Source of the DNA: Leisingera sp. ANG59
GTDB taxonomy: Bacteria > Pseudomonadota > Alphaproteobacteria > Rhodobacterales > Rhodobacteraceae
Assembly: GCF_013317235.1 (NCBI RefSeq)
Contig: NZ_WLCM01000019.1
Span: forward strand, 8,808-72,807
DNA length: 64,000 nt
Direction: 5' to 3'
Position numbers and translations under genes: made by a program. Under the pieces are notes generated by a model. It was not told the DNA's origin. It searched no databases and saw only the letters and a program-made list of their open reading frames with translations. Shown piece by piece: positions 1 through 64,000 of this stretch; position 1 is the first letter of the stretch; every line of letters begins with the position of its first letter.

Positions 1-2
1 TG

Positions 3-125
3 CAGCTGCGCAAGGCTTCAATTGATTGGCACCGCCGCAAATTTCACGAGATCATCAAAGACGACTACTATCGCGACCTTTTCAGTTTCTGTTGTCTGAA
101 CAATGGCAGGCGAGCAATCATTTGA
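3..125 (+). CDS. C-terminal end of an unidentified protein (partial)
   Basis: An open frame runs in from the left edge and stops at a TGA at 123-125, giving about 40 residues rich in H, R, K, D and Y. It looks like the tail of a coding sequence rather than random frame, but it is too short for a family assignment. The start lies outside the window. It could equally be a fragment of a decayed gene in this accessory region. Confidence 0.25.
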   Translation, partial: QLRKASIDWHRRKFHEIIKDDYYRDLFSFCCLNNGRRAII

Positions 126-797
126 GCCGTGCTACGAAAAATTTGCGTCCAGCAGTTCCCCGCTTTGGAAGCTTGCAGCCTAAGACTGTTGGCCGCATCT
201 TATGCTTCAGAGCAAGCCGTTATTAGTGCGGGCTGACCGGACGGTTACCCACCTGCAGAGCGAGGCACCGGTCTAATCGGGGAGGAGCTCGCAAACTGCA
301 CCTGTCATCGGATTGGATCGCATGGGGCGGATCGGCTGCACCCAGCCCGGAGCGGTCATTGAACCGCCACGGCGCACTGCCTCAAATGCTGCGGTCAGCA
401 CCAGTGGCAGTGATGCGCAGATAGAGACATTTGCAAAGTCTGGGGATCTGCCCACCGGGCGGCGATCCCATGCTGCACGAGCAATGGAAGGAGCAGACCT
501 TCGCCGCAGGTGCAGCCACCAACCATCATCGAACTGAAGGGACGCCGGACTTTGCTGCCGTTGCCCTTCCCGGTGTTTGCTGACGCAGCATTCGCTCGTG
601 GGTGCGGCGTGGTTTTCACTGTGAAGCAGCATGTGTCGCCAAACCGGCCGTTGAAAGTCAGTCCGAGAGGACAAGTCAAATCCTCCCTTTCGCCGCAACG
701 TGGATCGACCATCGAAGAGCGGGACTTTTCAAACCTTCGCTGCAAATTCGCGAATGTCCCCTTCAGTGAGCTGTTCAACAAATGGCAGATTTCGTCG
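126..797. other. Stretch without a recognisable gene
   Basis: Several short frames of 60-144 codons exist here on both strands, but none shows a known motif, a good ribosome binding site or family-like composition, and they overlap each other. I see no RNA gene or clear repeat. It may be decayed coding DNA upstream of the convergent LysE gene. Confidence 0.45.
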
Positions 798-1424
798 CTA
801 TCGAGTTGCCGCCATAAATACGCTTCCACCGATCAGGAACCCGCCACCTGTGTATCCGAACCGCCGCCGCGATTGTGCACTCTGGAAAGATTTGTGAGCT
901 TGTGCGGCCAGTAGTGCATACCCGCCAAGAACGACCCCGACGATAACCGCTGAAGTCACAACGACAATGGCAAACTGAGTGTAGGTATTTGCTGTAGGAT
1001 CGAGAAACTGTGAAAGAAATGCCACGTAGAAGATGATGGCTTTCGGGTTCAGGACGGCAGTGAAGAACCCGGCCCTGGCGCTGGAAATGCCGCTGACCGA
1101 TGTTTCATCAAGTTGTAGGGTTACATCTTCCCGATGCGCTTGGATGATCTGTGAAATACCCAGATACGCCATATACACAACGCCCGCCCACTTAACGATT
1201 TGGAACAATTCAGAGGAAGCGGCCAGAATGGCACCGACGCCGAACAGGGAAAGCGCCACAAGAACGACGCCGCCGACCAATTCACCCGCAATGCACTGAA
1301 ACGCGGCTTTTGTTCCTCGCGACAAAGCCAAGCCTGTGACGACAAGAACGCTTGGGCCGGGAATGATTGAAATGACGGTATAGGTGGCAACGAAAGCAAG
1401 CCAGAGTTCGAGTTCCAAGATCAT
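798..1424 (-). CDS. LysE/RhtB-family amino-acid exporter
   Basis: This 208-residue membrane protein has the usual length and hydrophobic pattern (about six helices) of the LysE/RhtB export family. The N-terminal signature IIPGPSVLVV near residue 20 and NPKAIIFY near residue 125 are the typical family motifs. These proteins export amino acids or their derivatives from the cytoplasm; the substrate here cannot be read from sequence. The ATG overlaps the stop of the upstream EamA gene by four bases (ATGA), so the two are translationally coupled in one transcription unit that diverges from a LysR gene. Confidence 0.85.
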   Translation of the reverse strand: MILELELWLAFVATYTVISIIPGPSVLVVTGLALSRGTKAAFQCIAGELVGGVVLVALSLFGVGAILAASSELFQIVKWAGVVYMAYLGISQIIQAHREDVTLQLDETSVSGISSARAGFFTAVLNPKAIIFYVAFLSQFLDPTANTYTQFAIVVVTSAVIVGVVLGGYALLAAQAHKSFQSAQSRRRFGYTGGGFLIGGSVFMAATR

Positions 1425-2329
1425 ATATCCTTAGCGTTAATTCTACTTCTGTTTGACGGCAGGGCGAGAAGTCCTGCCCCTACAATGATGACAATGCCAG
1501 CCAGAGAAAGCGTGTCCGGCAATTCACCGAAGAACAATCCGCCCCAGATCAGGCTGAACACCAAGTAACTGTAATCGAACGCGGCCACGGTCGCGGGGGG
1601 ACCATTCTGATAGGCGATGGCGGCACCCACACTGCCGATCAGGATCACGGCTGCGAGGGCTGTAACGATGCCAAACAGTTTCAATTCCACGGGTTGCCAC
1701 GATCCGAAGATGATCGATTCTTTCTGTCCCGCAAACAGGCTGAGGATCAGACCGCCAATGATGAACGCGATGTTCAGCGCAAGCGCCATGGCAAACGGAT
1801 CATTATCGCGGCATTTGGCAGAGGTCAGGACCATCGCGCAGGCATAGAGGGACGCTGCAAGAACCGGCAAAAGCGTTGTGACCTGAAACTCCGACGTGTC
1901 CGGTCTCAAGACGAGGATGACGCCGCCGAACCCGAGGGCAATCGCCACGAGGGCGCGTGGTGCGGGCCATGTGCGGGCCAGCATCGCGGCAAGCACCGTG
2001 ATCAGGATCGGGGACGTGTAGTAGGCCGCAGCGGCCAGCGAGAGCGGCATGAGCGGGAGGGACACGTAGTAGCTCAACCACATCAGGACCAGCAGAACAC
2101 TTCGCGCAACAACCCATCCCAATGACTCGAAAGGGCGGACACCATTCTTCCAGACAAGCAAGTATAGGATCGGAAGGACCAACGCGGAACGAAGAACATA
2201 CATCTGCCAAAGCGGCAGGGTGAGACTGGACGTCTTGATGATCGCGTCCCCCAGCGACAAGGCCAGAACCGCAATCACCACAGCCAGTACAGCCCGTTCG
2301 GTGTCATAAGTCTTTGCCGCTACTGTCAC
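1421..2329 (-). CDS. EamA/DMT-family transporter
   Basis: The 302-residue protein is almost entirely hydrophobic, with ten predicted membrane segments in two internally similar halves, as expected for the drug/metabolite transporter (EamA) superfamily. Members move amino acids, nucleotides or other small metabolites, usually outward. It is the first gene of a two-gene unit with the LysE-type exporter, and its start lies 129 bp from the divergent LysR gene at 2459. The pairing of two exporter families suggests a shared efflux role, probably under that LysR. The substrate is unknown. Confidence 0.85.
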   Translation of the reverse strand: MTVAAKTYDTERAVLAVVIAVLALSLGDAIIKTSSLTLPLWQMYVLRSALVLPILYLLVWKNGVRPFESLGWVVARSVLLVLMWLSYYVSLPLMPLSLAAAAYYTSPILITVLAAMLARTWPAPRALVAIALGFGGVILVLRPDTSEFQVTTLLPVLAASLYACAMVLTSAKCRDNDPFAMALALNIAFIIGGLILSLFAGQKESIIFGSWQPVELKLFGIVTALAAVILIGSVGAAIAYQNGPPATVAAFDYSYLVFSLIWGGLFFGELPDTLSLAGIVIIVGAGLLALPSNRSRINAKDI

Positions 2330-2458
2330 GGTTGCGTGTCCTGCTTTCCATTTATCGGGATCGGCACCAAATTGGGGGCCGATGTTTCAAGGCGACATAA
2401 ATCATATATGATGCGTTGAGAAAAAAGAGATTCAGAACACTTTGCATGACCACAGATC

Positions 2459-3361
2459 ATGGATAACCAGTTGCGGAACCTGCCACCACTATCACGGTTC
2501 AAGCCGTTCGAGGCTGCGGCTCGTCTCGAAAGCTTTTCGCTGGCGGCGGCGGAGCTGGGCATGACTCAGACAGCGATCAGCAAACAGATTGCGCAGTTGG
2601 AAAGTGATCTGGGGACCACCTTGTTCGAGCGCCGAAACCGTGCGGTGTTCCTGACAGGCGAAGGGCGCAGATTGGGACAGGTGGTCAGCACAGCTTTGTC
2701 CAGTATCGCGTCTGAGGTGGCGTATATTCGCGGCGATGGGCGCTCGGATGAACTGATCCTGCATTGCCAGCTTTGCGAGGCGTTTTACTGGCTGATGCCG
2801 AGGTTGGCCCGCTTTCATGAACGGCATCCCGGCACCGAGCTGCGCGTCATGAGTGCGCTCAAGCCGTTGACGGAGGCGCAAACCCCGTTCGATGTAGCGA
2901 TCCAAACAACAGGCAGGCCGTCAGGAACCGCAAAGCTGGCCTTCACTGTGTCGGACGAGATTTTTCCGGTCTGCGCTCCTAGCTTGATTGATCCATCGAC
3001 TTTACCTCTCGATCCCGACGATTTAGCGGCTTACTCACTTTTGTCCCACCGAGTCATCCCGCAGGACTGGATGGATTGGCCGGACTGGTTTGAGGCCTTT
3101 GGTGTTGCCCAGACAAGTGAGCGGTTCACACATTTTGACAGTTTTCCTATCGTTCTACAGGCGGCAGTGGCAGGGCAAGGCGTGGCCCTTGGCTGGAAGC
3201 GCACGGTGCAAGGAATGATAGACGAGGGAAAGTTGATCCGGCCCTGCCGTGAAACTGTTGTGCATCCCGCCGAACTCGCGGTGTATCAAGGATCGGGCGG
3301 TAAGCTGCACCCTATGACCAAGCCGCTATTGGCGTGGTTGTCAGATGAGCTTTCAGAATAG
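2459..3361 (+). CDS. LysR-family transcriptional regulator (GcvA-like)
   Basis: The 300-residue protein has an N-terminal winged helix-turn-helix (residues about 10-70, with AAELGMTQTAISKQIAQLES as recognition region) and a C-terminal periplasmic-binding-type effector domain. The opening pattern of LPPLSRFKPFEAAARLESFS is typical of the GcvA/AmpR subgroup. It diverges from the EamA-LysE pair across 129 bp, the classic arrangement for a LysR regulator and its target promoter. The ATG at 2459 is chosen because the HTH begins shortly after it. The ligand is unknown. Confidence 0.85.
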   Translation: MDNQLRNLPPLSRFKPFEAAARLESFSLAAAELGMTQTAISKQIAQLESDLGTTLFERRNRAVFLTGEGRRLGQVVSTALSSIASEVAYIRGDGRSDELILHCQLCEAFYWLMPRLARFHERHPGTELRVMSALKPLTEAQTPFDVAIQTTGRPSGTAKLAFTVSDEIFPVCAPSLIDPSTLPLDPDDLAAYSLLSHRVIPQDWMDWPDWFEAFGVAQTSERFTHFDSFPIVLQAAVAGQGVALGWKRTVQGMIDEGKLIRPCRETVVHPAELAVYQGSGGKLHPMTKPLLAWLSDELSE

Positions 3362-3481
3362 AGCAGTCATTCGACCATTTCGCAGCATCAGTCTTTCTGG
3401 GCTCGATCCAACCCACCGCTGCGATGCGAATGCAGGTCCGCTTCGGATTGGCGAACGGCACGAGCCGCCCGCCAAGATGGT

Positions 3482-4156
3482 TCAAATGTCGATTTGCTCG
3501 GCGATGCTCAGCGCATCTTCAAGTTCGACGCCAAGATATCTGACTGTGCTGTCAACCTTGGTATGTCCGAGCAGAAGTTGAACCGCTCTGAGATTTCCGG
3601 TTTTGCGGTATATCTCCGCTGCTTTGGTCCGGCGCAGCGAATGGGTGCCGTATCCGCTGGGCTCCAGCCCAATCGCGGCCACCCAATCCCTCACAAGCCG
3701 GCCATATTGGCGTGTTGAGATATGCGGGCGGTCATGAAACCTGCTGGGAAACATGAAACGGCAGCCGAGCATCTCCGGTGACTTGATCCATGCGGCAATG
3801 GTATCCCGCGTGTTTTCAGAGAGTTCAAACTGAACTGGCCGCTTGGTTTTGCTCTGGATCACGGACACGCGTTCGCGAACGCGATCATCCCTCACCAGGT
3901 CGGCGACGGCCAGTTTCACCAAATCGCATCCGCGAAGCTTGCTATCAATGGCCACGTTGAACAGCGCAAGATCGCGCAGGTTGCCCGCCAGCTCGAGCCG
4001 CGCGCGGATCGCCCAGACCTGTTTCGGCAAAAGCGGCCGTTTCTGGCCGATGATCCGGCCCTTGTTCCAGGCTCTTCGTTTCGGGGTGACAGCGGGAAGT
4101 TGGACTCTTGGCATTGTGCGCCCTCCAATCCTCCCGCCAAACCCAAACATCAGCAC
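3482..4156 (-). CDS. Minimal tyrosine recombinase/integrase
   Basis: The catalytic domain of a phage-type integrase is visible: the first Arg in DSKLRGCDL, a Lys in QSKTKR, the box HSLRR, GHTKVDSTVRYLG with the second His region and the nucleophilic Tyr. At about 224 residues it lacks most of the usual N-terminal core-binding domain. A second ATG at 4114 (giving MPRVQL) may be the real start. Short integrases of this kind are common on plasmids and islands of alphaproteobacteria. No attachment site could be matched to it here. Confidence 0.8.
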   Translation of the reverse strand: MLMFGFGGRIGGRTMPRVQLPAVTPKRRAWNKGRIIGQKRPLLPKQVWAIRARLELAGNLRDLALFNVAIDSKLRGCDLVKLAVADLVRDDRVRERVSVIQSKTKRPVQFELSENTRDTIAAWIKSPEMLGCRFMFPSRFHDRPHISTRQYGRLVRDWVAAIGLEPSGYGTHSLRRTKAAEIYRKTGNLRAVQLLLGHTKVDSTVRYLGVELEDALSIAEQIDI

Positions 4157-4555
4157 AGCGCTGACGCCTCAGTTTACTGGTGGTTTGAATGGCCGCTGTC
4201 AGGTTGCTTTTTTCTTTGGGAAACGCTGCAGACGCATTGGGCAGCAGAGAGCCCAAACTGTTTGATGCTGCGCTTTGCATGAATGTCCGCACTACTTTGT
4301 TCGTCCAAAACCGCGACAAATCAAAGTGCGTTTTGCCAAGAGATTGTATGACAAGATTTTTAATGGTCTCGGAAAACAAGCGCATTGCGCCAATAATCGC
4401 CGTTTGTGCCGTTGCAAAACATTCAAATACGAGAATATGTTGCTTGTTCAGAACCAAGAACAGGCTAAGATCTATATCCGCCTCCCTTTACGCGTTAGTT
4501 GGAGCTGAAACACACTTTTCACGTGCGTCAAATTGCGTAAAGTAACCCCAACAAT
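4157..4555. other. Non-coding gap upstream of the LysR gene
   Basis: This 399-bp stretch between the integrase and the LysR gene is less GC-rich than its surroundings. It holds only overlapping short frames with no recognisable motif. It probably contains the promoters of the two divergent flanking genes, but no consensus hexamers stand out. Confidence 0.4.
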
Positions 4556-5482
4556 ATGATTTCGTCCAAAACCTGGGAGCAAAGATTGAACTGGAACAAC
4601 CTGAAGGTGTTTTGCGCGGTCGCTAGAAAGAAGAACCTGACTGACGCAGCAACTGAACTGCGGATCAGCGCTTCCACTGCCTCGAGAAAGATATCCGAAC
4701 TGGAAGACTCGCTTGGCGGCGCTTTGTTCAACAGGCGCACGACGGGGTATTACCTAACCCTTCTAGGGGAAAGAATCCTGCCCATCGCCATGGATACCGA
4801 AGCCCAGATGGGTTTCATCATGCGGCAGGCCAGCAGCGGAGACACCGACAAACGCTGTGTCGTCCGCATAGATCTGCCCGAGCTGCTCGGCACTCATATC
4901 ATCCTGCCTGCACTGAGCTGCTTTCAAAAAGACAATCCTCATATTGCGTTTGAGTTCCTGAACAGCGTGCAAAACATCAAACTGTCCGGCCACGCCAGCG
5001 ACATCGTTATTCGCCTCAGCGCTCCAACGTCAGGGCAATACAAGGTCCGGCGTGCGGGACAGATAACCCAAGCCGCATATTGCTCACCAAAGTTTTTCGA
5101 CCGCCACCGAACGGCATTAGAACAACGGGAATACGATACCATCCCCTTTATTGGCTGGTGTGATGACTTTCGCCATATCCCGCTGGCAAGATGGCTGGAC
5201 GAAGCCACCAGGGGTGCAGAGCTCTGGATGCAAATGTCCAGCCTTCAGTCACAGCTAGCAGCGATCTCTGAGGGGCTTGGCATTGGGGTGGTTCCGAAAT
5301 TTGCCGCCGCCCGGCATGATCTGGTGCATGTGCTGCGCGACTGTCCGCCCTTGAACTCCGGTTTGTGGCTTATGCGCAATTCTGAGACCGAAGGTCATCT
5401 GCACGTGGACGCTGTCATGGAGTGCATAGAAGCTGCACTCCATGATAATCAATCGAGCTTAGTGTGCAGCCAGGCTGCGTGA
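4556..5482 (+). CDS. LysR-family regulator next to the mutase/decarboxylase cluster
   Basis: The 308-residue protein has a LysR winged helix (residues about 12-75; LNWNNLKVFCAVARKKNLTD and TAATELRISASTASRKISEL regions) followed by a substrate-binding domain of normal length. Its 3' end overlaps the end of the convergent decarboxylase gene by 24 bp. Position suggests it controls the decarboxylase-exporter-oxidoreductase unit and perhaps the divergent mutase genes, most likely through the 414-bp region at 8879-9292. That link is inferred from neighbourhood only. Confidence 0.85.
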   Translation: MISSKTWEQRLNWNNLKVFCAVARKKNLTDAATELRISASTASRKISELEDSLGGALFNRRTTGYYLTLLGERILPIAMDTEAQMGFIMRQASSGDTDKRCVVRIDLPELLGTHIILPALSCFQKDNPHIAFEFLNSVQNIKLSGHASDIVIRLSAPTSGQYKVRRAGQITQAAYCSPKFFDRHRTALEQREYDTIPFIGWCDDFRHIPLARWLDEATRGAELWMQMSSLQSQLAAISEGLGIGVVPKFAAARHDLVHVLRDCPPLNSGLWLMRNSETEGHLHVDAVMECIEAALHDNQSSLVCSQAA

Positions 5483-6937
5483 TCCTGCAGGCGGTTCTGG
5501 TTTCATCAGGCTGGCAGGGACCTTTTCCCGGGCAGCCTCGCTCAGCAGCATTTCCCCAACCTCCTGGATACGCCGACATAGGTCATCCAGATAGCTTTGG
5601 TTGACCTCCTGGTTGGCCAAGATCATCCGGATTCCGGTTTGGCCCCCAAAGGACGCGTAATCAATAAATGCTTCACCGGTCTCTGCGAGATAGGCGCAAA
5701 TCCTGATATTCAAATCAGAAATCGCGGGTTCGTCCATGGCGCAGCTGGGGCGGTACTGGAACAGGACATTCAGGAATTCAGCTGGTGCGATCACCTCAAA
5801 AGCCTCATGCCCCTTCAGCAGCTTTACAAACTGGCGCCGCATATCGATCAAGTGGTCCACTTTGCTTCTGAACCCGTTCATCCCAGCAGCCTTCCAAGCC
5901 GTCCAGACTTTCAGGCAATCCGCCCGGCGCGCGCTTTGGAGCGACAATTCTCCCAGTTCTGGAAGCTGGTCGCTCGTAGCATGGAACAGGTAGTTTTCAC
6001 CACCACCCGAGGTCGCCGATTTTAGCAGGCCCTTGTCACGGGTTAGGATAATTCCTGCTGTCAGCGGCACATTGAGCAACTTGTGTGCGTCCCAAGTGAA
6101 AGAATTGGCACGCTCGCAGCCTGCAAGCACATGCCGGTGCTGATCGGAAAACAGGATGGGCGCGCCCCATGCACCATCGATGTGCAGCCAGACATCATGC
6201 CGTTCCGCAACTTCGAGACAGGCACTGACGGGATCGTAGGCACCCAAAACAGTGGTTCCGGCTGTCAGCCCGATATAAAATGGGATCTTGCCCTGCCGCT
6301 TGCTGTTTTCGATGGCACATTCCAGTGCCAACGGGCACATCCTGCCTTCAGCGTCGCTGGCGACTCCAATCAGATTGCTTTCACCGATGCCCAGAACATT
6401 GGCTGCCCGGCGCATGGAATAGTGCGACTGATCCGAAACATAGGCTACAAGCTGTTTGCCTGCATAGCCTTCTGCTTTGATCTCCGGGCAAACCGAATGC
6501 CGAGCCAACATCATTGACACCAGGTTTGCCTGGCTTGCGCCACTGACCATCAGCCCCTCCCCGTTGTCGAAGCCGACAAGCTGGTTCAACTGGCGGATGA
6601 CTTCCATCTCCATAAGGTTGGCAACAGGTCCGACCTTGAAGGTATGCATCACCGCATTGCTGAGCGAAGCCACCCAATCGCCCAGAACCGCGGGCATGCT
6701 AACGCCGGAATACAGCTGTTTGTGAAAGCCAAGCTGCGACACGTCCGGGTTCAAGGCCAGGAACTGCGAGAGAGCTTGTTCGATTTCCGCCAGGGAGCTG
6801 CCGTTCTGACTATCCAGCCCGACATCAACCAATTCAGCAAATTCATCCCGAGACTTCACGTGGCAGACAGGCCGGTCAGCAGCTTGATGTTGCTGCACAA
6901 GGCGGTTCAAAATTTGGCTATAGCGTTCCATACTCAC
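5459..6937 (-). CDS. PLP-dependent group II amino-acid decarboxylase
   Basis: The 492-residue protein belongs to the glutamate/DOPA/aspartate decarboxylase fold. The cofactor signature is complete: the HIDGAWG segment and TWDAHKLLN, in which Lys286 is the expected Schiff-base residue. Group II enzymes remove the alpha-carboxylate of Glu, Asp, aromatic or modified amino acids. Next to a glutamate mutase, the attractive substrate is 3-methylaspartate, giving 3-aminoisobutyrate; this is inference. The frame opens with GTG at 6937, overlapping the exporter stop (GTGA), with an ATG two codons later at 6931. It is the last gene of a three-gene unit. Confidence 0.85.
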   Translation of the reverse strand: MSMERYSQILNRLVQQHQAADRPVCHVKSRDEFAELVDVGLDSQNGSSLAEIEQALSQFLALNPDVSQLGFHKQLYSGVSMPAVLGDWVASLSNAVMHTFKVGPVANLMEMEVIRQLNQLVGFDNGEGLMVSGASQANLVSMMLARHSVCPEIKAEGYAGKQLVAYVSDQSHYSMRRAANVLGIGESNLIGVASDAEGRMCPLALECAIENSKRQGKIPFYIGLTAGTTVLGAYDPVSACLEVAERHDVWLHIDGAWGAPILFSDQHRHVLAGCERANSFTWDAHKLLNVPLTAGIILTRDKGLLKSATSGGGENYLFHATSDQLPELGELSLQSARRADCLKVWTAWKAAGMNGFRSKVDHLIDMRRQFVKLLKGHEAFEVIAPAEFLNVLFQYRPSCAMDEPAISDLNIRICAYLAETGEAFIDYASFGGQTGIRMILANQEVNQSYLDDLCRRIQEVGEMLLSEAAREKVPASLMKPEPPAGSRSLAAH

Positions 6938-7866
6938 GCTCCTTCAGAGATTTTTGAGGCGGCAGGTGCCTGCAGCCAGTTTGCAATTTTCTTTCCGAGG
7001 CCATCCGTCGAGATGACGAGGTAAACCCCCAGTACGGTAATCAGGCAGCCCGCGATCGAGAGCCCTCCCAGCCGTTCGCCAAACAGGATCCACGCCTGCA
7101 GAACCGTGGCCGGCGGCACCAGATAGAAGTAGCTTGCAACCTGAGCGATTTCGCCAGCCCGGATCACCACCATTAGCAGCAGCAGAGCCGAGACCGACAG
7201 TCCGAGGACCAGCCAGGACATTGCCATTACAAGCTGAGGCGTCACGGTGACGCTTTGGGTTTCAGTGACCATCGACAGAGCAAAGACAACTGCAATTGCG
7301 CCGACGTATTGATAGGTTGCCCCGCCCAGCAACGGCAGCCCCTGGCCCGCTCTCTTTTGCAGGATCGACCCCGCCGAAATTCCCAAAAGGGCAATGATGC
7401 AAGCCGTCAAGCCACCCAGGTTGACCGCGCCTTCGCCGATTTTCCCTGACCCGGCAATAACCAAAAGCGTGCCGGCAAAGCCTATGCACATGCCCAGTTT
7501 CTGCAGCCCCTGCAGCCCCTGCGCCAGCCAGAAACGGGAAAACAGCGCAGTCACCAGCGGCTGCAGCCCGACGATAATCGCCACAATGCCCGCCGACATG
7601 CCGGATTTGATGGCGTAAAACACACCCCCCAGATAGGCGCCGTGCAGCAGCATACCGACCAGCATCTGCCCGCCTTTTTCGGGCGTGCTCAAGCGGCGTT
7701 CCCGGAACAGCCTCGCCAGCAGGAAAAGCAGTCCGATGGCACAGGCGAAACGGATCGTCAGCATGAAATGCGGCTCGATGTAAGGCAGCCCGTATTTGGC
7801 GCCAATAAACCCTGTGCTCCAGAGCCAGACGAAAATGAACGGAAACGTGTTATTCAACCTTTGCAT
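6934..7866 (-). CDS. EamA/DMT-family exporter
   Basis: This 310-residue protein has ten predicted transmembrane helices in two EamA repeats, the second with the usual G-rich LGVYLVISTDG end. It lies between the oxidoreductase and decarboxylase genes, overlapping the former by 17 bp and the latter by 4 bp, so all three are almost certainly co-translated. In this setting it is best read as the exporter of the cluster's product, or of an intermediate, across the inner membrane. The substrate cannot be deduced. Confidence 0.85.
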   Translation of the reverse strand: MQRLNNTFPFIFVWLWSTGFIGAKYGLPYIEPHFMLTIRFACAIGLLFLLARLFRERRLSTPEKGGQMLVGMLLHGAYLGGVFYAIKSGMSAGIVAIIVGLQPLVTALFSRFWLAQGLQGLQKLGMCIGFAGTLLVIAGSGKIGEGAVNLGGLTACIIALLGISAGSILQKRAGQGLPLLGGATYQYVGAIAVVFALSMVTETQSVTVTPQLVMAMSWLVLGLSVSALLLLMVVIRAGEIAQVASYFYLVPPATVLQAWILFGERLGGLSIAGCLITVLGVYLVISTDGLGKKIANWLQAPAASKISEGA

Positions 7867-8878
7867 GCTGCCCTCCTTTGCGTGCTGCCGCCGCCGGGCT
7901 CATGATCGTGGGGCCTACCAGCTGGCGGCCTTCCAGCGCTCGATGGACCTCAGCGGCCTCACTCAATTCGAACCGGTTGATTTTCCCAGCGCGGATGATG
8001 CCCTCTCTGATCGCCGTCAGTACGGTCCCGGCAGCCATGCGGAATTCATCCTGGTCGGCGATGTAATGGGCGATCGACGGCCGGGTCAGGTAAACCGATC
8101 CCTGCGCTCCCAGGCGTGATGTGTCGAAGCCGTCCACCTTACCGGAGGCATTGCCGAACAGGACCAGAGTGCCGCGAGGTTTCAGGGCTTTCAGAGACTG
8201 GTCGAAGGTTGCGGCACCAACGCTGTCATAGGCAACGTCCACCCCTTGCCCGCCGGTCAAGGCCTGCACATCTTCCCCGAAGCTTGGGGAACTGCTCAGC
8301 AGGACATTGTCAAACCCGTTTGTTTCGGCGGTTGCCCTTTTGTCTTCACTGCCAACCACACCGATCAAATTGGCGCCCTTATGTATCAGCCATTGGCCTG
8401 CAATCCGCCCGATGCCGCCGGCTGCGGCATGCCACAGCACCGTCTGACCCGCCTGCACCGGAAAGCACCGGTTGATCAGGTATTCAACCGTCAGCCCTTT
8501 GAAGAGCAGCGCTGCAGCAATGTCATCCGCAACCTCGGCGGGCAGCGGCAGCACACGCTCCTGCGGAAACAGCCGATGGGTCGAATAGCTACCGGGCGCA
8601 CCGCCAACTGTTGCCACCCGGTCGCCGATTGAAAACTCCTGCACGCCGCCACCCAAGGCGGCGATCCGTCCGACCCCCTCGACGCCGATACCGGATTGGC
8701 TGTGCAGCTCCCCGGGAAGCTGCCCCGATCTGAGATAGACATCAATGAAGTTCACTCCAACCGAGGTCATTTCAATCAAAACCTCTCCGGGGCCTGGCTG
8801 CGGCAGCTCCTTGTCAATGGCGTATAAGACGCTGGGCGGTCCGGCGCTGTCGAATACGATGCTAGTCATTTTTTCCAT
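7850..8878 (-). CDS. Zinc-independent quinone oxidoreductase-like (MDR) enzyme
   Basis: The 342-residue protein is a medium-chain dehydrogenase/reductase of the quinone oxidoreductase group. It has an N-terminal GroES-like domain with GVNFIDVYLRSG and a Rossmann domain with the AAAGGIGRIAGQW NADPH-binding loop around residue 155. The catalytic zinc cysteine and histidine ligands of alcohol dehydrogenases are not evident. Such enzymes reduce quinones or conjugated enones with NADPH. It is the first gene of the leftward unit and begins 414 bp from the divergent desaturase. A role in reducing an unsaturated pathway intermediate is plausible but unproven. Confidence 0.8.
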   Translation of the reverse strand: MEKMTSIVFDSAGPPSVLYAIDKELPQPGPGEVLIEMTSVGVNFIDVYLRSGQLPGELHSQSGIGVEGVGRIAALGGGVQEFSIGDRVATVGGAPGSYSTHRLFPQERVLPLPAEVADDIAAALLFKGLTVEYLINRCFPVQAGQTVLWHAAAGGIGRIAGQWLIHKGANLIGVVGSEDKRATAETNGFDNVLLSSSPSFGEDVQALTGGQGVDVAYDSVGAATFDQSLKALKPRGTLVLFGNASGKVDGFDTSRLGAQGSVYLTRPSIAHYIADQDEFRMAAGTVLTAIREGIIRAGKINRFELSEAAEVHRALEGRQLVGPTIMSPAAAARKGGQHAKVE

Positions 8879-9292
8879 GTTGAATCACCGATTTTCTAAT
8901 GCAACTGCCCAACATTACCCCTTGCGGGAATTTCAATTTAGGCAAGTTATTGGAATTTGGTTTTTCAGAAATGAAATACGGAGCGAAGGGTCGTCTCCTT
9001 GACATATTGCACTATAGGGGTGTGTCTCGAAGGTGTGCAAAATGCAGAGTGGCACCCTTCAGCATTATCTCCATCGCAGTTGCAACGTTAATCTATTGTT
9101 TTTATGATGTAATATCGAGCTGTGAGTTGAGGAAGTCGGCGGCCGATCCGACCCTGCAAACGCCTTCCTTACAGCGGCCCAGGCCCCAGAACCTTGCCTG
9201 CCAAAAATGGAAAACGGAATTTTATTTTTTTCTATTCCTTTCGGAAATCATCTCGTCAACTTTCAAGCCACGGCGAAATTGAGGAATAAAAA
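8879..9292. promoter_or_regulatory. Divergent control region of the mutase/decarboxylase cluster
   Basis: This 414-bp region separates the two outward-facing transcription units of the cluster and must hold both promoters. It is noticeably richer in A and T than the genes. An imperfect inverted motif (AAGGTGTGC against GGCACCCTT) lies near 9029-9060 and could be a LysR-type operator. No coding frame in it is convincing. Confidence 0.4.
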
Positions 9293-10417
9293 ATGATTAG
9301 AAATTCAATGCAGGAGCTGCCGGAATTCACGCAGCCTTTCTGGAGCTGGCTCACAGCGAAACCTTTGAAACAGGAGCTGGAGAAGACACAGACACGAACC
9401 CCTGGCTACCATATCGCCACAACCTCGCTCACGTTGCTGTGCGGCATCGCCTGTGCCGCTGCTGGTTTTTCTTCCGGCAGCTTTCTGTTGTGGCTGCTGG
9501 GCTTTGTGCTGACCACCTCCGGCATCAAGAAAATGCAGGTGATGATCTGTCACAACTGCGCTCACAATATGGTCTTTGACAGCCGCGAAGCGAACATGCG
9601 GGGCGGGCATTTGATCTCCGGCTTGATGATGCTCAAGCCATTCGACATCTACAAAAAGGAGCATTTGCTGCATCACGATCACAAAACGCTTCTGACGGAA
9701 AACGACGATACTCTTTCCTTCCTCCAAGGGGTTGTCGGTCTCACCCCGTCAGACAGCGTCGCAATGATGTGGTTCAAATTGACGGCACGGGCGTTGTCGC
9801 CGGCGGTGATTTTGAGATCCTCGATCGAGCGTATCTATGCAACCGCGGCAGGCCCGAACCGGCGTGTGGCAGTGCTGACAATAGGCTTTTGGACGGTGCT
9901 GACGGCCGCTGCAATAGCACTGAATCTGTGGCAATACCTGTTGGTGGCCTGGGTCGTTCCGGTGTTTGCCGGCTATCACATCAGCACGACGTTCCGCCTT
10001 GCGGCCGAACATACCTGGCCAAGTGTCGACATTCTGGAACGCCGCGGGATCGACTTCATTTCAGAAAGCACCACCGGCGTCTTCATTGGTGAAGAGCTGA
10101 AGATCCCCCACGGCACCGGCCGGTTCGGACGAATGATCCGCATCGCGGTTTGGGCCGGCAAAATGCTGACCTTCCATCTGTTCATCCGCATCTTCGTGAT
10201 GGTCGGCGATACCCCGTGTCACGACTTCCATCACCGTCGGCCGAAATCCAAAGACTGGCCCAACTATATCACCGCCCGCGAGCGTGATCTGGAAGCCGGC
10301 TCGAAACCCTATCCGTCCAACTACCAAGACTATTGGGGCTACCTCACAGCGGTGACCGTGAACTTCAAGAATTTCCGCGCAGCCCGCGCTTATTACGAAA
10401 CCCAACCCGCAACATAA
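9293..10417 (+). CDS. Membrane fatty-acid-desaturase-family di-iron enzyme
   Basis: The 374-residue membrane protein carries the three histidine boxes of integral-membrane desaturases/hydroxylases: HNCAH at 87-91, HLLHHDH at 124-130 and HDFHH at 310-314. Hydrophobic spans lie between them. These residues bind a di-iron centre that activates O2 to desaturate or hydroxylate an acyl chain or another small substrate. The gene is followed after 11 bp by the mutase small subunit, so they form one operon. This is an unusual partnership that argues for a specialised substrate rather than membrane-lipid remodelling, though the latter cannot be excluded. Confidence 0.85.
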   Translation: MIRNSMQELPEFTQPFWSWLTAKPLKQELEKTQTRTPGYHIATTSLTLLCGIACAAAGFSSGSFLLWLLGFVLTTSGIKKMQVMICHNCAHNMVFDSREANMRGGHLISGLMMLKPFDIYKKEHLLHHDHKTLLTENDDTLSFLQGVVGLTPSDSVAMMWFKLTARALSPAVILRSSIERIYATAAGPNRRVAVLTIGFWTVLTAAAIALNLWQYLLVAWVVPVFAGYHISTTFRLAAEHTWPSVDILERRGIDFISESTTGVFIGEELKIPHGTGRFGRMIRIAVWAGKMLTFHLFIRIFVMVGDTPCHDFHHRRPKSKDWPNYITARERDLEAGSKPYPSNYQDYWGYLTAVTVNFKNFRAARAYYETQPAT

Positions 10418-10428
10418 GGAATTTTGAC

Positions 10429-10893
10429 ATGCTTCTTAACAAAAAAGCCCTGCTGGCCACCATTCCCTCGGACTCACACAGCTGGAACCTCGTCTTTATG
10501 GAATTCTTCCTGGAAGAAAACGGGTATGACGTCAGCAATCTTGGTCCCAACACGCCGTTGCATGACATCGAAAAGGCACTCCACACCGGCTATTACGACA
10601 TGGTGGTGATCAGCTCGACAAACGGGCACGCCTATATTGAGGCCCAGGAACTGGCCAAACGAATCCGAGCAAGCGCAACACACAATGGCCAGCTGTTTCT
10701 CGGCGGAAAAATCTGCACACAAACCGACCCCGAAATCATCGCGCACCATACCGCAGCTCTGAAAGACTGCGGGTTCGACGAAGTTTTCGACGACAGCGTC
10801 ATGAACAGTTTCGACCGCTTCCAACTGTTGCTGACGCCTCCCGCCAGCATGCCAGTTCAGCCTGTTTCCGCAATGCACAGGGCCTCGGCCTGA
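10429..10893 (+). CDS. Glutamate (methylaspartate) mutase small, B12-binding subunit
   Basis: The 154-residue protein has the cobalamin-binding Rossmann fold of glutamate mutase S subunits. It shows the motif D15-S-H17-S-W-N20 in place of the usual DxHxxG, followed by NLGPNTPL and a LFLGGKI loop. His17 should bind cobalt from below in the base-off mode. The ATG at 10429 is preceded by AAGGA and fits the domain boundary; a longer in-frame start at 10333 lies inside the desaturase and is rejected. With the next gene it would interconvert L-glutamate and threo-3-methylaspartate. The DSHSWN variant resembles the forms seen in secondary-metabolite clusters. Confidence 0.85.
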   Translation: MLLNKKALLATIPSDSHSWNLVFMEFFLEENGYDVSNLGPNTPLHDIEKALHTGYYDMVVISSTNGHAYIEAQELAKRIRASATHNGQLFLGGKICTQTDPEIIAHHTAALKDCGFDEVFDDSVMNSFDRFQLLLTPPASMPVQPVSAMHRASA

Positions 10894-10952
10894 AGGCACT
10901 ATGCCGTAACCGGGACGGGCAACCCGTCCCGGCAATTTTCTGGAGAACCAAA

Positions 10953-12164
10953 TTGCTCGACTTCAACAAACACGTGCTCGAAAGCGCAGCAGAATACGGC
11001 CCTGTCGTCCAACCCAGGATGGGGTTCAGTGATCCGCAGCTCATGTCTCAAGGTCTGCAAGCAACCGCCCAAGCAAACGCCAACTCGGTTTGCACCATAA
11101 CGTTGGATGCCTTTACCCGCGTGAATAATTTTCAGGCGGCAGGGCGGTCCATTGAGCAAGGAGCCGCGCTGAACGGGTACCCAATTGTGAACCATCCGCC
11201 CGCAGTAACGCGCAGGATGCTGCAAGATATCGAACAAACCCGCAATCTACCGGTTCAGATCCGTCATGGTTCGCCTGACCCAACGCAAATTTTCAAGCGT
11301 ATGGGCGAAGTTGGTGTTTCCGCCACCGAGGGAGGCCCTGTTTCCTATTGCCTGCCCTATTCCCGGGTGCCGCTGGAGAAAGCGCTCGCAGATTGGGCTG
11401 TGGCCAGCCGCTCTCTGTCAACATCTTCCCCGCATTCTCATGTGGAGTCCTTTGCCGGCTGCATGATGGGGCAGATGTGCGATCCGGTAACCCTGATTGC
11501 GCTGAACATACTTGAAGGCTTGTTCTTGCAAGATCACGGGGTTTCCACGGTTTCGTTTTCGTACGCTCAGGGCATATCGCCAGTTCAGGATCTCGCTGCT
11601 GCAACTGCATTGAAACATCTGGCCGCAGATTTCTTTGAACAAGGCAAACACCATTTGGTACTATACGTATTCATGGGGTTCTTTCCCAAAAGCCTGGACG
11701 GCTTCCGCCGGATTTCCACCGACGCGCTCAGAGTCGCAAAACAAGCTGGCGTTCAACGTATCATTCTGAAGACACCAGTAGAGTCCAAGCGTATTCCAAC
11801 GATCCGCGAAAATGTAGCGTCTATGGAGTTCGCTGCGCAGATCTTGCGCCACCCTCAGACAGGGTCTGGGCTTCCTTTTGACAGGGATGAATATCGGCGC
11901 ATTCTGTCACAGGCCTCCACTCTGATAGATCAGGTCCTTCAGCTGGATCCGGACCTCTCCCAAGCCCTACTTATGGCCTTCGCTTCGGGACTGCTGTCCA
12001 TTCCGTACTGCCTGCACCCGGACAACAAACGTACAGCCAGGGTAACGCTGACCAAGGACAATTATTATCTGAGCCATGCGAATGAAGAACTGGACTGTTC
12101 TTATTCGTTTCTGAAAAATCTTCGCCGAAATATCGATACGTACGATCTTACTGTCACAGCGTGA
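10953..12164 (+). CDS. Glutamate (methylaspartate) mutase large, catalytic subunit
   Basis: This 403-residue protein matches the TIM-barrel E subunit of glutamate mutase, with regions such as RHGSPDP, EGGPVSYCLPYSR (substrate carboxylate binding area) and VSFSYAQG. It is shorter than the roughly 480-residue clostridial enzyme, as in biosynthetic homologues. The start is a TTG at 10953 with GGAG seven bases upstream; no ATG fits the N-terminus. Together with the B12 subunit 59 bp upstream it should catalyse the radical carbon-skeleton rearrangement of glutamate to 3-methylaspartate. No MutL-type reactivase or methylaspartase gene is nearby. Confidence 0.85.
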   Translation: MLDFNKHVLESAAEYGPVVQPRMGFSDPQLMSQGLQATAQANANSVCTITLDAFTRVNNFQAAGRSIEQGAALNGYPIVNHPPAVTRRMLQDIEQTRNLPVQIRHGSPDPTQIFKRMGEVGVSATEGGPVSYCLPYSRVPLEKALADWAVASRSLSTSSPHSHVESFAGCMMGQMCDPVTLIALNILEGLFLQDHGVSTVSFSYAQGISPVQDLAAATALKHLAADFFEQGKHHLVLYVFMGFFPKSLDGFRRISTDALRVAKQAGVQRIILKTPVESKRIPTIRENVASMEFAAQILRHPQTGSGLPFDRDEYRRILSQASTLIDQVLQLDPDLSQALLMAFASGLLSIPYCLHPDNKRTARVTLTKDNYYLSHANEELDCSYSFLKNLRRNIDTYDLTVTA

Positions 12165-12350
12165 TCGATGCTCTGAGGCAACAAAGCGACTGATGGGAAT
12201 TCGAACTTCTTAACTTTCAGTCTCAGTTCCTAGAGCGCAGCGTAACACCAGTATCTCTGGTATAGTCGGCTCCCATTTCATGCCTGTGGGGGTCGGCCAC
12301 AAAACTCCTCGACCCTGGAGGCTGGTGCCGGAAGAGGCAGAATCCTACGT

Positions 12351-12580
12351 TTAAGGGCTGAGCCGCCGTCCGTGCAATGAGTGGTGCAGCTCGTCCTGAT
12401 TGCGCATGAACAAAGTCACTACGAGAACCGATCCCGCCAAAGCAGACAACCAGGTAAACCGATCATCGAAGGAAATTGCGCCGAGTATCGTGGCCATATA
12501 GGCGAGATGAAATTTGCAAGTGAAACATGCGTCGGGCCATAGTCGCGGGCCAATTTCAAGCAGACTGTCTGACGTCAGCG
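12351..12580 (-). pseudogene. C-terminal fragment of a membrane transporter (EamA-like)
   Basis: The minus strand reads about 73 residues from a stop at its 5' side to a TAA at 12351. The stretch AYMATILGAISFDDRFTWLS followed by a hydrophobic ALAGSVLVVTLFMRN resembles the last two helices of an EamA transporter. There is no start codon in a sensible place and the rest of the protein is absent. I regard it as a decayed remnant; the family call is tentative. Confidence 0.35.
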
Positions 12581-13067
12581 CTTAGGCGAACTGGACCCGT
12601 TGCTGGAAACATTCAATCGGATGGCGACTAGAAATTCATCCATCGTGAAATCCAGCCCGTTGAGAACGCGGCCACCTCCATTTTGAAGTCATAGCAGTCA
12701 TTGGCGCAGGCGCAGCGAATTCAGAGTTTGTCCGGCGACATGTAAATTCGGGTTTCAGATCTCGCTGCAGCACGCTTGAATGGCTGGTTTTCACGCCGCG
12801 CAGCGGCGCCGAACAAGATGCAGTCGCGGCGATTTTGCTGCTGCGAGCGCGCGCAGCGAGAAAATCCCAAGGTACAAGTTGGGCTCAAAGCTACCAACCT
12901 CAATGTCTATCCGGATGTCCGCTTCGGTGACTGCGCCAGGCTGTGCAAAGTCAGCTACCTGCGCATAGCTGCCGCTCGGTAGTCCAAAAGCAGCGCCCGC
13001 AGCGATCATCCGCTTTGAGTGGGGTCGTTGGGGCCTTCGGAGAACCGGATGGGCTTTCCCCCGCGTG
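12581..13067. other. Stretch without a recognisable gene
   Basis: No credible gene is visible. A 115-codon minus-strand frame (12791-13138) starts inside the tRNA scar and has no family features. GC-rich self-complementary patches such as CGCCGCGCAGCGGCG near 12800 are present. The region joins the mutase cluster to mobile-element debris. Confidence 0.4.
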
Positions 13068-13086
13068 TTATACGGCTTGGATGAAA

Positions 13087-13114
13087 CAGGGTCCAAATCC
13101 TGCTCCCGCAACCA
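13087..13114 (+). other. tRNA-fMet 3'-end attachment-site scar
   Basis: The 28 bases match the T-loop, acceptor strand and CCA of a bacterial initiator tRNA, ending CTCCCGCAACCA, with the T-loop altered to TCCAAAT. The 5' two-thirds of the tRNA is absent, so this is not a functional tRNA. It is best explained as an att site left by an integrative element that targets tRNA-fMet. It overlaps the 3' end of the recombinase remnant read from the other strand. Confidence 0.6.
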
Positions 13115-13126
13115 ACGCTTCCGACC

Positions 13127-13154
13127 AAGCCTCCGCAAAACGCGGGGGCTTTTT
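13127..13154 (+). terminator. Intrinsic terminator after the tRNA scar
   Basis: A stem AGCCTCCGC / GCGGGGGCT with an AAAAC loop is followed by five T residues. It is the kind of terminator normally found just behind a tRNA gene, which supports reading 13087-13114 as a displaced tRNA end. Confidence 0.6.
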
Positions 13155-13385
13155 CGATTCAGGGCTCCCCAAAGCCATCAGCCCCGCCAATTCCCCAACA
13201 AGTTCAAGCTGATGCCCGCCCGGCGCATCAGCATCCGGAACCATCTGCACCTCCGAAATCAATACCACCAGCGACGCCGCCGCCTCCCGCCGCACCTCTG
13301 GTGCATTCAGGGCGCCAAAACCATCCGCGATCCGGCTTTGTCGCGGAATTGGGAGCATTGCAAGTTGCGGGAAGGCTGAGAAATC

Positions 13386-13694
13386 CTAATGCAAATCCAT
13401 TGCACCGTAGCATGTGTAAGCTAAGGGCAGGCAGTGGCGGCGGAACTTGGGGAGGGGGAAAGCTGCAGGCTGCGCCTGCATGAGCTGGGGCAAGGGCGAT
13501 TTGCAGGGCTTGCCGGCCGCAAGTCCTGCCAGCAGCCGCCCGGTATAGGTCGCCATGGCCACGCCGCCGCCGTGATAGCCGAGCCCGGTCCAGGCGCGCC
13601 GCCAGTCCCCGATCCGCCCGGCATATGGGGTGAGGCCGCGGGTCAGGCAGACCAGGCCGCTCCAGTGATACGCGGTTTCCGCATTGGCCGTTCC
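13386..13694 (-). pseudogene. C-terminal fragment of an FAD-dependent amino-acid oxidase
   Basis: The minus strand encodes about 100 residues with the patterns YHWSGLVCLTRGLTPYAG, IGDWRRAWTGLGYHGGGVAM and LLAGLAAGKP. These are characteristic of the C-terminal end of DadA-like glycine/D-amino-acid oxidases. It ends at a TAG at 13386. The upstream side breaks off at about 13694, where the sequence switches to the truncated istA frame. It is therefore a gene fragment fused by a rearrangement. Confidence 0.65.
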
Positions 13695-14155
13695 GGATAG
13701 ATCCTCAAGCTGACAGGCCGGTTCGCAAAAGAGGCGGGGAGGCTGTAACGGTTCCGCTCGAAGGTGATCAGACAGGTTGGGGGTACACGTTTTCTCTGTT
13801 CGACAAAGCTGTCGAAGACTGGAGGAAACGGCATCAGCACGGACGTCTCCTCGGCCCAGACGTCAGCGACGGAGCCCGTGCGCGAGCCGTGCGGGATCTC
13901 GCTCCAAAGCTCTATGCAGCGGCCCTCCAGCCAAGCATTCAAGGCCGCCAGGTCTGGATGGTTCGGCACCGGCTGCCAGAGCCGGTGGCGGGAATCCCGG
14001 ACATTCTTCTCGACTTGGCCTTTCTCCCACCCCGCCGCCGGGTTGCAGAATTCCGGCTCGAAGACATAGTGGCTGGCCATTGCCAGGCAGCGCGCATTGA
14101 TCTGGCGGTTCTTGCCTTTGCCGGCCTGGTCAACCGCTGTGCGCATATTGTCATA
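13693..14155 (-). pseudogene. istA: IS21-family transposase IstA, C-terminal half
   Basis: This segment encodes the distal part of IstA: FEPEFCNPAAGWEKGQVEKN (containing part of the DDE catalytic core) and RNRYSLPASFANRPVSLRIY. It starts at the left target-site copy of the RIT insertion (frame YDNMRTAV) and is cut off after YPER at about 13693, where it joins the oxidase fragment. The expected istB gene is absent. The two istA halves would read through if the RIT element and one target copy were removed. Confidence 0.85.
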
Positions 14156-14186
14156 GTTTTGTGGCGCGAACGGTTATGTGCCCCGC
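14151..14186. repeat. RIT left target copy and terminal inverted repeat
   Basis: TCATA (14151-14155) is the left target copy. The inverted repeat begins TTTTGTGGCGCGAACGG at 14157 and ends at 14186. It is identical over 30 bp to the reverse complement of 17601-17630. A second partial copy of the inner half (GGGGCACATAACGG) lies inside the element at 14229-14242, right at the end of the third recombinase gene. Confidence 0.85.
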
Positions 14187-14241
14187 TGTCTGTTGGCCCA
14201 ATCTTTCTCGACTGTAGCGCTTACATTGGGGCACATAACGG

Positions 14242-15246
14242 TCAGAGGCCGGCGAGCCATTCGAGCAGTTTTGGCTCGCTCTGCCAAACTGGCCTTCGGG
14301 GAGGTCCCACCGAAGAGGCCAAAGGCACATGGCAAGCTTCCAGCGCCTCCTGCTTCATTCTGATATTGATCTCGGCATACCGGTTTGTCGTATCCAGGCT
14401 AACGTGGCCGAGCCAAGCCCTTATAACGTTCACGTCAACTCCGGATTCGAGTAGATGCACGGCCGTCGTGTGCCTCCAAACATGTGGAGAAATGGGCCTT
14501 TGACCATTGCCGATACGAATGCCCGCGCCATGTCGCCGTACAATTTTGTACAGGCCGAAGCGTGTCAGCGGCTGGCCGACATTGCTGAGGAAGACCCGGC
14601 TGGCCGGCGTCGCAACCGGGTGTCTGACGCGCAGCATGTCGCCAAGCAGGCGAGCGGTCTCGGGCCATAATGGGCAGATCCGCCACTTGTCGCCTTTTCC
14701 GTGCAGGTTCACGCGCGGTGAGGACGTCAAGACCAGCTGTTTGACGGTCAGTCCTGTAACTTCTGTTGCCCGGGCCCCGGTATTATACAGGAACATGAGG
14801 AGGGCTTTGTCGCGGATGGCCAACCTTCCGTCGCGCGGCAATTCATTGAAAAGCCGTTCGACCTCGTCGCGTTCGAGATAATAGGTGGCCGCCGGCTGCG
14901 TGCGCTTCCTGGGAATGGCAGCGACGCGTTCGGCTTCCGGCAGCAGCGCCGGTTCCTGGCCGCCGGCATAAGCGAAGAACCCATGCAACATTGCGAGCCG
15001 GTGGTTCCGCGATCGGATGCTGTTGCCGCGCTCGGCTTCAAGATGGGCGAGAAAGGCCCGCACATTGTCAGCGCTGAGATCGATTAGTTGAAGCTTGCTG
15101 ATCGGGCGCCGGTTCCTCCTGGCAAGGAAAAGAAGGAACAACCGGATTCCGTCGCGGTAGCTCCGGATCGAGGTTGAGGCCAGCCCCTTCTCGGCTTTGA
15201 GATGGAGTTCGAAGAACTGGTAAACAAGGCTGCCAACGGTACTCAT
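14242..15246 (-). CDS. RIT element tyrosine recombinase C
   Basis: The 334-residue protein has an N-terminal SAM-like core-binding domain and a catalytic domain with Arg in TGARATEV, Lys in HGKGDKW, the box HVWRH, GHVSLDTTNRY and the nucleophilic Tyr. All catalytic residues are present. Its ATG overlaps the stop of recombinase B by four bases. It is the last gene of the trio, and its stop codon touches the internal copy of the terminal repeat. It most likely acts with A and B at the element ends. Confidence 0.85.
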   Translation of the reverse strand: MSTVGSLVYQFFELHLKAEKGLASTSIRSYRDGIRLFLLFLARRNRRPISKLQLIDLSADNVRAFLAHLEAERGNSIRSRNHRLAMLHGFFAYAGGQEPALLPEAERVAAIPRKRTQPAATYYLERDEVERLFNELPRDGRLAIRDKALLMFLYNTGARATEVTGLTVKQLVLTSSPRVNLHGKGDKWRICPLWPETARLLGDMLRVRHPVATPASRVFLSNVGQPLTRFGLYKIVRRHGAGIRIGNGQRPISPHVWRHTTAVHLLESGVDVNVIRAWLGHVSLDTTNRYAEINIRMKQEALEACHVPLASSVGPPRRPVWQSEPKLLEWLAGL

Positions 15247-16232
15247 GAGCAGGCCCCTCGCGATAGCGGCGCTGCAAAGCGCTCGAAGCGCTGACTAGCG
15301 GCTTCCAGGAGATCGGCAGTGACGGTGAGATAGACCGTGGTAGAGGCTGGATCCACATGCCCCATGAAAGTCGAGAGCTTGACCAGCTTGTCGGTGGGAT
15401 TGCTCCCGTCGCGATACCAACGCAGAAGGCGTCCTACCGCGAAACTGTGCCGTAGATCATGCACGTGAGCCTGGGTTCCTCCTGGCGGTACCGGTATCTC
15501 CATCTGATCGGCCAGTGACCGGAAAATGCCGCTGATCGTGCCGGGGCTTACAGGCTGATCCCGCTGGAAAGAAAACACCGGTGTTCCGGCGGCAACCGAA
15601 ACCCGGTGCTGAGAACGCAACGCCATGAACATATAAAGGCGCTGTGCCAAGTGCGGCCCCATGGGAACAAGCCGCGACTTGGAAAACTTCGTCTGGCGAA
15701 TGGTCAGGACGTCACGGTCCCGATCGACATCCTGCCAGCGCAGGCGTGCAACCTCGCCGACGCGCAGACCGAGCCCGAATAGCAGGCTGAAGATCGTGGC
15801 ATAGGAGGGGCCGCGAAGCGGAGCATTGTTCCGGTCTGGGAGCTTTGCGGCGCGGTCAATGAGCTGTTGAGCGGTCCGCAGGTCCAGGATGCAAGGCGGC
15901 CTTGGATTCCCCCTGCGGCGCGGCTTCATCGTGACGGGGGAGTGATCCATATAGTCATGTTCGACCATCCACTCGAACAGTCGGCCGACAACGCCGACAA
16001 GGTGGTTGAAGCTTCGCGGCCGCGTGCGCGGGCGGCTCAGGAAAAATGCATCGAGAAGCGACGGGGTGATCCCGGTCAGGCTCGTTACGCCTTGCCTGTT
16101 CAGATAGCCGTCGAGCATCCGCAGCACCTTATCCTCTACGTCGTAACGCCGGTTGAGCGCGCGCTTGTGGCGAACGAATGCGACGATGTAGGGCGCGAGC
16201 GGGCTTGATGGCTCGGGAAGCCGGGGGCTCAT
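15243..16232 (-). CDS. RIT element tyrosine recombinase B
   Basis: The 329-residue protein has the full integrase catalytic set: Arg in GLGLRVGEV, Lys in QTKFSKSR, HDLRH, the GHVDPAS region and Tyr in TTVYLTV. The N-terminal half (residues 1-120) is a core-binding domain. It overlaps gene A upstream and gene C downstream by four bases each (ATGA), so the three proteins should be made in similar amounts. Confidence 0.85.
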   Translation of the reverse strand: MSPRLPEPSSPLAPYIVAFVRHKRALNRRYDVEDKVLRMLDGYLNRQGVTSLTGITPSLLDAFFLSRPRTRPRSFNHLVGVVGRLFEWMVEHDYMDHSPVTMKPRRRGNPRPPCILDLRTAQQLIDRAAKLPDRNNAPLRGPSYATIFSLLFGLGLRVGEVARLRWQDVDRDRDVLTIRQTKFSKSRLVPMGPHLAQRLYMFMALRSQHRVSVAAGTPVFSFQRDQPVSPGTISGIFRSLADQMEIPVPPGGTQAHVHDLRHSFAVGRLLRWYRDGSNPTDKLVKLSTFMGHVDPASTTVYLTVTADLLEAASQRFERFAAPLSRGACS

Positions 16233-17503
16233 TGCAGGTCCTCCCCATCTCCCTGGGCGACTTCACGCAAGTCGCCGACCTGGACCTTGGCGTAGATCAT
16301 GGTCGAAGAGGCGGCGCGATGTCCGACATAGTCGCCGATGGTTTTGAGCGGAAAACCTCTGTCGACCAGTCGTTGGACGCAGGCATGACGGAGTGTATGT
16401 GATCCGGGCCGGCTGACTGGAATGCCGGCCCGATGAAGATACTTGCTGGCCGTGGCGGACACCGCCGAGTGGGTTAGTGGCAATTGGGGCGCCAAGTGGC
16501 GCCAGAAAAGCTGTCGGCTTTGAACGTCGGGCCGCCCGTTCCTGAGGTAATCCACGATGGCCTCGCCTACGATGGGTGCCAGCGGGTATGTGGTGCTGTG
16601 CTCGGCCTTGCGTCCGCGCACATGCAGCCGGTCGCGCTTCCAGTCGATATCGTCGAGTGTCAGCAGTGCCACTTCACGGGCACGCAGCCCATAAACGGCC
16701 ATCAATAACAGCATGGCGTAATCACGGCGGCCAAAGACAGTGCGCCGGTCGACCTGATCAAGCATGTTCTGGACAGAGGCCCAGCTGATCGATCGAGGGA
16801 TATCGGCCAACCGGTAGTTCTGCGGTATCTCGACAAGCTTGCTGATGTCGCGCTGAAGGATGCGTTCCCGATGAAGGTATCGAAGGAACACCCGTAGGTT
16901 GCTGGCGAGGCTGATCATCGAAGTGCGTCCGAAATGCTGCGCCTGGATCGTGATGAAGGCCGTCACCACCGGTAAGGTGAGCGCCCCAGGATCACAGCCA
17001 ATCTCGCCGAGGTGCCGCTCGAAGACGCGCAGGTAATGCCGGTAATGCTTGATGGAGCCTTGCCGCAGTCCTCGTTCATCGCGGAGATAATCAAAAAACC
17101 CTGGAACTTGGACAGCAAATGGATCAGGCAGTGGCGGTCTGGTACGGTCGCTGTCTGCTTCCCATAGGACCAGGCTGAAAAAATGCCGCATGACACCAGC
17201 AACAAAGTTGCGGTCGCGTCGATGTGCGCCGACGGACCGGTCAGAGTTGCGGCCTGACAACCTATCAGCGATGAACGGCTCTATGAAGTTCTCTGCCTGT
17301 TCAAGCTGTTTGACATTTTTGGCCGCTGTGAATGTCGCGAACTTCACCAGCAAGGGCACGCGCCGGTGGATGCTCCGAGGCGCATAGGCCCGGTCTGCGA
17401 GGGCCGTCACATACTGCTCGATCTGCGGCCCAAGCCAGCATTCGGTAATCCGGTCGATAGTATGCGGCTTGACGAAAAAGCGTTCCAACATGGCAACCTC
17501 CAT
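16229..17503 (-). CDS. RIT element tyrosine recombinase A
   Basis: This is the first and longest gene of the trio (424 residues), with an extended N-terminal region of about 200 residues before the catalytic domain. Catalytic residues are visible in YGLRAREV (Arg), GRKAEH (Lys), SHTLRH, VGHRAASST and MIYAKV (Tyr). The start lies about 100 bp inside the right terminal repeat, which probably also contains the promoter. It leads a translationally coupled operon. Confidence 0.85.
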   Translation of the reverse strand: MEVAMLERFFVKPHTIDRITECWLGPQIEQYVTALADRAYAPRSIHRRVPLLVKFATFTAAKNVKQLEQAENFIEPFIADRLSGRNSDRSVGAHRRDRNFVAGVMRHFFSLVLWEADSDRTRPPLPDPFAVQVPGFFDYLRDERGLRQGSIKHYRHYLRVFERHLGEIGCDPGALTLPVVTAFITIQAQHFGRTSMISLASNLRVFLRYLHRERILQRDISKLVEIPQNYRLADIPRSISWASVQNMLDQVDRRTVFGRRDYAMLLLMAVYGLRAREVALLTLDDIDWKRDRLHVRGRKAEHSTTYPLAPIVGEAIVDYLRNGRPDVQSRQLFWRHLAPQLPLTHSAVSATASKYLHRAGIPVSRPGSHTLRHACVQRLVDRGFPLKTIGDYVGHRAASSTMIYAKVQVGDLREVAQGDGEDLQ

Positions 17504-17600
17504 TCTGGATTAAGAGAATAAGAGGATGCGCTTGATGCTTCGCCTGTGCGATGTGACGTTAAAGAAAATCAGGTGGTTTAATCACAGAAACTTATGCCTC

Positions 17601-17630
17601 GCGGGGCACATAACCGTTCGCGCCACAAAA
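17601..17630. repeat. RIT right terminal inverted repeat
   Basis: The 30 bases ending CGCGCCACAAAA are the exact reverse complement of 14157-14186. Outside the repeat comes a short spacer, a 24-bp palindrome and then the TCATA target copy. The two ends of the element are therefore not symmetric beyond the 30-bp repeat. Confidence 0.85.
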
Positions 17631-17634
17631 GTAC

Positions 17635-17658
17635 GATTACGTGCCCGGGCACGTAATC
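17635..17658. repeat. 24-bp perfect palindrome at the RIT right end
   Basis: The sequence is centred on CCCGGG at 17646/17647 and reads identically on both strands, with half-site GATTACGTGCCC. It sits between the right inverted repeat and the istA coding sequence and overlaps the target copy. It could be a recombinase binding or crossover site, or the product of an imperfect resolution event. Confidence 0.75.
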
Positions 17659-18201
17659 ATAAATCCCGCGCCGGGGCACGCCGCCGAAGACCCGGAACGC
17701 ATGCCAATGCGCGTCAAACAGCATCTCATGGGTTTGCAGAAGGTAGGCCCGGACCAGGAAGGCCCGGCTGTGCGACAGCTTGATATGGGCAACCTGGAGC
17801 TTGGTGTGCTCTCCACCGAGGATCGCCCAGTCTTCGCTCCAGTCGAATTGGAAGGCTTCGCCCGGCTGAAACACCAGAGGAACAAACGTCCCGCGGCCTG
17901 CCGGCTGCTGAATGCGCTGGCGTTTCGCGCGCCATGCCCGCGCGAAGGCCGCCACCCGCCCGTACGAGCCGGTAAAGCCAGGAGCCGCCAGGTCCACATG
18001 CAGCTGCTTGGCAGTGCGCCGCTGCTTGCGGGGTTTGCGCAATTCCGCGGCAAGCCAAGCAGACAGCTTGTCCGCGAAAGGGTCCAGCTTGCTTGGACGC
18101 TGCGGGACCTGAAACCGGGGCTCAACAGCACCCGAACGTAAATACTTGCGAATGGTGTTGCGGGAGAGGCCCGTTCGCCTCGCTATCTCCCGAATAGACA
18201 T
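17657..18201 (-). pseudogene. istA: IS21-family transposase IstA, N-terminal half
   Basis: The frame encodes the helix-turn-helix region (MSIREIARRTGLSRNTIRKY) and the start of the catalytic core (FQPGEAFQFDWSEDWAIL, where the first Asp of the DDE set lies). It runs to GVPRRGIYD, where the RIT element interrupts it. The reading frame continues spuriously into the RIT repeat. Upstream of the ATG at 18201 the same frame meets a TGA about five codons away, so the normal longer N-terminus seems damaged. Confidence 0.85.
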
Positions 18202-18298
18202 CTGATCCCGAAGCGCTCAGCGTCGGATCACACTCAAAAATGCCTTGTCGATCACTCCAATAAACCCTGCCGATAAAAGCCAGGGGCACCGTCACACA

Positions 18299-18357
18299 TG
18301 GGTCAATTCTCGATGAAAACTTTCGCCTGTCCCGGGTCAGATCTCAGCGGAAATCAG
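18299..18357 (-). repeat. IS21-type terminal repeats
   Basis: Two related direct copies, TGGGTCAATTCTCGATGAAA at 18299 and CGGGTCAGATCTCAGCGGAA at 18334, are the multiple terminal repeats typical of the istA-side end of IS21 elements. They serve as transposase binding sites and mark the right boundary of the element at about 18357. Confidence 0.75.
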
Positions 18358-18524
18358 CAGTATGAGCAGCAAGAACGCGGATCCTGCTTTTGGTTTGGAA
18401 GAGAAACTAACGGCGGAAGGTATCAAAGCTCTGGCCCTCGGAGCAAGCCGGAGGCGGCACAAGATCTGTAATCTTCAGACCGGTGCCGCCCGATTGCCAT
18501 TCTTTCCACTCAGGTACAGGCGGG

Positions 18525-20933
18525 CTATTCTGCAGCCATCGCACGGGGGGGGGCGGAGCGCTCGTTGAAACGTGCCCATTTGAGCCCGGGGCGGTAGCGC
18601 CAGGCCAGCTTGCCTTCGCTGTCCATTGCGATCAGGTGCAGCCAGCCGTTGTCAAACAGGTCGCGTACCCCGGGGTGACGTTTCAGGATCTCCGACATCG
18701 CGTCGCGCGGGGCTTCTATGATCACGGTCAGGCGCAGCGGATCGTGCTGCAGACCGGTGCCGTCGTGGACCGATTGCCACGGCAGCCCCGGACGCGGGGC
18801 GCCGGTGTTACCCTCGAGCACGCCTATGCCGCCGACCACGTTGTGAAGCAGCTTGTTGCCGCCGCCGAACAGGGACGGCGCCACGGTGGAGCCGTAGTAC
18901 TGGAGGCTGATCCAGCTTGCGACAACCACGGGGGCCGTCATGATCAGTTCGAGTACACCGAATCCGTCGTCACGGTGCCAATCGTAGTTGTGCAGAAAGG
19001 CCTGCCCGGAGAGATCCGCGCCGTCGGTACGGTGGCGCGGTGCGGCGACGAAGGCACGGCACCCTGCCAGGCCCCACTCAGGGCGTGTTTCAGCCCAATC
19101 CCGCGCCCGCCGGGCGATCGCAGCGGCGCGGTCCGCGCGCGGCAGGCGCAATGCGCGCTCGGCACGCGCCAGGCTGCCGGCTGCGGCGAGCCATTTTTTC
19201 AGCTGCTCGAGCTCTTTTTCCGGCTTTGCTTCCGGCAAGTCCTGTTCAAACAGGGTCAGATCGTCGGTTGTGGTATGGTGGAGCGCCGGCAGGAACACGG
19301 TATCGGCAGGAATCCGGATCCCTTTTTCGCGCAGGCCAGCCTGCACGCTGCGGTCGTTCAGAAGGCCGGCAAGCAGCCTGGCATTAACATCTCCGGCGTA
19401 ACCGCCGCAGGCGCCGCAGTGCAACGCGCTTTCGTGCGGATTGTTGGTCACGCGGGCGCCGTGGCCCGTCAGCATCACGATCTGCGCGAAATTCTCCGTC
19501 AGCGACATAGCCGTCAGCACCGACTTCGCCATTCCAACTCGGGTTTCCAAGCCGATTGCCGGGTCCATCACTGGTGCGGGATCTGCCGCTGGCAAGCTGT
19601 TCAGACCCAGCGCCTCCCGGAGCAGCTTGCCCACATAGATCGGGCCTGCGGCCTCCACAAACGCAAAGGACGAAACAGCGGCGAGCTTGAACCGGCCCCA
19701 GGCGCGTTTTGCCCGCGCCGAATAGCGGCGGTTGAGATCGGCTTGCCCGGGTTCACTTGCCCGGGAGGACAGGCCGGGCTGCAGCAGCACCGGGTTGCGC
19801 ATTTCCGTCACATCCGAGCCTGCTGCCTTGTGGGCGCTGGCAAGGCCGAAGAAGCCGGCAAAACCGATGGTCTGGATGCTGCTGCTTTGCGCTTCCAGTG
19901 CACGACGGAACACTTCGGAACGCACGTCGATGCAAAAGGCTGCCTGCACCTCCGGGCGCCCTTCGGTTTCCTGCGGTTTGCCCTGCAGCAGCCTGGCCTC
20001 CAAGGCGCGTTGCCCGGCCCGTTCTGCGGCGTCCTGAAGAACGACGTCGATGACCTGATCCTGCGACGGGGTGACCGGGGCCTGATGGGCTGCAACAACC
20101 TCTGCCCAGCGTGCCAGGATCTGCTCCTTGTACAATTCGAACAGGGCTTCATCAAAGACCAAGCGGATGGCCAGAAGCTCTGTCACCGTGCTGTCCTGCC
20201 TGCCCTCCAGTTCCGCCTGCCACAGAAGATAGCGGCTGTACTGGGCCCAGCCGCCCAGCGTCATCAGCCAGCGGTGGAACGCAGTTGCCGCGGCGCTGGA
20301 GGTGACACCAAGAGTTTCCGACGCCCGGCCGATCGCGCGCCAATGCGACCGGTTGGTGTCCGCCACGAAGGCGCAGAACCCGGTCAGGCCATGGATTTCC
20401 GGCGTCAGATCTCGCGCGGCAAAGTCCCGCCAGGCACTGAAGGCGCCGCCGGAGCCGCTCTGCTGCCACAGGGCCTGCCCCTGGTCGAAATGACTGGCGG
20501 CCCATACGCTGATGCGGTCCTCAATCAGTCCGGGCCAGTCGATGCCCGAAACCTCCGCGGCCAGTTCGGCCACGGTGGGAAGGGCTTTGGGTTCAGCGGT
20601 CTCGCTGGCCAGGGCGGTTTTAATGTCCTGCAGGCTTGGCGCATTGAAGCGGCCTTCGGCTGCAGCCAGAGCGTCCTGCAAGTCGGCTTCGGTGATGCTG
20701 CCTGCCTCCAGTTTCTGCGCCCAATGCGCGCGCGGCGGTGTAATCCGGGCGCCCCCTGCGCGCTCAAGGCGCGCAGCGGTAACAGCCAGGGGCTCGCCGG
20801 TCTGGCCAAGGAACGGGTTCACCGCAACATTGGCAGAGAGCGGGAAGAGCGGCGGGATCGCCTTGGCGGCGGTTTTGGCTTCGGCAACCAGTTCCAGCAG
20901 GGCGGCAGGGTAGGACTCGAGTTTCGCAAACAT
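18525..20933 (-). CDS. dabA: Inorganic-carbon uptake subunit DabA (DUF2309)
   Basis: The 802-residue protein is the DabA/DUF2309 family, a cytoplasmic subunit with a beta-carbonic-anhydrase-like zinc site that hydrates CO2 vectorially when bound to DabB. The expected zinc/catalytic residues are visible: C334 and D336 in FCIDVRSE, H491 in TGHGARV and C506 in ALHCGACGG. The ATG at 20933 is chosen because it lies 14 bp after dabB and begins MFAKLES; an upstream extension to 21131 would lie inside dabB. The pair should concentrate bicarbonate in the cell, for anaplerotic carboxylation in a heterotroph. Confidence 0.9.
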
Positions 20934-20947
20934 GAGCGTGTTTCCTT

Positions 20948-22498
20948 TCAGGCGGCAGCGCGCTTGGACCATCCGTCCAGCAGCTTGTCGAAGATCGCGT
21001 TGGCATAGAGACCGTTGGTCAGGTGGACGCGCAGTCCGGCGGCCGCCGGGTGAGATGCCCAGAGCGGGAAGGTCGCCTGTGCCACGGCCACCAGGCCAAA
21101 GCTTGCGAGGGCAAGGAGGATCAGCGCCCATTCCAGCGGGCCGGGGCTCGGGGCCGGCGGCAGGCTGCCGGCGGTCAGATGCTGGGCGATGACCTGCAGG
21201 GCAAAGTAGCTGACCGAGGCGGCCAGGGCATAGGCCGCGGTCCGCTGCATCAGTGCCCGCGGTGCCGCATCGGCAAAGCCCTGCGCCAGCAGGTAGGCGA
21301 CGCCGAAGATCAGGATCACGCCCAGGGCAATGGCCTGGACCGACTTGCCGTCAAATCCCAGAACCGCGCCCAAGCCGCAGTAGATCACGATGGCAATGGC
21401 AAAGGCCTGCAGCACGTTGCGTGCGCTTGGCACCGCAACCGGGCCGGGCCGGCGGATCGCGGCGACATTGCGCACCGCCTCGCCTGAGCTGAGGAAGGCA
21501 TGCGCCTTATAAAGCGAGTGCGCCACGATATGGAGCAGGGCAAGTGGAAAAAGCGCCAGGCCGCATTGCATGATCATGAAGGCCATCTGCGCGATGGTCG
21601 ACCAGGCCAGCGAAGTCTTGACTGCTGGCTGGGTCAGCATCACCAGGCCGCCAAACAGCGCCGTGAACCCGCCGAGCATGACCAGCAGCGCCATCACCCC
21701 CGGCGCCAGAAGCATAACGTCTGCAAACCGGATCAGCAGGAACCCGCCCGCGTTGATCACGCCCGCATGCAAAAGGGCGGACACAGGTGTAGGCGCCTCC
21801 ATCACCTCGGTCAGCCAGCCATGCAGCGGGAACTGGGCTGAGGCAAGCACCGCCGCCGCGGCGATCAGCAGGGCCGCCGCCGCCGTGAGCCAGCCTGCCC
21901 CGGCCGCGGACAGGATGGTTTCGATGTCGGTGGTTCCGGTTGCGGCGATCAGCAGTACAACAGCACCGGCCAGCGCGGCCTCGCTCAGCCGCGCGACAAC
22001 GGCCTTCTTGCGGGCGGCCCGCCGGGCCGTCGCGCGTTCGGGGTAGAACAGCAGCAACCGGTTCAGCGCCAGGCTGGTCAATGTCCAGGCGGCAAACAGC
22101 TGAACAAGGTTGCCGGACATCACCAGCAGAAGCACGGAGGCCAAAGCGGTGCTCACCCATCCCGTGAAGGCGCCCTGCCGGTCTTCGCCGTCCAGGTAGG
22201 TCTTGGAAAAACGCAGAACGATCCATCCGATGAAGCTGACCAGGACCAGCATCACCGCGCTTACCGCGTCCAGCTTCACCGAAAGCCCGGCCCCAAAAAG
22301 CCCGATCAATGCCGAAGTGCCTGGGCCGTTCACCACAAGAAGCGCGGCAGCTGCGGCCGCGATGGCAAAAGCGATGAATGCGGCGGCCTCGGCCAGTGCA
22401 GGCACCCGACCGGGGCGCCTGCCGGGATTACGGAACGCATAGAAACCCGCCGCCAGCAGGGCAAGCGGGCTGAGGAGAGGCAGGAAGAGATAGGTCAT
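20948..22498 (-). CDS. dabB: Inorganic-carbon uptake membrane subunit DabB (NuoL-like)
   Basis: The 516-residue protein has many transmembrane helices and the NADH-quinone oxidoreductase chain L/antiporter fold ([22 protein letters not shown] region). Next to a DUF2309 gene it is DabB, the ion-conducting partner that energises DabA with the cation gradient, and not a respiratory complex I subunit. It is the first gene of the operon. Its start faces the LysR gene at 22610 across 111 bp. Confidence 0.9.
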
Positions 22499-22609
22499 GA
22501 TCGAACCCCTTCAGTTTTCACGGTCAGAGACATTTGGAGATGCATAGGGCAGGGCTTGTCGTGATAAAAATTCATTGTTTGATGGATTTGGTTCTATTAA
22601 ACAGAACGA

Positions 22610-23500
22610 ATGCCGTTGAACTATCATCACCTCCGGTACTTCTGGGCGGTTGCGCATGACGGCAACCTGACCCGCACCGCGCAGCGGCTGAATCTGTCGC
22701 AGTCGGCGCTGTCGGTTCAGATCAAGCAACTGGAGGAGCGCTTGGGCCACGACCTGTTCGAGCGGCGCGGACGGCAGCTTCATCTGACTGAGGCCGGGCG
22801 TATCGCCCTGGGCCACGCGGATGCGATTTTTTCGACCGGCCAGGAACTTGTCGCCACCTTGTCGGGAAAGGTCCAAAGCCGGAAGGCCTTGCGTGTGGGT
22901 GCGCTGGCAACCCTGTCCCGCAACTTCCAGATCGGTTTTTTGCGGCCGATCCTGTCCCGCAGCGATGTCGAGGTGGTCCTGCGGTCCGGCAGCCCGGCGG
23001 AGTTGCTCGAAGGCCTGGGGACACTCAATGTCGATCTGGTGCTGATGAACCAGCCGCCGCCCGACGACAGCCTGACACCCTATGAAACGCACAAGATCGG
23101 CGAGCAAGACGTCAGCATCGTTGGGACGCCGGGGCGGCTGGAACCGGACCGCCCGCTCAGGGAGCTGCTCCTAGATCAGCCTTTCATTCTGCCCACCGCC
23201 GGCAGCAGCGTGCGCGCGGCCTTCGACGCTCTGGCCAGCCGGTTGTCAGCCCGCCCGCAGATCGCCGCAGAGGTGGATGACATGGCCATGATGCGGCTCT
23301 TGGCACGCGAGGATATCGGGCTGGCCCTCGTTGCGCCTATTGTCGTGACGGACGAGCTGAATTCCGGCCGGCTCAGGGAAGCCAGGGAGCATCCCCGGAT
23401 CCAGGAAACATTTTATGCGGTCACGCTCCGCCGCCGGTTCCCGAACCCTCTGGTTCAGGAACTGCTAGAACGGCATTCTGATTCGGCCTTCCTGTCCTGA
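22610..23500 (+). CDS. LysR-family regulator divergent from dabBA
   Basis: The 296-residue protein has a LysR HTH (residues 3-62; NYHHLRYFWAVAHDGNLTRT and LSQSALSVQIKQLEERLG) and an effector domain resembling the NhaR branch. The 111-bp gap to dabB, with outward transcription on both sides, makes it the likely direct regulator of carbon uptake, possibly sensing CO2 limitation or ion balance. The sensed signal is unknown. Confidence 0.85.
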   Translation: MPLNYHHLRYFWAVAHDGNLTRTAQRLNLSQSALSVQIKQLEERLGHDLFERRGRQLHLTEAGRIALGHADAIFSTGQELVATLSGKVQSRKALRVGALATLSRNFQIGFLRPILSRSDVEVVLRSGSPAELLEGLGTLNVDLVLMNQPPPDDSLTPYETHKIGEQDVSIVGTPGRLEPDRPLRELLLDQPFILPTAGSSVRAAFDALASRLSARPQIAAEVDDMAMMRLLAREDIGLALVAPIVVTDELNSGRLREAREHPRIQETFYAVTLRRRFPNPLVQELLERHSDSAFLS

Positions 23501-23780
23501 TGCCTGCCGCGGAGTTCTCCTTTTGGGCAAGCTGTCGGCGGGATCAAGGCTGCTGCGGTAATTGCGCCAAAGTCTTCCGGGCCATGACACCTGCTGTGAA
23601 AGAAAGGGCGGCGTTTCTTGCGCCGCGCCCGACAAGGAGCCAGTTGTGAGGCTCCTGACGGAGCTGGAAGAAGCCCTACCACACGCAGAAAACAGTTAGG
23701 CCAGACGGAAAGGAAATTTTGACATTCACAATCTAAGGTAGCGTTCGTGATGAGTTCTCGCTCCCAATGAGGGTTTTTGA

Positions 23781-26495
23781 ATGTCTGAAGCTGATGCCAT
23801 CTGGATCCTGATCTCCGCATTGCTGGTACTTGTTCTGCAATCCGGCTTCCTGTGCCTGGAATCCGGCACTGTGCGGGCCAAGAATGCCGCCAACGTTGCC
23901 CTCAAAAACCTGTCGGATGTCTGTGTCGTTAGCACCGCCTTCTGGCTGACCGGTTTCGGTCTGATGTTCGGGCCCAGCTTTGGCGGGCTGTTCGGTGTCG
24001 GCGGTTTTTGGCCCCGGCTCGACAATGCCGCCGGACATTCGGCTGCCATTTTCCTGTTTCAGATGGCCTTTGCCTCCACCGCGGCCACAATTGTCTCAGG
24101 CGCCGTGGCCGAGCGGGAGAGGTTCCTGGGCTACATGGTGATGTCGGTCATGCTGGGCGCCTTCATCTACCCGGTCGCAGGTCATTGGGTCTGGAACGAC
24201 GCAGGCTGGCTGCGGCAGGCCGGTTTCATCGATTTTGCCGGGGCGACGGTGGTGCACAGTGTCGGCGGTTGGACTGCGCTTGTGGCAGTTGTGTTTTTGG
24301 GGCCGCGGCTGGGCCGCTACGGGCCGAAGAAACGCTTCTTCGAGGAAAACTCCATTTCCCTTGTCACCCTGGGCGGCTTGCTGCTGTGGGTCGGCTGGGG
24401 CGCATTCAACGGCGGATCGGCCCTTGCCTTCAGCAGTGATGTCGGGCCTGTGATTGCCCGCACCATGCTGTCGGCGGCTGGTGCGGGAATCGCCAGCATC
24501 GCCATCGGCCTCGGGCTGTTCCGCTGCGTCCGGGCCGAGATCCTGGTCAACGGCTTTCTTGGCGGGCTGGTGGCGGGCACTGCCGGTATTCATCTGGTGA
24601 CGGGACCGATGGCCTTTGTGATCGGCATCGCGGGATCGGTCACGGTCATCGTTGCCCGGGACATTCTGGATGCGCTGAAAATCGATGACGTGGTGGGTGC
24701 GGTTCCTGTGCATCTGGCAGCGGGTCTCGTGGGCACGCTGGCGGTGGCCTTCACGGTTCCGCTGGAACTGCTGCCGGCAGGCAGCCGGCTGGGGCAGCTG
24801 GGGGTCCAGGCAATGGGGGCTGCTGCCGTTGCGGCTTGGGTGATCTGCTGCACGGCGCCGCTGGCCGTTTGCCTCAAGGCGGCTGGGCTGCTTAGGGCGC
24901 ACCCGAAAGACGAAGTGCGGGGATTGAACCTGGCGGAAAACAACCAGCGCAACGCGCTGCTGGAGCTGCTGGAGGAGATGAAGCAGCATCAGCGGTCAGG
25001 ATCTTTCAGCAGGCGCGTGCGTGTCGAACGGTCCTCTGAACTGGGCGCACTGGCGTTCCGCTACAACCGGGTTCTCGACCGGGTTGAGGATGAGATCAGC
25101 CTGCGCGTGGAATCGATCCGCAAGGAGAGGATGAGCCGGGAGCTGGCGGAGGAAGCGTTTGAAGCAATGCGCGAGGCGCAGGAGGAGAGCGCCTGGTCGG
25201 CACGGCACGACAAGCTCACCGGACTTGGCAACCGCAAGCACCTTGAGGAAATAGCAGCAGCGCCAGCGGCGGAGCAGCAAGCCGGCACGCTGGTCATCGC
25301 GCTGGACCTCGACCGGTTCAAGGAAATCAACGACACCTATGGCCACGAAGCCGGCGATCTGGTTCTGGAACACGCAGCAAAGCGGATTTCATCCCTGATT
25401 AAGAACGGGCGGGACTTTGCCTTCCGCATCGGCGGCGACGAATTTGCCGTTCTGATGGAGTTTTCCGGCAGCGAGGCAGAAGCAAATGAATTCTGTTGCG
25501 ACCTGCTGTTCGCGCTGCTTCAGCCGGTCACTTACAAGGATACCGGCCTTCAGGTCGGCGCCTCCATCGGATTTGCAATTTGCGCGCCGGAGGAACCCCT
25601 CCTGTCTGCGCTGCGGCGGGCGGATCTGGCGCTTTATGCCTCCAAGGCAGACGGGCGCTCCTGCGTGAATGCTTATTCCGCCTCCATCGGCTCCGCCCAT
25701 GACGAGAAGATGGACCTGATCCGGGATTTCAAGCAGGCTTTCGAGAAAAACGAGATCGAGGTCACTTTCCAGCCCCAGGTCGATGGCAAAACAGGAGCAC
25801 TGGCCGGATGCGAGGCGCTGGCCCGCTGGAACCATCCCCGCCGCGGCGTAGTCGGCCCGGATGTTTTCGTGCCGATTGCAAAGGAGGTGAACATGCTGGC
25901 GGAGCTGGACCGGCGGGTTCTGGATATTGCCCTGTCGGCCTATTGGGAGTTTGCGCGCCAGGGTGTCGTTCTGCCCAGCATCTCGGTGAATGTCTCGGCA
26001 GAGCGGCTGGGCCATCCGGGCCTGATCGAAGAGCTGAAACAGCGCACGGACATCCCTTCCAGCGGCCTCGCGTTCGAGCTTCTGGAGACCGTCTTTCTGG
26101 ACCATGTGAGCGACGGTTACACCAAGCAGATCAATGCGATCAAGGCGATGGGCATCGGTATCGAGATTGATGATTTCGGCACCGGCCACGCCAGTATCGC
26201 GGGGGTGCTGGCGCTGAAGCCGGACAGGCTCAAGATCGACCGCATGTTCACCACCGGGATCGACAAGAAGCCTGTCCGCCGCGACTTGATGCGGGGGCTG
26301 ATCGAAATGGCTTCAAGCGCCGGCGCTGTAGCCGTCGTGGAAGGTGTCGAAACCGCCGGAGAGGCGGAAGTCCTGTCCGGGATTGGGGCCGCCATCCTGC
26401 AGGGCTATGCCTTCGGGCGCCCGATGAACAGCACCCGGTTCATGGCCTGGGCCCGCGAATGGCAGGCTGAGCACTGGCCGCTTCAAGCCGGGTAG
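23781..26495 (+). CDS. Ammonium channel fused to GGDEF and EAL domains
   Basis: The 904-residue protein begins with an Amt/MEP/Rh channel (about 1-385, eleven helices). It keeps the first pore histidine in DFAGATVVHSVGG, the second in VPVHLAAGLVG, and the GAVAERERF motif. A coiled linker (about 385-480) follows, then a GGDEF domain with intact RIGGDEF (GGDEF at 551-555), then an EAL domain with EALARWNHP (EAL at 678-680), ELLE, DDFGTG and EGVET. Both catalytic sites look complete. It should link external ammonium to cyclic di-GMP synthesis or breakdown. It is monocistronic, with no glnK gene beside it. Confidence 0.9.
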   Translation: MSEADAIWILISALLVLVLQSGFLCLESGTVRAKNAANVALKNLSDVCVVSTAFWLTGFGLMFGPSFGGLFGVGGFWPRLDNAAGHSAAIFLFQMAFASTAATIVSGAVAERERFLGYMVMSVMLGAFIYPVAGHWVWNDAGWLRQAGFIDFAGATVVHSVGGWTALVAVVFLGPRLGRYGPKKRFFEENSISLVTLGGLLLWVGWGAFNGGSALAFSSDVGPVIARTMLSAAGAGIASIAIGLGLFRCVRAEILVNGFLGGLVAGTAGIHLVTGPMAFVIGIAGSVTVIVARDILDALKIDDVVGAVPVHLAAGLVGTLAVAFTVPLELLPAGSRLGQLGVQAMGAAAVAAWVICCTAPLAVCLKAAGLLRAHPKDEVRGLNLAENNQRNALLELLEEMKQHQRSGSFSRRVRVERSSELGALAFRYNRVLDRVEDEISLRVESIRKERMSRELAEEAFEAMREAQEESAWSARHDKLTGLGNRKHLEEIAAAPAAEQQAGTLVIALDLDRFKEINDTYGHEAGDLVLEHAAKRISSLIKNGRDFAFRIGGDEFAVLMEFSGSEAEANEFCCDLLFALLQPVTYKDTGLQVGASIGFAICAPEEPLLSALRRADLALYASKADGRSCVNAYSASIGSAHDEKMDLIRDFKQAFEKNEIEVTFQPQVDGKTGALAGCEALARWNHPRRGVVGPDVFVPIAKEVNMLAELDRRVLDIALSAYWEFARQGVVLPSISVNVSAERLGHPGLIEELKQRTDIPSSGLAFELLETVFLDHVSDGYTKQINAIKAMGIGIEIDDFGTGHASIAGVLALKPDRLKIDRMFTTGIDKKPVRRDLMRGLIEMASSAGAVAVVEGVETAGEAEVLSGIGAAILQGYAFGRPMNSTRFMAWAREWQAEHWPLQAG

Positions 26496-26851
26496 GCAAA
26501 GGGGGTCGGCACGCTTTGGCATTGCTTCGCACGGGGCGGCAATGCTGGGCCGTGACATACGGTAGCGCCGATCCGGCAGAGCAATTCCAGTGGCTGGCGC
26601 ATGTTTCTGGCCGCTCTGCGGCCGAACCTGGAAAAGCCGGAACTCTGTCATTGCCACCTCCCGGCGACTCTGCTAAACGCCATCCATCCTGAAGACCCCG
26701 GATTCGTTTCCGGGGTCGTTATGTTTGTCAGGATGTTCGAACTCGGGGACCTTCGGGGCCCTATAACTCGGCCACCTTCGGGGGGCTTTCAACATAGCCG
26801 GGCCAAAGACAAGAACCTAAGGCCTGGCACGCTAAACGGAAGACAGAAAGC
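26496..26851. promoter_or_regulatory. Leader region of the rplB transcription unit
   Basis: This 356-bp gap has no credible gene. It contains a strong hairpin at 26694-26717 (GACCCCGGA / TCCGGGGTC) and two shorter GGNNACCTTCGGGG elements at 26745-26782 just upstream of rplB. The first hairpin may terminate upstream transcription. The downstream part probably holds the promoter and 5' leader of the rplB-rplP genes. TATAAC at 26762 could be a -10 box, but no good -35 pairs with it. Confidence 0.45.
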
Positions 26852-27694
26852 ATGGCACTCAAGTCGTATAAACCGACGACGCCGGGCCAGCGTGGGCTGG
26901 TTCTGATCGACCGTTCGGAGCTTTGGAAAGGGCGTCCGGTCAAATCCCTCACTGAGGGCCTGACCAAATCGGGCGGCCGGAACAACACCGGACGGATCAC
27001 TGCACGCCGCCGTGGCGGCGGCGCAAAGCGCCTCTACCGGATCGTTGACTTCAAACGGAACAAATTTGATGTAGCGGCCACCGTTGAGCGGATCGAATAC
27101 GACCCGAACCGGACCGCATTCATCGCGCTGATCAAATACGAAGACGGCGAGCAAGCCTACATCCTGGCGCCGCAGCGTCTGGCTGTTGGCGACAAGGTTG
27201 TCGCGTCTGCAAAAGCCGACATCAAGCCGGGCAACGCAATGCCGTTCTCGGGCATGCCGATCGGTACCATCGTTCACAACATCGAAATGAAGCCCGGCAA
27301 AGGCGGCCAGATCGCCCGTGCAGCCGGTACCTACGCTCAGTTCGTTGGCCGTGACGGCGGTTACGCTCAGATCCGCCTGTCCTCGGGCGAACTGCGCCTG
27401 GTCCGTCAGGAATGCATGGCCACCGTCGGTGCCGTGTCGAACCCCGACAACTCGAACCAGAACTTCGGTAAAGCCGGCCGTATGCGCCACAAGGGCAAGC
27501 GTCCCTCCGTGCGTGGTGTCGTGATGAACCCGATCGACCACCCCCACGGCGGTGGTGAAGGCCGGACCTCCGGTGGCCGCCACCCGGTGACCCCCTGGGG
27601 CAAACCGACCAAGGGCAAACGGACCCGCAACAAAAACAAGGCGTCGCAGAAGCTTATCGTCCGCTCGCGCCACGCCAAGAAGAAAGGCCGCTAA
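26852..27694 (+). CDS. rplB: 50S ribosomal protein L2
   Basis: The 280-residue protein is full-length L2, with N-terminal [14 protein letters not shown] and the C-terminal [20 protein letters not shown] region that contributes to the peptidyl-transferase centre and subunit joining. It starts a run of S10-operon genes. rpsJ, rplC, rplD and rplW, which usually precede it, are not in the 8 kb upstream, so the cluster is split here too. Spacing to rpsS is 3 bp. Confidence 0.98.
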
Positions 27695-27697
27695 TCC

Positions 27698-27976
27698 ATG
27701 GCACGTTCCGTATGGAAGGGCCCCTTCGTTGATGCTTACGTCCTGAAGAAGGCCGAAGCAGCGCGTGAATCGGGCCGCAATGAAGTGATCAAGATCTGGT
27801 CGCGCCGTTCCACCATCCTGCCGCAGTTCGTCGGCCTGACCTTTGGTGTGTACAACGGCCAGAAGCATATCCCCGTCAACGTCTCGGAAGACATGATCGG
27901 TCAGAAGTTCGGTGAATACTCGCCGACCCGCACCTATTATGGCCACGCCGCAGACAAAAAAGCGAAGCGGAAGTAA
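27698..27976 (+). CDS. rpsS: 30S ribosomal protein S19
   Basis: The 92-residue protein has the S19 hallmarks [23 protein letters not shown] and [13 protein letters not shown]. It binds the head of the 30S subunit together with S13, near the A-site finger. The gene sits between rplB and rplV with 3-bp gaps on both sides, as in the conserved S10 order. Confidence 0.98.
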
Positions 27977-27979
27977 GTC

Positions 27980-28360
27980 ATGGGCAAGGAAAAGAACCCC
28001 CGCCGCGTGGCAGACAACGAAGCAATGGCAAAACTGCGCATGCTCCGTACCTCCCCGCAGAAACTGAACCTGGTGGCTCAGATGATCCGCGGCAAGAAAG
28101 TCGAGAAGGCCCTGACCGACCTGACTTTCTCCAACAAGCGGATCGCGCAGGACGTGAAGAAATGCCTTCAGTCCGCCATCGCGAATGCTGAAAACAACCA
28201 CAACCTGGACGTCGATGAGCTGATCGTCGCCGAGGCATGGGTTGGCAAGAACCTGACCATGAAGCGCGGTCGTCCGCGTGCCCGTGGCCGGTTCGGCAAA
28301 ATCCTGAAGCCGTTCGCGGAGATCACCATCAAGGTGCGTCAAGTTGAGGAGCAAGCCTAA
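27980..28360 (+). CDS. rplV: 50S ribosomal protein L22
   Basis: The 126-residue protein carries the L22 fold, with [20 protein letters not shown] and the beta-hairpin [14 protein letters not shown] that lines the exit tunnel and is a known site of macrolide-resistance mutations. Its stop codon shares a base with the rpsC start (TAATG), so translation is coupled. Confidence 0.98.
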
Positions 28361-29070
28361 TGGGTCAGAAAGTCAATCCGATCGGCATGCGCCTTCAGGT
28401 CAACCGCACCTGGGACAGCCGCTGGTACGCCGACACCAAAGACTACGGTGATCTGCTGCTCGAGGACCTGAAAATCCGCGAGTTCATCAAGGAAGAATGC
28501 AAGCAGGCTGGCATTGCGCGCGTCATCATCGAACGCCCGCACAAGAAATGCCGCGTGACCATTCACACCGCCCGTCCGGGCGTCATCATCGGCAAGAAAG
28601 GCGCGGACATCGAAGTCCTGCGCAAGAAAATCGCCAAGATGACCGACTCCGAGCTGCACCTCAACATCGTTGAAGTGCGCAAGCCGGAACTGGACGCCCA
28701 GCTGGTCGGCGAGTCCATCGCTCAGCAGCTGGAGCGCCGTGTGTCCTTCCGCCGTGCCATGAAACGGGCCGTGCAGAACGCCATGCGCATGGGCGCCCTG
28801 GGTATCCGGGTGAACGTCGCTGGCCGTCTGGGCGGTGCGGAAATCGCGCGTACCGAATGGTATCGTGAGGGCCGCGTGCCGCTGCACACCCTGCGTGCCG
28901 ACATCGATTACGCACACTCCGAAGCGATGACTCCCTACGGGATCATCGGGATCAAGGTCTGGATCTTCAAAGGCGAGATCATGGAGCACGATCCTTCGGC
29001 GCGTGACCGTAAAGCACAAGAAATCCAGGACGGCCCTGCACCCCGTGGTGCTGGTGGCGGCCGTCGCTAA
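28360..29070 (+). CDS. rpsC: 30S ribosomal protein S3
   Basis: The 236-residue protein contains the KH domain ([14 protein letters not shown]) and the C-terminal S3 domain ([20 protein letters not shown]). It forms part of the mRNA entry channel and helicase centre. The length is normal for alphaproteobacteria. rplP follows after 12 bp containing AAGGAGG. Confidence 0.98.
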
Positions 29071-29082
29071 GGAGGATTTGAG

Positions 29083-29496
29083 ATGCTTCAGCCAAAGCGC
29101 ACTAAATTCCGCAAGATGCACAAGGGCCGGATCCACGGCCTGGCAAAAGGCGGTTCCGACCTGAACTTCGGCACCTATGGCCTGAAGGCGACCCAGCCTG
29201 AGCGTGTGACTGCACGCCAGATCGAAGCTGCCCGCCGTGCCATGACCCGCCACATGAAGCGTCAGGGCCGTGTTTGGATCCGTATCTTCCCGGACACTCC
29301 GGTGACCTCGAAGCCGACCGAAGTCCGTATGGGTAAAGGTAAAGGCTCCGTGGACTACTGGGCAGCCAAGGTTAAGCCTGGCCGCGTGATGTTCGAGATC
29401 GACGGCGTCAGCGATGAAATCGCCCGCGAGGCCCTGCGCCTGGCCGCGATGAAGCTGCCGGTCAAGACCCGCGTCGTGGTCCGCGAAGACTGGTAA
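29083..29496 (+). CDS. rplP: 50S ribosomal protein L16
   Basis: The 137-residue protein has [19 protein letters not shown] at the start and the conserved [17 protein letters not shown] and [17 protein letters not shown] regions. It organises the A-site region of the 50S subunit. In most bacteria rpmC follows directly. Here a strong terminator and a 5-kb insertion come first. Confidence 0.98.
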
Positions 29497-29574
29497 ACGG
29501 CGGCTCTGCCGCCGTATGTGCTAGTCGTTTTTGCCTGCAAAGGCGGCAAGGGCGCACCCGGTCTGAACAAATCA

Positions 29575-29610
29575 AAGGCCCCCGCTGAGTGATCAGCGGG
29601 GGCCTTTCTT
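29575..29610 (+). terminator. Strong intrinsic terminator after rplP
   Basis: A long GC-rich stem (AAAGGCCCCCGCTGA / TCAGCGGGGGCCTTT) closes on a short loop and ends in TCTT. It should stop transcription of the rplB-rplP unit, so rpmC and the genes after it need another promoter. Confidence 0.85.
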
Positions 29611-30039
29611 GTCGGCAACATGGGTATCTTACAGCCGCACCGCCCTGTCAGGCGTGAGCTGGTAGATCTCGGAGCCCAGGTTCTTGGCCCGCAGATAGCG
29701 TGCCAAAGAGCCGAGGGTCACCGTGAAAATCCAGCGAAAAATCCGTCGTCCCCCTGGGCAGCCTGCAGTTTTTTACCCGGGGCAGGGCGGCTATGGGTAT
29801 GGCTGCGCGGCGGCCAGCGCGCCTGCACACACTGCAAGCCCTGCGCCCACGGCTGGAGCGGGAAAAGCAACAACTGCCAGACCGGCTGCCGCGGCAGCTT
29901 CACAGCTGGCGGCTGCGCTGTGGCCGGAATGCTGGAGGCTTTGTGCCGAATATTGAGCGCCGGGGCTTGCTGCGGTTTGCGTCGCTGCGCAGTGCTGCCA
30001 GAAGTGTGTTGGGAAAGGGCATCGAAGCCTGCCGCACCG
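29611..30039. other. Gap with a short unassigned frame
   Basis: No recognised gene. The minus strand carries an open stretch ending at 29629 with a protein-like tail (SLARYLRAKNLGSEIYQLT) but only about 50 codons and no good start, so it may be a gene remnant. The rest is GC-rich with no clear signal. Confidence 0.35.
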
Positions 30040-30813
30040 CTAGGCGGCGCCCGTCAGGCCCGGGCTGCAGGCCGGGCCGGGCAAGGGCATGCCAGCCGGT
30101 AGCGGAACCAAATGGCTGGGAGCGGCGGCAGGGCTAAGCCGTTCGCAGGCCTGCGAGAAGCTGAGACTCGTGTCCCCGGCAAGGCTGGCCTGGATGCAAC
30201 TGTCCAGCTCGCCGCGCTCCTTGAGGTCAGCTGCAAGAGAATGGACGGCTTCGGGAAAGACCCAGTGATGAATATTGGCGCCTCTGGGAAACAGCTGGGC
30301 ATGCAGGCCGTCCATGCCCGTGCCGCTTGAGAAGATGAAATACTCCGTCTCCGGCACAAAATAATGGCCCGCAGGCTTCATCGGAAAGCTCTTGATGCTC
30401 TTGGAGTACACCCGCCACCGCCTGTCTCCGGGCGCTGCCTCCGGATCGACGCTGAACTGCGGCACAAAGGCGACCGACCGGGCAATTGGCAGGAAGGCGC
30501 TTGCAACGATGGCCAAATAGCCGCCCATGCTGTTGCCGATCGAAAACAGCGTGCAGCCCCCTGCCACCTCCTGAACAGTTCTGGTCAGCACGTCCCAATC
30601 CAGCCTGTTTCCCCAGGACCGGGTCTTGTCATAGCAAAAGATGACATTGCTGCAATTGCGCCCCGACCCGGCGAATTCCGGCTGCTGAACGTCGATCAGC
30701 TCCACCCCTTGACCGATGCCGGGAAAGGACAGCAGAACGGTGCCCCTTGCCGGTGCCGGCCCCGGTTTCAGGGATTCCAGCCGCAAGGTTTCGTCTTCAT
30801 AAATAATGTGCAT
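30040..30813 (-). CDS. Alpha/beta-hydrolase-like hypothetical protein
   Basis: The 257-residue protein (start taken at 30813, MHIIYEDETLRL, inside a slightly longer frame) has a nucleophile-elbow pattern IGNSMGGYLAIV near residue 95. It also has a late His (HHWVFPEAVHSL), consistent with an alpha/beta-hydrolase fold. No signal peptide is seen, so it should be cytoplasmic. The substrate is unknown. It is transcribed against the ribosomal genes inside the insertion between rplP and rpmC. Confidence 0.6.
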   Translation of the reverse strand: MHIIYEDETLRLESLKPGPAPARGTVLLSFPGIGQGVELIDVQQPEFAGSGRNCSNVIFCYDKTRSWGNRLDWDVLTRTVQEVAGGCTLFSIGNSMGGYLAIVASAFLPIARSVAFVPQFSVDPEAAPGDRRWRVYSKSIKSFPMKPAGHYFVPETEYFIFSSGTGMDGLHAQLFPRGANIHHWVFPEAVHSLAADLKERGELDSCIQASLAGDTSLSFSQACERLSPAAAPSHLVPLPAGMPLPGPACSPGLTGAA

Positions 30814-31171
30814 ATTCCAATGCCTTCGCTTCTGCGGTTTCGGGGGAATCTTGCACAAGGGAGGTTAACCCGCGGTAAGCCCGGACAGCTGAAGGACTGG
30901 CTTACGCATGTTTTGCGGTGGCAGTCTTGCCGCTGGGTTTCACTGGATCGGATCCCCGCATTGCATCCGGGCGCTGGCAAGCCTGTTAACGCGCCGGACA
31001 CATGCTCTTTTCCTTGTGCTGCGGGCCAGTGGCCATTCCGCTCGGCCTATCGCCTGTTAACGATATGTACAGCATTTGTTCTCATACTCGGCCTGTAATT
31101 GATTGACAGCTCCAAATCTGCCCCTAGCGGGCGTTCTGTAGCGGTGTGTGTAACGATGAAAGGGAAGCTTC
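30814..31171. other. Intergenic gap between divergent genes
   Basis: This 358-bp region separates the hydrolase-like gene and a small lipoprotein gene. It must hold their promoters. A moderately AT-rich tract lies at 31060-31130. No gene or clear hairpin is visible. Confidence 0.35.
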
Positions 31172-31504
31172 ATGATGCGAATGATCGTTCCTGCAGCCCT
31201 GTGTTTGAGCCTGCCCGCTTGCGGCGGGATGGAATTTGACCGCAATGATTTGTCCCATATGTATGGCCCTGCGACGAACTACCGGAATCCGGTGGCGACA
31301 CGTCAGATCTCCAAAAGTTTCGTTTCCCAGGAAACCGTATCCCTCGACGGCAATGCCACGCATTGGACGTCGCCCGACGGCTGCACGTATTCCCGCACCC
31401 AGGCTCCGGGGTATGCGCCGGTCTGGTACCTGGTGCAAAACCCCTTTCACATAGGAATGCCAAACGCGCACCGTGACTGCCCGATTTCCGTGGTGGACGG
31501 GTAG
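31172..31504 (+). CDS. Small secreted lipoprotein, unknown function
   Basis: The 110-residue protein starts with a short signal peptide ending in a lipobox (LSLPACGG, Cys at about residue 17). It should therefore be lipid-anchored at the cell envelope. The mature part has two further cysteines (DGCTYSRTQAPGY and HRDCPISV) that may form a disulphide. I do not recognise the family. It lies alone between divergent and co-directional neighbours. Confidence 0.6.
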   Translation: MMRMIVPAALCLSLPACGGMEFDRNDLSHMYGPATNYRNPVATRQISKSFVSQETVSLDGNATHWTSPDGCTYSRTQAPGYAPVWYLVQNPFHIGMPNAHRDCPISVVDG

Positions 31505-31595
31505 GGCTGGCAATAACCCCGGGGGCCGAATGGAATCCTTGGCCAGGTGCAGGAGGTGTCTCGCCTCTTGCCCGGTGCTGCGCTAAGACGGCGCC

Positions 31596-32216
31596 ATGGC
31601 CCAGATTGAATCGCTCTTCGTGACCCGCCTCTACCGCGCGCAGCTGTCCGAATACGGACCCAAGGTTGACGCGCAGGAACTGGAAAACTCCTGCCTTGTC
31701 ATCGCCGGCGACGACGATGCCGGCCAGGACTGGTGCGAGGAGAACGGCTATCCCGGCTACACCTCCTATGCCTCGCTCACCGATCTGCCATGGCGCTTTC
31801 CGATCTTTGCCGACCTGGTGAAATCGCTGGACCAGCATGTGGCGGCCTTTGCCAAGGATCTGGAGTTCGATCTGGACGGGCGCGAGCTGAAGCTGGAGGA
31901 TCTTTGGATCAATATCCTGCCCGAGGGCGGCACCCATTCCAGCCACCTGCACCCGCATTCGGTGATCTCCGGCACCACCTATGTGTCGATGCCCGCCGGC
32001 GCTTCGGCGCTCAAGCTGGAGGACCCGCGGTCCGCCCGGATGATGGCGGCGCCCACCCGCACCAAACGGGCCCGGCGCGAGTTGCAGCCCTTCATCTACA
32101 TGAAGCCGGACGTGGGCGACGTGCTCTTGTGGGAAAGCTGGCTGCGCCACGAGGTGCCGATGAACATGGCCGAGGAAGAGCGGATCAGCGTCAGCTTCAA
32201 CTACCGCTGGGACTGA
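31596..32216 (+). CDS. Putative 2OG-Fe(II) oxygenase (TIGR02466 type)
   Basis: The 206-residue protein resembles the TIGR02466 group of the 2-oxoglutarate/Fe(II) oxygenase superfamily. A candidate iron site is HSSHLHPHSVISGTTYVSMP near residue 115, with a distal His in WLRHEVPMN, followed by RISVSFNYRW. The substrate is unknown. It lies 91 bp after the lipoprotein gene and 42 bp before a small membrane protein gene, in the rplP-rpmC insertion. Confidence 0.75.
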   Translation: MAQIESLFVTRLYRAQLSEYGPKVDAQELENSCLVIAGDDDAGQDWCEENGYPGYTSYASLTDLPWRFPIFADLVKSLDQHVAAFAKDLEFDLDGRELKLEDLWINILPEGGTHSSHLHPHSVISGTTYVSMPAGASALKLEDPRSARMMAAPTRTKRARRELQPFIYMKPDVGDVLLWESWLRHEVPMNMAEEERISVSFNYRWD

Positions 32217-32258
32217 TCAGTATTTCGGTGCCGCCCGCCTGCTCATGGACCATCGCCT

Positions 32259-32624
32259 GTGTATGACTATACGCCGATCGTGCTCCATGAATGCGAGCAG
32301 CTTGTTTATGCGGTCCACGCGCGCATTGCACCCACGCTGACCGAGGTTCTGGTTGTTGTTCTTTGCGCGCCGGTTGCACTGGTGATTTGGCTGTTTGTTC
32401 ACCGGGCTTTCCGCTCAGCCACTTATGTGATCAATACCCGTCGGGTTTTGGCGGTTGATAAACAGGGCGCATTCGGTGAAGTCGCGATCAGAAACATTCG
32501 GCGCCTAAAGACCTTCAGGGGCGCCATGATGGTGCATGCCGGGGAGACCCGCCTCTGGCTCCCCCGCTTGCCGAACGGGTGGCAATTTGAAACCATCCTC
32601 AACAAGGTGCGGCAATTGGGCTAG
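32259..32624 (+). CDS. Small membrane protein with a PH-like tail
   Basis: A GTG start gives 121 residues. One transmembrane helix (VLVVVLCAPVALVIWLFV) is followed by a hydrophilic domain beginning SATYVINTRRVLAVD, a pattern typical of bacterial PH-like domains. Function is unknown. The GTG is the only start that keeps the N-terminal amphipathic segment; confidence in the exact start is low. Confidence 0.5.
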   Translation: MYDYTPIVLHECEQLVYAVHARIAPTLTEVLVVVLCAPVALVIWLFVHRAFRSATYVINTRRVLAVDKQGAFGEVAIRNIRRLKTFRGAMMVHAGETRLWLPRLPNGWQFETILNKVRQLG

Positions 32625-32698
32625 CGGTTCGGCTCCCCGCAATTGTAAAAGTCCGCAAAGCCGCTTAGCCTCCCGGAACGGCTCTGCGGGAGGTATAG

Positions 32699-33742
32699 AT
32701 GGCGCGGCGTTCCCCTTTTGAAATCGGTGGCTTCCACATTCCGCCCGGCACCCGCCGCACGGTGGATATGCCGGTCAGCGTGCTGTCGGACCACACGCCG
32801 GTCACCATGTCCGCCCATGTGATCCACGGTTCGGAGGAGGGACCTGCGCTGTTTGTCTCCGCCGCTATCCACGGCGACGAGGTGATCGGGGTGGAAATTG
32901 CCCGCCGCCTGCTGCGCAGCCGCCAGTTCTCGCGCCTCAGGGGCACGCTGATTGTGGTGCCGATCGTCAACACCTTCGGCTTCCTGAACCACTCCCGCTA
33001 CCTGCCGGACCGGCGCGATCTGAACCGGTCCTTTCCGGGCAGCGAGGGCGGCTCGCTGGCCAGCCGCCTGGCGCATCTGTTCATGACAGAGGTGGTGGCG
33101 CGCTGCGATCTGGGCATCGACCTGCATTCCGCCGCCATCCACCGCACCAACATGCCGCAGATCCGGGTGTCGCCCAAGTCGCAGGAGACGCTGGGTTATG
33201 CCGATGCCTTCGGCGCGCCGGTGGTGATCCGGTCGTCCCTGCGCGACGGCTCCCTGCGCAAGGAAGCGCAGAAGGCCGGCGTCGATATCCTGCTCTATGA
33301 GGCGGGGGAGGGGCTGCGGTTTGACGAGCAGTCCGCCCGCGTCGGCGTTGCGGGCATCCTGCGGGTGATGCACGCGCTTGGCATGATCCCCGATGACGGC
33401 GTGCCGCTGGCTGAGGCGGTGCCGGTCAAGGCCAGCGACAGCAGCTGGGAGCGCGCGCCCGCAGGCGGTCTGTTGCGCGCCTTCAAGACCACTGGCGAGA
33501 TGGTGGGGGAGGGCGAGGTGCTGGGCATCGTCGCCGACCCCTTCGGGGAGGAGGAGGTGGAACTGACCGCCAGCCAGCCGGGCCTGATCATCGGCCGCGC
33601 CAACATGCCCATCGTCAACGAGGGCGACGCCCTCTTCCACATCGCCAAAGTGTCCGCCCCGGAGGAAGCCGAAGGCCGCATCGAAAGCCTGAACGCCCAG
33701 CTGGACGGCGCCGCGATGTTCGATGAGGATGAGATCATTTGA
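32699..33742 (+). CDS. Succinylglutamate desuccinylase/aspartoacylase-family protein
   Basis: The 347-residue protein is an AstE/AspA-type zinc carboxypeptidase-fold hydrolase. The metal ligands are visible in AAIHGDEVIG (HxxE) and GIDLHSAAIHRT, with DLNRSFPG as substrate loop. A C-terminal beta-sandwich follows. Members cleave N-acyl amino acids or related amides in the cytoplasm. No arginine-catabolism genes are nearby, so the substrate is open. Confidence 0.85.
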   Translation: MARRSPFEIGGFHIPPGTRRTVDMPVSVLSDHTPVTMSAHVIHGSEEGPALFVSAAIHGDEVIGVEIARRLLRSRQFSRLRGTLIVVPIVNTFGFLNHSRYLPDRRDLNRSFPGSEGGSLASRLAHLFMTEVVARCDLGIDLHSAAIHRTNMPQIRVSPKSQETLGYADAFGAPVVIRSSLRDGSLRKEAQKAGVDILLYEAGEGLRFDEQSARVGVAGILRVMHALGMIPDDGVPLAEAVPVKASDSSWERAPAGGLLRAFKTTGEMVGEGEVLGIVADPFGEEEVELTASQPGLIIGRANMPIVNEGDALFHIAKVSAPEEAEGRIESLNAQLDGAAMFDEDEII

Positions 33743-33910
33743 GGGAAACCAGCCAGCCGGCCAATGCAGGGCGGCGCGGCGAGGCCCGGTTCAGTTGTGT
33801 TCGCGGCAGTCCGGCAATCTATTGTTGACTGAAGTTCGTTCTGCTACGTCCGCAGCGCCCAACGCTGCGTTGCATTGGGCCGGCTTGAATATTCTCAAAG
33901 GACTCCAGTT

Positions 33911-34258
33911 TTGAAGACAAAACTCATTCTCTTGGCCGCAGCCGTTGCTTCGGTTGCAGCCTGTTCCAAAGACCTGGGCAAAGTACATGAGCGGCGCGCT
34001 GCCCTTGTTGCCCGTGTATTCCCGGCGGAAGCCGACCGCACCGGTATCACTCTTGCCTTCCCCGTCGAGAGCCACCTGGAAATCATCTACTTCCCGGACG
34101 AAGTTTCTCACTCGGCCATTCAGTCGAGAGCAGCTGCTTATTGCAAACGTATCGGTCATCCGACGCTGAAGGTCGCCAGGCCGCTCAAGGATACGCAAAC
34201 CACCATGGCGGACGGTACAGTGCGGGCGTCTAAGGGTATCCTCTTCGATTGCGATTAA
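33911..34258 (+). CDS. Small lipoprotein, unknown function
   Basis: Translation most likely starts at TTG 33911, preceded by AAAGGA with eight bases spacing. That places LKTKLILLAAAVASVAAC as a perfect lipoprotein signal peptide with Cys at residue 18. The mature part (about 98 residues) has two more Cys (AAYCKRIG and the C-terminal FDCD). An upstream ATG in frame would bury the signal. The family is not recognised; the location is the periplasmic side of a membrane. Confidence 0.6.
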   Translation: MKTKLILLAAAVASVAACSKDLGKVHERRAALVARVFPAEADRTGITLAFPVESHLEIIYFPDEVSHSAIQSRAAAYCKRIGHPTLKVARPLKDTQTTMADGTVRASKGILFDCD

Positions 34259-34278
34259 CGGCTTGACTGCACCAGGGC

Positions 34279-34312
34279 GGGTGAGGGGCAAACACCCCCT
34301 TGCCCCTCACCC
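34279..34312 (+). terminator. Hairpin terminator before the rpmC unit
   Basis: A 13-bp perfect stem (GGGTGAGGGGCAA / TTGCCCCTCACCC) follows the lipoprotein gene by about 20 bp. It is pyrimidine-rich but lacks a clean T run afterwards. It separates the inserted genes from the rpmC leader. Confidence 0.55.
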
Positions 34313-34400
34313 CCTTCTCCTCTATAGGGAGCCATCGCTTGCGCCCGGTCCGGCCTGGATCAGGGGCAGGTGATTCTTTTTTGCTGCCCGTTCCGGGCGG

Positions 34401-34448
34401 TTGACATAACCCACCAGGTAACAAGGTGACCCTCGGGGCCTTCTGGTG
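34401..34448 (+). promoter_or_regulatory. Candidate promoter and structured leader of rpmC
   Basis: TTGACA at 34401 is a perfect -35 hexamer, though the -10 is unclear. It is followed by a nested hairpin: CACCAG (34412) pairs with CTGGTG (34443), and inside it AAGG-CC pairs with GGCCTT. This leader directly precedes the rpmC ribosome binding site and could serve ribosomal-protein feedback control. It supports independent expression of the second half of the operon. Confidence 0.4.
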
Positions 34449-34470
34449 CTTTGGACAAGGAACAAAGGCG

Positions 34471-34671
34471 ATGAACGCCAATGATCTGCGCGAGAAGACC
34501 GTGGATGAACTCCGCGATATGCTCGCATCCCTGAAAAAAGAGAGCTTCAACCTGCGCTTTCAGCAGGCAACCGGTCAGCTGGAATCGACCGCAGGCATCA
34601 AGGCGGCCCGCCGCAATGCTGCACGCGTCAAGACCATCCTGAACGAAAAAGCCGCTGCAGCGGCCGAATAA
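34471..34671 (+). CDS. rpmC: 50S ribosomal protein L29
   Basis: The 66-residue helical-hairpin protein ([34 protein letters not shown]) is L29, located at the tunnel exit where SRP and trigger factor dock. The ATG at 34471 follows AAAGG. It restarts the conserved gene order after the 5-kb insertion behind rplP. Confidence 0.97.
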
Positions 34672-34682
34672 GGAGCGACACA

Positions 34683-34913
34683 ATGCCCAAACGTATCCTG
34701 CAAGGCGTTGTGACCAGCGACGCAAACGCCCAGACCATCACCGTCTCGGTTGAACGCCGCTTCACGCACCCGGTTCTGAAGAAAACCATCCGTAAGTCCA
34801 AGAAATACCGGGCTCACGATGAAAAGAACGCTTTCAAGGTCGGCGACACTGTCCGCATCATCGAATGCGCGCCGAAATCGAAAACGAAACGCTGGGAAGT
34901 TCTGGAAGCCTAA
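34683..34913 (+). CDS. rpsQ: 30S ribosomal protein S17
   Basis: The 76-residue OB-fold protein has [34 protein letters not shown] and the terminal [10 protein letters not shown], the S17 signature. It is a primary 16S rRNA binder. rplN follows only after 99 bp with an inverted repeat. Confidence 0.97.
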
Positions 34914-34931
34914 GAGTCTCATCCGAGACTC
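34914..34931 (+). promoter_or_regulatory. Intercistronic hairpin between rpsQ and rplN
   Basis: GAGTCTC-ATCC-GAGACTC forms a perfect 7-bp stem with a tetraloop directly after the rpsQ stop. No T run follows, so it is more likely an RNA-processing or stability element than a terminator. Confidence 0.4.
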
Positions 34932-35012
34932 CTGGCGGCTAGACTTAACAGTCAGTCGAAACCCTGGGGGATACCAGCACGCATCGCTGCCCCATAGGTC
35001 GGGAGAAACCAC

Positions 35013-35381
35013 ATGATCCAGATGCAAACAAATCTGGATGTTGCTGACAACTCCGGCGCCCGCCGAGTTCAGTGCATCAAGGTTCTGGGTGGCTCCAAGC
35101 GTAAATACGCTTCCGTTGGCGACATCATCGTCGTCTCGGTTAAAGAAGCCATCCCGCGCGGCCGCGTGAAAAAAGGCGACGTCCGTAAGGCCGTTGTCGT
35201 GCGCACCGCCAAAGAAGTCCGCCGCGAAGATGGCACCGCGATCCGTTTTGACCGGAACGCAGCTGTCATCCTGAACAACAACAATGAGCCGGTCGGTACC
35301 CGTATCTTTGGCCCGGTTGTTCGTGAACTGCGCGCGAAGAACTTCATGAAGATCATCTCGCTGGCTCCGGAGGTGCTGTAA
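35013..35381 (+). CDS. rplN: 50S ribosomal protein L14
   Basis: The 122-residue protein is a standard L14 ([43 protein letters not shown]). It sits at the subunit interface and contacts 16S helix 14. The preceding GGGAGAAACCAC contains its ribosome binding site. Confidence 0.98.
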
Positions 35382-35383
35382 TT

Positions 35384-35689
35384 ATGGCTGCGAAACTCCG
35401 TAAAGGCGACAAGGTCGTCGTGCTGGCAGGCCGCGATAAGGGCAAGGAAGGCACCATTGCTTCCGTTGACCCGAAAGCCGGCAAAGCCGTTGTCGAAGGC
35501 GTGAACATGGCAATCCGCCACACCCGCCAGACTCAAAACAGCCAGGGCGGCCGTCTGCCCAAGGCACTGCCGATCGACCTGTCGAACCTGGCACTGCTGG
35601 ACAGCAACGGCAAAGCAACCCGCGTCGGTTTCCGCGAGGAAGACGGCAAAAAGGTGCGCTTCGCCAAGACCACCGGGGAGACTGTCTGA
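35384..35689 (+). CDS. rplX: 50S ribosomal protein L24
   Basis: The 101-residue protein has the KOW motif ([20 protein letters not shown]) of L24, an early assembly-initiating protein. It starts 2 bp after rplN and its stop overlaps the rplE start (TGATG). Confidence 0.98.
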
Positions 35690-36252
35690 TGCTTGACGCT
35701 GCAACCTACACCCCGCGCCTGAAAACTCTCTACAAGGACACCATCCGTGGCGCCCTGAAAGAAGAGTTCTCCTACAAGAACGAGATGATGATCCCCAAGC
35801 TGGACAAGATCGTTCTGAACATTGGCTGTGGCCGCGCTGCTGTCAAAGACAGCAAGAAAGCCAAATCCGCCCAGGCCGACCTGACCGCGATCGCGGGCCA
35901 GAAGGCTCTGACCACCGTGGCAAAGAACTCCATCGCCGGCTTCCGCGTTCGCGAAGGCATGCCGATGGGCGCCAAGGTGACCCTGCGCGGTGACCGGATG
36001 TACGAATTCCTCGACCGTCTGATCACCATCGCGATGCCCCGTATCCGCGACTTCCGCGGTGTTTCGGGCACCTCCTTCGACGGCCGCGGCAACTATGCCA
36101 TGGGCCTGAAAGAGCACATCGTGTTCCCGGAAATCGATTTCGACAAGATCGACGAAGCCTGGGGCATGGACATCGTGATCGCCACCACCGCGAAAACCGA
36201 CGCGGAAGCAAAGGCGCTGTTGAAAGCTTTCAACATGCCCTTCAACAGCTAA
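35689..36252 (+). CDS. rplE: 50S ribosomal protein L5
   Basis: The 187-residue protein shows L5 features ([49 protein letters not shown]). It binds 5S rRNA and bridges to S13. It is coupled to rplX by a one-base overlap. Confidence 0.98.
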
Positions 36253-36272
36253 GCGCGGGAAGGATAGAGACC

Positions 36273-36578
36273 ATGGCTAAGAAAAGCATGATCGAACGCG
36301 AGAAGAAGCGCGAGCGCCTGGTGGCTAAATACGCCGCAAAGCGTGCCGAGCTGAAAGAAATCGCAAACGACGAATCTCGCCCGATGGAAGAGCGCTTCAA
36401 GGCGCGTCTGAAACTGGCGAAACTGCCGCGCAACTCGTCGGCAACCCGTCTTCACAACCGCTGCCAGCTCACCGGCCGTCCGCACGCTTACTACCGTAAG
36501 CTGAAGGTCAGCCGTATTGCGCTGCGCGAGCTGGGCTCTGCTGGTCAGATCCCCGGCCTGGTGAAATCGAGCTGGTAA
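36273..36578 (+). CDS. rpsN: 30S ribosomal protein S14
   Basis: The 101-residue protein is the zinc-independent (C-minus) S14 form: the region [19 protein letters not shown] lacks the four-cysteine cluster. [18 protein letters not shown] opens it. It binds the 30S head. Confidence 0.97.
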
Positions 36579-36591
36579 GGGAGAGACTGAT

Positions 36592-36984
36592 ATGAACGAT
36601 CCTATCGGCGATATGCTCACCCGTATCCGTAACTCTCAGATGCGCGGCAAATCCACCGTCATGACCCCGGCTTCCAAGCTGCGGGCATGGGTGCTGGACG
36701 TGCTGGCAGACGAGGGCTACATCCGCGGTTATGAGAAAACCACTGGTGAAAATGGCCACCCGGCCATCGAAATCAGCCTCAAGTACTTCGACGGCGAACC
36801 TGTCATTCGCGAGCTCAAGCGGGTCTCCAAGCCCGGCCGCCGCGTTTACATGGGCGTCAATGACATCCCGTCGGTCCGCCAGGGCCTGGGCGTGTCGATT
36901 GTCTCCACCCCCAAGGGTGTGATGTCGGACGCGAACGCACGCGCAGCCAACGTTGGCGGCGAAGTGCTTTGCACCGTCTTCTAA
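36592..36984 (+). CDS. rpsH: 30S ribosomal protein S8
   Basis: The 130-residue protein has [20 protein letters not shown] and the C-terminal [20 protein letters not shown] of S8, a primary 16S binder that in enterobacteria also represses the spc operon at rplE. No S8-like site could be identified here by eye. Confidence 0.98.
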
Positions 36985-36996
36985 GGAGGCCTCGCA

Positions 36997-37530
36997 ATGT
37001 CCCGTATTGGTAAGAAACCGGTCGAACTGCCCAGCGGCGTCTCCGCCTCTGTGTCCGGCCAGACCATCGAAGTGAAAGGCCCGAAAGGCGCCCGCACCTT
37101 CACCGCAACCGACGACGTCACCCTCTCCGTGAACGACAACGTTGTCACCATCGAGCCGCGCGGCAAGTCCAAGCGTGCCCGTCAGCAGTGGGGCATGTCC
37201 CGCACTCAGGTGGCCAACCTCGTGACCGGCGTGACCCAGGGCTTCAAGAAAGAGCTGGAGATTCAGGGTGTGGGTTACCGGGCTCAGATGCAGGGCAACA
37301 CCCTGAAGCTGAACCTGGGCTACAGCCACGACGTCGACTTCGTTGCGCCCGATGGCATCACCATCACCGCACCGAAGCAGACTGAAATCGTTGTGGAAGG
37401 TATCGACCAGCAGCAGGTGGGCGAAGTGGCGGCGAAGATCCGCGACTGGCGCCGTCCCGAGCCGTACAAAGGCAAGGGCATCCGCTACAAGGGCGAGTTC
37501 ATCTTCCGCAAGGAAGGCAAGAAGAAGTAA
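36997..37530 (+). CDS. rplF: 50S ribosomal protein L6
   Basis: The 177-residue protein has the two L6 repeats and the C-terminal signature [16 protein letters not shown]. It lies near the sarcin-ricin loop and factor-binding site. Spacing to neighbours is 11-12 bp on both sides. Confidence 0.98.
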
Positions 37531-37541
37531 GGACCAGCAAA

Positions 37542-37901
37542 ATGGCAAACAGCAAACGTACCCTGTTTCTGAAGCGCCGGCTGCGCGTCCGGAACAAGCT
37601 TCGCAAAGTGAACGCAGGCCGTCCGCGTCTGTCCGTGCACCGTTCGAACAAGAACATCTCTGTTCAGCTGATCGACGACCTGCGCGGCGTGACCCTGGCA
37701 GCGGCGTCGACCCTGGAAAAAGATCTCGGTGTTGTCGGCAAGAACAACATCGAAGCGGCCACCAAAGTGGGTGCAGCAATCGCCGAACGCGCAAAAGCGG
37801 CTGGCGTGAGCGAAGCCTACTTCGACCGCGGCGGCTTCCTGTTCCACGGCAAGGTGAAGGCTCTGGCCGACGCTGCGCGTGAAGGCGGCCTGAAGATCTA
37901 A
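37542..37901 (+). CDS. rplR: 50S ribosomal protein L18
   Basis: The 119-residue protein ([27 protein letters not shown]-like [17 protein letters not shown]) is L18, which carries 5S rRNA to the 50S subunit with L5. It is followed by 114 bp holding two GC-rich hairpins before rpsE. Confidence 0.98.
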
Positions 37902-37909
37902 TCCCATGC

Positions 37910-37965
37910 GGGCGGCCTCTTGGGGCCGCCCCGATGATCCGGGAACCCGGACCCGTTCCGGGTTC
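37910..37965 (+). promoter_or_regulatory. Paired intercistronic hairpins between rplR and rpsE
   Basis: GGGCGGCC / GGCCGCCC (37910-37931) and GAACCCGG / CCGGGTTC (37943-37965) form two adjacent stems. No T run follows either, so they may modulate mRNA stability or processing within the operon. Confidence 0.4.
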
Positions 37966-38015
37966 ACCAAGGATTGATAGAACAGGCGCCTGGCGCCCTA
38001 TGAAAGGAATGCCTG

Positions 38016-38585
38016 ATGGCAGAACGTGAAAACCGCCGCGGCCCCCGCCGCGAGCGTGAAGAGGCACCGGAATTTGCAGATCGCCTGGTCGCGATCAACC
38101 GCGTGTCGAAAACCGTAAAAGGCGGCAAGCGCTTTGGCTTCGCAGCCCTGGTTGTCGTTGGCGACCAGAAAGGCCGCGTCGGCTTTGGCAAGGGCAAGGC
38201 GAAAGAAGTGCCCGAGGCGATCCGCAAGGCGACCGAGCAGGCGAAGCGCCAGATGATCCGCGTGCCGCTGAAAGAAGGCCGCACCCTGCACCACGACATG
38301 TCCGGCCGTCACGGCGCAGGCAAAGTTGTGATGCGGACCGCACCTGAAGGTACCGGTATCATCGCGGGCGGCCCGATGCGTGCCGTGTTCGAGATGCTGG
38401 GCATCAAGGACGTGGTCTCCAAGTCGATCGGTTCGCAGAACCCCTACAACATGATCCGCGCCACCCTGAACGGCCTGCAGAAAGAGCAGAGCCCGCGCTC
38501 GGTGGCTCAGCGCCGCGGCAAAAAGGTCGCCGACATCCTGCCCAAGCGGGACGAGGCACCGGCAGCTGCCGAAGCTGAAGCGTAA
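38016..38585 (+). CDS. rpsE: 30S ribosomal protein S5
   Basis: The 189-residue protein has the S5 double-stranded-RNA-binding N-domain ([40 protein letters not shown]) and the C-domain ([15 protein letters not shown]). It forms the mRNA entry and accuracy centre with S4. The alanine/glutamate-rich tail is typical of the class. Confidence 0.98.
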
Positions 38586-38598
38586 GGAGTAGAGAGAC

Positions 38599-38787
38599 AT
38601 GGCAAAAACCATCGTCGTCAAGCAGATCGGCTCGCCGATCCGCCGCCCCGCCAAACAGCGCGCAACCCTGGTTGGCCTGGGCCTGAACAAGATGCACAAG
38701 ACCCGCGAGCTGGAGGATACCCCCTCCGTGCGCGGCATGGTCAACTCGATCCCGCATCTGGTTCAGATCATCGAAGAGCGCGGCTAA
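38599..38787 (+). CDS. rpmD: 50S ribosomal protein L30
   Basis: The 62-residue protein ([35 protein letters not shown]) is L30. It is normally followed at once by rplO, but here a terminator and 2.2 kb of other genes intervene. Confidence 0.97.
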
Positions 38788-38812
38788 GCCCCTTTTCGAG
38801 CACTGACTTTGG

Positions 38813-38845
38813 AAAACGCCTCCGGGAAACCGGGGGCGTTTTCGC
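38813..38845 (+). terminator. Intrinsic terminator after rpmD
   Basis: AAAACGCCTCCGG / CCGGGGGCGTTTT forms a stem with an inherent T tract on the 3' side. It ends the rpmC-rpmD unit, so rplO and secY need their own promoter. Confidence 0.85.
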
Positions 38846-39037
38846 ATGTGAAACGCGTTCTTGGAGGCGGGACGGGCCGTTTGCCCGGCAGCAAGCCCCT
38901 TGCAGCGCATGCATAGCGGCTTGCCGGTTCCGTCAGTTGTTCGACTCAGGCCCCGGTCCTATCTCGGTGTCACAGCAAACGACCAAACACGGACCGCCGG
39001 GAATAGGCCCGGCCCGCAACAGACAAGGACCTTAACG

Positions 39038-39250
39038 ATGGCACATGTTATCTCCGCTGCACACACCGGCCACAGCCTCAGCGCCCGCATCCGCGCAGCC
39101 GTTGAAGGGCTGGTCGACTCCTGGGCCAAAGCCCGCGAATTCCAGCGCACCTACAACGAGCTGGACGCGCTGAGCGACCACGAGCTCTCGGACATCGGCG
39201 TCCGCCGCAGCGATATCGCCGACATCGCGCGCCAGCACGTCTACGGCTAA
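39038..39250 (+). CDS. DUF1127 small protein (first copy)
   Basis: The 70-residue protein has the DUF1127 pattern: a basic helix, EFQRTYNELDALSDHELSDI, GVRRSDIADIARQHVYG. DUF1127 proteins of alphaproteobacteria are small, Arg-rich and in some cases RNA-binding stress-response factors. Its ATG at 39038 has AAGGA upstream. The 3' end carries a CCTCCTCC-loop hairpin and terminator. A second copy follows 267 bp later. Confidence 0.85.
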   Translation: MAHVISAAHTGHSLSARIRAAVEGLVDSWAKAREFQRTYNELDALSDHELSDIGVRRSDIADIARQHVYG

Positions 39251-39341
39251 GAACTCCCTTTCTCCCGGGCGCTCCTCTCCTCCTCCTCTTCATGCCCGGG
39301 CCAAAGCGCCTCTGCCCCATCCGGGGCGGGGGCGTTTTCTT
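39251..39341 (+). ncRNA. Cuckoo/CcsR-like small RNA downstream of DUF1127 copy 1
   Basis: A hairpin with stem CCCGGGC (39264-39270) / GCCCGGG (39294-39300) presents CCTCCTCC (39279-39286) in its loop. It is followed by an intrinsic terminator at 39306-39340. Alphaproteobacterial Cuckoo RNAs, such as the Rhodobacter CcsR RNAs, have this loop motif and lie just behind DUF1127 genes, being cut from the same transcript. The motif is an anti-Shine-Dalgarno sequence. The assignment rests on position and motif only. Confidence 0.6.
39306..39340 (+). terminator. Terminator of the first DUF1127/sRNA module
   Basis: The stem GCGCCTCTGCCCC / GGGGCGGGGGCG with an ATC loop ends in GTTTTCTTTT. It closes the first module. 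Confidence 0.8.
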
Positions 39342-39517
39342 TTGCCGGCTTTCAAGATCCCTCACGCATTTGTGCTATGCGTGCCCGGCATAGCCGCCAG
39401 ACCAAAGCGCCCGTTGCACCTCCGCCGGGCCATCCTTATTTCCCGTTCACCTCAGACGAACAGATCAAGCGACGCGCCGGAAGCACGTTCCGGCAGCGCA
39501 GCGAAGGAACAAGAACA

Positions 39518-39733
39518 ATGGCTTATTCAACTCTCACCGCGCCGGTTTCCGCCGGCATCCCCGCCCGCCTGGCAGGCATCGTGTCCGGCCTGATCCGGAA
39601 CTGGCAGCTGCGCCGCGAATACCGGCAGACCGTCCACGCGCTGCGCGCGCTCTCGGCCCGCGATCTGGCCGACATTGGCCTCAGCCGGTGCGCCATCCCC
39701 GGCGCCGCCCGCGAGCACGTCTACGGCAAGTGA
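39518..39733 (+). CDS. DUF1127 small protein (second copy)
   Basis: The 71-residue paralogue shares the C-terminal pattern with the first copy (REYRQTVHALRALSARDLADI, GLSRCAIPGAAREHVYGK) but has a diverged N-terminus. A good start is the ATG at 39518 after GAAGGAACAAGAACA. The conserved tail REHVYG/RQHVYG and the shared downstream hairpin design indicate tandem duplication of a whole gene-plus-sRNA module. Confidence 0.85.
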   Translation: MAYSTLTAPVSAGIPARLAGIVSGLIRNWQLRREYRQTVHALRALSARDLADIGLSRCAIPGAAREHVYGK

Positions 39734-39818
39734 TCTCCCCGGCCGGCTGATGGATCCTCCTCCCGCTCCAACAGTCCGACCCCAAAGCGCCCCCGCCACT
39801 CCGGCGGGGGCGTTTTTG
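39734..39818 (+). ncRNA. Cuckoo/CcsR-like small RNA downstream of DUF1127 copy 2
   Basis: CGGCTG (39744-39749) can pair with CAG-CCG (39772-39778, one bulged T) and GGA with TCC, leaving CCTCCTCCC (39756-39764) in the loop. A strong terminator follows at 39788-39817. The arrangement repeats that behind the first DUF1127 gene, although the primary sequence outside the motif differs. That divergence supports conserved function of the loop. Confidence 0.55.
39788..39817 (+). terminator. Terminator of the second DUF1127/sRNA module
   Basis: CGCCCCCGCC / GGCGGGGGCG is a perfect 10-bp stem followed by TTTTTG, a textbook intrinsic terminator. Confidence 0.9.
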
Positions 39819-39865
39819 TTTGTTCTCCGGGCAAGCACGAAAAAGTCACCGTCCGGCGGCACGCC

Positions 39866-39959
39866 GGGCAGCGCCCGAACCGCCCCCGTCAAACCGAAGG
39901 TTTGCCTCCGGCAAAACGGGTGGGCGCTCTTCGCCCACCCCTCGGTTCGGGCGCTGCCC
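39866..39959. repeat. Branched (three-way-junction-like) inverted repeat element
   Basis: A perfect 17-bp outer stem (GGGCAGCGCCCGAACCG at 39866-39882 with its complement at 39943-39959) encloses two smaller hairpins. These are TTTGCC/GGCAAA at 39901-39915 and GGGTGGGCG/CGCCCACCC at 39918-39940. No gene is present from 39819 to 40284. This compact self-complementary block looks like an interspersed repeat or structured RNA and not a simple terminator. Confidence 0.6.
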
Positions 39960-40284
39960 TCCGGGAACTTCAAAACCGGGGTCTCCAGAGCGTTGCGCAG
40001 CCACCGTACGCACCGCCTACGGGGTTTTAACCCGTCTCTGGCAATATCATCCCCGGTCATGATCACCCGCCGGGCCTGACACCCCCGGCACCTGGAACTG
40101 GGCTCCGGTCTGGCACCCGGAGCGCGCAGACGCGTTTTCGCATGGGCAATGCCCATCCCATCTCCACCCCGGCGGCGCCGCCACCCTTAAACGGACGGCC
40201 TAAAGCGGAACGGAGACAGAGGCAGGCAGTACTGAGAGCAACCGGCAGGGCAGGGGCCTTGGCGGGCGGCAAGTGCATTCGGAT

Positions 40285-40791
40285 TCAGGGCAAGTACAGC
40301 TTGAGGAACGCATCGAAGCTTTTTGCGAGCTTTGTTGTTGTCAAGAAGTCATGATCCCAAAAGAGAACCGGAGCCTCCCAAGGGGATCCGCCGCGCAAAG
40401 CCTCCATGTCAAAGCAGATTTGGTTTCCGGAGCTGTCATTTGCAAAAGGAAGAAGGCTTTCCGGCATACCGGCTTCACGCCACACCAGCGCTTTCTGCAC
40501 GTCGGTTGGATGGTGGAAGTCAGCCAAGTGAGGTGCGCGCTCTGGAAGGATCAGCGCTAAAGGCGGAAACCGATTGAGCCATTTGAAATGCCGGTTAGCC
40601 TTTTCGCTAAGCCAGTCCCAAAGTCTAGCAGTCGGTGAAGGCAATCCTACTTCCAGCAATTGGGAGAGATAACTTGCAGGCAGTGTAATGGCCAAATTTT
40701 TTTCAAGAGCCCTTAGGTCGCCCTCATTAACGGTTGTTGGGCGATAGTCAGGGTGGCTCCAAGATTCGTGAAATTTCTTTAAGTTGCTCAT
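40285..40791 (-). CDS. SMI1/KNR4 (SUKH) family protein
   Basis: The 168-residue protein has the SUKH-type pattern: [22 protein letters not shown] near the N-terminus, [16 protein letters not shown] in the middle and PVLFWDHDF towards the end. SUKH proteins are often immunity proteins against secreted polymorphic toxins. No toxin gene is adjacent, so it may be an orphan immunity gene. The ATG at 40791 with GAGG upstream is preferred over a TTG four codons earlier. It is transcribed against the ribosomal genes. Confidence 0.75.
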
Positions 40792-40988
40792 TGTCGGCCT
40801 CAATCAAAATAGCGGACATCCTTTGGCTGTGTCTGCGAAAGTCAACAGCTTTCGCCTCCACCCTTGATCCCTCGCCCCAACCCGTTTATAGGCACCCGGT
40901 GGCGTTCCGCGCCACGGAATCACCAATCAAGAAACGCCGTGTTTGGCCCATCACGCTTCGGGGGCCACATCCGGCAAGGAGAAGCGAC

Positions 40989-41459
40989 ATGAAACTTCAC
41001 GAATTGCGCGACAATGCAGGCGCCGCCAAGAAACGCACCCGTGTGGCCCGTGGCCCCGGTTCCGGCAAAGGCAAAATGGGCGGCCGCGGCATCAAAGGCC
41101 AGAAATCCCGTTCGGGCGTATCGATCAATGGCTACGAAGGCGGCCAGATGCCCTTGTACCAGCGTCTGCCCAAGCGCGGCTTCAACAAGCCGAACCGCAA
41201 GGCATACGCCGTTGTGAACCTGGGCCTGATCCAGAAATTCATCGACGCAGGCAAGCTGGACGCGGCCTCCATCACCGAGGATTCGCTGGTTGCCTCCGGC
41301 CTGGTCCGCCGTAAACTGGACGGCGTCCGCATCCTGGCCAAAGGCGAAATCACCGCCAAAGCAACCATCGCTGTCACCGGCGCATCCGCTGCTGCTGTTG
41401 ACGCTGTTGCAAAAGCTGGCGGCACTCTGACTGTGGCAGCCCCCGCCGCCGCAGAGTAA
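40989..41459 (+). CDS. rplO: 50S ribosomal protein L15
   Basis: The 156-residue protein has [20 protein letters not shown], the glycine-rich [20 protein letters not shown] and [20 protein letters not shown]. It starts at 40989 after AAGGAGAAGCGAC. It follows the DUF1127/SUKH insertion rather than rpmD, and precedes secY by 111 bp containing a hairpin. Confidence 0.98.
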
Positions 41460-41510
41460 CGGCTTGTGAGCGGCGCCAATGCCGCTTACATAGTCTCCGA
41501 GTTTTCCTAG

Positions 41511-41550
41511 AACGCCGCCCGAGCCGGAAAACGGTTCCGGGCGGCGTTTC
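41511..41550 (+). terminator. Hairpin between rplO and secY
   Basis: AACGCCGCCC / GGGCGGCGTT is a perfect 10-bp stem with a partly paired loop, followed by only TTTCGC. It may be a weak terminator that tunes secY relative to rplO. Confidence 0.55.
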
Positions 41551-41570
41551 GCTAAAGAAGAGACCTTTTC

Positions 41571-42931
<1,361 letters not shown>

Positions 42932-42935
<4 letters not shown>

Positions 42936-43579
42936 CCAACATTATTCTCCTTGGCCCGCCTGGTGCGGGCAAAGGTACGCAAGCGCGCTACCTGGTTGAA
43001 TCCCGCGGCATGGTGCAACTCAGCACCGGCGACATGCTGCGGGAGGCCCAGACCTCCGGCACTGAAATGGGCAAGAAAGTTGCCGCCATCATGGCCGAAG
43101 GCAAGCTGGTCACCGACCAGATCGTGATCGGCCTGATCCGCGAAAAGCTGCAGGGCGGCGCCGAGGGCGGCTTCATCTTCGACGGTTTTCCGCGCACCCT
43201 GGCCCAGGCCGACGCGCTGGCCAAGCTCCTCGATGAGATGGATCTCAAGCTCGACGCCGTGATCGAGATGCAGGTCGATGACGACGCGCTGGTCGCCCGT
43301 ATCACCGGCCGCTCCACCTGCGGCGGCTGCGGCGAGGTCTACCACGATCAGACCAAACCCTGGCCGGCCGATGGCAAATGCGCCAACTGCGGCAGCGACA
43401 ACGTGCAGCGCCGGGCGGATGACAATGAGGACAGCCTCAAGACCCGCCTGATGGAATACTACAAGAAGACCTCGCCGCTGATCGGCTACTACTACGCCAA
43501 GGGCAACCTCCAGCGCCTGGACGGCCTTGCGTCGATCGAGGAAGTCCGCAAGAGCATGGCTTGGATCATGGGCGAATAA
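42932..43579 (+). CDS. adk: Adenylate kinase
   Basis: The 215-residue long-form adenylate kinase has the P-loop [10 protein letters not shown] at residues 7-16, DGFPRT and the LID domain. The LID carries four cysteines (CGGCGEVY ... CANCGSD), which suggests a zinc-bound LID. It converts ATP and AMP to two ADP. It is coupled to secY as in many bacteria. Confidence 0.97.
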
Positions 43580-43602
43580 GCCGCCCGTTTACCGGATCGG
43601 AG

Positions 43603-43634
43603 TGCCCCGTGCTGCATAAGCGCGGGGCGTTTTC
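43603..43634 (+). terminator. Intrinsic terminator after adk
   Basis: TGCCCCGTGC / GCGCGGGGCG closes on a short loop and is followed by TTTTC. It ends the rplO-secY-adk unit. Confidence 0.75.
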
Positions 43635-43666
43635 AATTCCGGGGTTGCGTTTTCTCCGAACACGGG

Positions 43667-43827
43667 TTGACCCCCGCGGCAATTCCACATAGGCAACCCC
43701 ATCCCTTCTGGGAATGATTCCCGGCGGATGGATTCGTCTGTCTGCCGTACCACCTCGAAATGCTGGACCCTCTGGCCACACTGCCACGGTCAAGTGTTGT
43801 GAAAAAAGGTTCCGGCGTTACGGAACC
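43667..43827 (+). promoter_or_regulatory. Candidate promoter and leader hairpin of rpsM
   Basis: TTGACC at 43667 with TAGGCA 17 bases later at 43690 is a possible sigma-70 promoter. Closer to the gene, GGTTCCG (43808) / CGGAACC (43821-43827) forms a 7-bp hairpin just before the ribosome binding site. Both support a separate transcription start for rpsM-rpsK-rpoA-rplQ. Confidence 0.4.
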
Positions 43828-43849
43828 GCAACGAAAAGGAAAGTGACAC

Positions 43850-44218
43850 GTGGCACGTATTGCCGGCGTTAACATCCCGACTGCAAAGCGGGTTCCCATC
43901 GCCCTCACCTACATCACCGGTATCGGCAACACCTCGGCGAAAGCCATCTGTGAGGCTGTTGGCATCGACGCAACCCGTCGTGTGAACGAACTGTCCGACG
44001 CTGAAGTTCTGGCCGTGCGCGAGCACATCGACGCCAACTACACCGTCGAAGGCGACCTGCGCCGTGAAGTGACCATGAACATCAAGCGCCTGATGGACCT
44101 GGGCTGCTACCGTGGCCTGCGCCACCGCCGCAACCTGCCGGTCCGCGGTCAGCGCACCCACACCAACGCCCGCACCCGCAAGGGCCCGGCGAAGCCGATC
44201 GCCGGCAAGAAGAAGTAA
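43850..44218 (+). CDS. rpsM: 30S ribosomal protein S13
   Basis: The 122-residue protein starts with GTG ([15 protein letters not shown]) after AAGGAAAGTGACAC. It has the H2TH region [16 protein letters not shown] and the basic tail [17 protein letters not shown]. It contacts the tRNA P site and L5. Confidence 0.98.
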
Positions 44219-44232
44219 GGGGGGCTTGATCA

Positions 44233-44622
44233 ATGGCACGCGATAAAACCCGCATTAAGCGTAAAGAGCGCAAGAACATCGCCTCCGGCGTTGCTCACGT
44301 GAACTCTTCGTTCAACAACACCAAGATCCTGATCTCCGACGTGCAGGGCAACGCGATCTCCTGGTCGTCCGCCGGCACCATGGGCTTCAAAGGCTCCCGG
44401 AAATCCACTCCTTACGCGGCTCAGATGGCTGCTGAGGACGCGGGCAAGAAAGCCCAGGAACACGGTGTAAAGACCCTGGAAGTCGAAGTTCAGGGCCCCG
44501 GCTCCGGCCGTGAATCGGCTCTGCGCGCACTGGCCGCTGTCGGCTTCAACATCACCTCGATCCGGGATGTGACCCCGATCGCGCACAACGGCTGCCGCCC
44601 GCCGAAGCGCCGCCGCGTTTAA
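44233..44622 (+). CDS. rpsK: 30S ribosomal protein S11
   Basis: The 129-residue protein has [31 protein letters not shown] and the terminal THNG-type segment [16 protein letters not shown]. It lies on the 30S platform near the E site. rpsD, which often follows, is not here. Confidence 0.98.
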
Positions 44623-44735
44623 TCCGAATTTTTTGCTGGGGCCCCGCTTGATTCGCAGGGCCCCAGTGCGTCATTTAAACCTCGGGCGTCCTTGGCCTTC
44701 CGGACATGGGGCAGGGACAGGAATGGAGGGAACGC

Positions 44736-45752
44736 ATGATCCATAAGAACTGGGCAGAGCTGATCAAGCCGGCACAGCTGGAAGTGAAGCCGGGCAACGA
44801 TCCTGCGCGTCAGGCAACTGTCGTCGCAGAGCCGCTGGAACGCGGTTTCGGCCTGACCCTGGGCAACGCGCTGCGCCGCGTCCTGATGAGCTCGCTGCAA
44901 GGCGCGGCCATCACCAGCGTGCAGATCGACAATGTTCTGCACGAGTTTTCGTCCGTGGCCGGTGTTCGTGAAGATGTCACCGACATCATCCTGAACCTCA
45001 AGGGCGTGTCCCTGCGCATGGAAGTCGAAGGCCCCAAGCGCCTGTCGATCAATGCCAAGGGCCCGGCAGTTGTCACCGCTGGCGACATCGCCGAGACCGC
45101 AGGCATCGAGGTTCTGAACCGCGACCACGTGATCTGCCACCTGGACGACGGCGCCGACCTGTTCATGGAACTGACCGTGAACACCGGCAAGGGCTATGTT
45201 TCGGCAGACAAGAACAAGCCGGAAGACGCACCGATCGGCCTGATCCCGATCGACGCGATCTACTCGCCGGTCAAGAAGGTCTCCTATGACGTGCAGCCGA
45301 CCCGTGAGGGCCAGGTGCTGGACTATGACAAGCTGACCATGAAGGTGGAAACCGACGGCTCCATCACCCCCGATGACGCCGTGGCCTTTGCTGCCCGCAT
45401 CCTGCAGGACCAGCTGGGCATCTTCGTCAACTTCGACGAGCCGGAATCGGCCGGCCGCCAGGACGAGGACGACGGTCTCGAGTTCAACCCGCTTCTGCTC
45501 AAGAAAGTGGACGAGCTGGAACTGTCAGTGCGTTCGGCAAACTGCCTGAAGAACGACAACATCGTCTACATCGGCGACCTGATCCAGAAGACCGAAGCGG
45601 AGATGCTGCGCACCCCGAACTTCGGCCGCAAGTCGCTGAACGAGATCAAAGAAGTGCTGTCGGGCATGGGCCTGCACCTTGGCATGGATGTCGAGGACTG
45701 GCCGCCGGACAACATCGAAGATCTGGCCAAGAAGTTCGAAGACAGCTTCTGA
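44736..45752 (+). CDS. rpoA: RNA polymerase alpha subunit
   Basis: The 338-residue protein begins [16 protein letters not shown] (GGAGGG ten bases upstream). It has the N-terminal assembly domain ([20 protein letters not shown]) and the C-terminal helix-hairpin-helix DNA-binding domain ([30 protein letters not shown]). An upstream in-frame ATG at 44706 is rejected. A GC-rich inverted repeat lies in the rpsK-rpoA gap at 44636-44666. Confidence 0.98.
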
Positions 45753-45888
45753 TGGTTTCGGGGAGGGCTTCGGCCCTCCTCTTCAATGCCCGGACCTGCC
45801 GGGGACGACATGGGCACCCGCCCCAAGGAGAGCAGCTGACACGCATCAGCCGCCTGACAAAGCAAAACGCAAGATAAGGAATTGAAAA

Positions 45889-46317
45889 ATGCGTCACGCA
45901 CGTGGTTACCGCCGCCTGAACCGTACTCATGAGCACCGCAAGGCCCTGTTCTCCAACATGGCCGGCTCGCTGATCGAGCACGAGCAGATCAAGACCACCC
46001 TGCCCAAGGCAAAAGAACTGCGCCCGATCGTTGAAAAACTGATCACCCTGGCGAAACGCGGCGACCTGCACGCCCGCCGTCAGGCCGCAGCCAAGCTGAA
46101 AGAGGACAAGGACGTCGCGAAACTGTTCGAGGTTCTGGGCCCGCGCTACAAGGACCGTCAGGGCGGCTATGTCCGTGTCCTGAAGGCCGGCTTCCGCTAT
46201 GGCGACATGGCTCCGATGGCAATCATCGAGTTCGTCGACCGCGACGTTTCCGCCAAAGGCGCCGCCGACAAGGCCCGCCTGGAAGCAGAAGAAGCAACTG
46301 CTGAGGCAGACGAATAA
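45889..46317 (+). CDS. rplQ: 50S ribosomal protein L17
   Basis: The 142-residue protein ([40 protein letters not shown]) is L17, with an acidic, Glu/Ala-rich tail typical of alphaproteobacteria. It is the last gene of the alpha operon. Confidence 0.98.
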
Positions 46318-46350
46318 GACGCGCTGAACCTTTTCGGGTTCACTGTCTGG

Positions 46351-46380
46351 CCCCCGCTCCACCCGGAGCGGGGGTTTTTT
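46351..46380 (+). terminator. Intrinsic terminator of the alpha operon
   Basis: CCCCCGCTCC / GGAGCGGGGG with an ACCC loop is followed by six T residues. It closes the ribosomal block. Confidence 0.92.
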
Positions 46381-46488
46381 GTTACGCAACGGCAGGTTCG
46401 GCCATTCTGGATTCACTTTCCATGTGAAAGGGAATCGTAATTTTCTTCTGACTTAACTCTCGCATCCGAAATTTCCGGGACAGATGTG

Positions 46489-48912
46489 ATGGCAAAGAAG
46501 AAGACGTCCGCGGCCAGGCGGTTCTCACTGGCAAATCTCAGCACCAAGGTGAAAATCGTATCCGTTGCGGTGCTGCCGCTGCTGCTGGTGCTTGGGGTAG
46601 GCGTGCTGGCGGTCTTCAATCTGGGCCGGATGGAGCAATCTGCCAAGGCGGTGGACCACACCCAGGAAATCCTTACCGGATCGCAGACCCTGGCGGAGGC
46701 TGCCTCGCAAATGGAGGCCGGCCTGCGGGGCTACCTGCTGGCGGGCCGGGAGGAATACCTGGTCCCCTTTGAAGAGGGCAAGGGGCAGGTGGCTGAGACG
46801 CTTGCCAGCCTGCGCACGCTGGCAGCGGGCGACGCTGATATGCTGGCCACCTTGGACGAGGCAGAGCAGATCCTAGCGGGCTGGCAGGAAAACGTGGCTG
46901 CCGGCGCCATCGAGCTGCGCCAGGAAATCGGCGACGCCATGACCATGAACGACATGGCCGCCGAGGTGAAGAAATCCAAGGGCCGGGTCTATTTCGAACA
47001 GTTCCGCACCGAGATGACCAATGTGATCGAGGAGGAGGAAGTCGAACTGAATAACCGGCGCAACACCTTTATGTCGCTGGTCAATGCCGGCATTGCCGAT
47101 GCGGACTACCTTAACACCTCGCTGCGGGCGGTGGAGCAGACCCACAAAATCATCAGCCGGGCCAAGGACCTGTTGGCCGCGGCTGTGGACATGGAAACCG
47201 GCATGCGCGGCTTCCTTCTGGCGGGCGACCGGGAGTTTCTCGATCCCTATATGGAAGGCAACGGGCGCTTCAACGAGGTGCTGGCCGACCTCCGCCTGGC
47301 GCTGGCGGACAACCTGATGCAGACAAACAGGCTGAACAAGGTGGCCAAGATCATTGACGAATGGCGCAGCGAGGTGGTGGTGCCGATGCTGCAGCTGCGC
47401 CGGGTGATCGGCAGCGCGGCCACGATGGACGACATGGCCGACCTGGTGGCCGAGGGCCGCGGCAAGGAGTACTTCGACAGCTTCCGCGCCACCATGACTG
47501 CCTTGCAGGCCGCCGGGGCTGAGGCCATGGCAAGCCGCCGCGCCGCCAACGAGGACCTAGGCGCCCAAACCCGCACCATGATCCCTGCAGCCATCGGCGG
47601 CGCCATCCTGATCGGCGGCATCCTGGCGCTTGTGATTGCCTCCGGCATTGCCTCCGGAATCCGCCGCATCGTGATGTCGATGCGCGGGCTGGCAGAGGGT
47701 AACAACGCGGTAGAGATCCAAGGCCAGAACCGCGGCGACGAGGTTGGCGATATGGCCCGCGCGCTGGAGAAATTCCGCGATGAGCTGGTGAGGATGCAGG
47801 AGGCCGAACAGCAAAAGGCCGAGAGCAAGGACGCAGAGCTGGCCGGCGTGGTGCGCGAGCTGAGCGAGCGGCTGTCGCGCCTGGCGCATGGCGATTTGAC
47901 CGTCCGCATCGCCGAGGCATTCCCTGAGGAATACGAACAGCTGCGCGCCGACTTCAATGGCTCGATCGACAATCTGAACGCCACCGTGCAGCAGGTGATC
48001 GAGGCATCTTCGAGCATCCGCAACGGGGCCGCGGAGATCAGCCAGGCCTCTGACGACCTGTCGCACCGGACCGAGAGCCAGGCCGCGACGCTGGAGGAAA
48101 CCGCGGCCGCAATCGATGAGCTGACCGCCAGCGTGAAATCGGCAGCCGAGGGCGCCCGCAACGTGGAAAACACCGTGCGCGAGGCCCGGCAGGAGGCTGA
48201 GAGCAGCGGCGAGGTGGTGCAGGACGCGGTCGCCGCAATGAGCGGAATCGAGGCATCCTCGAACCAGATCAGCCAGATCATCAGCGTGATCGACGACATC
48301 GCCTTCCAGACCAACCTGCTGGCGCTGAACGCCGGCGTCGAGGCCGCCCGCGCAGGCGAAGCCGGCCGCGGCTTTGCGGTGGTGGCGTCCGAGGTGCGGG
48401 CGCTGGCGCAGCGATCCTCTGACGCAGCGATGGAGATCAAGACGCTGATCTCCGACAGCTCCCGCCAGGTGGATCAGGGCGTCGATCTGGTCGGCCGCGC
48501 AGGCCAGGCGCTGCAGTCCATCGTGGGGCGGGTCAGCCATATCTCGCAGCTGGTGTCTGAAATCGCCGAGGGTGCCGAGGAACAGTCCACCGGCCTGCAT
48601 GAAATCAACACCGGCGTCACCCAGCTGGATCAGGTGACCCAGCAGAACGCGGCGATGGTGGAGGAAGCCACCGCGGCGGGCCACATGCTGAACACCGACG
48701 CGATGAAACTGGCCGAGCTGGTGGCGCGGTTCCAGGTCGATGGCAGCACGGCTGCGCCAGCAGCTCCGGCGGCGGCAGCGGACGCTCTCCCCTCTGCCCA
48801 TGGCGACGAGGATTGGGGCGGCGGCGACTGGGAGGTGGAGGCCAGCCCGGCGCCGGTTGCGGTGCCTGCGGGCGATGGCAATGCCGCCCGCGATCTGTGG
48901 CAGGACTTCTGA
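46489..48912 (+). CDS. Methyl-accepting chemotaxis protein with two CHASE3-like modules
   Basis: The 807-residue receptor has one membrane helix near residues 22-45. A large sensor region with two similar helical modules follows ([17 protein letters not shown] and [20 protein letters not shown] mark the repeats), then a second helix near 365-385, HAMP, and the signalling domain ([20 protein letters not shown] hairpin). The last residues LWQDF fit the xWxxF tether for CheR/CheB. The sensor lies outside the cytoplasm; the ligand is unknown. No other chemotaxis genes are adjacent. Confidence 0.9.
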
Positions 48913-48931
48913 GCCTTGCCGGCAGGATGAT

Positions 48932-48966
48932 GCAAAGGGCCCTCCCGCGCGGGAGGGCCCTTTGCC
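48932..48966 (+). terminator. Intrinsic terminator after the chemoreceptor gene
   Basis: GCAAAGGGCCCTCCCGC / GCGGGAGGGCCCTTTGC forms a very stable, almost loopless stem, with TTTG forming part of its 3' arm. It insulates the downstream aroG leader from read-through. Confidence 0.8.
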
Positions 48967-48988
48967 GCATCGGGGGCCAATTTACGGG

Positions 48989-49017
48989 GTGACAGCCCTG
49001 CGAATCTCCGCTAGCGT
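48989..49017 (+). promoter_or_regulatory. Candidate promoter of the aroG leader
   Basis: GTGACA (48989-48994; five of six to the consensus) and TAGCGT (49012-49017) are 17 bp apart. A start about seven bases later would fall at 49024-49025, on the ATG of the leader peptide. Leaderless leader peptides of this kind are known for the rhizobial trpE(G) attenuator. Confidence 0.5.
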
Positions 49018-49024
49018 CCGGCTC

Positions 49025-49102
49025 ATGACCCGCACCTATGCCGCATTCTGGTATTTCTTTTATCCGCGCCATATGGCGGACGGAGGGGTCAGCGCATTCT
49101 GA
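49025..49102 (+). CDS. Aromatic-rich leader peptide of the DAHP synthase gene
   Basis: A 25-codon frame encodes a peptide beginning MTRTYAAFWYFFYPRH. Codons 8-13 (49046-49063) are Phe-Trp-Tyr-Phe-Phe-Tyr in a row, and 8 of 25 residues are aromatic. It ends 32 bp before an intrinsic terminator that lies between it and the DAHP synthase gene. This is the design of a ribosome-mediated attenuator: scarcity of Phe, Tyr or Trp charging would stall the ribosome on the run. The peptide itself need have no other role. Confidence 0.85.
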   Translation: MTRTYAAFWYFFYPRHMADGGVSAF

Positions 49103-49163
49103 GTTAAGAGACCGGAAAGCACCAGGATACCACCAACCGCCCGCAGCCCGCAGGCGGTTTTTT
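49067..49163 (+). terminator. Attenuator of the DAHP synthase gene
   Basis: The terminator is AACCGCC (49135-49141) / GGCGGTT (49153-49159) with T residues to 49163. Right after the aromatic codons, CGCCATATGGCG (49067-49078) is a perfect palindrome. Its 3' arm, with the next base, gives GGCGG (49075-49079), complementary to CCGCC (49137-49141) in the terminator 5' arm. A ribosome stalled on the aromatic codons would open the palindrome and free GGCGG to block the terminator. Confidence 0.7.
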
Positions 49164-49209
49164 CGTATCCGCCGCAGCGCCAAGGGCCTCCCGCCAAGGA
49201 AGCTGAAAC

Positions 49210-50289
49210 ATGACACCCCAGACCGAAAACCTCCGCATCACCGGCATGCAGGAACTGATCTCTCCCGAGGACCTCGCCGCCCAAATGCCCTCGACGGCGG
49301 CAGCCACCGACACCGTGCTGGCCAGCCGCACCGCCATTCAAGACGTTCTGCACGGCCGTGACGGCCGGGTGATCGCCGTGGTCGGCCCCTGTTCGATTCA
49401 TGATCCGAAGGCGGCGATGGAATACGCCGAACGGCTGTCGCCGGTCCGCGAACGGCTGGCCGGAGAGCTGGAAATCGTGATGCGGGTCTACTTCGAGAAG
49501 CCCCGCACCATCTCGGGCTGGAAGGGGCTGATTAACGATCCGGGCCTCGACGGCTCCTTCCGCATCAACGAAGGGCTCGGCCTGGCGCGCCGCCTGTGCC
49601 TGGACATCAACGCCCTGGGGCTGCCGGTCGGCACCGAGTTCCTGGACACCGCGGTGCCGCAGTACATCTCCGACTTGGTGGCCTGGGCCGCCATCGGTGC
49701 CCGCACCACCGAAAGCCAGATCCACCGCGAGATGGCCTCCGGCCTCAGCTGCCCGGTGGGCTTCAAGAACGGCACCCGCGGCAATGTGCAGATCGCGGTG
49801 GACGCGGTGCGCTCCGCCGCCCACCCGCATCATTTCATGGCGCTGGCTAAATCGGGCCGCGCCGCGATTGCGGAGACCAGCGGCAACCCGGACTGCCACC
49901 TGATCCTGCGCGGCGGCGGCGGCACCAACTATGATGCGGCTTCGGTCGATGCAGCATGCAAGCTGGCGGAAAAGGACGGTATCCGCGGCCATGTGATGAT
50001 CGACGCCAGCCACGCCAACAGCGGCAAGGACCCGATGCAGCAGCCCGCGGTGCTGCGCGATGTGGCGGCGCAGATCGCGGGCGGCGACAGCCGCATCACC
50101 GGCGTGATGGTGGAAAGCCATCTGGTGGCGGGCCGTCAGGACCTGGGCAAGGGCGCGCTGACCTACGGCCAGTCCATCACCGACGGCTGCCTCGGCTGGG
50201 AGGACACCGTGGCAGAACTGGAGCATCTGGCTGCAGCCGTTGCCAAACGCCGCACGCTTGCCGCGCAGAGGGACCTGGCCGACGCATAA
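49210..50289 (+). CDS. aroG: DAHP synthase (class I, AroG/F/H type)
   Basis: The 359-residue enzyme condenses phosphoenolpyruvate and erythrose 4-phosphate, the first step of the shikimate pathway. GPCSIHDPKAAMEYAERL, RVYFEKPRTISGWKGLI, FKNGTRGNVQIAVDA and HVMIDASHANSGKDPMQQP are the class I motifs with metal and substrate ligands. It starts at 49210 after AAGGAAGCTGAAAC. Expression is probably set by the upstream aromatic leader attenuator. Its allosteric specificity (Phe, Tyr or Trp) cannot be read by eye; the mixed aromatic leader suggests it may be the only or main isozyme. Confidence 0.93.
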   Translation: MTPQTENLRITGMQELISPEDLAAQMPSTAAATDTVLASRTAIQDVLHGRDGRVIAVVGPCSIHDPKAAMEYAERLSPVRERLAGELEIVMRVYFEKPRTISGWKGLINDPGLDGSFRINEGLGLARRLCLDINALGLPVGTEFLDTAVPQYISDLVAWAAIGARTTESQIHREMASGLSCPVGFKNGTRGNVQIAVDAVRSAAHPHHFMALAKSGRAAIAETSGNPDCHLILRGGGGTNYDAASVDAACKLAEKDGIRGHVMIDASHANSGKDPMQQPAVLRDVAAQIAGGDSRITGVMVESHLVAGRQDLGKGALTYGQSITDGCLGWEDTVAELEHLAAAVAKRRTLAAQRDLADA

Positions 50290-50318
50290 AGTTGCCATCG
50301 GCGCGCGCCTTCGGCATT

Positions 50319-50385
50319 GAGTATTTGGGCAAAGAAGAAGAGCCTGCTTAAAATTGCCTCCTCTTCTTCTTTGCGGAAAATACTC
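50319..50385. repeat. Inverted pair of a short interspersed repeat
   Basis: GAGTATTTGGGCAAAGAAGA (50319 on) and its inverted relative ending GGAAAATACTC (50361-50385) face each other between aroG and the protease gene. Their inner arms AAAGAAGAAGAG / CTCTTCTTCTTT form a 12-bp perfect stem. A third copy lies at 53281. It acts as a hairpin here and may terminate aroG transcripts. Confidence 0.65.
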
Positions 50386-50516
50386 CGGGGTGAATTGGCT
50401 GTCAGGCCAAGAGGGGCAGCGCCCCTCCGCCCCAGCAGCGATGTGGCTTGCCTCCAGCCTTGCAATCCGGGCGCGCGCTCCGCATATCCTTCACGCAGCA
50501 ACAAACGGGAGCCCCC

Positions 50517-51923
50517 ATGATCCGCCCAGCCCTGACCGCCCTTGCCCTGTGTCTTGCCCTGCCTGCGCTGGCCTTGCCCGCGGCGGCTGAAACCAAGGTG
50601 CCGCAGAGCCAGGCGGAGATTGCGCTGGGGTTTGCGCCGCTGGTCAAGGAAGCTTCTCCGGCGGTGGTCAACATCTATGCCAAGGTGGTGCGCCAGGTGC
50701 AGCAGCGCCGCCGCTCGCCGTTCATGAACGACCCGTTCTTCGATGATTTCTTCCGCGGATTCGCCAAGCCGCAGCCGCGGGTGGAGAACTCGCTGGGGTC
50801 GGGGGTGATCCTGTCCGCGGATGGTATCGTGGTCTCCAACTACCACGTTGTCGGCAGCGCCACCGAAATCCGCGTGGTGACCAATGACCGGCGCGAATAC
50901 AATGCGCGGGTGATCCTGGGCGACAAGGCCAGCGACCTGGCGATCCTGCAGCTGGATGAGGCCGCGGACCTGCCCCATCTGGACCTGCGCGACAGCGATG
51001 AAGTGCAGGTGGGGGAGCTGGCGCTGGCGATCGGCAACCCGTTCGGGGTCGGGCAGACCGTCAGCAGCGGCATCATCTCGGGCCTGGCGCGCACCGGCAT
51101 GGGGGCCGGCGACGGATTTGGCTATTACATCCAGACTGACGCGCCGATCAACCCGGGCAACTCCGGCGGCGCGCTGATCGACGTCAATGGCGACCTCATC
51201 GGTATCAACACGCGCATCCTGTCGCGCTCCGGCGGCTCCAACGGCATCGGTTTTGCGATCCCGGCCAACCTGGTCAAACAGTTCGTGGAACAGGCGAAAA
51301 CCGGCGCCGAGGAATTCCAGCGCCCTTGGGCCGGCATGGCCGGTCAACCGGTGGACGCGGACCTCGCAGCCTCGATGGGCATGGAGGTCCCGGAGGGCAT
51401 GGTGGTCTCCGACCTGCACCGCGAAAGCCCCTTTGCCAAGGCAGGTTTCAAGGTGGGCGACGTGATCACCCATGTGGACGGCGAGGTGGTGAATTCGCCG
51501 TCCGAGATGGTGTTCCGGATGTCGGTCTCGGGCCTGGGCGGCACGGCGGAGATCACCCGCCTGCGCGGGGCGGAACGCGAGGCGGTCGCGGTGCCGATGA
51601 TCACCGCGCCGGATCAGCCGCCCGCCAACCCGGTGCAACTGGATGAGCGGACCGCGCTGCCCGGCCTGACGGTGGCGCAGATCAATCCGCAGGTGATTGC
51701 CCGGCTCGGCCTGCCGCTGTCGGCGGAGGGCGTGGTGGTCACCGATCCCGGCCCATACGCAGGCCGCGGCGGGGTGCAGCCCGGCGATGCGCTGCTGGCG
51801 GTGAACGGCCAGCCCGTCACCAGCACCGAGGATGTTTATGCCATCCTTGCGAACAGCGGCCGCTGGATTCAGCTGGACCTCAACCGCCGCGGCCAGCGCG
51901 TCACCCTGCGGTTCCGCACCTGA
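50517..51923 (+). CDS. DegP/HtrA-type periplasmic serine protease
   Basis: The 468-residue protein has a signal peptide (MIRPALTALALCLALPALAL, cut near LPAAAE), a trypsin-like domain with the triad His in VSNYHVVGSA, Asp in SDLAILQLD and Ser in NPGNSGGALID, and two PDZ domains. It degrades or refolds damaged periplasmic proteins. The ATG at 50517 is chosen because it starts the signal peptide; the open frame extends 23 codons upstream. Its stop overlaps the rarA start by one base (TGATG). Confidence 0.92.
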   Translation: MIRPALTALALCLALPALALPAAAETKVPQSQAEIALGFAPLVKEASPAVVNIYAKVVRQVQQRRRSPFMNDPFFDDFFRGFAKPQPRVENSLGSGVILSADGIVVSNYHVVGSATEIRVVTNDRREYNARVILGDKASDLAILQLDEAADLPHLDLRDSDEVQVGELALAIGNPFGVGQTVSSGIISGLARTGMGAGDGFGYYIQTDAPINPGNSGGALIDVNGDLIGINTRILSRSGGSNGIGFAIPANLVKQFVEQAKTGAEEFQRPWAGMAGQPVDADLAASMGMEVPEGMVVSDLHRESPFAKAGFKVGDVITHVDGEVVNSPSEMVFRMSVSGLGGTAEITRLRGAEREAVAVPMITAPDQPPANPVQLDERTALPGLTVAQINPQVIARLGLPLSAEGVVVTDPGPYAGRGGVQPGDALLAVNGQPVTSTEDVYAILANSGRWIQLDLNRRGQRVTLRFRT

Positions 51924-53245
51924 TGGCGGACCTGTTCGGCACCCCGGCGCCGTCGGACGGCGATGCGCAGCAGCCCAGCAAGAACCGGCCGCTGGCCGAC
52001 CGGCTGCGGCCGCAGTCGCTGGCGGATGTGATCGGCCAGGAGCAGGTGCTAGGGCCGGAGGCGCCCTTGGGCGTGATGCTGGCCTCTGGCTCCTTGTCCT
52101 CGCTGATCTTCTGGGGGCCGCCCGGCGTGGGCAAGACCACCATCGCCCGGCTGCTGGCGCAGGAAACCGACCTGCATTTCGTGCAGATATCGGCGATCTT
52201 CACCGGTGTGCCGGAGCTCAGGAAGGTGTTCGAGGCCGCAAAGATCCGCCGCGAGAACGGACAGGGCACGCTGCTGTTCGTGGATGAGATCCACCGTTTC
52301 AACAAGGCCCAGCAGGACGGCTTCCTGCCGCATATGGAAGATGGCACCATCCTGCTGGTGGGGGCGACCACCGAGAACCCGTCGTTTGAGCTGAACGCCG
52401 CTGTGCTCAGCCGCTCCCAGGTGCTGGTGCTGGAGCGGCTGTCGCTGGCCGACCTCGAACGTCTCACCCAGCGCGCCGAGAAGGAGCTGGGCCGCGCCCT
52501 GCCGCTGAGCGGGGATGCCCGCGATGCGCTGCACGAGATGGCGGATGGCGACGGGCGGGCACTCCTGAATCTCATCGAACAGGTTGCTGCCTGGAAGGTG
52601 GAGGCGCCCTTGGGGCGCGAGGCGCTCTCAAACCGGCTGATGCGCCGGGCGGCCAAGTTCGACAAGTCCGGTGACGAGCACTACAACCTGATCTCTGCCC
52701 TGCACAAATCGATCCGCGGCTCCGATCCGGATGCGGCGCTCTATTGGCTGGCGCGAATGCTGGAGGGCGGTGAGGATCCGCGGTTCCTGGCCCGGCGGCT
52801 TACGATGATGTCGACCGAGGATATCGGCATGGCCGACCCGCAGGCCAACACGGTTTGCCTCAATGCTTGGCAGACCTACGAACGCCTTGGCAGCCCGGAG
52901 GGCGAGCTGGCGCTCGCGAATGCCGCCGTCTACCTGGCGCTGGCACCAAAATCCAACGCGGTTTATGTCGGCATCAAGGCGGCGCGGCGGCTGGCCAAGA
53001 CCACCGGCAGCGCGCCGCCGCCCAAGCACATCCTGAACGCGCCGACCAAGCTGATGGCGGAGCAGGGATATGGCGACGGCTATGCCTATGACCACGATGC
53101 GGAGGACGGGTTCTCCGGCCAGAACTACTTCCCCGACGGGGTGAAGCGGCCGGTGCTGTACCAGCCGGTGGAACGGGGGTTCGAGCGCGAGCTGAAGCGG
53201 CGCACGGACTATTTTGCGAACCTCAGGCTGAAGCGGAACAAGTAA
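51923..53245 (+). CDS. rarA: Replication-associated recombination protein A
   Basis: The 440-residue AAA+ ATPase has the N-terminal RPLADRLRPQSLADVIGQEQ, Walker A WGPPGVGKTT, Walker B LLFVDEIHRFNKAQQD and the C-terminal tetramerisation region with PKSNAVYVGIKAA. RarA/MgsA acts at stalled replication forks together with SSB. It is translationally coupled to the protease gene. Confidence 0.95.
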   Translation: MADLFGTPAPSDGDAQQPSKNRPLADRLRPQSLADVIGQEQVLGPEAPLGVMLASGSLSSLIFWGPPGVGKTTIARLLAQETDLHFVQISAIFTGVPELRKVFEAAKIRRENGQGTLLFVDEIHRFNKAQQDGFLPHMEDGTILLVGATTENPSFELNAAVLSRSQVLVLERLSLADLERLTQRAEKELGRALPLSGDARDALHEMADGDGRALLNLIEQVAAWKVEAPLGREALSNRLMRRAAKFDKSGDEHYNLISALHKSIRGSDPDAALYWLARMLEGGEDPRFLARRLTMMSTEDIGMADPQANTVCLNAWQTYERLGSPEGELALANAAVYLALAPKSNAVYVGIKAARRLAKTTGSAPPPKHILNAPTKLMAEQGYGDGYAYDHDAEDGFSGQNYFPDGVKRPVLYQPVERGFERELKRRTDYFANLRLKRNK

Positions 53246-53303
53246 AGCGGCTTTGCCGGCAAAGCCGCTGCCTCCGGCGGGAGTATTTGCATAAAGAAGA
53301 AGG
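53246..53303. repeat. Hairpin and third copy of the GAGTATTT repeat
   Basis: AGCGGCTTTG / CAAAGCCGCT (53246-53269) forms a 10-bp stem right after rarA. It is followed by GAGTATTTGCATAAAGAAGA from 53281, a direct relative of the repeats at 50319-50385. It may serve as a transcription end or mRNA 3' protection. Confidence 0.5.
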
Positions 53304-53390
53304 GGCGGGAGCCTGTAACAGGCAGCCCTGCGCGCTGTGCAACACGGGCAAAACTTGACATCCTTGCCTGCGTCGGCGACAGGACGGGGG

Positions 53391-53771
53391 ATGATTTCTT
53401 CGGTTTCCATGGTGGCCCTTGGCGGCGCAATCGGGGCGGTGTGCCGCTATCTGGCCGGGCTGGGCATCATCCGGCTGCTGGGGCATCACGACTTTCCGGT
53501 GGCGGTGCTGACGGTGAATATCCTCGGCTCCTTTCTGATGGGGATGTTCGTGGTGGCGGCGGCGCTAAGGGATCTGACCTGGCTCAGCCCCCTGGTGATG
53601 ACCGGGCTGATGGGCGGGTTCACCACCTTCTCGGCGTTCTCGCTGGAGACCGCCAACCTGATCGAGCGCGGCGCCTTCGGGCAGGCGGCGCTGTATGTAG
53701 CTTTGTCCGTGGGCCTGTCGGTCGGCGGTTTGTTTCTGGGCCTGATGGCCGCAAGAGGAGTGTTCGCATGA
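53391..53771 (+). CDS. crcB: Fluoride channel CrcB/Fluc
   Basis: The 126-residue protein has four membrane helices and the Fluc signatures GGAIGAVCRYLAG, TVNILGSFLMG and GGFTTFSAFSLE. It exports fluoride as a dual-topology dimer. The ATG at 53391 has GACGGGGG upstream; the frame extends 18 codons further but without a membrane segment. No fluoride riboswitch was recognised in front of it. It overlaps the rluC-type gene by four bases (ATGA). Confidence 0.93.
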   Translation: MISSVSMVALGGAIGAVCRYLAGLGIIRLLGHHDFPVAVLTVNILGSFLMGMFVVAAALRDLTWLSPLVMTGLMGGFTTFSAFSLETANLIERGAFGQAALYVALSVGLSVGGLFLGLMAARGVFA

Positions 53772-54814
53772 GCGGCGTTCAGATGATTACCGTCAGCGAA
53801 GACGACAGCGGCCAGCGCATCGACCGCTGGCTGCGGCGGCTGTTTCCGCATGTGAACCAGGGCCGCATCGAGAAGATGTGCCGCAAGGGCGAGCTGCGGC
53901 TTGATGGCGGCCGGGTGAAGGCCAATACCCGCGTCGAGACGGGGCAGGTGGTGCGGGTGCCGCCGCTGGCCGAGAGTGATATGAAGCCGGCTGAGGCGCG
54001 GCCGATGCGGATTTCGGACGCCGATGCCAAGATGATCCAGGCTTGTGTGATCTACCGCGACGATGATGTGATCGTGCTGAACAAGCCTGCCGGGCTGGCG
54101 GTGCAGGGCGGCTCCGGCACCTCCAAGCATGTGGACGGGCTGGCCGAGGCGCTGAAGTTCGGGCTGGAGGAAAAACCCAAGCTGGTGCACCGGATCGACA
54201 AGGACACCTCCGGGGTGCTGGTGCTGGCGAGGAACCGCAAGGCGGCGCAGGGGCTGACCGCCGCCTTCCGCCACAAGAACACCCGCAAGATCTACTGGGC
54301 GCTGGTGGCGGGCGTGCCGACGCCGTATCTGGGCGAGATCAAGAACGGGCTGGTGAAGGCACCGGGGCATGGCAAATCCGGCGAGGGCGAGAAGATGATC
54401 AACGTGCATCCGCACGACATCGACGATACCCCGGGTGCCAAGCGCGCGCATACGCTTTATGCCACGCTCTACCGTGTGGCCAGCCGTGCTGCCTGGGTGG
54501 CGATGGAGCCCATTACGGGGCGCACCCACCAGCTGCGGGCGCATATGTCCGGCATGGGCCATCCGATTGCCGGTGACGGCAAATACGGCGGCTCCGGGCA
54601 GGAGAACCTGGGTGACGGCTGGGGCGCGCAGATCGGCGGGGTGATCTCCAGGAAGCTGCACCTGCACGCGCGCCGGATGGTGTTTGAACACCCGGTGACC
54701 CGCAAGGAAATCGCCGTGGTTGCGCCGCTGCCCGACCATATGAAGGAAAGCTGGGACACTTTCGGCTGGACCGAGGACCTGGCGGCGGACGACCCGTTCG
54801 AGGATCTGAAGTGA
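53768..54814 (+). CDS. rluC: RluC-type 23S rRNA pseudouridine synthase
   Basis: The 348-residue protein has an N-terminal S4 RNA-binding domain (DSGQRIDRWLRRLFPHVNQG) and the RluA-family catalytic domain with HRIDKDTSGVLVLARN, where Asp is the nucleophile, and ITGRTHQLRAHMSGMGHPI. RluC modifies positions around 955, 2504 and 2580 of 23S rRNA in E. coli. The longer open frame begins inside crcB out of register and is not used. The stop overlaps the next gene's GTG. Confidence 0.88.
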   Translation: MSGVQMITVSEDDSGQRIDRWLRRLFPHVNQGRIEKMCRKGELRLDGGRVKANTRVETGQVVRVPPLAESDMKPAEARPMRISDADAKMIQACVIYRDDDVIVLNKPAGLAVQGGSGTSKHVDGLAEALKFGLEEKPKLVHRIDKDTSGVLVLARNRKAAQGLTAAFRHKNTRKIYWALVAGVPTPYLGEIKNGLVKAPGHGKSGEGEKMINVHPHDIDDTPGAKRAHTLYATLYRVASRAAWVAMEPITGRTHQLRAHMSGMGHPIAGDGKYGGSGQENLGDGWGAQIGGVISRKLHLHARRMVFEHPVTRKEIAVVAPLPDHMKESWDTFGWTEDLAADDPFEDLK

Positions 54815-55479
54815 GTTCACCGTTGCGGCTGATCCTGTTTGACGTCGATGGCACCCTGGTCGACAGCCAGGGCGCGATCACCAGCGCGATGGCAGAGGCG
54901 TTTCAAGGGGTTGGCCTAGAAACACCGCCGCGCGAGGCGATCCTGTCCATCGTTGGCCTGTCGCTGCCGCTGGCGATGGCAGAGCTGGCACCGGAGCAGG
55001 ATGCGCCTACGCTGGAGGCGCTGGTGGAGGGCTACAAGTCCTCCTACATGCTGGCGCGCGAGGAGGCGGGCGCGGCGCATTCGCCGCTCTATCCCGGCAC
55101 GCAGGAGATGCTGGCAGAGCTCAATGAGGTGCCGGAATACCTGCTGGGGGTCGCCACCGGCAAATCCCAGCGCGGCGTTGACGCGCTGATCGCGGCGCAT
55201 GGGCTGAACTGCTTCGTGACCCGGCAGGTGGCGGATCATCACCCGTCGAAACCGCATCCGTCGATGGTTCTGACCGCGATGGTGGAGACCGGGGTGGAGC
55301 GCGAAAACACCGTGATGATCGGCGACACGCGGTTTGACATTGAAATGGGGCGCGCAGCGGGGGTCACCACCATCGCCGTGCCCTGGGGCTATCACCCGGC
55401 AGAGACATTGGGCGCCGATTACCTGATCCGTGATTTCGCGGAGCTGCGCCCGCTGCTGGCAGAGATCTGGAAGGGCTAG
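54811..55479 (+). CDS. HAD-family phosphatase (phosphoglycolate-phosphatase-like)
   Basis: The 222-residue protein starts with GTG in a GTGA overlap. It has the HAD motifs DVDGTLVDS (I), GVATGKS (II), Lys in HHPSKPHPSM (III) and MIGDTRFDIEMG (IV), with a helical cap between I and II. It hydrolyses a small phosphate ester; the substrate is uncertain. It belongs to the coupled crcB-rluC-HAD-ATP12 run. Confidence 0.88.
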   Translation: MSSPLRLILFDVDGTLVDSQGAITSAMAEAFQGVGLETPPREAILSIVGLSLPLAMAELAPEQDAPTLEALVEGYKSSYMLAREEAGAAHSPLYPGTQEMLAELNEVPEYLLGVATGKSQRGVDALIAAHGLNCFVTRQVADHHPSKPHPSMVLTAMVETGVERENTVMIGDTRFDIEMGRAAGVTTIAVPWGYHPAETLGADYLIRDFAELRPLLAEIWKG

Positions 55480-55482
55480 GAT

Positions 55483-56187
55483 ATGAGCGGCTGGGCACAG
55501 AAACGGTTCTGGAAAGCGGTCACCGTAGCGGAGACCGGAGACGGTTTTGCGGTGGAGTTGGACGGCCGCCGGGTCAAGACCCCGGCCAAGGCGCCGCTGG
55601 CTGTGCCGACGCGGGAGATGGCCGAGGCGATTGCCGCGGAATGGGACGCCCAGACCGAATCAGTTGACCCGAAATCCATGCCCTGCACCCGCTCCGCCAA
55701 CGCGGCAATTGACAAGGTGGCACATCAGCACAGCGAAGTTGCGGCGATGCTGGCTGAATACGGCGACAGCGATCTGTTGTGTTACCGGGCTGACTCTCCG
55801 GTTGAACTGGCGGCCCGTCAGGCCGCCGAATGGGACCCGGTTCTGGACTGGGCAGCGGCTGAACTGGGGGTGCGGCTGCAGCCCCGGACCGGGGTTCTTC
55901 ACCAGTCGCAAGAGGCCGCGGCACTGGCGCTTTTGGCAGAAAAAACCCATGCCTTGACCTCCTTCCAGCTGGCTGCGTTTCACGATCTCGTAGGCATATC
56001 AGGCTCTTTGATCCTTGGGTTTGCGGCCGCTTCGGGCTGGCGCAGCGCCGAGGAGATCTGGCTGCTGTCGCGGCTGGATGAACGCTGGCAGGAGGAGCAG
56101 TGGGGCGTGGACGAGGAAGCCCGGGCCGCAGCCGAAGTGAAACGGCAGGAATTCCTGCACGCCAAGCGATTCTTCGATTTTTCCTGA
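55483..56187 (+). CDS. ATP12-family F1-ATPase assembly chaperone
   Basis: The 234-residue protein has the ATP12 patterns KRFWKAVTVAETGDGFAVEL, LDGRRVKTPAKAPLAVPT and AAEWDAQ, and later DLLCYRADSP and LTSFQLAAFHDLVG. Mitochondrial ATP12 assists F1 alpha-subunit assembly, and alphaproteobacterial homologues are presumed to do the same in the cytoplasm. It begins 3 bp after the HAD gene and ends the operon. Confidence 0.9.
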   Translation: MSGWAQKRFWKAVTVAETGDGFAVELDGRRVKTPAKAPLAVPTREMAEAIAAEWDAQTESVDPKSMPCTRSANAAIDKVAHQHSEVAAMLAEYGDSDLLCYRADSPVELAARQAAEWDPVLDWAAAELGVRLQPRTGVLHQSQEAAALALLAEKTHALTSFQLAAFHDLVGISGSLILGFAAASGWRSAEEIWLLSRLDERWQEEQWGVDEEARAAAEVKRQEFLHAKRFFDFS

Positions 56188-56419
56188 GAGGACAAGAAAT
56201 TACTTTTCCACAGGGGTAGCCCGAAACAAAATTCCGTGCGCAAGGCCCGCGTGCGGAATTCGTACATCGAAATTCCTGATAGCGCCCTTGACGTTTGCTG
56301 ATGAATGCGCCCAAACTTAAGCGCGAATTAGGGGTAAACCCTTCTTCAGTCTCACATCCGGCGGGGGATCGCCGGAGAATAAGAACCGCCGAATGGCGGG
56401 CTATCAGGAAGAGGTAAAT

Positions 56420-57436
56420 ATGAAAAAATCCGTTATTTTGGGCGCAATGACCTTTGCCGGTCTTGCGGCTGGCGCGGCATCCGCCGGCACGCTGGACGAC
56501 GTCAAGGCCCGCGGCAAGCTGAACTGCGGCGTCACCACCGGTCTGGTCGGCTTTGCGGCCCCGAATGCAAACGGTGAATGGGAAGGCTTCGACGTTGCCG
56601 TGTGCCGTGCTGTGGCTGCAGCCGTGCTGGGCGACTCCAACGCTGTCGAATTCGTGCCGACCACCGGCAAGACCCGCTTTACCGCGCTGGCGTCCGGCGA
56701 GATCGACATGCTGGCCCGCAACACCACCTGGACCTTCAGCCGCGACGTCGACCTGAAGTTCGAATTCGTGGGCGTCAACTACTATGACGGCCAGGGCTTC
56801 ATGGTCCCGAAAGAGCTGGGCGTGTCCTCGGCCAAGGAACTGGACGGCGCCACCGTCTGCATCCAGACCGGCACCACCACCGAGCTGAACCTGGCGGACT
56901 TCTTCCGCTCCAACAACATCTCGTACGAGCCGGTTCCGATCGAAACCAACGCCGAAGCGCAGCAGCAGTACCTGGCAGGCGCCTGTGACGTCTACACCAC
57001 TGACGCCTCCGGCCTGGCTGCAACCCGCGCCACCTTCGACGATCCGGCCGGTCACGTGATCCTGCCGGAAATCATCTCCAAGGAGCCGCTGGGCCCGCTG
57101 GTCCGCCACGGCGACCACGAGTGGGGCGATGTTGTCCGCTGGTCGCTGAACGCGCTGGTCGCGGCAGAAGAGCTGGGCATCACCTCGGCCAACCTGAGCG
57201 AGATGGCAGCCGGCACCGAGAACCCGGAAATCAACCGCCTGCTGGGCACCGAGGGCACCCTGGGCGAAATGCTGGGACTGTCGGCTGACTGGGCCAAGAA
57301 CGCGATTGCCGCTCAGGGCAACTACGGCGAGATCTTTGCCAAGAACATCGGCGAAGACACTCCGGTCGGCCTGGCCCGCGGCCTGAACGCCCAATGGACC
57401 GAAGGCGGCCTGCTGTACGCTCCGCCGTTCCGCTAA
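56420..57436 (+). CDS. bztA: Acidic amino-acid ABC transporter, substrate-binding protein
   Basis: The 338-residue periplasmic protein has a signal peptide (MKKSVILGAMTFAGLAAGAA, cut near ASAGT) and the AapJ/BztA pattern GTLDDVKARGKLNCGV, TTGKTRFTALASGEIDMLAR and CIQTGTTTELNLADFF. BztA binds glutamate, glutamine, aspartate and asparagine. The ATG at 56420 follows GAGGT. A hairpin after the gene probably gives it higher expression than the membrane components. Confidence 0.92.
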   Translation: MKKSVILGAMTFAGLAAGAASAGTLDDVKARGKLNCGVTTGLVGFAAPNANGEWEGFDVAVCRAVAAAVLGDSNAVEFVPTTGKTRFTALASGEIDMLARNTTWTFSRDVDLKFEFVGVNYYDGQGFMVPKELGVSSAKELDGATVCIQTGTTTELNLADFFRSNNISYEPVPIETNAEAQQQYLAGACDVYTTDASGLAATRATFDDPAGHVILPEIISKEPLGPLVRHGDHEWGDVVRWSLNALVAAEELGITSANLSEMAAGTENPEINRLLGTEGTLGEMLGLSADWAKNAIAAQGNYGEIFAKNIGEDTPVGLARGLNAQWTEGGLLYAPPFR

Positions 57437-57451
57437 CCACACCACCGGGAG

Positions 57452-57480
57452 GGGCGCAGGACATTCCTGCGCCCTTTTCC
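57452..57480 (+). terminator. Attenuating hairpin between bztA and bztB
   Basis: GGGCGCAGG / CCTGCGCCC is a 9-bp stem followed by TTTTCC. In binding-protein operons such a site typically lets most transcripts end or be stabilised after the binding-protein gene. Confidence 0.75.
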
Positions 57481-57562
57481 TATCTGAAAAAAGCTCCGGC
57501 AAGCTGCGGAGCGGGGACAACCCCGCCAGGATCAGGACGCCGGAGTCAGGGGATCACAATAT

Positions 57563-58831
57563 ATGTCAACGCTTACTGACCCGCCGAAGGAGCAGTTCCG
57601 GCTGTCCATGCTCCTTTATGACACCCGCTACCGGTCGGGGACCATCCAGGTCATCGCCATGTTCGGGTTCATGCTTCTGGCAGCCTGGCTGATCAACAAC
57701 ACGCTCAGCAACCTGGCTGCGCTGGGCAAGCCGATCGATTTCGGCTTCTTCTCTGAACCTGCCAGCTATGACATCAACCAAAGGTTGCTGGAATACACCT
57801 CACGCGACACCCACTTGCGGGCTGCGCTGATGGGGCTTCTGAACACTCTGGTCGTTGCGGTGCTGGGCTGCATCACCGCAACCGTCCTCGGCGTCATCAT
57901 TGGTGTTCTGCGGCTGTCTTCGAACTGGCTGGTTGCCCGCCTGATGACGATCTACGTCGAGATGTTCCGCAACGTGCCGGTGCTGCTGTGGATCGTCTTC
58001 GTGATGGCCATCCTGATCGAAACCCTGCCGGCGCCAAGTGCGTTCCGGGGCGAGTCCCCCGAGGCGACGATGAGCCTGATGGACAGCGTTGCCGTGACCA
58101 ACCGCGGCGTCTACATCCCCGAGCCGCTGTTCTCGCGCTCTCTGGGCGACATCCACCTGCTGGGCCAGTCCTCGCTGCGCTTTGATGTCAGCCTGGACCT
58201 GATCGCGATCCTGGTGGTGCTGGGCCTCAGCCTTTGGGCCGCCCACCGGGTCACGCTGCGCGCCAACCGCATCCAGGAAGCAACCGGTGATCGCCCCAAG
58301 ACCTGGCATGTCCGCACCGCAATCATCGTGGGGCCGATGCTGGTGCTGCTGATCGCCCTCGGGTTCCACCTCGGCTATCCCGCGCTGAAAGGCTTCAACT
58401 TCCAGGGCGGCACCCATCTGCGCAACTCTCTGATCGCGCTGTGGCTGGCACTCTCGCTGTACACCGCGGCCTTCATTGCTGAAATCGTGCGTGCGGGCAT
58501 CATGGCGATCTCCAAGGGCCAGACCGAGGCCGCATCGGCTCTGGGCCTGCGCTCCAACCGGATCATGCGCCTTGTCATCCTGCCGCAGGCGCTGCGGGTG
58601 ATCATCCCGCCGCTGATCTCCAACTACCTGAACCTGACCAAGAACTCGTCGCTGGCGATTGCCGTGGGCTACATGGACATCACCGGCACCCTGGGCGGCA
58701 TCACCATGAACCAGACCGGCCGCGAGCTGGAATGCGTTCTGCTCCTGATGCTGGTGTACCTGGCCATTTCGCTGAGCATTTCGGCGGTCATGAACTGGTA
58801 TAACGAAGCCGTGAAGCTGAAGGAGCGCTGA
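57563..58831 (+). CDS. bztB: Acidic amino-acid ABC transporter, permease 1
   Basis: The 422-residue permease is long for the class, as in the BztB/AapQ family. It has N-terminal helices, a periplasmic insertion and the C-terminal EAA loop (SKGQTEAASALGLRSNRIMR) that contacts the ATPase. It lies in the inner membrane with BztC as a heterodimer. bztC starts 1 bp after its stop. Confidence 0.92.
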   Translation: MSTLTDPPKEQFRLSMLLYDTRYRSGTIQVIAMFGFMLLAAWLINNTLSNLAALGKPIDFGFFSEPASYDINQRLLEYTSRDTHLRAALMGLLNTLVVAVLGCITATVLGVIIGVLRLSSNWLVARLMTIYVEMFRNVPVLLWIVFVMAILIETLPAPSAFRGESPEATMSLMDSVAVTNRGVYIPEPLFSRSLGDIHLLGQSSLRFDVSLDLIAILVVLGLSLWAAHRVTLRANRIQEATGDRPKTWHVRTAIIVGPMLVLLIALGFHLGYPALKGFNFQGGTHLRNSLIALWLALSLYTAAFIAEIVRAGIMAISKGQTEAASALGLRSNRIMRLVILPQALRVIIPPLISNYLNLTKNSSLAIAVGYMDITGTLGGITMNQTGRELECVLLLMLVYLAISLSISAVMNWYNEAVKLKER

Positions 58832-58832
58832 G

Positions 58833-60152
58833 ATGAGCGGTACCCATTCCCATACCGTCGCCTTTGTGCGCGACACCATGCTTCCGGAGCAGGACCCCCC
58901 GGCCTCTGAGGTCGGCGCGGTCGGCTGGATGCGCCACAACCTGTTCTCAAACTGGTTCAACTCCATCCTGACCATCGCCTCGATTGCCGCGATCTACTTC
59001 GTGCTGGCGGCGGTGATCCCGTGGATTCTGTCGCCAACCTGGGAAGGCACCTCGCTGTCGAACTGCCGTGAAACGCTGGCGGCAGCGGGCCATGGCGATG
59101 CCCACGGCGCCTGCTGGGGCGTGATCAAGGAACGCTGGATCCAGCTGATTTTCGGCTTCTACCCGAGCCATCTGTACTGGCGCCCGATTGCCGCTTTCGT
59201 TCTTCTGGGCGCGGCGCTGGCCCCGGTGCTGTTCTCGGACAAGGTGCCGTCGCAGCTCTTGATCTTTTCGGCGCTCTACCCGTTCATCTTCCCCTGGCTG
59301 TTGTGGGGCGGCACCATCTGGATGCCCATCGCGGCGCTGGCGGGCTTCGTGATCGGCGGGCTGCTGTTCAAGGTGCTGTCGGAGAAAGCCAGCACGCTGA
59401 TCGGTGTGATCGTGGCTGTTGCAACGGCGGTCATCTGGTGGCTGTTCCTGGCAGCGCCCGTTGCCGGCATCGTGGATTCGATCCTGCCGATCGGCATTGA
59501 AGCGGTCGAAAGCCGCAAGTTCGGCGGCTTCATGCTGTCGGTGACCATCGGTGTGGTGGCAATTGCCTGCTCCCTGCCGATCGGCATCGTGCTGGCGCTC
59601 GGCCGTCAGTCCGACCTTCTGATCGTCAAATACATCTGCGTGGGCTTTATCGAGTTCATCCGCGGGGTGCCGCTGATCACGCTGCTGTTCGTGGCCTCGA
59701 CGCTGCTGAACATCTTCATGCCGCCCGGCACCAATTTCGACATCATCCTGCGGGTGCTGATCATGGTGACGCTGTTTGCGTCGGCCTATATGGCCGAGGT
59801 GATCCGCGGCGGCCTGGCGGCCCTGCCCAAAGGACAGTACGAGGGCGCCGACTCGCTTGGCCTCAACTACTGGCAGGCGCAACGGCTGATCATCATGCCG
59901 CAGGCGCTGAAGATCTCGATCCCGGGCATCGTTTCGACCTTCATCGGCGTCTTCAAGGACACCACGCTGGTCTCGATCATCGGACTTCTCGACCCGCTGG
60001 GCCTCTCCAACGCCATCCGCGCGGACGCCAACTGGAACGGCATCGTCTGGGAACTCTACGGCTTTATCGCCCTGCTGTTCTTTGTCTTCTGCTTCTCCAT
60101 GTCCCGCTATTCCATGTACCTGGAGCGCAAGCTTCAGACTGGCCACCGTTAA
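58833..60152 (+). CDS. bztC: Acidic amino-acid ABC transporter, permease 2
   Basis: The 439-residue permease has extra N-terminal helices as in BztC/AapM, then the binding-protein-dependent transport domain with the EAA loop (PKGQYEGADSLGLNYWQAQR). It pairs with BztB. bztD follows after 12 bp with AAGGAG. Confidence 0.92.
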   Translation: MSGTHSHTVAFVRDTMLPEQDPPASEVGAVGWMRHNLFSNWFNSILTIASIAAIYFVLAAVIPWILSPTWEGTSLSNCRETLAAAGHGDAHGACWGVIKERWIQLIFGFYPSHLYWRPIAAFVLLGAALAPVLFSDKVPSQLLIFSALYPFIFPWLLWGGTIWMPIAALAGFVIGGLLFKVLSEKASTLIGVIVAVATAVIWWLFLAAPVAGIVDSILPIGIEAVESRKFGGFMLSVTIGVVAIACSLPIGIVLALGRQSDLLIVKYICVGFIEFIRGVPLITLLFVASTLLNIFMPPGTNFDIILRVLIMVTLFASAYMAEVIRGGLAALPKGQYEGADSLGLNYWQAQRLIIMPQALKISIPGIVSTFIGVFKDTTLVSIIGLLDPLGLSNAIRADANWNGIVWELYGFIALLFFVFCFSMSRYSMYLERKLQTGHR

Positions 60153-60164
60153 GGAGTTCAACAT

Positions 60165-60956
60165 ATGTCTGAACTTATGACCGACCGCGAAATCGACCGC
60201 TCCAAAATGCAGGTGAGCGACGAGGTCGCCATTGAAATCAGCAACATGAACAAGTGGTACGGGTCCTTCCACGTGCTGCGCGACATCAATCTGACCGTCA
60301 ACCGCGGCGAGCGGATCGTGATCGCCGGCCCGTCGGGGTCCGGCAAATCCACCCTGATCCGCTGCCTGAACGCGCTGGAAGAGCACCAGCAGGGCAAGAT
60401 CGTGGTGGATGGCACCGAACTGTCCAACGACCTCAAGAACATCGACAAGATCCGGTCCGAGGTCGGCATGGTGTTCCAGCACTTCAACCTTTTCCCGCAT
60501 CTGACCATCCTCGAGAACTGCACCCTGGCGCCGATCTGGGTGCGCAAAACGCCGAAGAAAGAGGCGATCGAGACGGCGATGCATTTCCTGGAGAAGGTGA
60601 AGATCCCCGAGCAGGCCCATAAATATCCTGGCCAGCTCTCGGGCGGCCAGCAGCAGCGTGTGGCGATCGCGCGCTCGCTGTGCATGAAGCCGCGCATCAT
60701 GCTGTTCGATGAACCGACATCGGCGCTCGACCCGGAGATGATCAAGGAGGTGCTCGACACCATGATCGAACTGGCCGAGGAAGGTATGACCATGCTCTGC
60801 GTGACCCACGAGATGGGCTTTGCCCGCCAGGTGGCGAACCGGGTGATCTTCATGGACGCGGGCCAGATCGTGGAGCAGAACGAGCCGGAAGAGTTCTTCA
60901 ACAACCCGAAGAGCGACCGCACCAAGCTGTTCCTCAGCCAGATCCTGGGCCACTGA
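60165..60956 (+). CDS. bztD: Acidic amino-acid ABC transporter, ATPase
   Basis: The 263-residue ATPase has Walker [10 protein letters not shown], the Q-loop FQHFNLFPH, signature LSGGQQQR, Walker [13 protein letters not shown] and the switch His in [11 protein letters not shown]. It drives uptake of glutamate-type amino acids. It is the last gene of the bzt operon. Confidence 0.95.
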
Positions 60957-60977
60957 GGCGCCAGAGCCGCGAAACAG

Positions 60978-61007
60978 AAAGGCCGGGCATTTGCCCGGCC
61001 TTTTTTC
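60978..61007 (+). terminator. Intrinsic terminator of the bzt operon
   Basis: AAAGGCCGGGCA / TGCCCGGCCTTT, followed by further T residues, forms a bidirectional-looking terminator between bztD and the convergent DUF411 gene. Confidence 0.92.
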
Positions 61008-61024
61008 CGTTCAGGGATCCTTGC

Positions 61025-61477
61025 TCAGGGGTGGCTGGCGAATACTTCGGCGGTGGCATCAGCCAGGATCAGCAGGGTGTTAAACGCCTCGCGCTCGCCG
61101 CCCATTTCCATCCCCGGCGAGCCGATCGGCATCCCCGGCACGCTCAGCCCCAGCGCCGCGAGCTGCTCCGTCAGCAGCCGCTGGATGTCGCTTGCCGGCA
61201 CATGGCCCTCGATCACATAGGGGCCGGCCATCGCGGTGTGGCAGGACGCCAGATCGCCGCTGACACCCAGCCGCTCCTTCATTGCCCACAGGTCCTCATC
61301 TGCAATATCGCGGACTTCGGTCCGGAAACCGGCGGCGGCCAGATGGTCTGCCCAGGCGGTGCAGCAGCCGCAGCTGGGCGACTTCATGATTTGGATGGGC
61401 TCTGCTGCCGCGGCAAATCCCGGCAGCGCGGTGAGGGGCAGGGCGGCTGCGGCCAGCAGCAGGGAACGGCGGTGCAT
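61025..61477 (-). CDS. DUF411 periplasmic metal-binding protein
   Basis: The 150-residue protein has a Tat-like signal (MHRRSLLLAAAALPLTALPG) and the DUF411 core: IMKSPSCGCCTAWADHL with a CGCC metal-binding motif, DLASCHTAMAGPYVIEGHVP and a methionine-rich GMPIGSPGMEM segment. Members are often found near copper-handling genes and are thought to bind copper. No copper genes are adjacent here. Confidence 0.88.
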   Translation of the reverse strand: MHRRSLLLAAAALPLTALPGFAAAAEPIQIMKSPSCGCCTAWADHLAAAGFRTEVRDIADEDLWAMKERLGVSGDLASCHTAMAGPYVIEGHVPASDIQRLLTEQLAALGLSVPGMPIGSPGMEMGGEREAFNTLLILADATAEVFASHP

Positions 61478-61582
61478 AACGGTCTCCAGTCCGGCAAATG
61501 TCTGTCCGGCTGACTATCTAGTCACGCTCTTGCACGGGTGCCAGGGGCCTCCCGCGCGGGATGCGCCAGCTTGCCGCAGGGC

Positions 61583-62080
61583 TTATTCGCCCAAGAGCTC
61601 CCGCGGCACCGCAAAATCGATGACCTTGCCGCTGCTCCAGCTCAGTTCCCGCCAGTTAGGGATATTGAACTCCGCCACCAGCGTCGCACCCGTGGGATAG
61701 TCGTCGAAACGCGCATGATCGGGCGGGCTGGCGACGATGGTATGGGCAAAGGCGGCGATGCCGGGGTTGTGGCCGATCACCATGACCCGCTTCTGCTCGG
61801 CCTCGCTCAGCACCTTGAAGATGATATCGGAATTGGCGTGGTACAGACGTTCGGTGAAACGTGCTGGCACGCCGAGGTCCATCAGTTCGCAGGTCTCGCG
61901 GGTGCGCTGGGCTGAGGAGGAGATCACCTGATCCGGCAGGTAGCCGCATTCGCGCATCCAGGCGGCAATGGCCGGGGCTGAGCGGCGTCCGCGCTTGTTC
62001 AGGGGGCGGGCGTGGTCGCTGGGGACATTGGTGTCCCAGGCGGATTTGGCGTGGCGGGTCAGGATCAGGGTGCAGGTCAT
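61583..62080 (-). CDS. sixA: SixA-type histidine phosphatase
   Basis: The 165-residue protein has the phosphohistidine motif LTRHAKSAW near the N-terminus and the second His in VMVIGHNPGIAAF, with no other domain. SixA removes phosphate from phosphohistidine on signalling or PTS proteins. It overlaps the ferredoxin-like gene upstream by one base, so the two are co-translated. Confidence 0.88.
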   Translation of the reverse strand: MTCTLILTRHAKSAWDTNVPSDHARPLNKRGRRSAPAIAAWMRECGYLPDQVISSSAQRTRETCELMDLGVPARFTERLYHANSDIIFKVLSEAEQKRVMVIGHNPGIAAFAHTIVASPPDHARFDDYPTGATLVAEFNIPNWRELSWSSGKVIDFAVPRELLGE

Positions 62081-62766
62081 TACGGGTGAAAATGCCTCAT
62101 GTGATGTGCGGTTTGGTCCGGGTCGCGGCGGGCGGCGCGGCTGAGCGGGCAGGCCAGCCGGGCAAGGCAGCCGCCGGACATGCAGCCGGCGCCTGCGCTG
62201 GTGTCGAGATGCGCGTGGCAGGCCGCCAGATCGTAGGGGCCTCCGTCGGCCAGGGCGCCGGCTGGGCAGGCGGCAAGGCAGGGTCGGGAGGGGCAGCTGT
62301 CGCAGGGGGACTGTGCCAAAGGTGCAGGGGGGATGTCAAATTCCTGTTTGAAATGAATGGCCCCGCGCAAGGAAATCATCATGCCCGCCTGATCATGCAC
62401 CAGCATCTGTGACGGTGATGTGAAAAACCGCCCCGTCGCCAGCGCCCAGTTGATGAAAGGCGTATAGGGCGGCCCGCCAAAGGGAAAGTAGGCGGTGCCG
62501 CCCAGCGTCCGTGCCAGCGCGCCGATCACCCGAGCGGACCAGCGGTCGACCGGGTCCGGGGCACCGTCGCCGTACTCCGGGCTGGACTGGAACAGGGGCC
62601 AGAAGGCGCCGTCAGTGCCCAGCAGCAGCAGGGTGCCACCGTCCAGCAACTGAACCGGCTGGCGGTTTGGGTGCAGGGCGCCTTGAACGGCCAGGCCGGT
62701 TTCTGCCGCGGCGGGATACAGCGGGCTGCCGTCAAAGCAGGCGGCAGATGTTTCGGTCAGGCTCAT
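62080..62766 (-). CDS. Ferredoxin-like protein
   Basis: From the ATG at 62766 (MSLTETSAACFDG) the protein has 228 residues. A cysteine cluster CDSCPSRPCLAACPAGAL resembles a 4Fe-4S ferredoxin motif, and CMSGGCLARLACP supplies further ligands near the C-terminus. The N-terminal 130 residues have no obvious motif. The frame extends upstream to 62949, but the sequence there is low-complexity and overlaps no signal. An electron-transfer role is inferred from the cysteines only. Confidence 0.75.
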   Translation of the reverse strand: MSLTETSAACFDGSPLYPAAAETGLAVQGALHPNRQPVQLLDGGTLLLLGTDGAFWPLFQSSPEYGDGAPDPVDRWSARVIGALARTLGGTAYFPFGGPPYTPFINWALATGRFFTSPSQMLVHDQAGMMISLRGAIHFKQEFDIPPAPLAQSPCDSCPSRPCLAACPAGALADGGPYDLAACHAHLDTSAGAGCMSGGCLARLACPLSRAARRDPDQTAHHMRHFHP

Positions 62767-62875
62767 CGGCGGCGTCCCGGTCAGGTGGCTTTGAGGGAGA
62801 CTAGCAGCCGCCCGGCGGCGGCGCAGGGCAAAAACGCCCATGTCTGGCCTGCCGGCGTCTTCCTGCTGCCGGCGT

Positions 62876-63670
62876 TCAGCGGCGGCGGAACGGCAACAGC
62901 AGGCTCCAGCCCAGCCGGGCAGGCCGCCCGTCCTGCCACTCCAGCCCAACGGTCATGCCGTCATGCCCCTGGCCGGGCTGGGCAGTATAGGTGCCGAAGA
63001 TCCGGTCCCAGACCGACAGCGCAAAGCCGTAGTTGCTGTCGTGCTCGGCCCGCAGCTGCGAGTGATGCACCCGGTGCATGTCCGGTGTCACCAGCAGCAG
63101 CCGCAGCGCCCGGTCGAGCCGCGGCGGCAGGGCCAGGTTGGCGTGGGTGAACAACGCAGTTCCGTTCAGCAGGATCTCGAACAGCAGCACCGCCAGGGCC
63201 GATGGCCCCAGCAGATAGACCAGCCCGCATTTCACCAGCATCGACAGCGCGATTTCCACCGGGTGGAAGCGCACCGCGGTGGTCACGTCCATGTCGCGGT
63301 CGGCATGATGCACCCGGTGCAGCCGCCACAGGACGGGCACCTTGTGGGTGATCAGATGCTGCAGCCAGATTGCGAAGTCCAGCACCAGCACCGCCAGCAG
63401 CACCTCTGCCCAGGCTGGCCAGCGCATTGCGTTCAGCAGCCCCCAGCCATGCGCCGCCGCATCCAGTGCCGCCCCGACCGCCAGCAGCGGCAGCCCAACC
63501 GCCAGCGCCCGCAGGGTCAGCGTGTTGAGCACTGAAATCGACAGGTTGGTCAGCCAGCGCCGCTGCCGCGGCAGGCTGCGGGCGCGCCGCGGCGCCCGGG
63601 CCTCTGCCGCCGCGAACAGCAACAGCAGGGCCAGAAAGGCCCCCAGGCGGATCAGGGCTTCATGCTCCAT
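62876..63670 (-). CDS. Sterol-desaturase/fatty-acid-hydroxylase-family protein
   Basis: From ATG 63670 (MEHEALIRLGAFLALLLLFA) the protein has 264 residues, several membrane helices and the histidine clusters HLITH, HRVHHADRDMD, RFHPVE and HRVHHSQ that bind a di-iron centre. The family oxidises lipids or sterol-like and carotenoid substrates in the membrane. It is divergent from the GYD-domain gene at 63844. The upstream extension to 63736 is considered untranslated. Confidence 0.85.
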   Translation of the reverse strand: MEHEALIRLGAFLALLLLFAAAEARAPRRARSLPRQRRWLTNLSISVLNTLTLRALAVGLPLLAVGAALDAAAHGWGLLNAMRWPAWAEVLLAVLVLDFAIWLQHLITHKVPVLWRLHRVHHADRDMDVTTAVRFHPVEIALSMLVKCGLVYLLGPSALAVLLFEILLNGTALFTHANLALPPRLDRALRLLLVTPDMHRVHHSQLRAEHDSNYGFALSVWDRIFGTYTAQPGQGHDGMTVGLEWQDGRPARLGWSLLLPFRRR

Positions 63671-63843
63671 AACGCCAGCGATGCGCAATATCCGGCTGAA
63701 GGCAAGCCCTTTGCAGGCCGGACCGGGCTTCCTCATATGCCGGAAACGTGATCCGTGCTATGATCCCTGCGGGGCATGCAGGCCGGACTATCCGGCATCG
63801 TGCCTGCAGCCGGCCTGCATCTTCCGCCCCAGGGAGTGTCAGA

Positions 63844-64000
63844 ATGCCAAGATTTATCGTGACCGGAAACTACACGTCTTCTGCGATGAAGGCGATGCTC
63901 GACAGCCCCAGCAACCGCGAGGCCGCGGCCCGTGCCCTTGTCGAAGCGGCAGGCGGCAAGCTGGAGAGCTTTTATCTGACCACGGGGGAAAATGATTTCT
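63844..64000 (+). CDS. GYD-domain protein (partial)
   Basis: The first 52 residues (MPRFIVTGNYTSSAMKAMLD, REAAARALVEAAGGKLESFY) match the start of the roughly 100-residue GYD-domain family, whose function is unknown. The gene runs off the window. It is preceded by AGGGAGTGTCAGA, a good ribosome binding site. Confidence 0.8.
   Translation, partial: MPRFIVTGNYTSSAMKAMLDSPSNREAAARALVEAAGGKLESFYLTTGENDF

Follow-up and report, generated by a model that had tools for sequence, protein, structure and literature searches.

A predicted ribosome-mediated attenuator with a mixed aromatic codon run before aroG in Leisingera and related proteobacteria

In a 64,000-nucleotide stretch of the genome of Leisingera sp. 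ANG59 (the window, meaning the whole stretch analysed), a short open reading frame with a block of aromatic codons lies ahead of aroG, which raises the question of how this gene is controlled. The reading that we favour, with a probability of roughly 0.9, is a ribosome-mediated transcription attenuator that would adjust aroG expression to how much charged Phe-, Tyr- and perhaps Trp-tRNA is available. A first-pass annotation of the same DNA had proposed that attenuation operates here; the proposal is supported by conservation, by a GGCGG motif kept in three reading frames, by terminator covariation and by the recovery of pheS and pheA leaders; the ribosome stall, the kinetic competition and the amino acids sensed are inferred.

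The leader of 25 codons with its six consecutive aromatic codons, the palindrome behind them and the terminator before aroG all lie where the first-pass annotation had placed them (Table 1). The GGCGG following the run can, as it had also claimed, pair with the terminator 5′ arm, being the exact complement of CCGCC at 49137–49141. Nowhere else in the six frames of the window are five or more Phe, Trp or Tyr codons consecutive, and 40 dinucleotide shuffles of the window contained no such run. The terminator (49135–49163) has a loop of 11 nt, and its U run ends 46 nt before the aroG start. A generic scan, with a loop limit of 3–8 nt as against 11 nt here, found neither a promoter nor a terminator at the leader; the promoter-like boxes and the terminator that it missed recur in relatives. 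The nearest relatives of the AroG protein encoded in the window are from Leisingera (95% to locus L006).

Table 1 Features of the aroG leader region, in window coordinates
Feature	Position	Strand	Remarks
Chemoreceptor-like gene upstream of leader	46486–48912	+	NCBIfam matches below curated cut-offs
−35-like box GTGACA	48989–48994	+	Recurs before alphaproteobacterial leaders
−10-like box TAGCGT within GCTAGCGT	49012–49017	+	Recurs before alphaproteobacterial leaders
Leader peptide ORF, predicted leaderless	49025–49102	+	ATG at 49025, 25 codons, TGA stop at 49100–49102
Aromatic codon run F-W-Y-F-F-Y	49046–49063	+	Stays aromatic in relatives; F and Y interchange
Palindrome CGCCATATGGCG, candidate 1:2 (anti-antiterminator) hairpin	49067–49078	+	
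Segment 2, GGCGG, antiterminator 5′ arm	49075–49079	+	Copies the terminator 3′ arm; 57/57 in alignment A1
Segment 3, AACCGCC, terminator 5′ arm	49135–49141	+	CCGCC in 56/57, CCGCT in 1/57
Segment 4, GGCGGTT and U run, terminator 3′ arm	49153–49163	+	GGCGGTT at 49153–49159, T run to 49163
aroG, class I DAHP synthase, regulated gene in this reading	49210–50289	+	TIGR00034, 504.7 bits; PF00793

In the proposed mechanism, the RNA would start at or beside the leader ATG. With aromatic aminoacyl-tRNA in plentiful supply, the translating ribosome would pass through the run to the stop codon and cover segment 2, whereupon CCGCC of segment 3 would pair with the second GGCGG, in segment 4, to form the terminator, and transcription would stop before aroG. 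With aromatic aminoacyl-tRNA scarce, the ribosome would halt within the run, approximately 11 nt before GGCGG, masking an upstream GCC that is the alternative partner of this motif; the free GGCGG would capture CCGCC on its emergence, the terminator would come too late, and RNA polymerase would enter aroG.

The arrangement is shared by related loci. The locus set was limited to the 80 best of 590 related stretches, and is therefore weighted towards close relatives. When short ORFs with at least four aromatics in eight codons were sought, 77 of these 80 loci were flagged, among them L050, whose flagged ORF was rejected as a leader, being long, weakest in score and not of the motif; 76 remain at a cut of at least five. 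A further leader, missed by the ORF scan, was matched in L065 at 76.7 bits by a covariance model, R1, built from 57 aroG leaders with base pairs of the terminator only, bringing the total to 77 of the best 80 loci (76 by ORF scan and L065 by R1). All 35 alphaproteobacterial loci within this set, their class assigned from record title and tree, have the leader before aroG, and a terminator with a U run is present in all 77 leaders scanned (the window and 76 loci). Three betaproteobacterial loci (L050, L060 and L067) retain aroG but lack the leader; here aroG closely follows another gene, which we take to be tldD-like. Leader loss from a locus that is otherwise kept, the outcome that the first-pass annotation had held to count against attenuation, is thus seen in 0 of 35 alphaproteobacterial loci but is met in these three. 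Wide transfer of the leader with aroG between classes was rejected on the basis of a tree of 81 AroG proteins, which mostly keeps the classes separate (changes: alpha 2, beta 1, gamma 2). Two records titled Nocardioides marinus (L005) and Mycobacterium sp. KBS0706 (L028) carry aroG and the leader within alphaproteobacterial clades and are probably mislabelled or mixed assemblies.

The spacing of the upstream boxes is also recurrent. Of 44 alphaproteobacterial leaders, 36 have a GACA-type box (or TTTACA) 34–36 nt ahead of the leader ATG and 30 have CTA 13–15 nt ahead of it; in three of the 44 (L012, L016 and L179) the ATG assigned is probably an internal one. Shine–Dalgarno-like 4-mers are rare, with 2 instances among the 44 and 4 among the 51 remaining leaders. 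Box spacing and the scarcity of such 4-mers in relatives agree with the promoter candidate of the first-pass annotation, which had put the start on the leader ATG; judged from these signals, transcription likely begins at this ATG and the leader is likely leaderless. The predicted leaderless start is restricted, and excludes Oxalobacteraceae and Burkholderia, where the −10-like box, by eye, stands at a greater distance upstream. A leaderless start with a terminated RNA of approximately 140 nt recalls rnTrpL of Sinorhizobium meliloti, described as starting at its AUG (PMC7298713), and the terminated leader RNA and peptide might, as with rnTrpL/peTrpL, act in trans beside attenuation; the peptide tail, however, varies between clades, and such an additional activity appears improbable.

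Outside the codon run, the RNA arms of the proposed attenuator are among the most constant parts of the leader. In an alignment of 57 leaders (A1), in which the 3′ end of each row was set by the GGCGG-T pattern, the GGCGG of the terminator 3′ arm is present in all 57, as is that after the run, and the single departure in the 5′ arm belongs to L073. The closing pair of the terminator, to which the alignment was not fitted, is standard in 57/57 (A-T 39, G-C 17, G-T 1). A wider set contains 133 leaders, all of which passed an arm search, and 95 are non-redundant. In this search the GGCGG before a T run was located, a segment 3 word pairing with it was chosen, with outward extension favoured, and segment 2 was drawn from six allowed words, so that core pairing in the 95 leaders arises partly by construction: at the five core positions of segments 2 and 3, which are almost invariant, pairs are standard in 95, 95, 95, 95 and 92 of 95. 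Flanking pairs, the counts for which, like all those given here, are inflated by kinship among the sequences, are standard in 57/95 before this core (45 in shuffles; 0/5000 as high), in 52/95 one position further out (46; 83/5000) and in 42/95 after the core (37; 13/5000). For the terminator, the inner flanking pair, unused in arm choice, is standard in 82/95 against 52 in shuffles, and the closing pair in 95/95 against 75, although the latter leaned on arm choice.

Conservation of the codon run and compensatory changes, both named as checks in the first-pass annotation, are borne out on alignment of the regions upstream of aroG, with some compensatory changes and slight covariation between segments 2 and 3. 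The rare segment 2 words are AGCGG, GGTGG, GGCGC and GGCGA; two leaders of one lineage (L204 and L137) combine AGCGG with CCGCT, a compensatory pair, whereas L073 has CCGCT with GGCGG and no compensating change in segment 2, its pairing kept by G-U. RNAalifold, run on the 95 leaders in an alignment (A2) that suffers from misaligned rows, mostly of Oxalobacteraceae, returned GGCGG:CCGCC as the sole helix in the stretch from segment 2 to segment 3, with a covariation term of −0.17 kcal/mol, compared with +0.02 kcal/mol in a set of 18 sequences (Rhodobacterales and two others). The covariation is slight because the helix hardly varies, and this invariance may reflect a lock, in which segment 3 pairs with both segment 2 and segment 4 and any change would require three partners to move.

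Segment 2 is read in frame 2 of the leader in 77 of the 95, in frame 0 in 13 and in frame 1 in 5. The motif is therefore conserved as RNA and not as peptide, which, together with a tail that varies between clades while the RNA stays, makes it very unlikely that the ORF is a conserved small protein with a function of its own and a secondary part in aroG regulation, even though among Rhodobacterales the peptide is kept, including residues past the run. Equally far-fetched is that the terminator is the plain end of the chemoreceptor transcript, the ORF a chance run and the aroG promoter located after the terminator. The generic scan, with no promoter site upstream of the leader, would suit that arrangement; however, the chemoreceptor gene is followed by a separate hairpin of its own (approximately 48932–48967, by eye), the run, GGCGG and terminator recur jointly before aroG in relatives, and the scan found no promoter in the mere 46 nt between U run and aroG. 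Control by an RNA-bound small molecule or protein and no translating ribosome (a riboswitch, T-box or the like) would account for the high conservation of the leader RNA but is scarcely credible, as no Rfam family matches at its gathering score at the site or in 20 related loci and, the run aside, conservation is strongest in the three arms and a purine stretch after GGCGG.

The palindrome forms a stem of at least three pairs in 17/17 Rhodobacterales leaders and in 71/95 overall (48% in shuffles), and of at least four pairs in 41/95 (39% in shuffles). An outer stem around the terminator in Rhodobacterales, GATAC/GTATC, has compensatory-looking pairs by eye and was rejected, as 78 of 500 partner shuffles equal it. 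The purine stretch (GGAGG or GAGAGG; 49080–49088 in the window) after GGCGG is a feature of many leaders, with UCC or CUC often found ahead of CCGCC. A further helix in the antiterminator, suggested by eye and formed by GGA or GAGA with UCC or UCUC, was not adopted: in the set of 18 sequences RNAalifold gave a GG:CC piece with no two-sided change, and a second purine:pyrimidine helix is at most a possible addition.

The RNA of the window was folded from 49025 with ViennaRNA, ribosome positions being imposed as constraints. The predicted terminator probability is 1.0 without a ribosome or with one at the stop codon, and falls to 0.26, with the antiterminator at about 0.7, when codon 12 or 13 (Phe and Tyr, the last two aromatic codons) occupies the A site; any of codons 8 to 11 in that position leaves it above 0.99. 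Before segment 4 is made, the antiterminator reaches at least 0.91 with the ribosome stalled, 0.17 without a ribosome and 0 with the ribosome at the stop codon. The palindrome is partly formed in the ribosome-free fold (probability 0.39–0.45). Across the 57 leaders, the terminator probability exceeds 0.8 in 52 when no ribosome is present, in 57 with the ribosome at the stop codon and in 41 with it stalled, where it is below 0.5 in 9; once the terminator is complete, the antiterminator is thus favoured by stalling in 9/57. Before segment 4 is made, the antiterminator exceeds 0.5 in 57/57 leaders with a stalled ribosome and in 23/57 without one. In 285 shuffled controls the terminator probability fell below 0.5 in 30, and by a laxer measure the arm pairs upstream in 263, so that equilibrium folding, barely distinguishable from shuffles, was rejected as family-wide proof of a switch; the switch would therefore have to be kinetic. 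A difference between stalled and unstalled folds, the check proposed in the first-pass annotation, accordingly appears in the window model, in which a stall at the last two aromatic codons opens the terminator, but does not extend to the family at equilibrium: the modelling is in keeping with the mechanism as regards the window and is no proof for the family.

Of the 95 leaders, 75 encode all three aromatic amino acids before GGCGG, 19 combine Phe with Tyr and lack Trp, and 1 combines Phe with Trp. Their final aromatic codon specifies Tyr in 50 cases, Phe in 38 and Trp in 7 (Phe or Tyr in 88/95), and ends 11 nt before GGCGG in 51/95, with a range of 8 to 17 nt. Given the footprint of a ribosome, the last aromatic codon in the A site would set the ribosome just 5′ of GGCGG. 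Phe and Tyr exchange positions from one relative to another, and the position of Trp is constant in 17/17 Rhodobacterales. Phe is encoded by TTT at 136 of 190 codons in 57 leaders, compared with TTC at 414 of 460 in aroG of 80 loci, a bias consistent with either a sensor that reads less-used codons or a requirement that the run be unstructured. The first-pass annotation had held that the switch senses the whole aromatic branch: all three aromatics do occur in the run, but what is sensed may be narrower, since the window fold opens only at the last Phe and Tyr and the last codon is so often one of these. Control by Phe and Tyr with a weaker input from Trp would be expected from the codon placement and from a precedent in Corynebacterium glutamicum, in which aroF is described as unaffected by Tyr availability despite a Tyr codon in its leader (PMC11802643). 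A more elaborate scheme, in which the mixed run reads three aminoacyl-tRNA pools weighted by codon position (Phe and Tyr near the switch strong, Trp further off weak), with an additional trans activity of the terminated leaderless RNA or its peptide, is put forward as a speculation with a small chance of being right.

Model R1 was used to scan two genome samples, both of which include the genome of the window. In 289 alphaproteobacterial genomes, AroG was matched in 11 at E ≤ 0.001, 10 being true aroG (E < 1e-130) and 1 weak (3e-5). R1 scores at least 43.7 bits in exactly the 10 genomes with true aroG, the window's own among them; by coordinates the match adjoins aroG in 9/10, and in the other (G156) the two are near two contig ends. 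The next match, at 36.6 bits, is by eye no aromatic leader, and at E 0.001 matches extend to 63/289 genomes, many being partial and covering the terminator end only. In the window's genome, no second leader of the aroG type was found with R1, the next best match (26.7 bits) covering the terminator end only. A phylum-wide sample of 348 genomes, scanned with cuts of E ≤ 1e-50 for homologues of class I DAHP synthase and E ≤ 1e-5 for R1, has such a homologue in at least 194 and an R1 match in 63. Judged by eye from coordinates, 49 of the 63 matches are directly before a homologue among the matches listed, and this holds for 23/23 alphaproteobacterial aroG genomes, the window's again included. No R1 match was found beside the homologue, among the matches listed, in 145 of the 194 homologue-bearing genomes, which include many with two or three homologues of E. 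coli type; 20 homologues fetched from loci lacking an R1 match had no convincing leader by eye, and six gave weak ORF matches. In the class of G469, R1 matches 8/276 genomes at E ≤ 1e-6, that in G755 being partial.

The remaining 14 of the 63 matches are 10 leaders before pheS (one identified by PF02912 and nine by resemblance), 2 before pheA (gene identity tested for both) and 2 others (G385 and G552), at which no leader of the aroG, pheS or pheA kind was seen. A model built solely from aroG leaders thus finds leaders of a proven attenuator type. The twelve differ from the aroG leaders in segment 2, which is of the GGAGGC or GGGGGC kind instead of GGCGG, in a run with Phe and little or no Trp, and in the downstream gene, pheS or pheA and not DAHP synthase. 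The E. coli leaders of pheM–pheST and pheL–pheA resemble the aroG leader in having a Phe-rich leader, a copy of the terminator 3′ arm after the run, an intrinsic terminator and a phenylalanine-related gene. Attenuation of pheST and pheL–pheA in E. coli is reported in PMC11802643.

Among described systems, aroR–aroF of C. glutamicum likewise has aromatic codons, there Phe-Tyr-Phe, before a DAHP synthase gene, and its attenuator is reported to respond to Phe limitation (PMC11802643, PMC4046766); compared by its published description, it differs in belonging to an actinobacterium and in having three aromatic codons and no Trp. The trpL–trpE(G) leader of S. meliloti is an alphaproteobacterial attenuator with RNA made from the leader AUG (PMC7298713, PMC10117765), but has Trp codons and precedes trpE(G), and the AUG start reported there is predicted for the aroG leader. 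Two candidate uORF attenuators come close in other respects (PMC8632094): uORFC-13-1 precedes a DAHP synthase gene, aroF, and is reported solely from Acholeplasma and environmental sequences, and uORFC-8-2, before cysS, belongs to Rhodobacterales, the order of Leisingera, but has cysteine codons. The 5′ regions of Shewanella aroF and aroH have been flagged by a classifier (PMC2659441), and in some gammaproteobacteria aroG is described as being under TrpR or TyrR (PMC5343134). An account of a proteobacterial aroG leader was not found in the open-access literature searched; older subscription work could contain one, as could catalogues of computed attenuators, of which Merino's site (mentioned in PMC1173090) is one. 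At the site itself, no covariance model of an Rfam leader family (RF00513 Trp_leader and others) matches, and at E up to 10 no Rfam match reaches past 49011 towards aroG. On the minus strand, a match to the BjrC68 sRNA family (48927–49011) lies over the post-chemoreceptor hairpin and scores 30 bits against a gathering score of 39.

The mechanism is classical, and what is added is the family, its spread, the mixed run and the likely leaderless form in alphaproteobacteria; as far as searched, the aroG leader is a widespread and undescribed example of a known mechanism. It would give many proteobacteria a regulator, outside the Rfam families, for the first step of aromatic synthesis. The genome also encodes a class II DAHP synthase (G000:C2:30258-31568, locus L082), in whose locus R1 has no match, so that aroG may be an isoenzyme tuned by aromatic supply. 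Elsewhere in the window, positions 26770–26849 match the Rfam L2-Alphaproteobacteria ribosomal protein leader (RF03142) at 60.8 bits, and after aroG the sequence GAGTATTTNNGCAAAGAA (50319–50336), of which the genome holds 18 exact copies and 0 of its reversed control, has the appearance of a repeated intergenic element.
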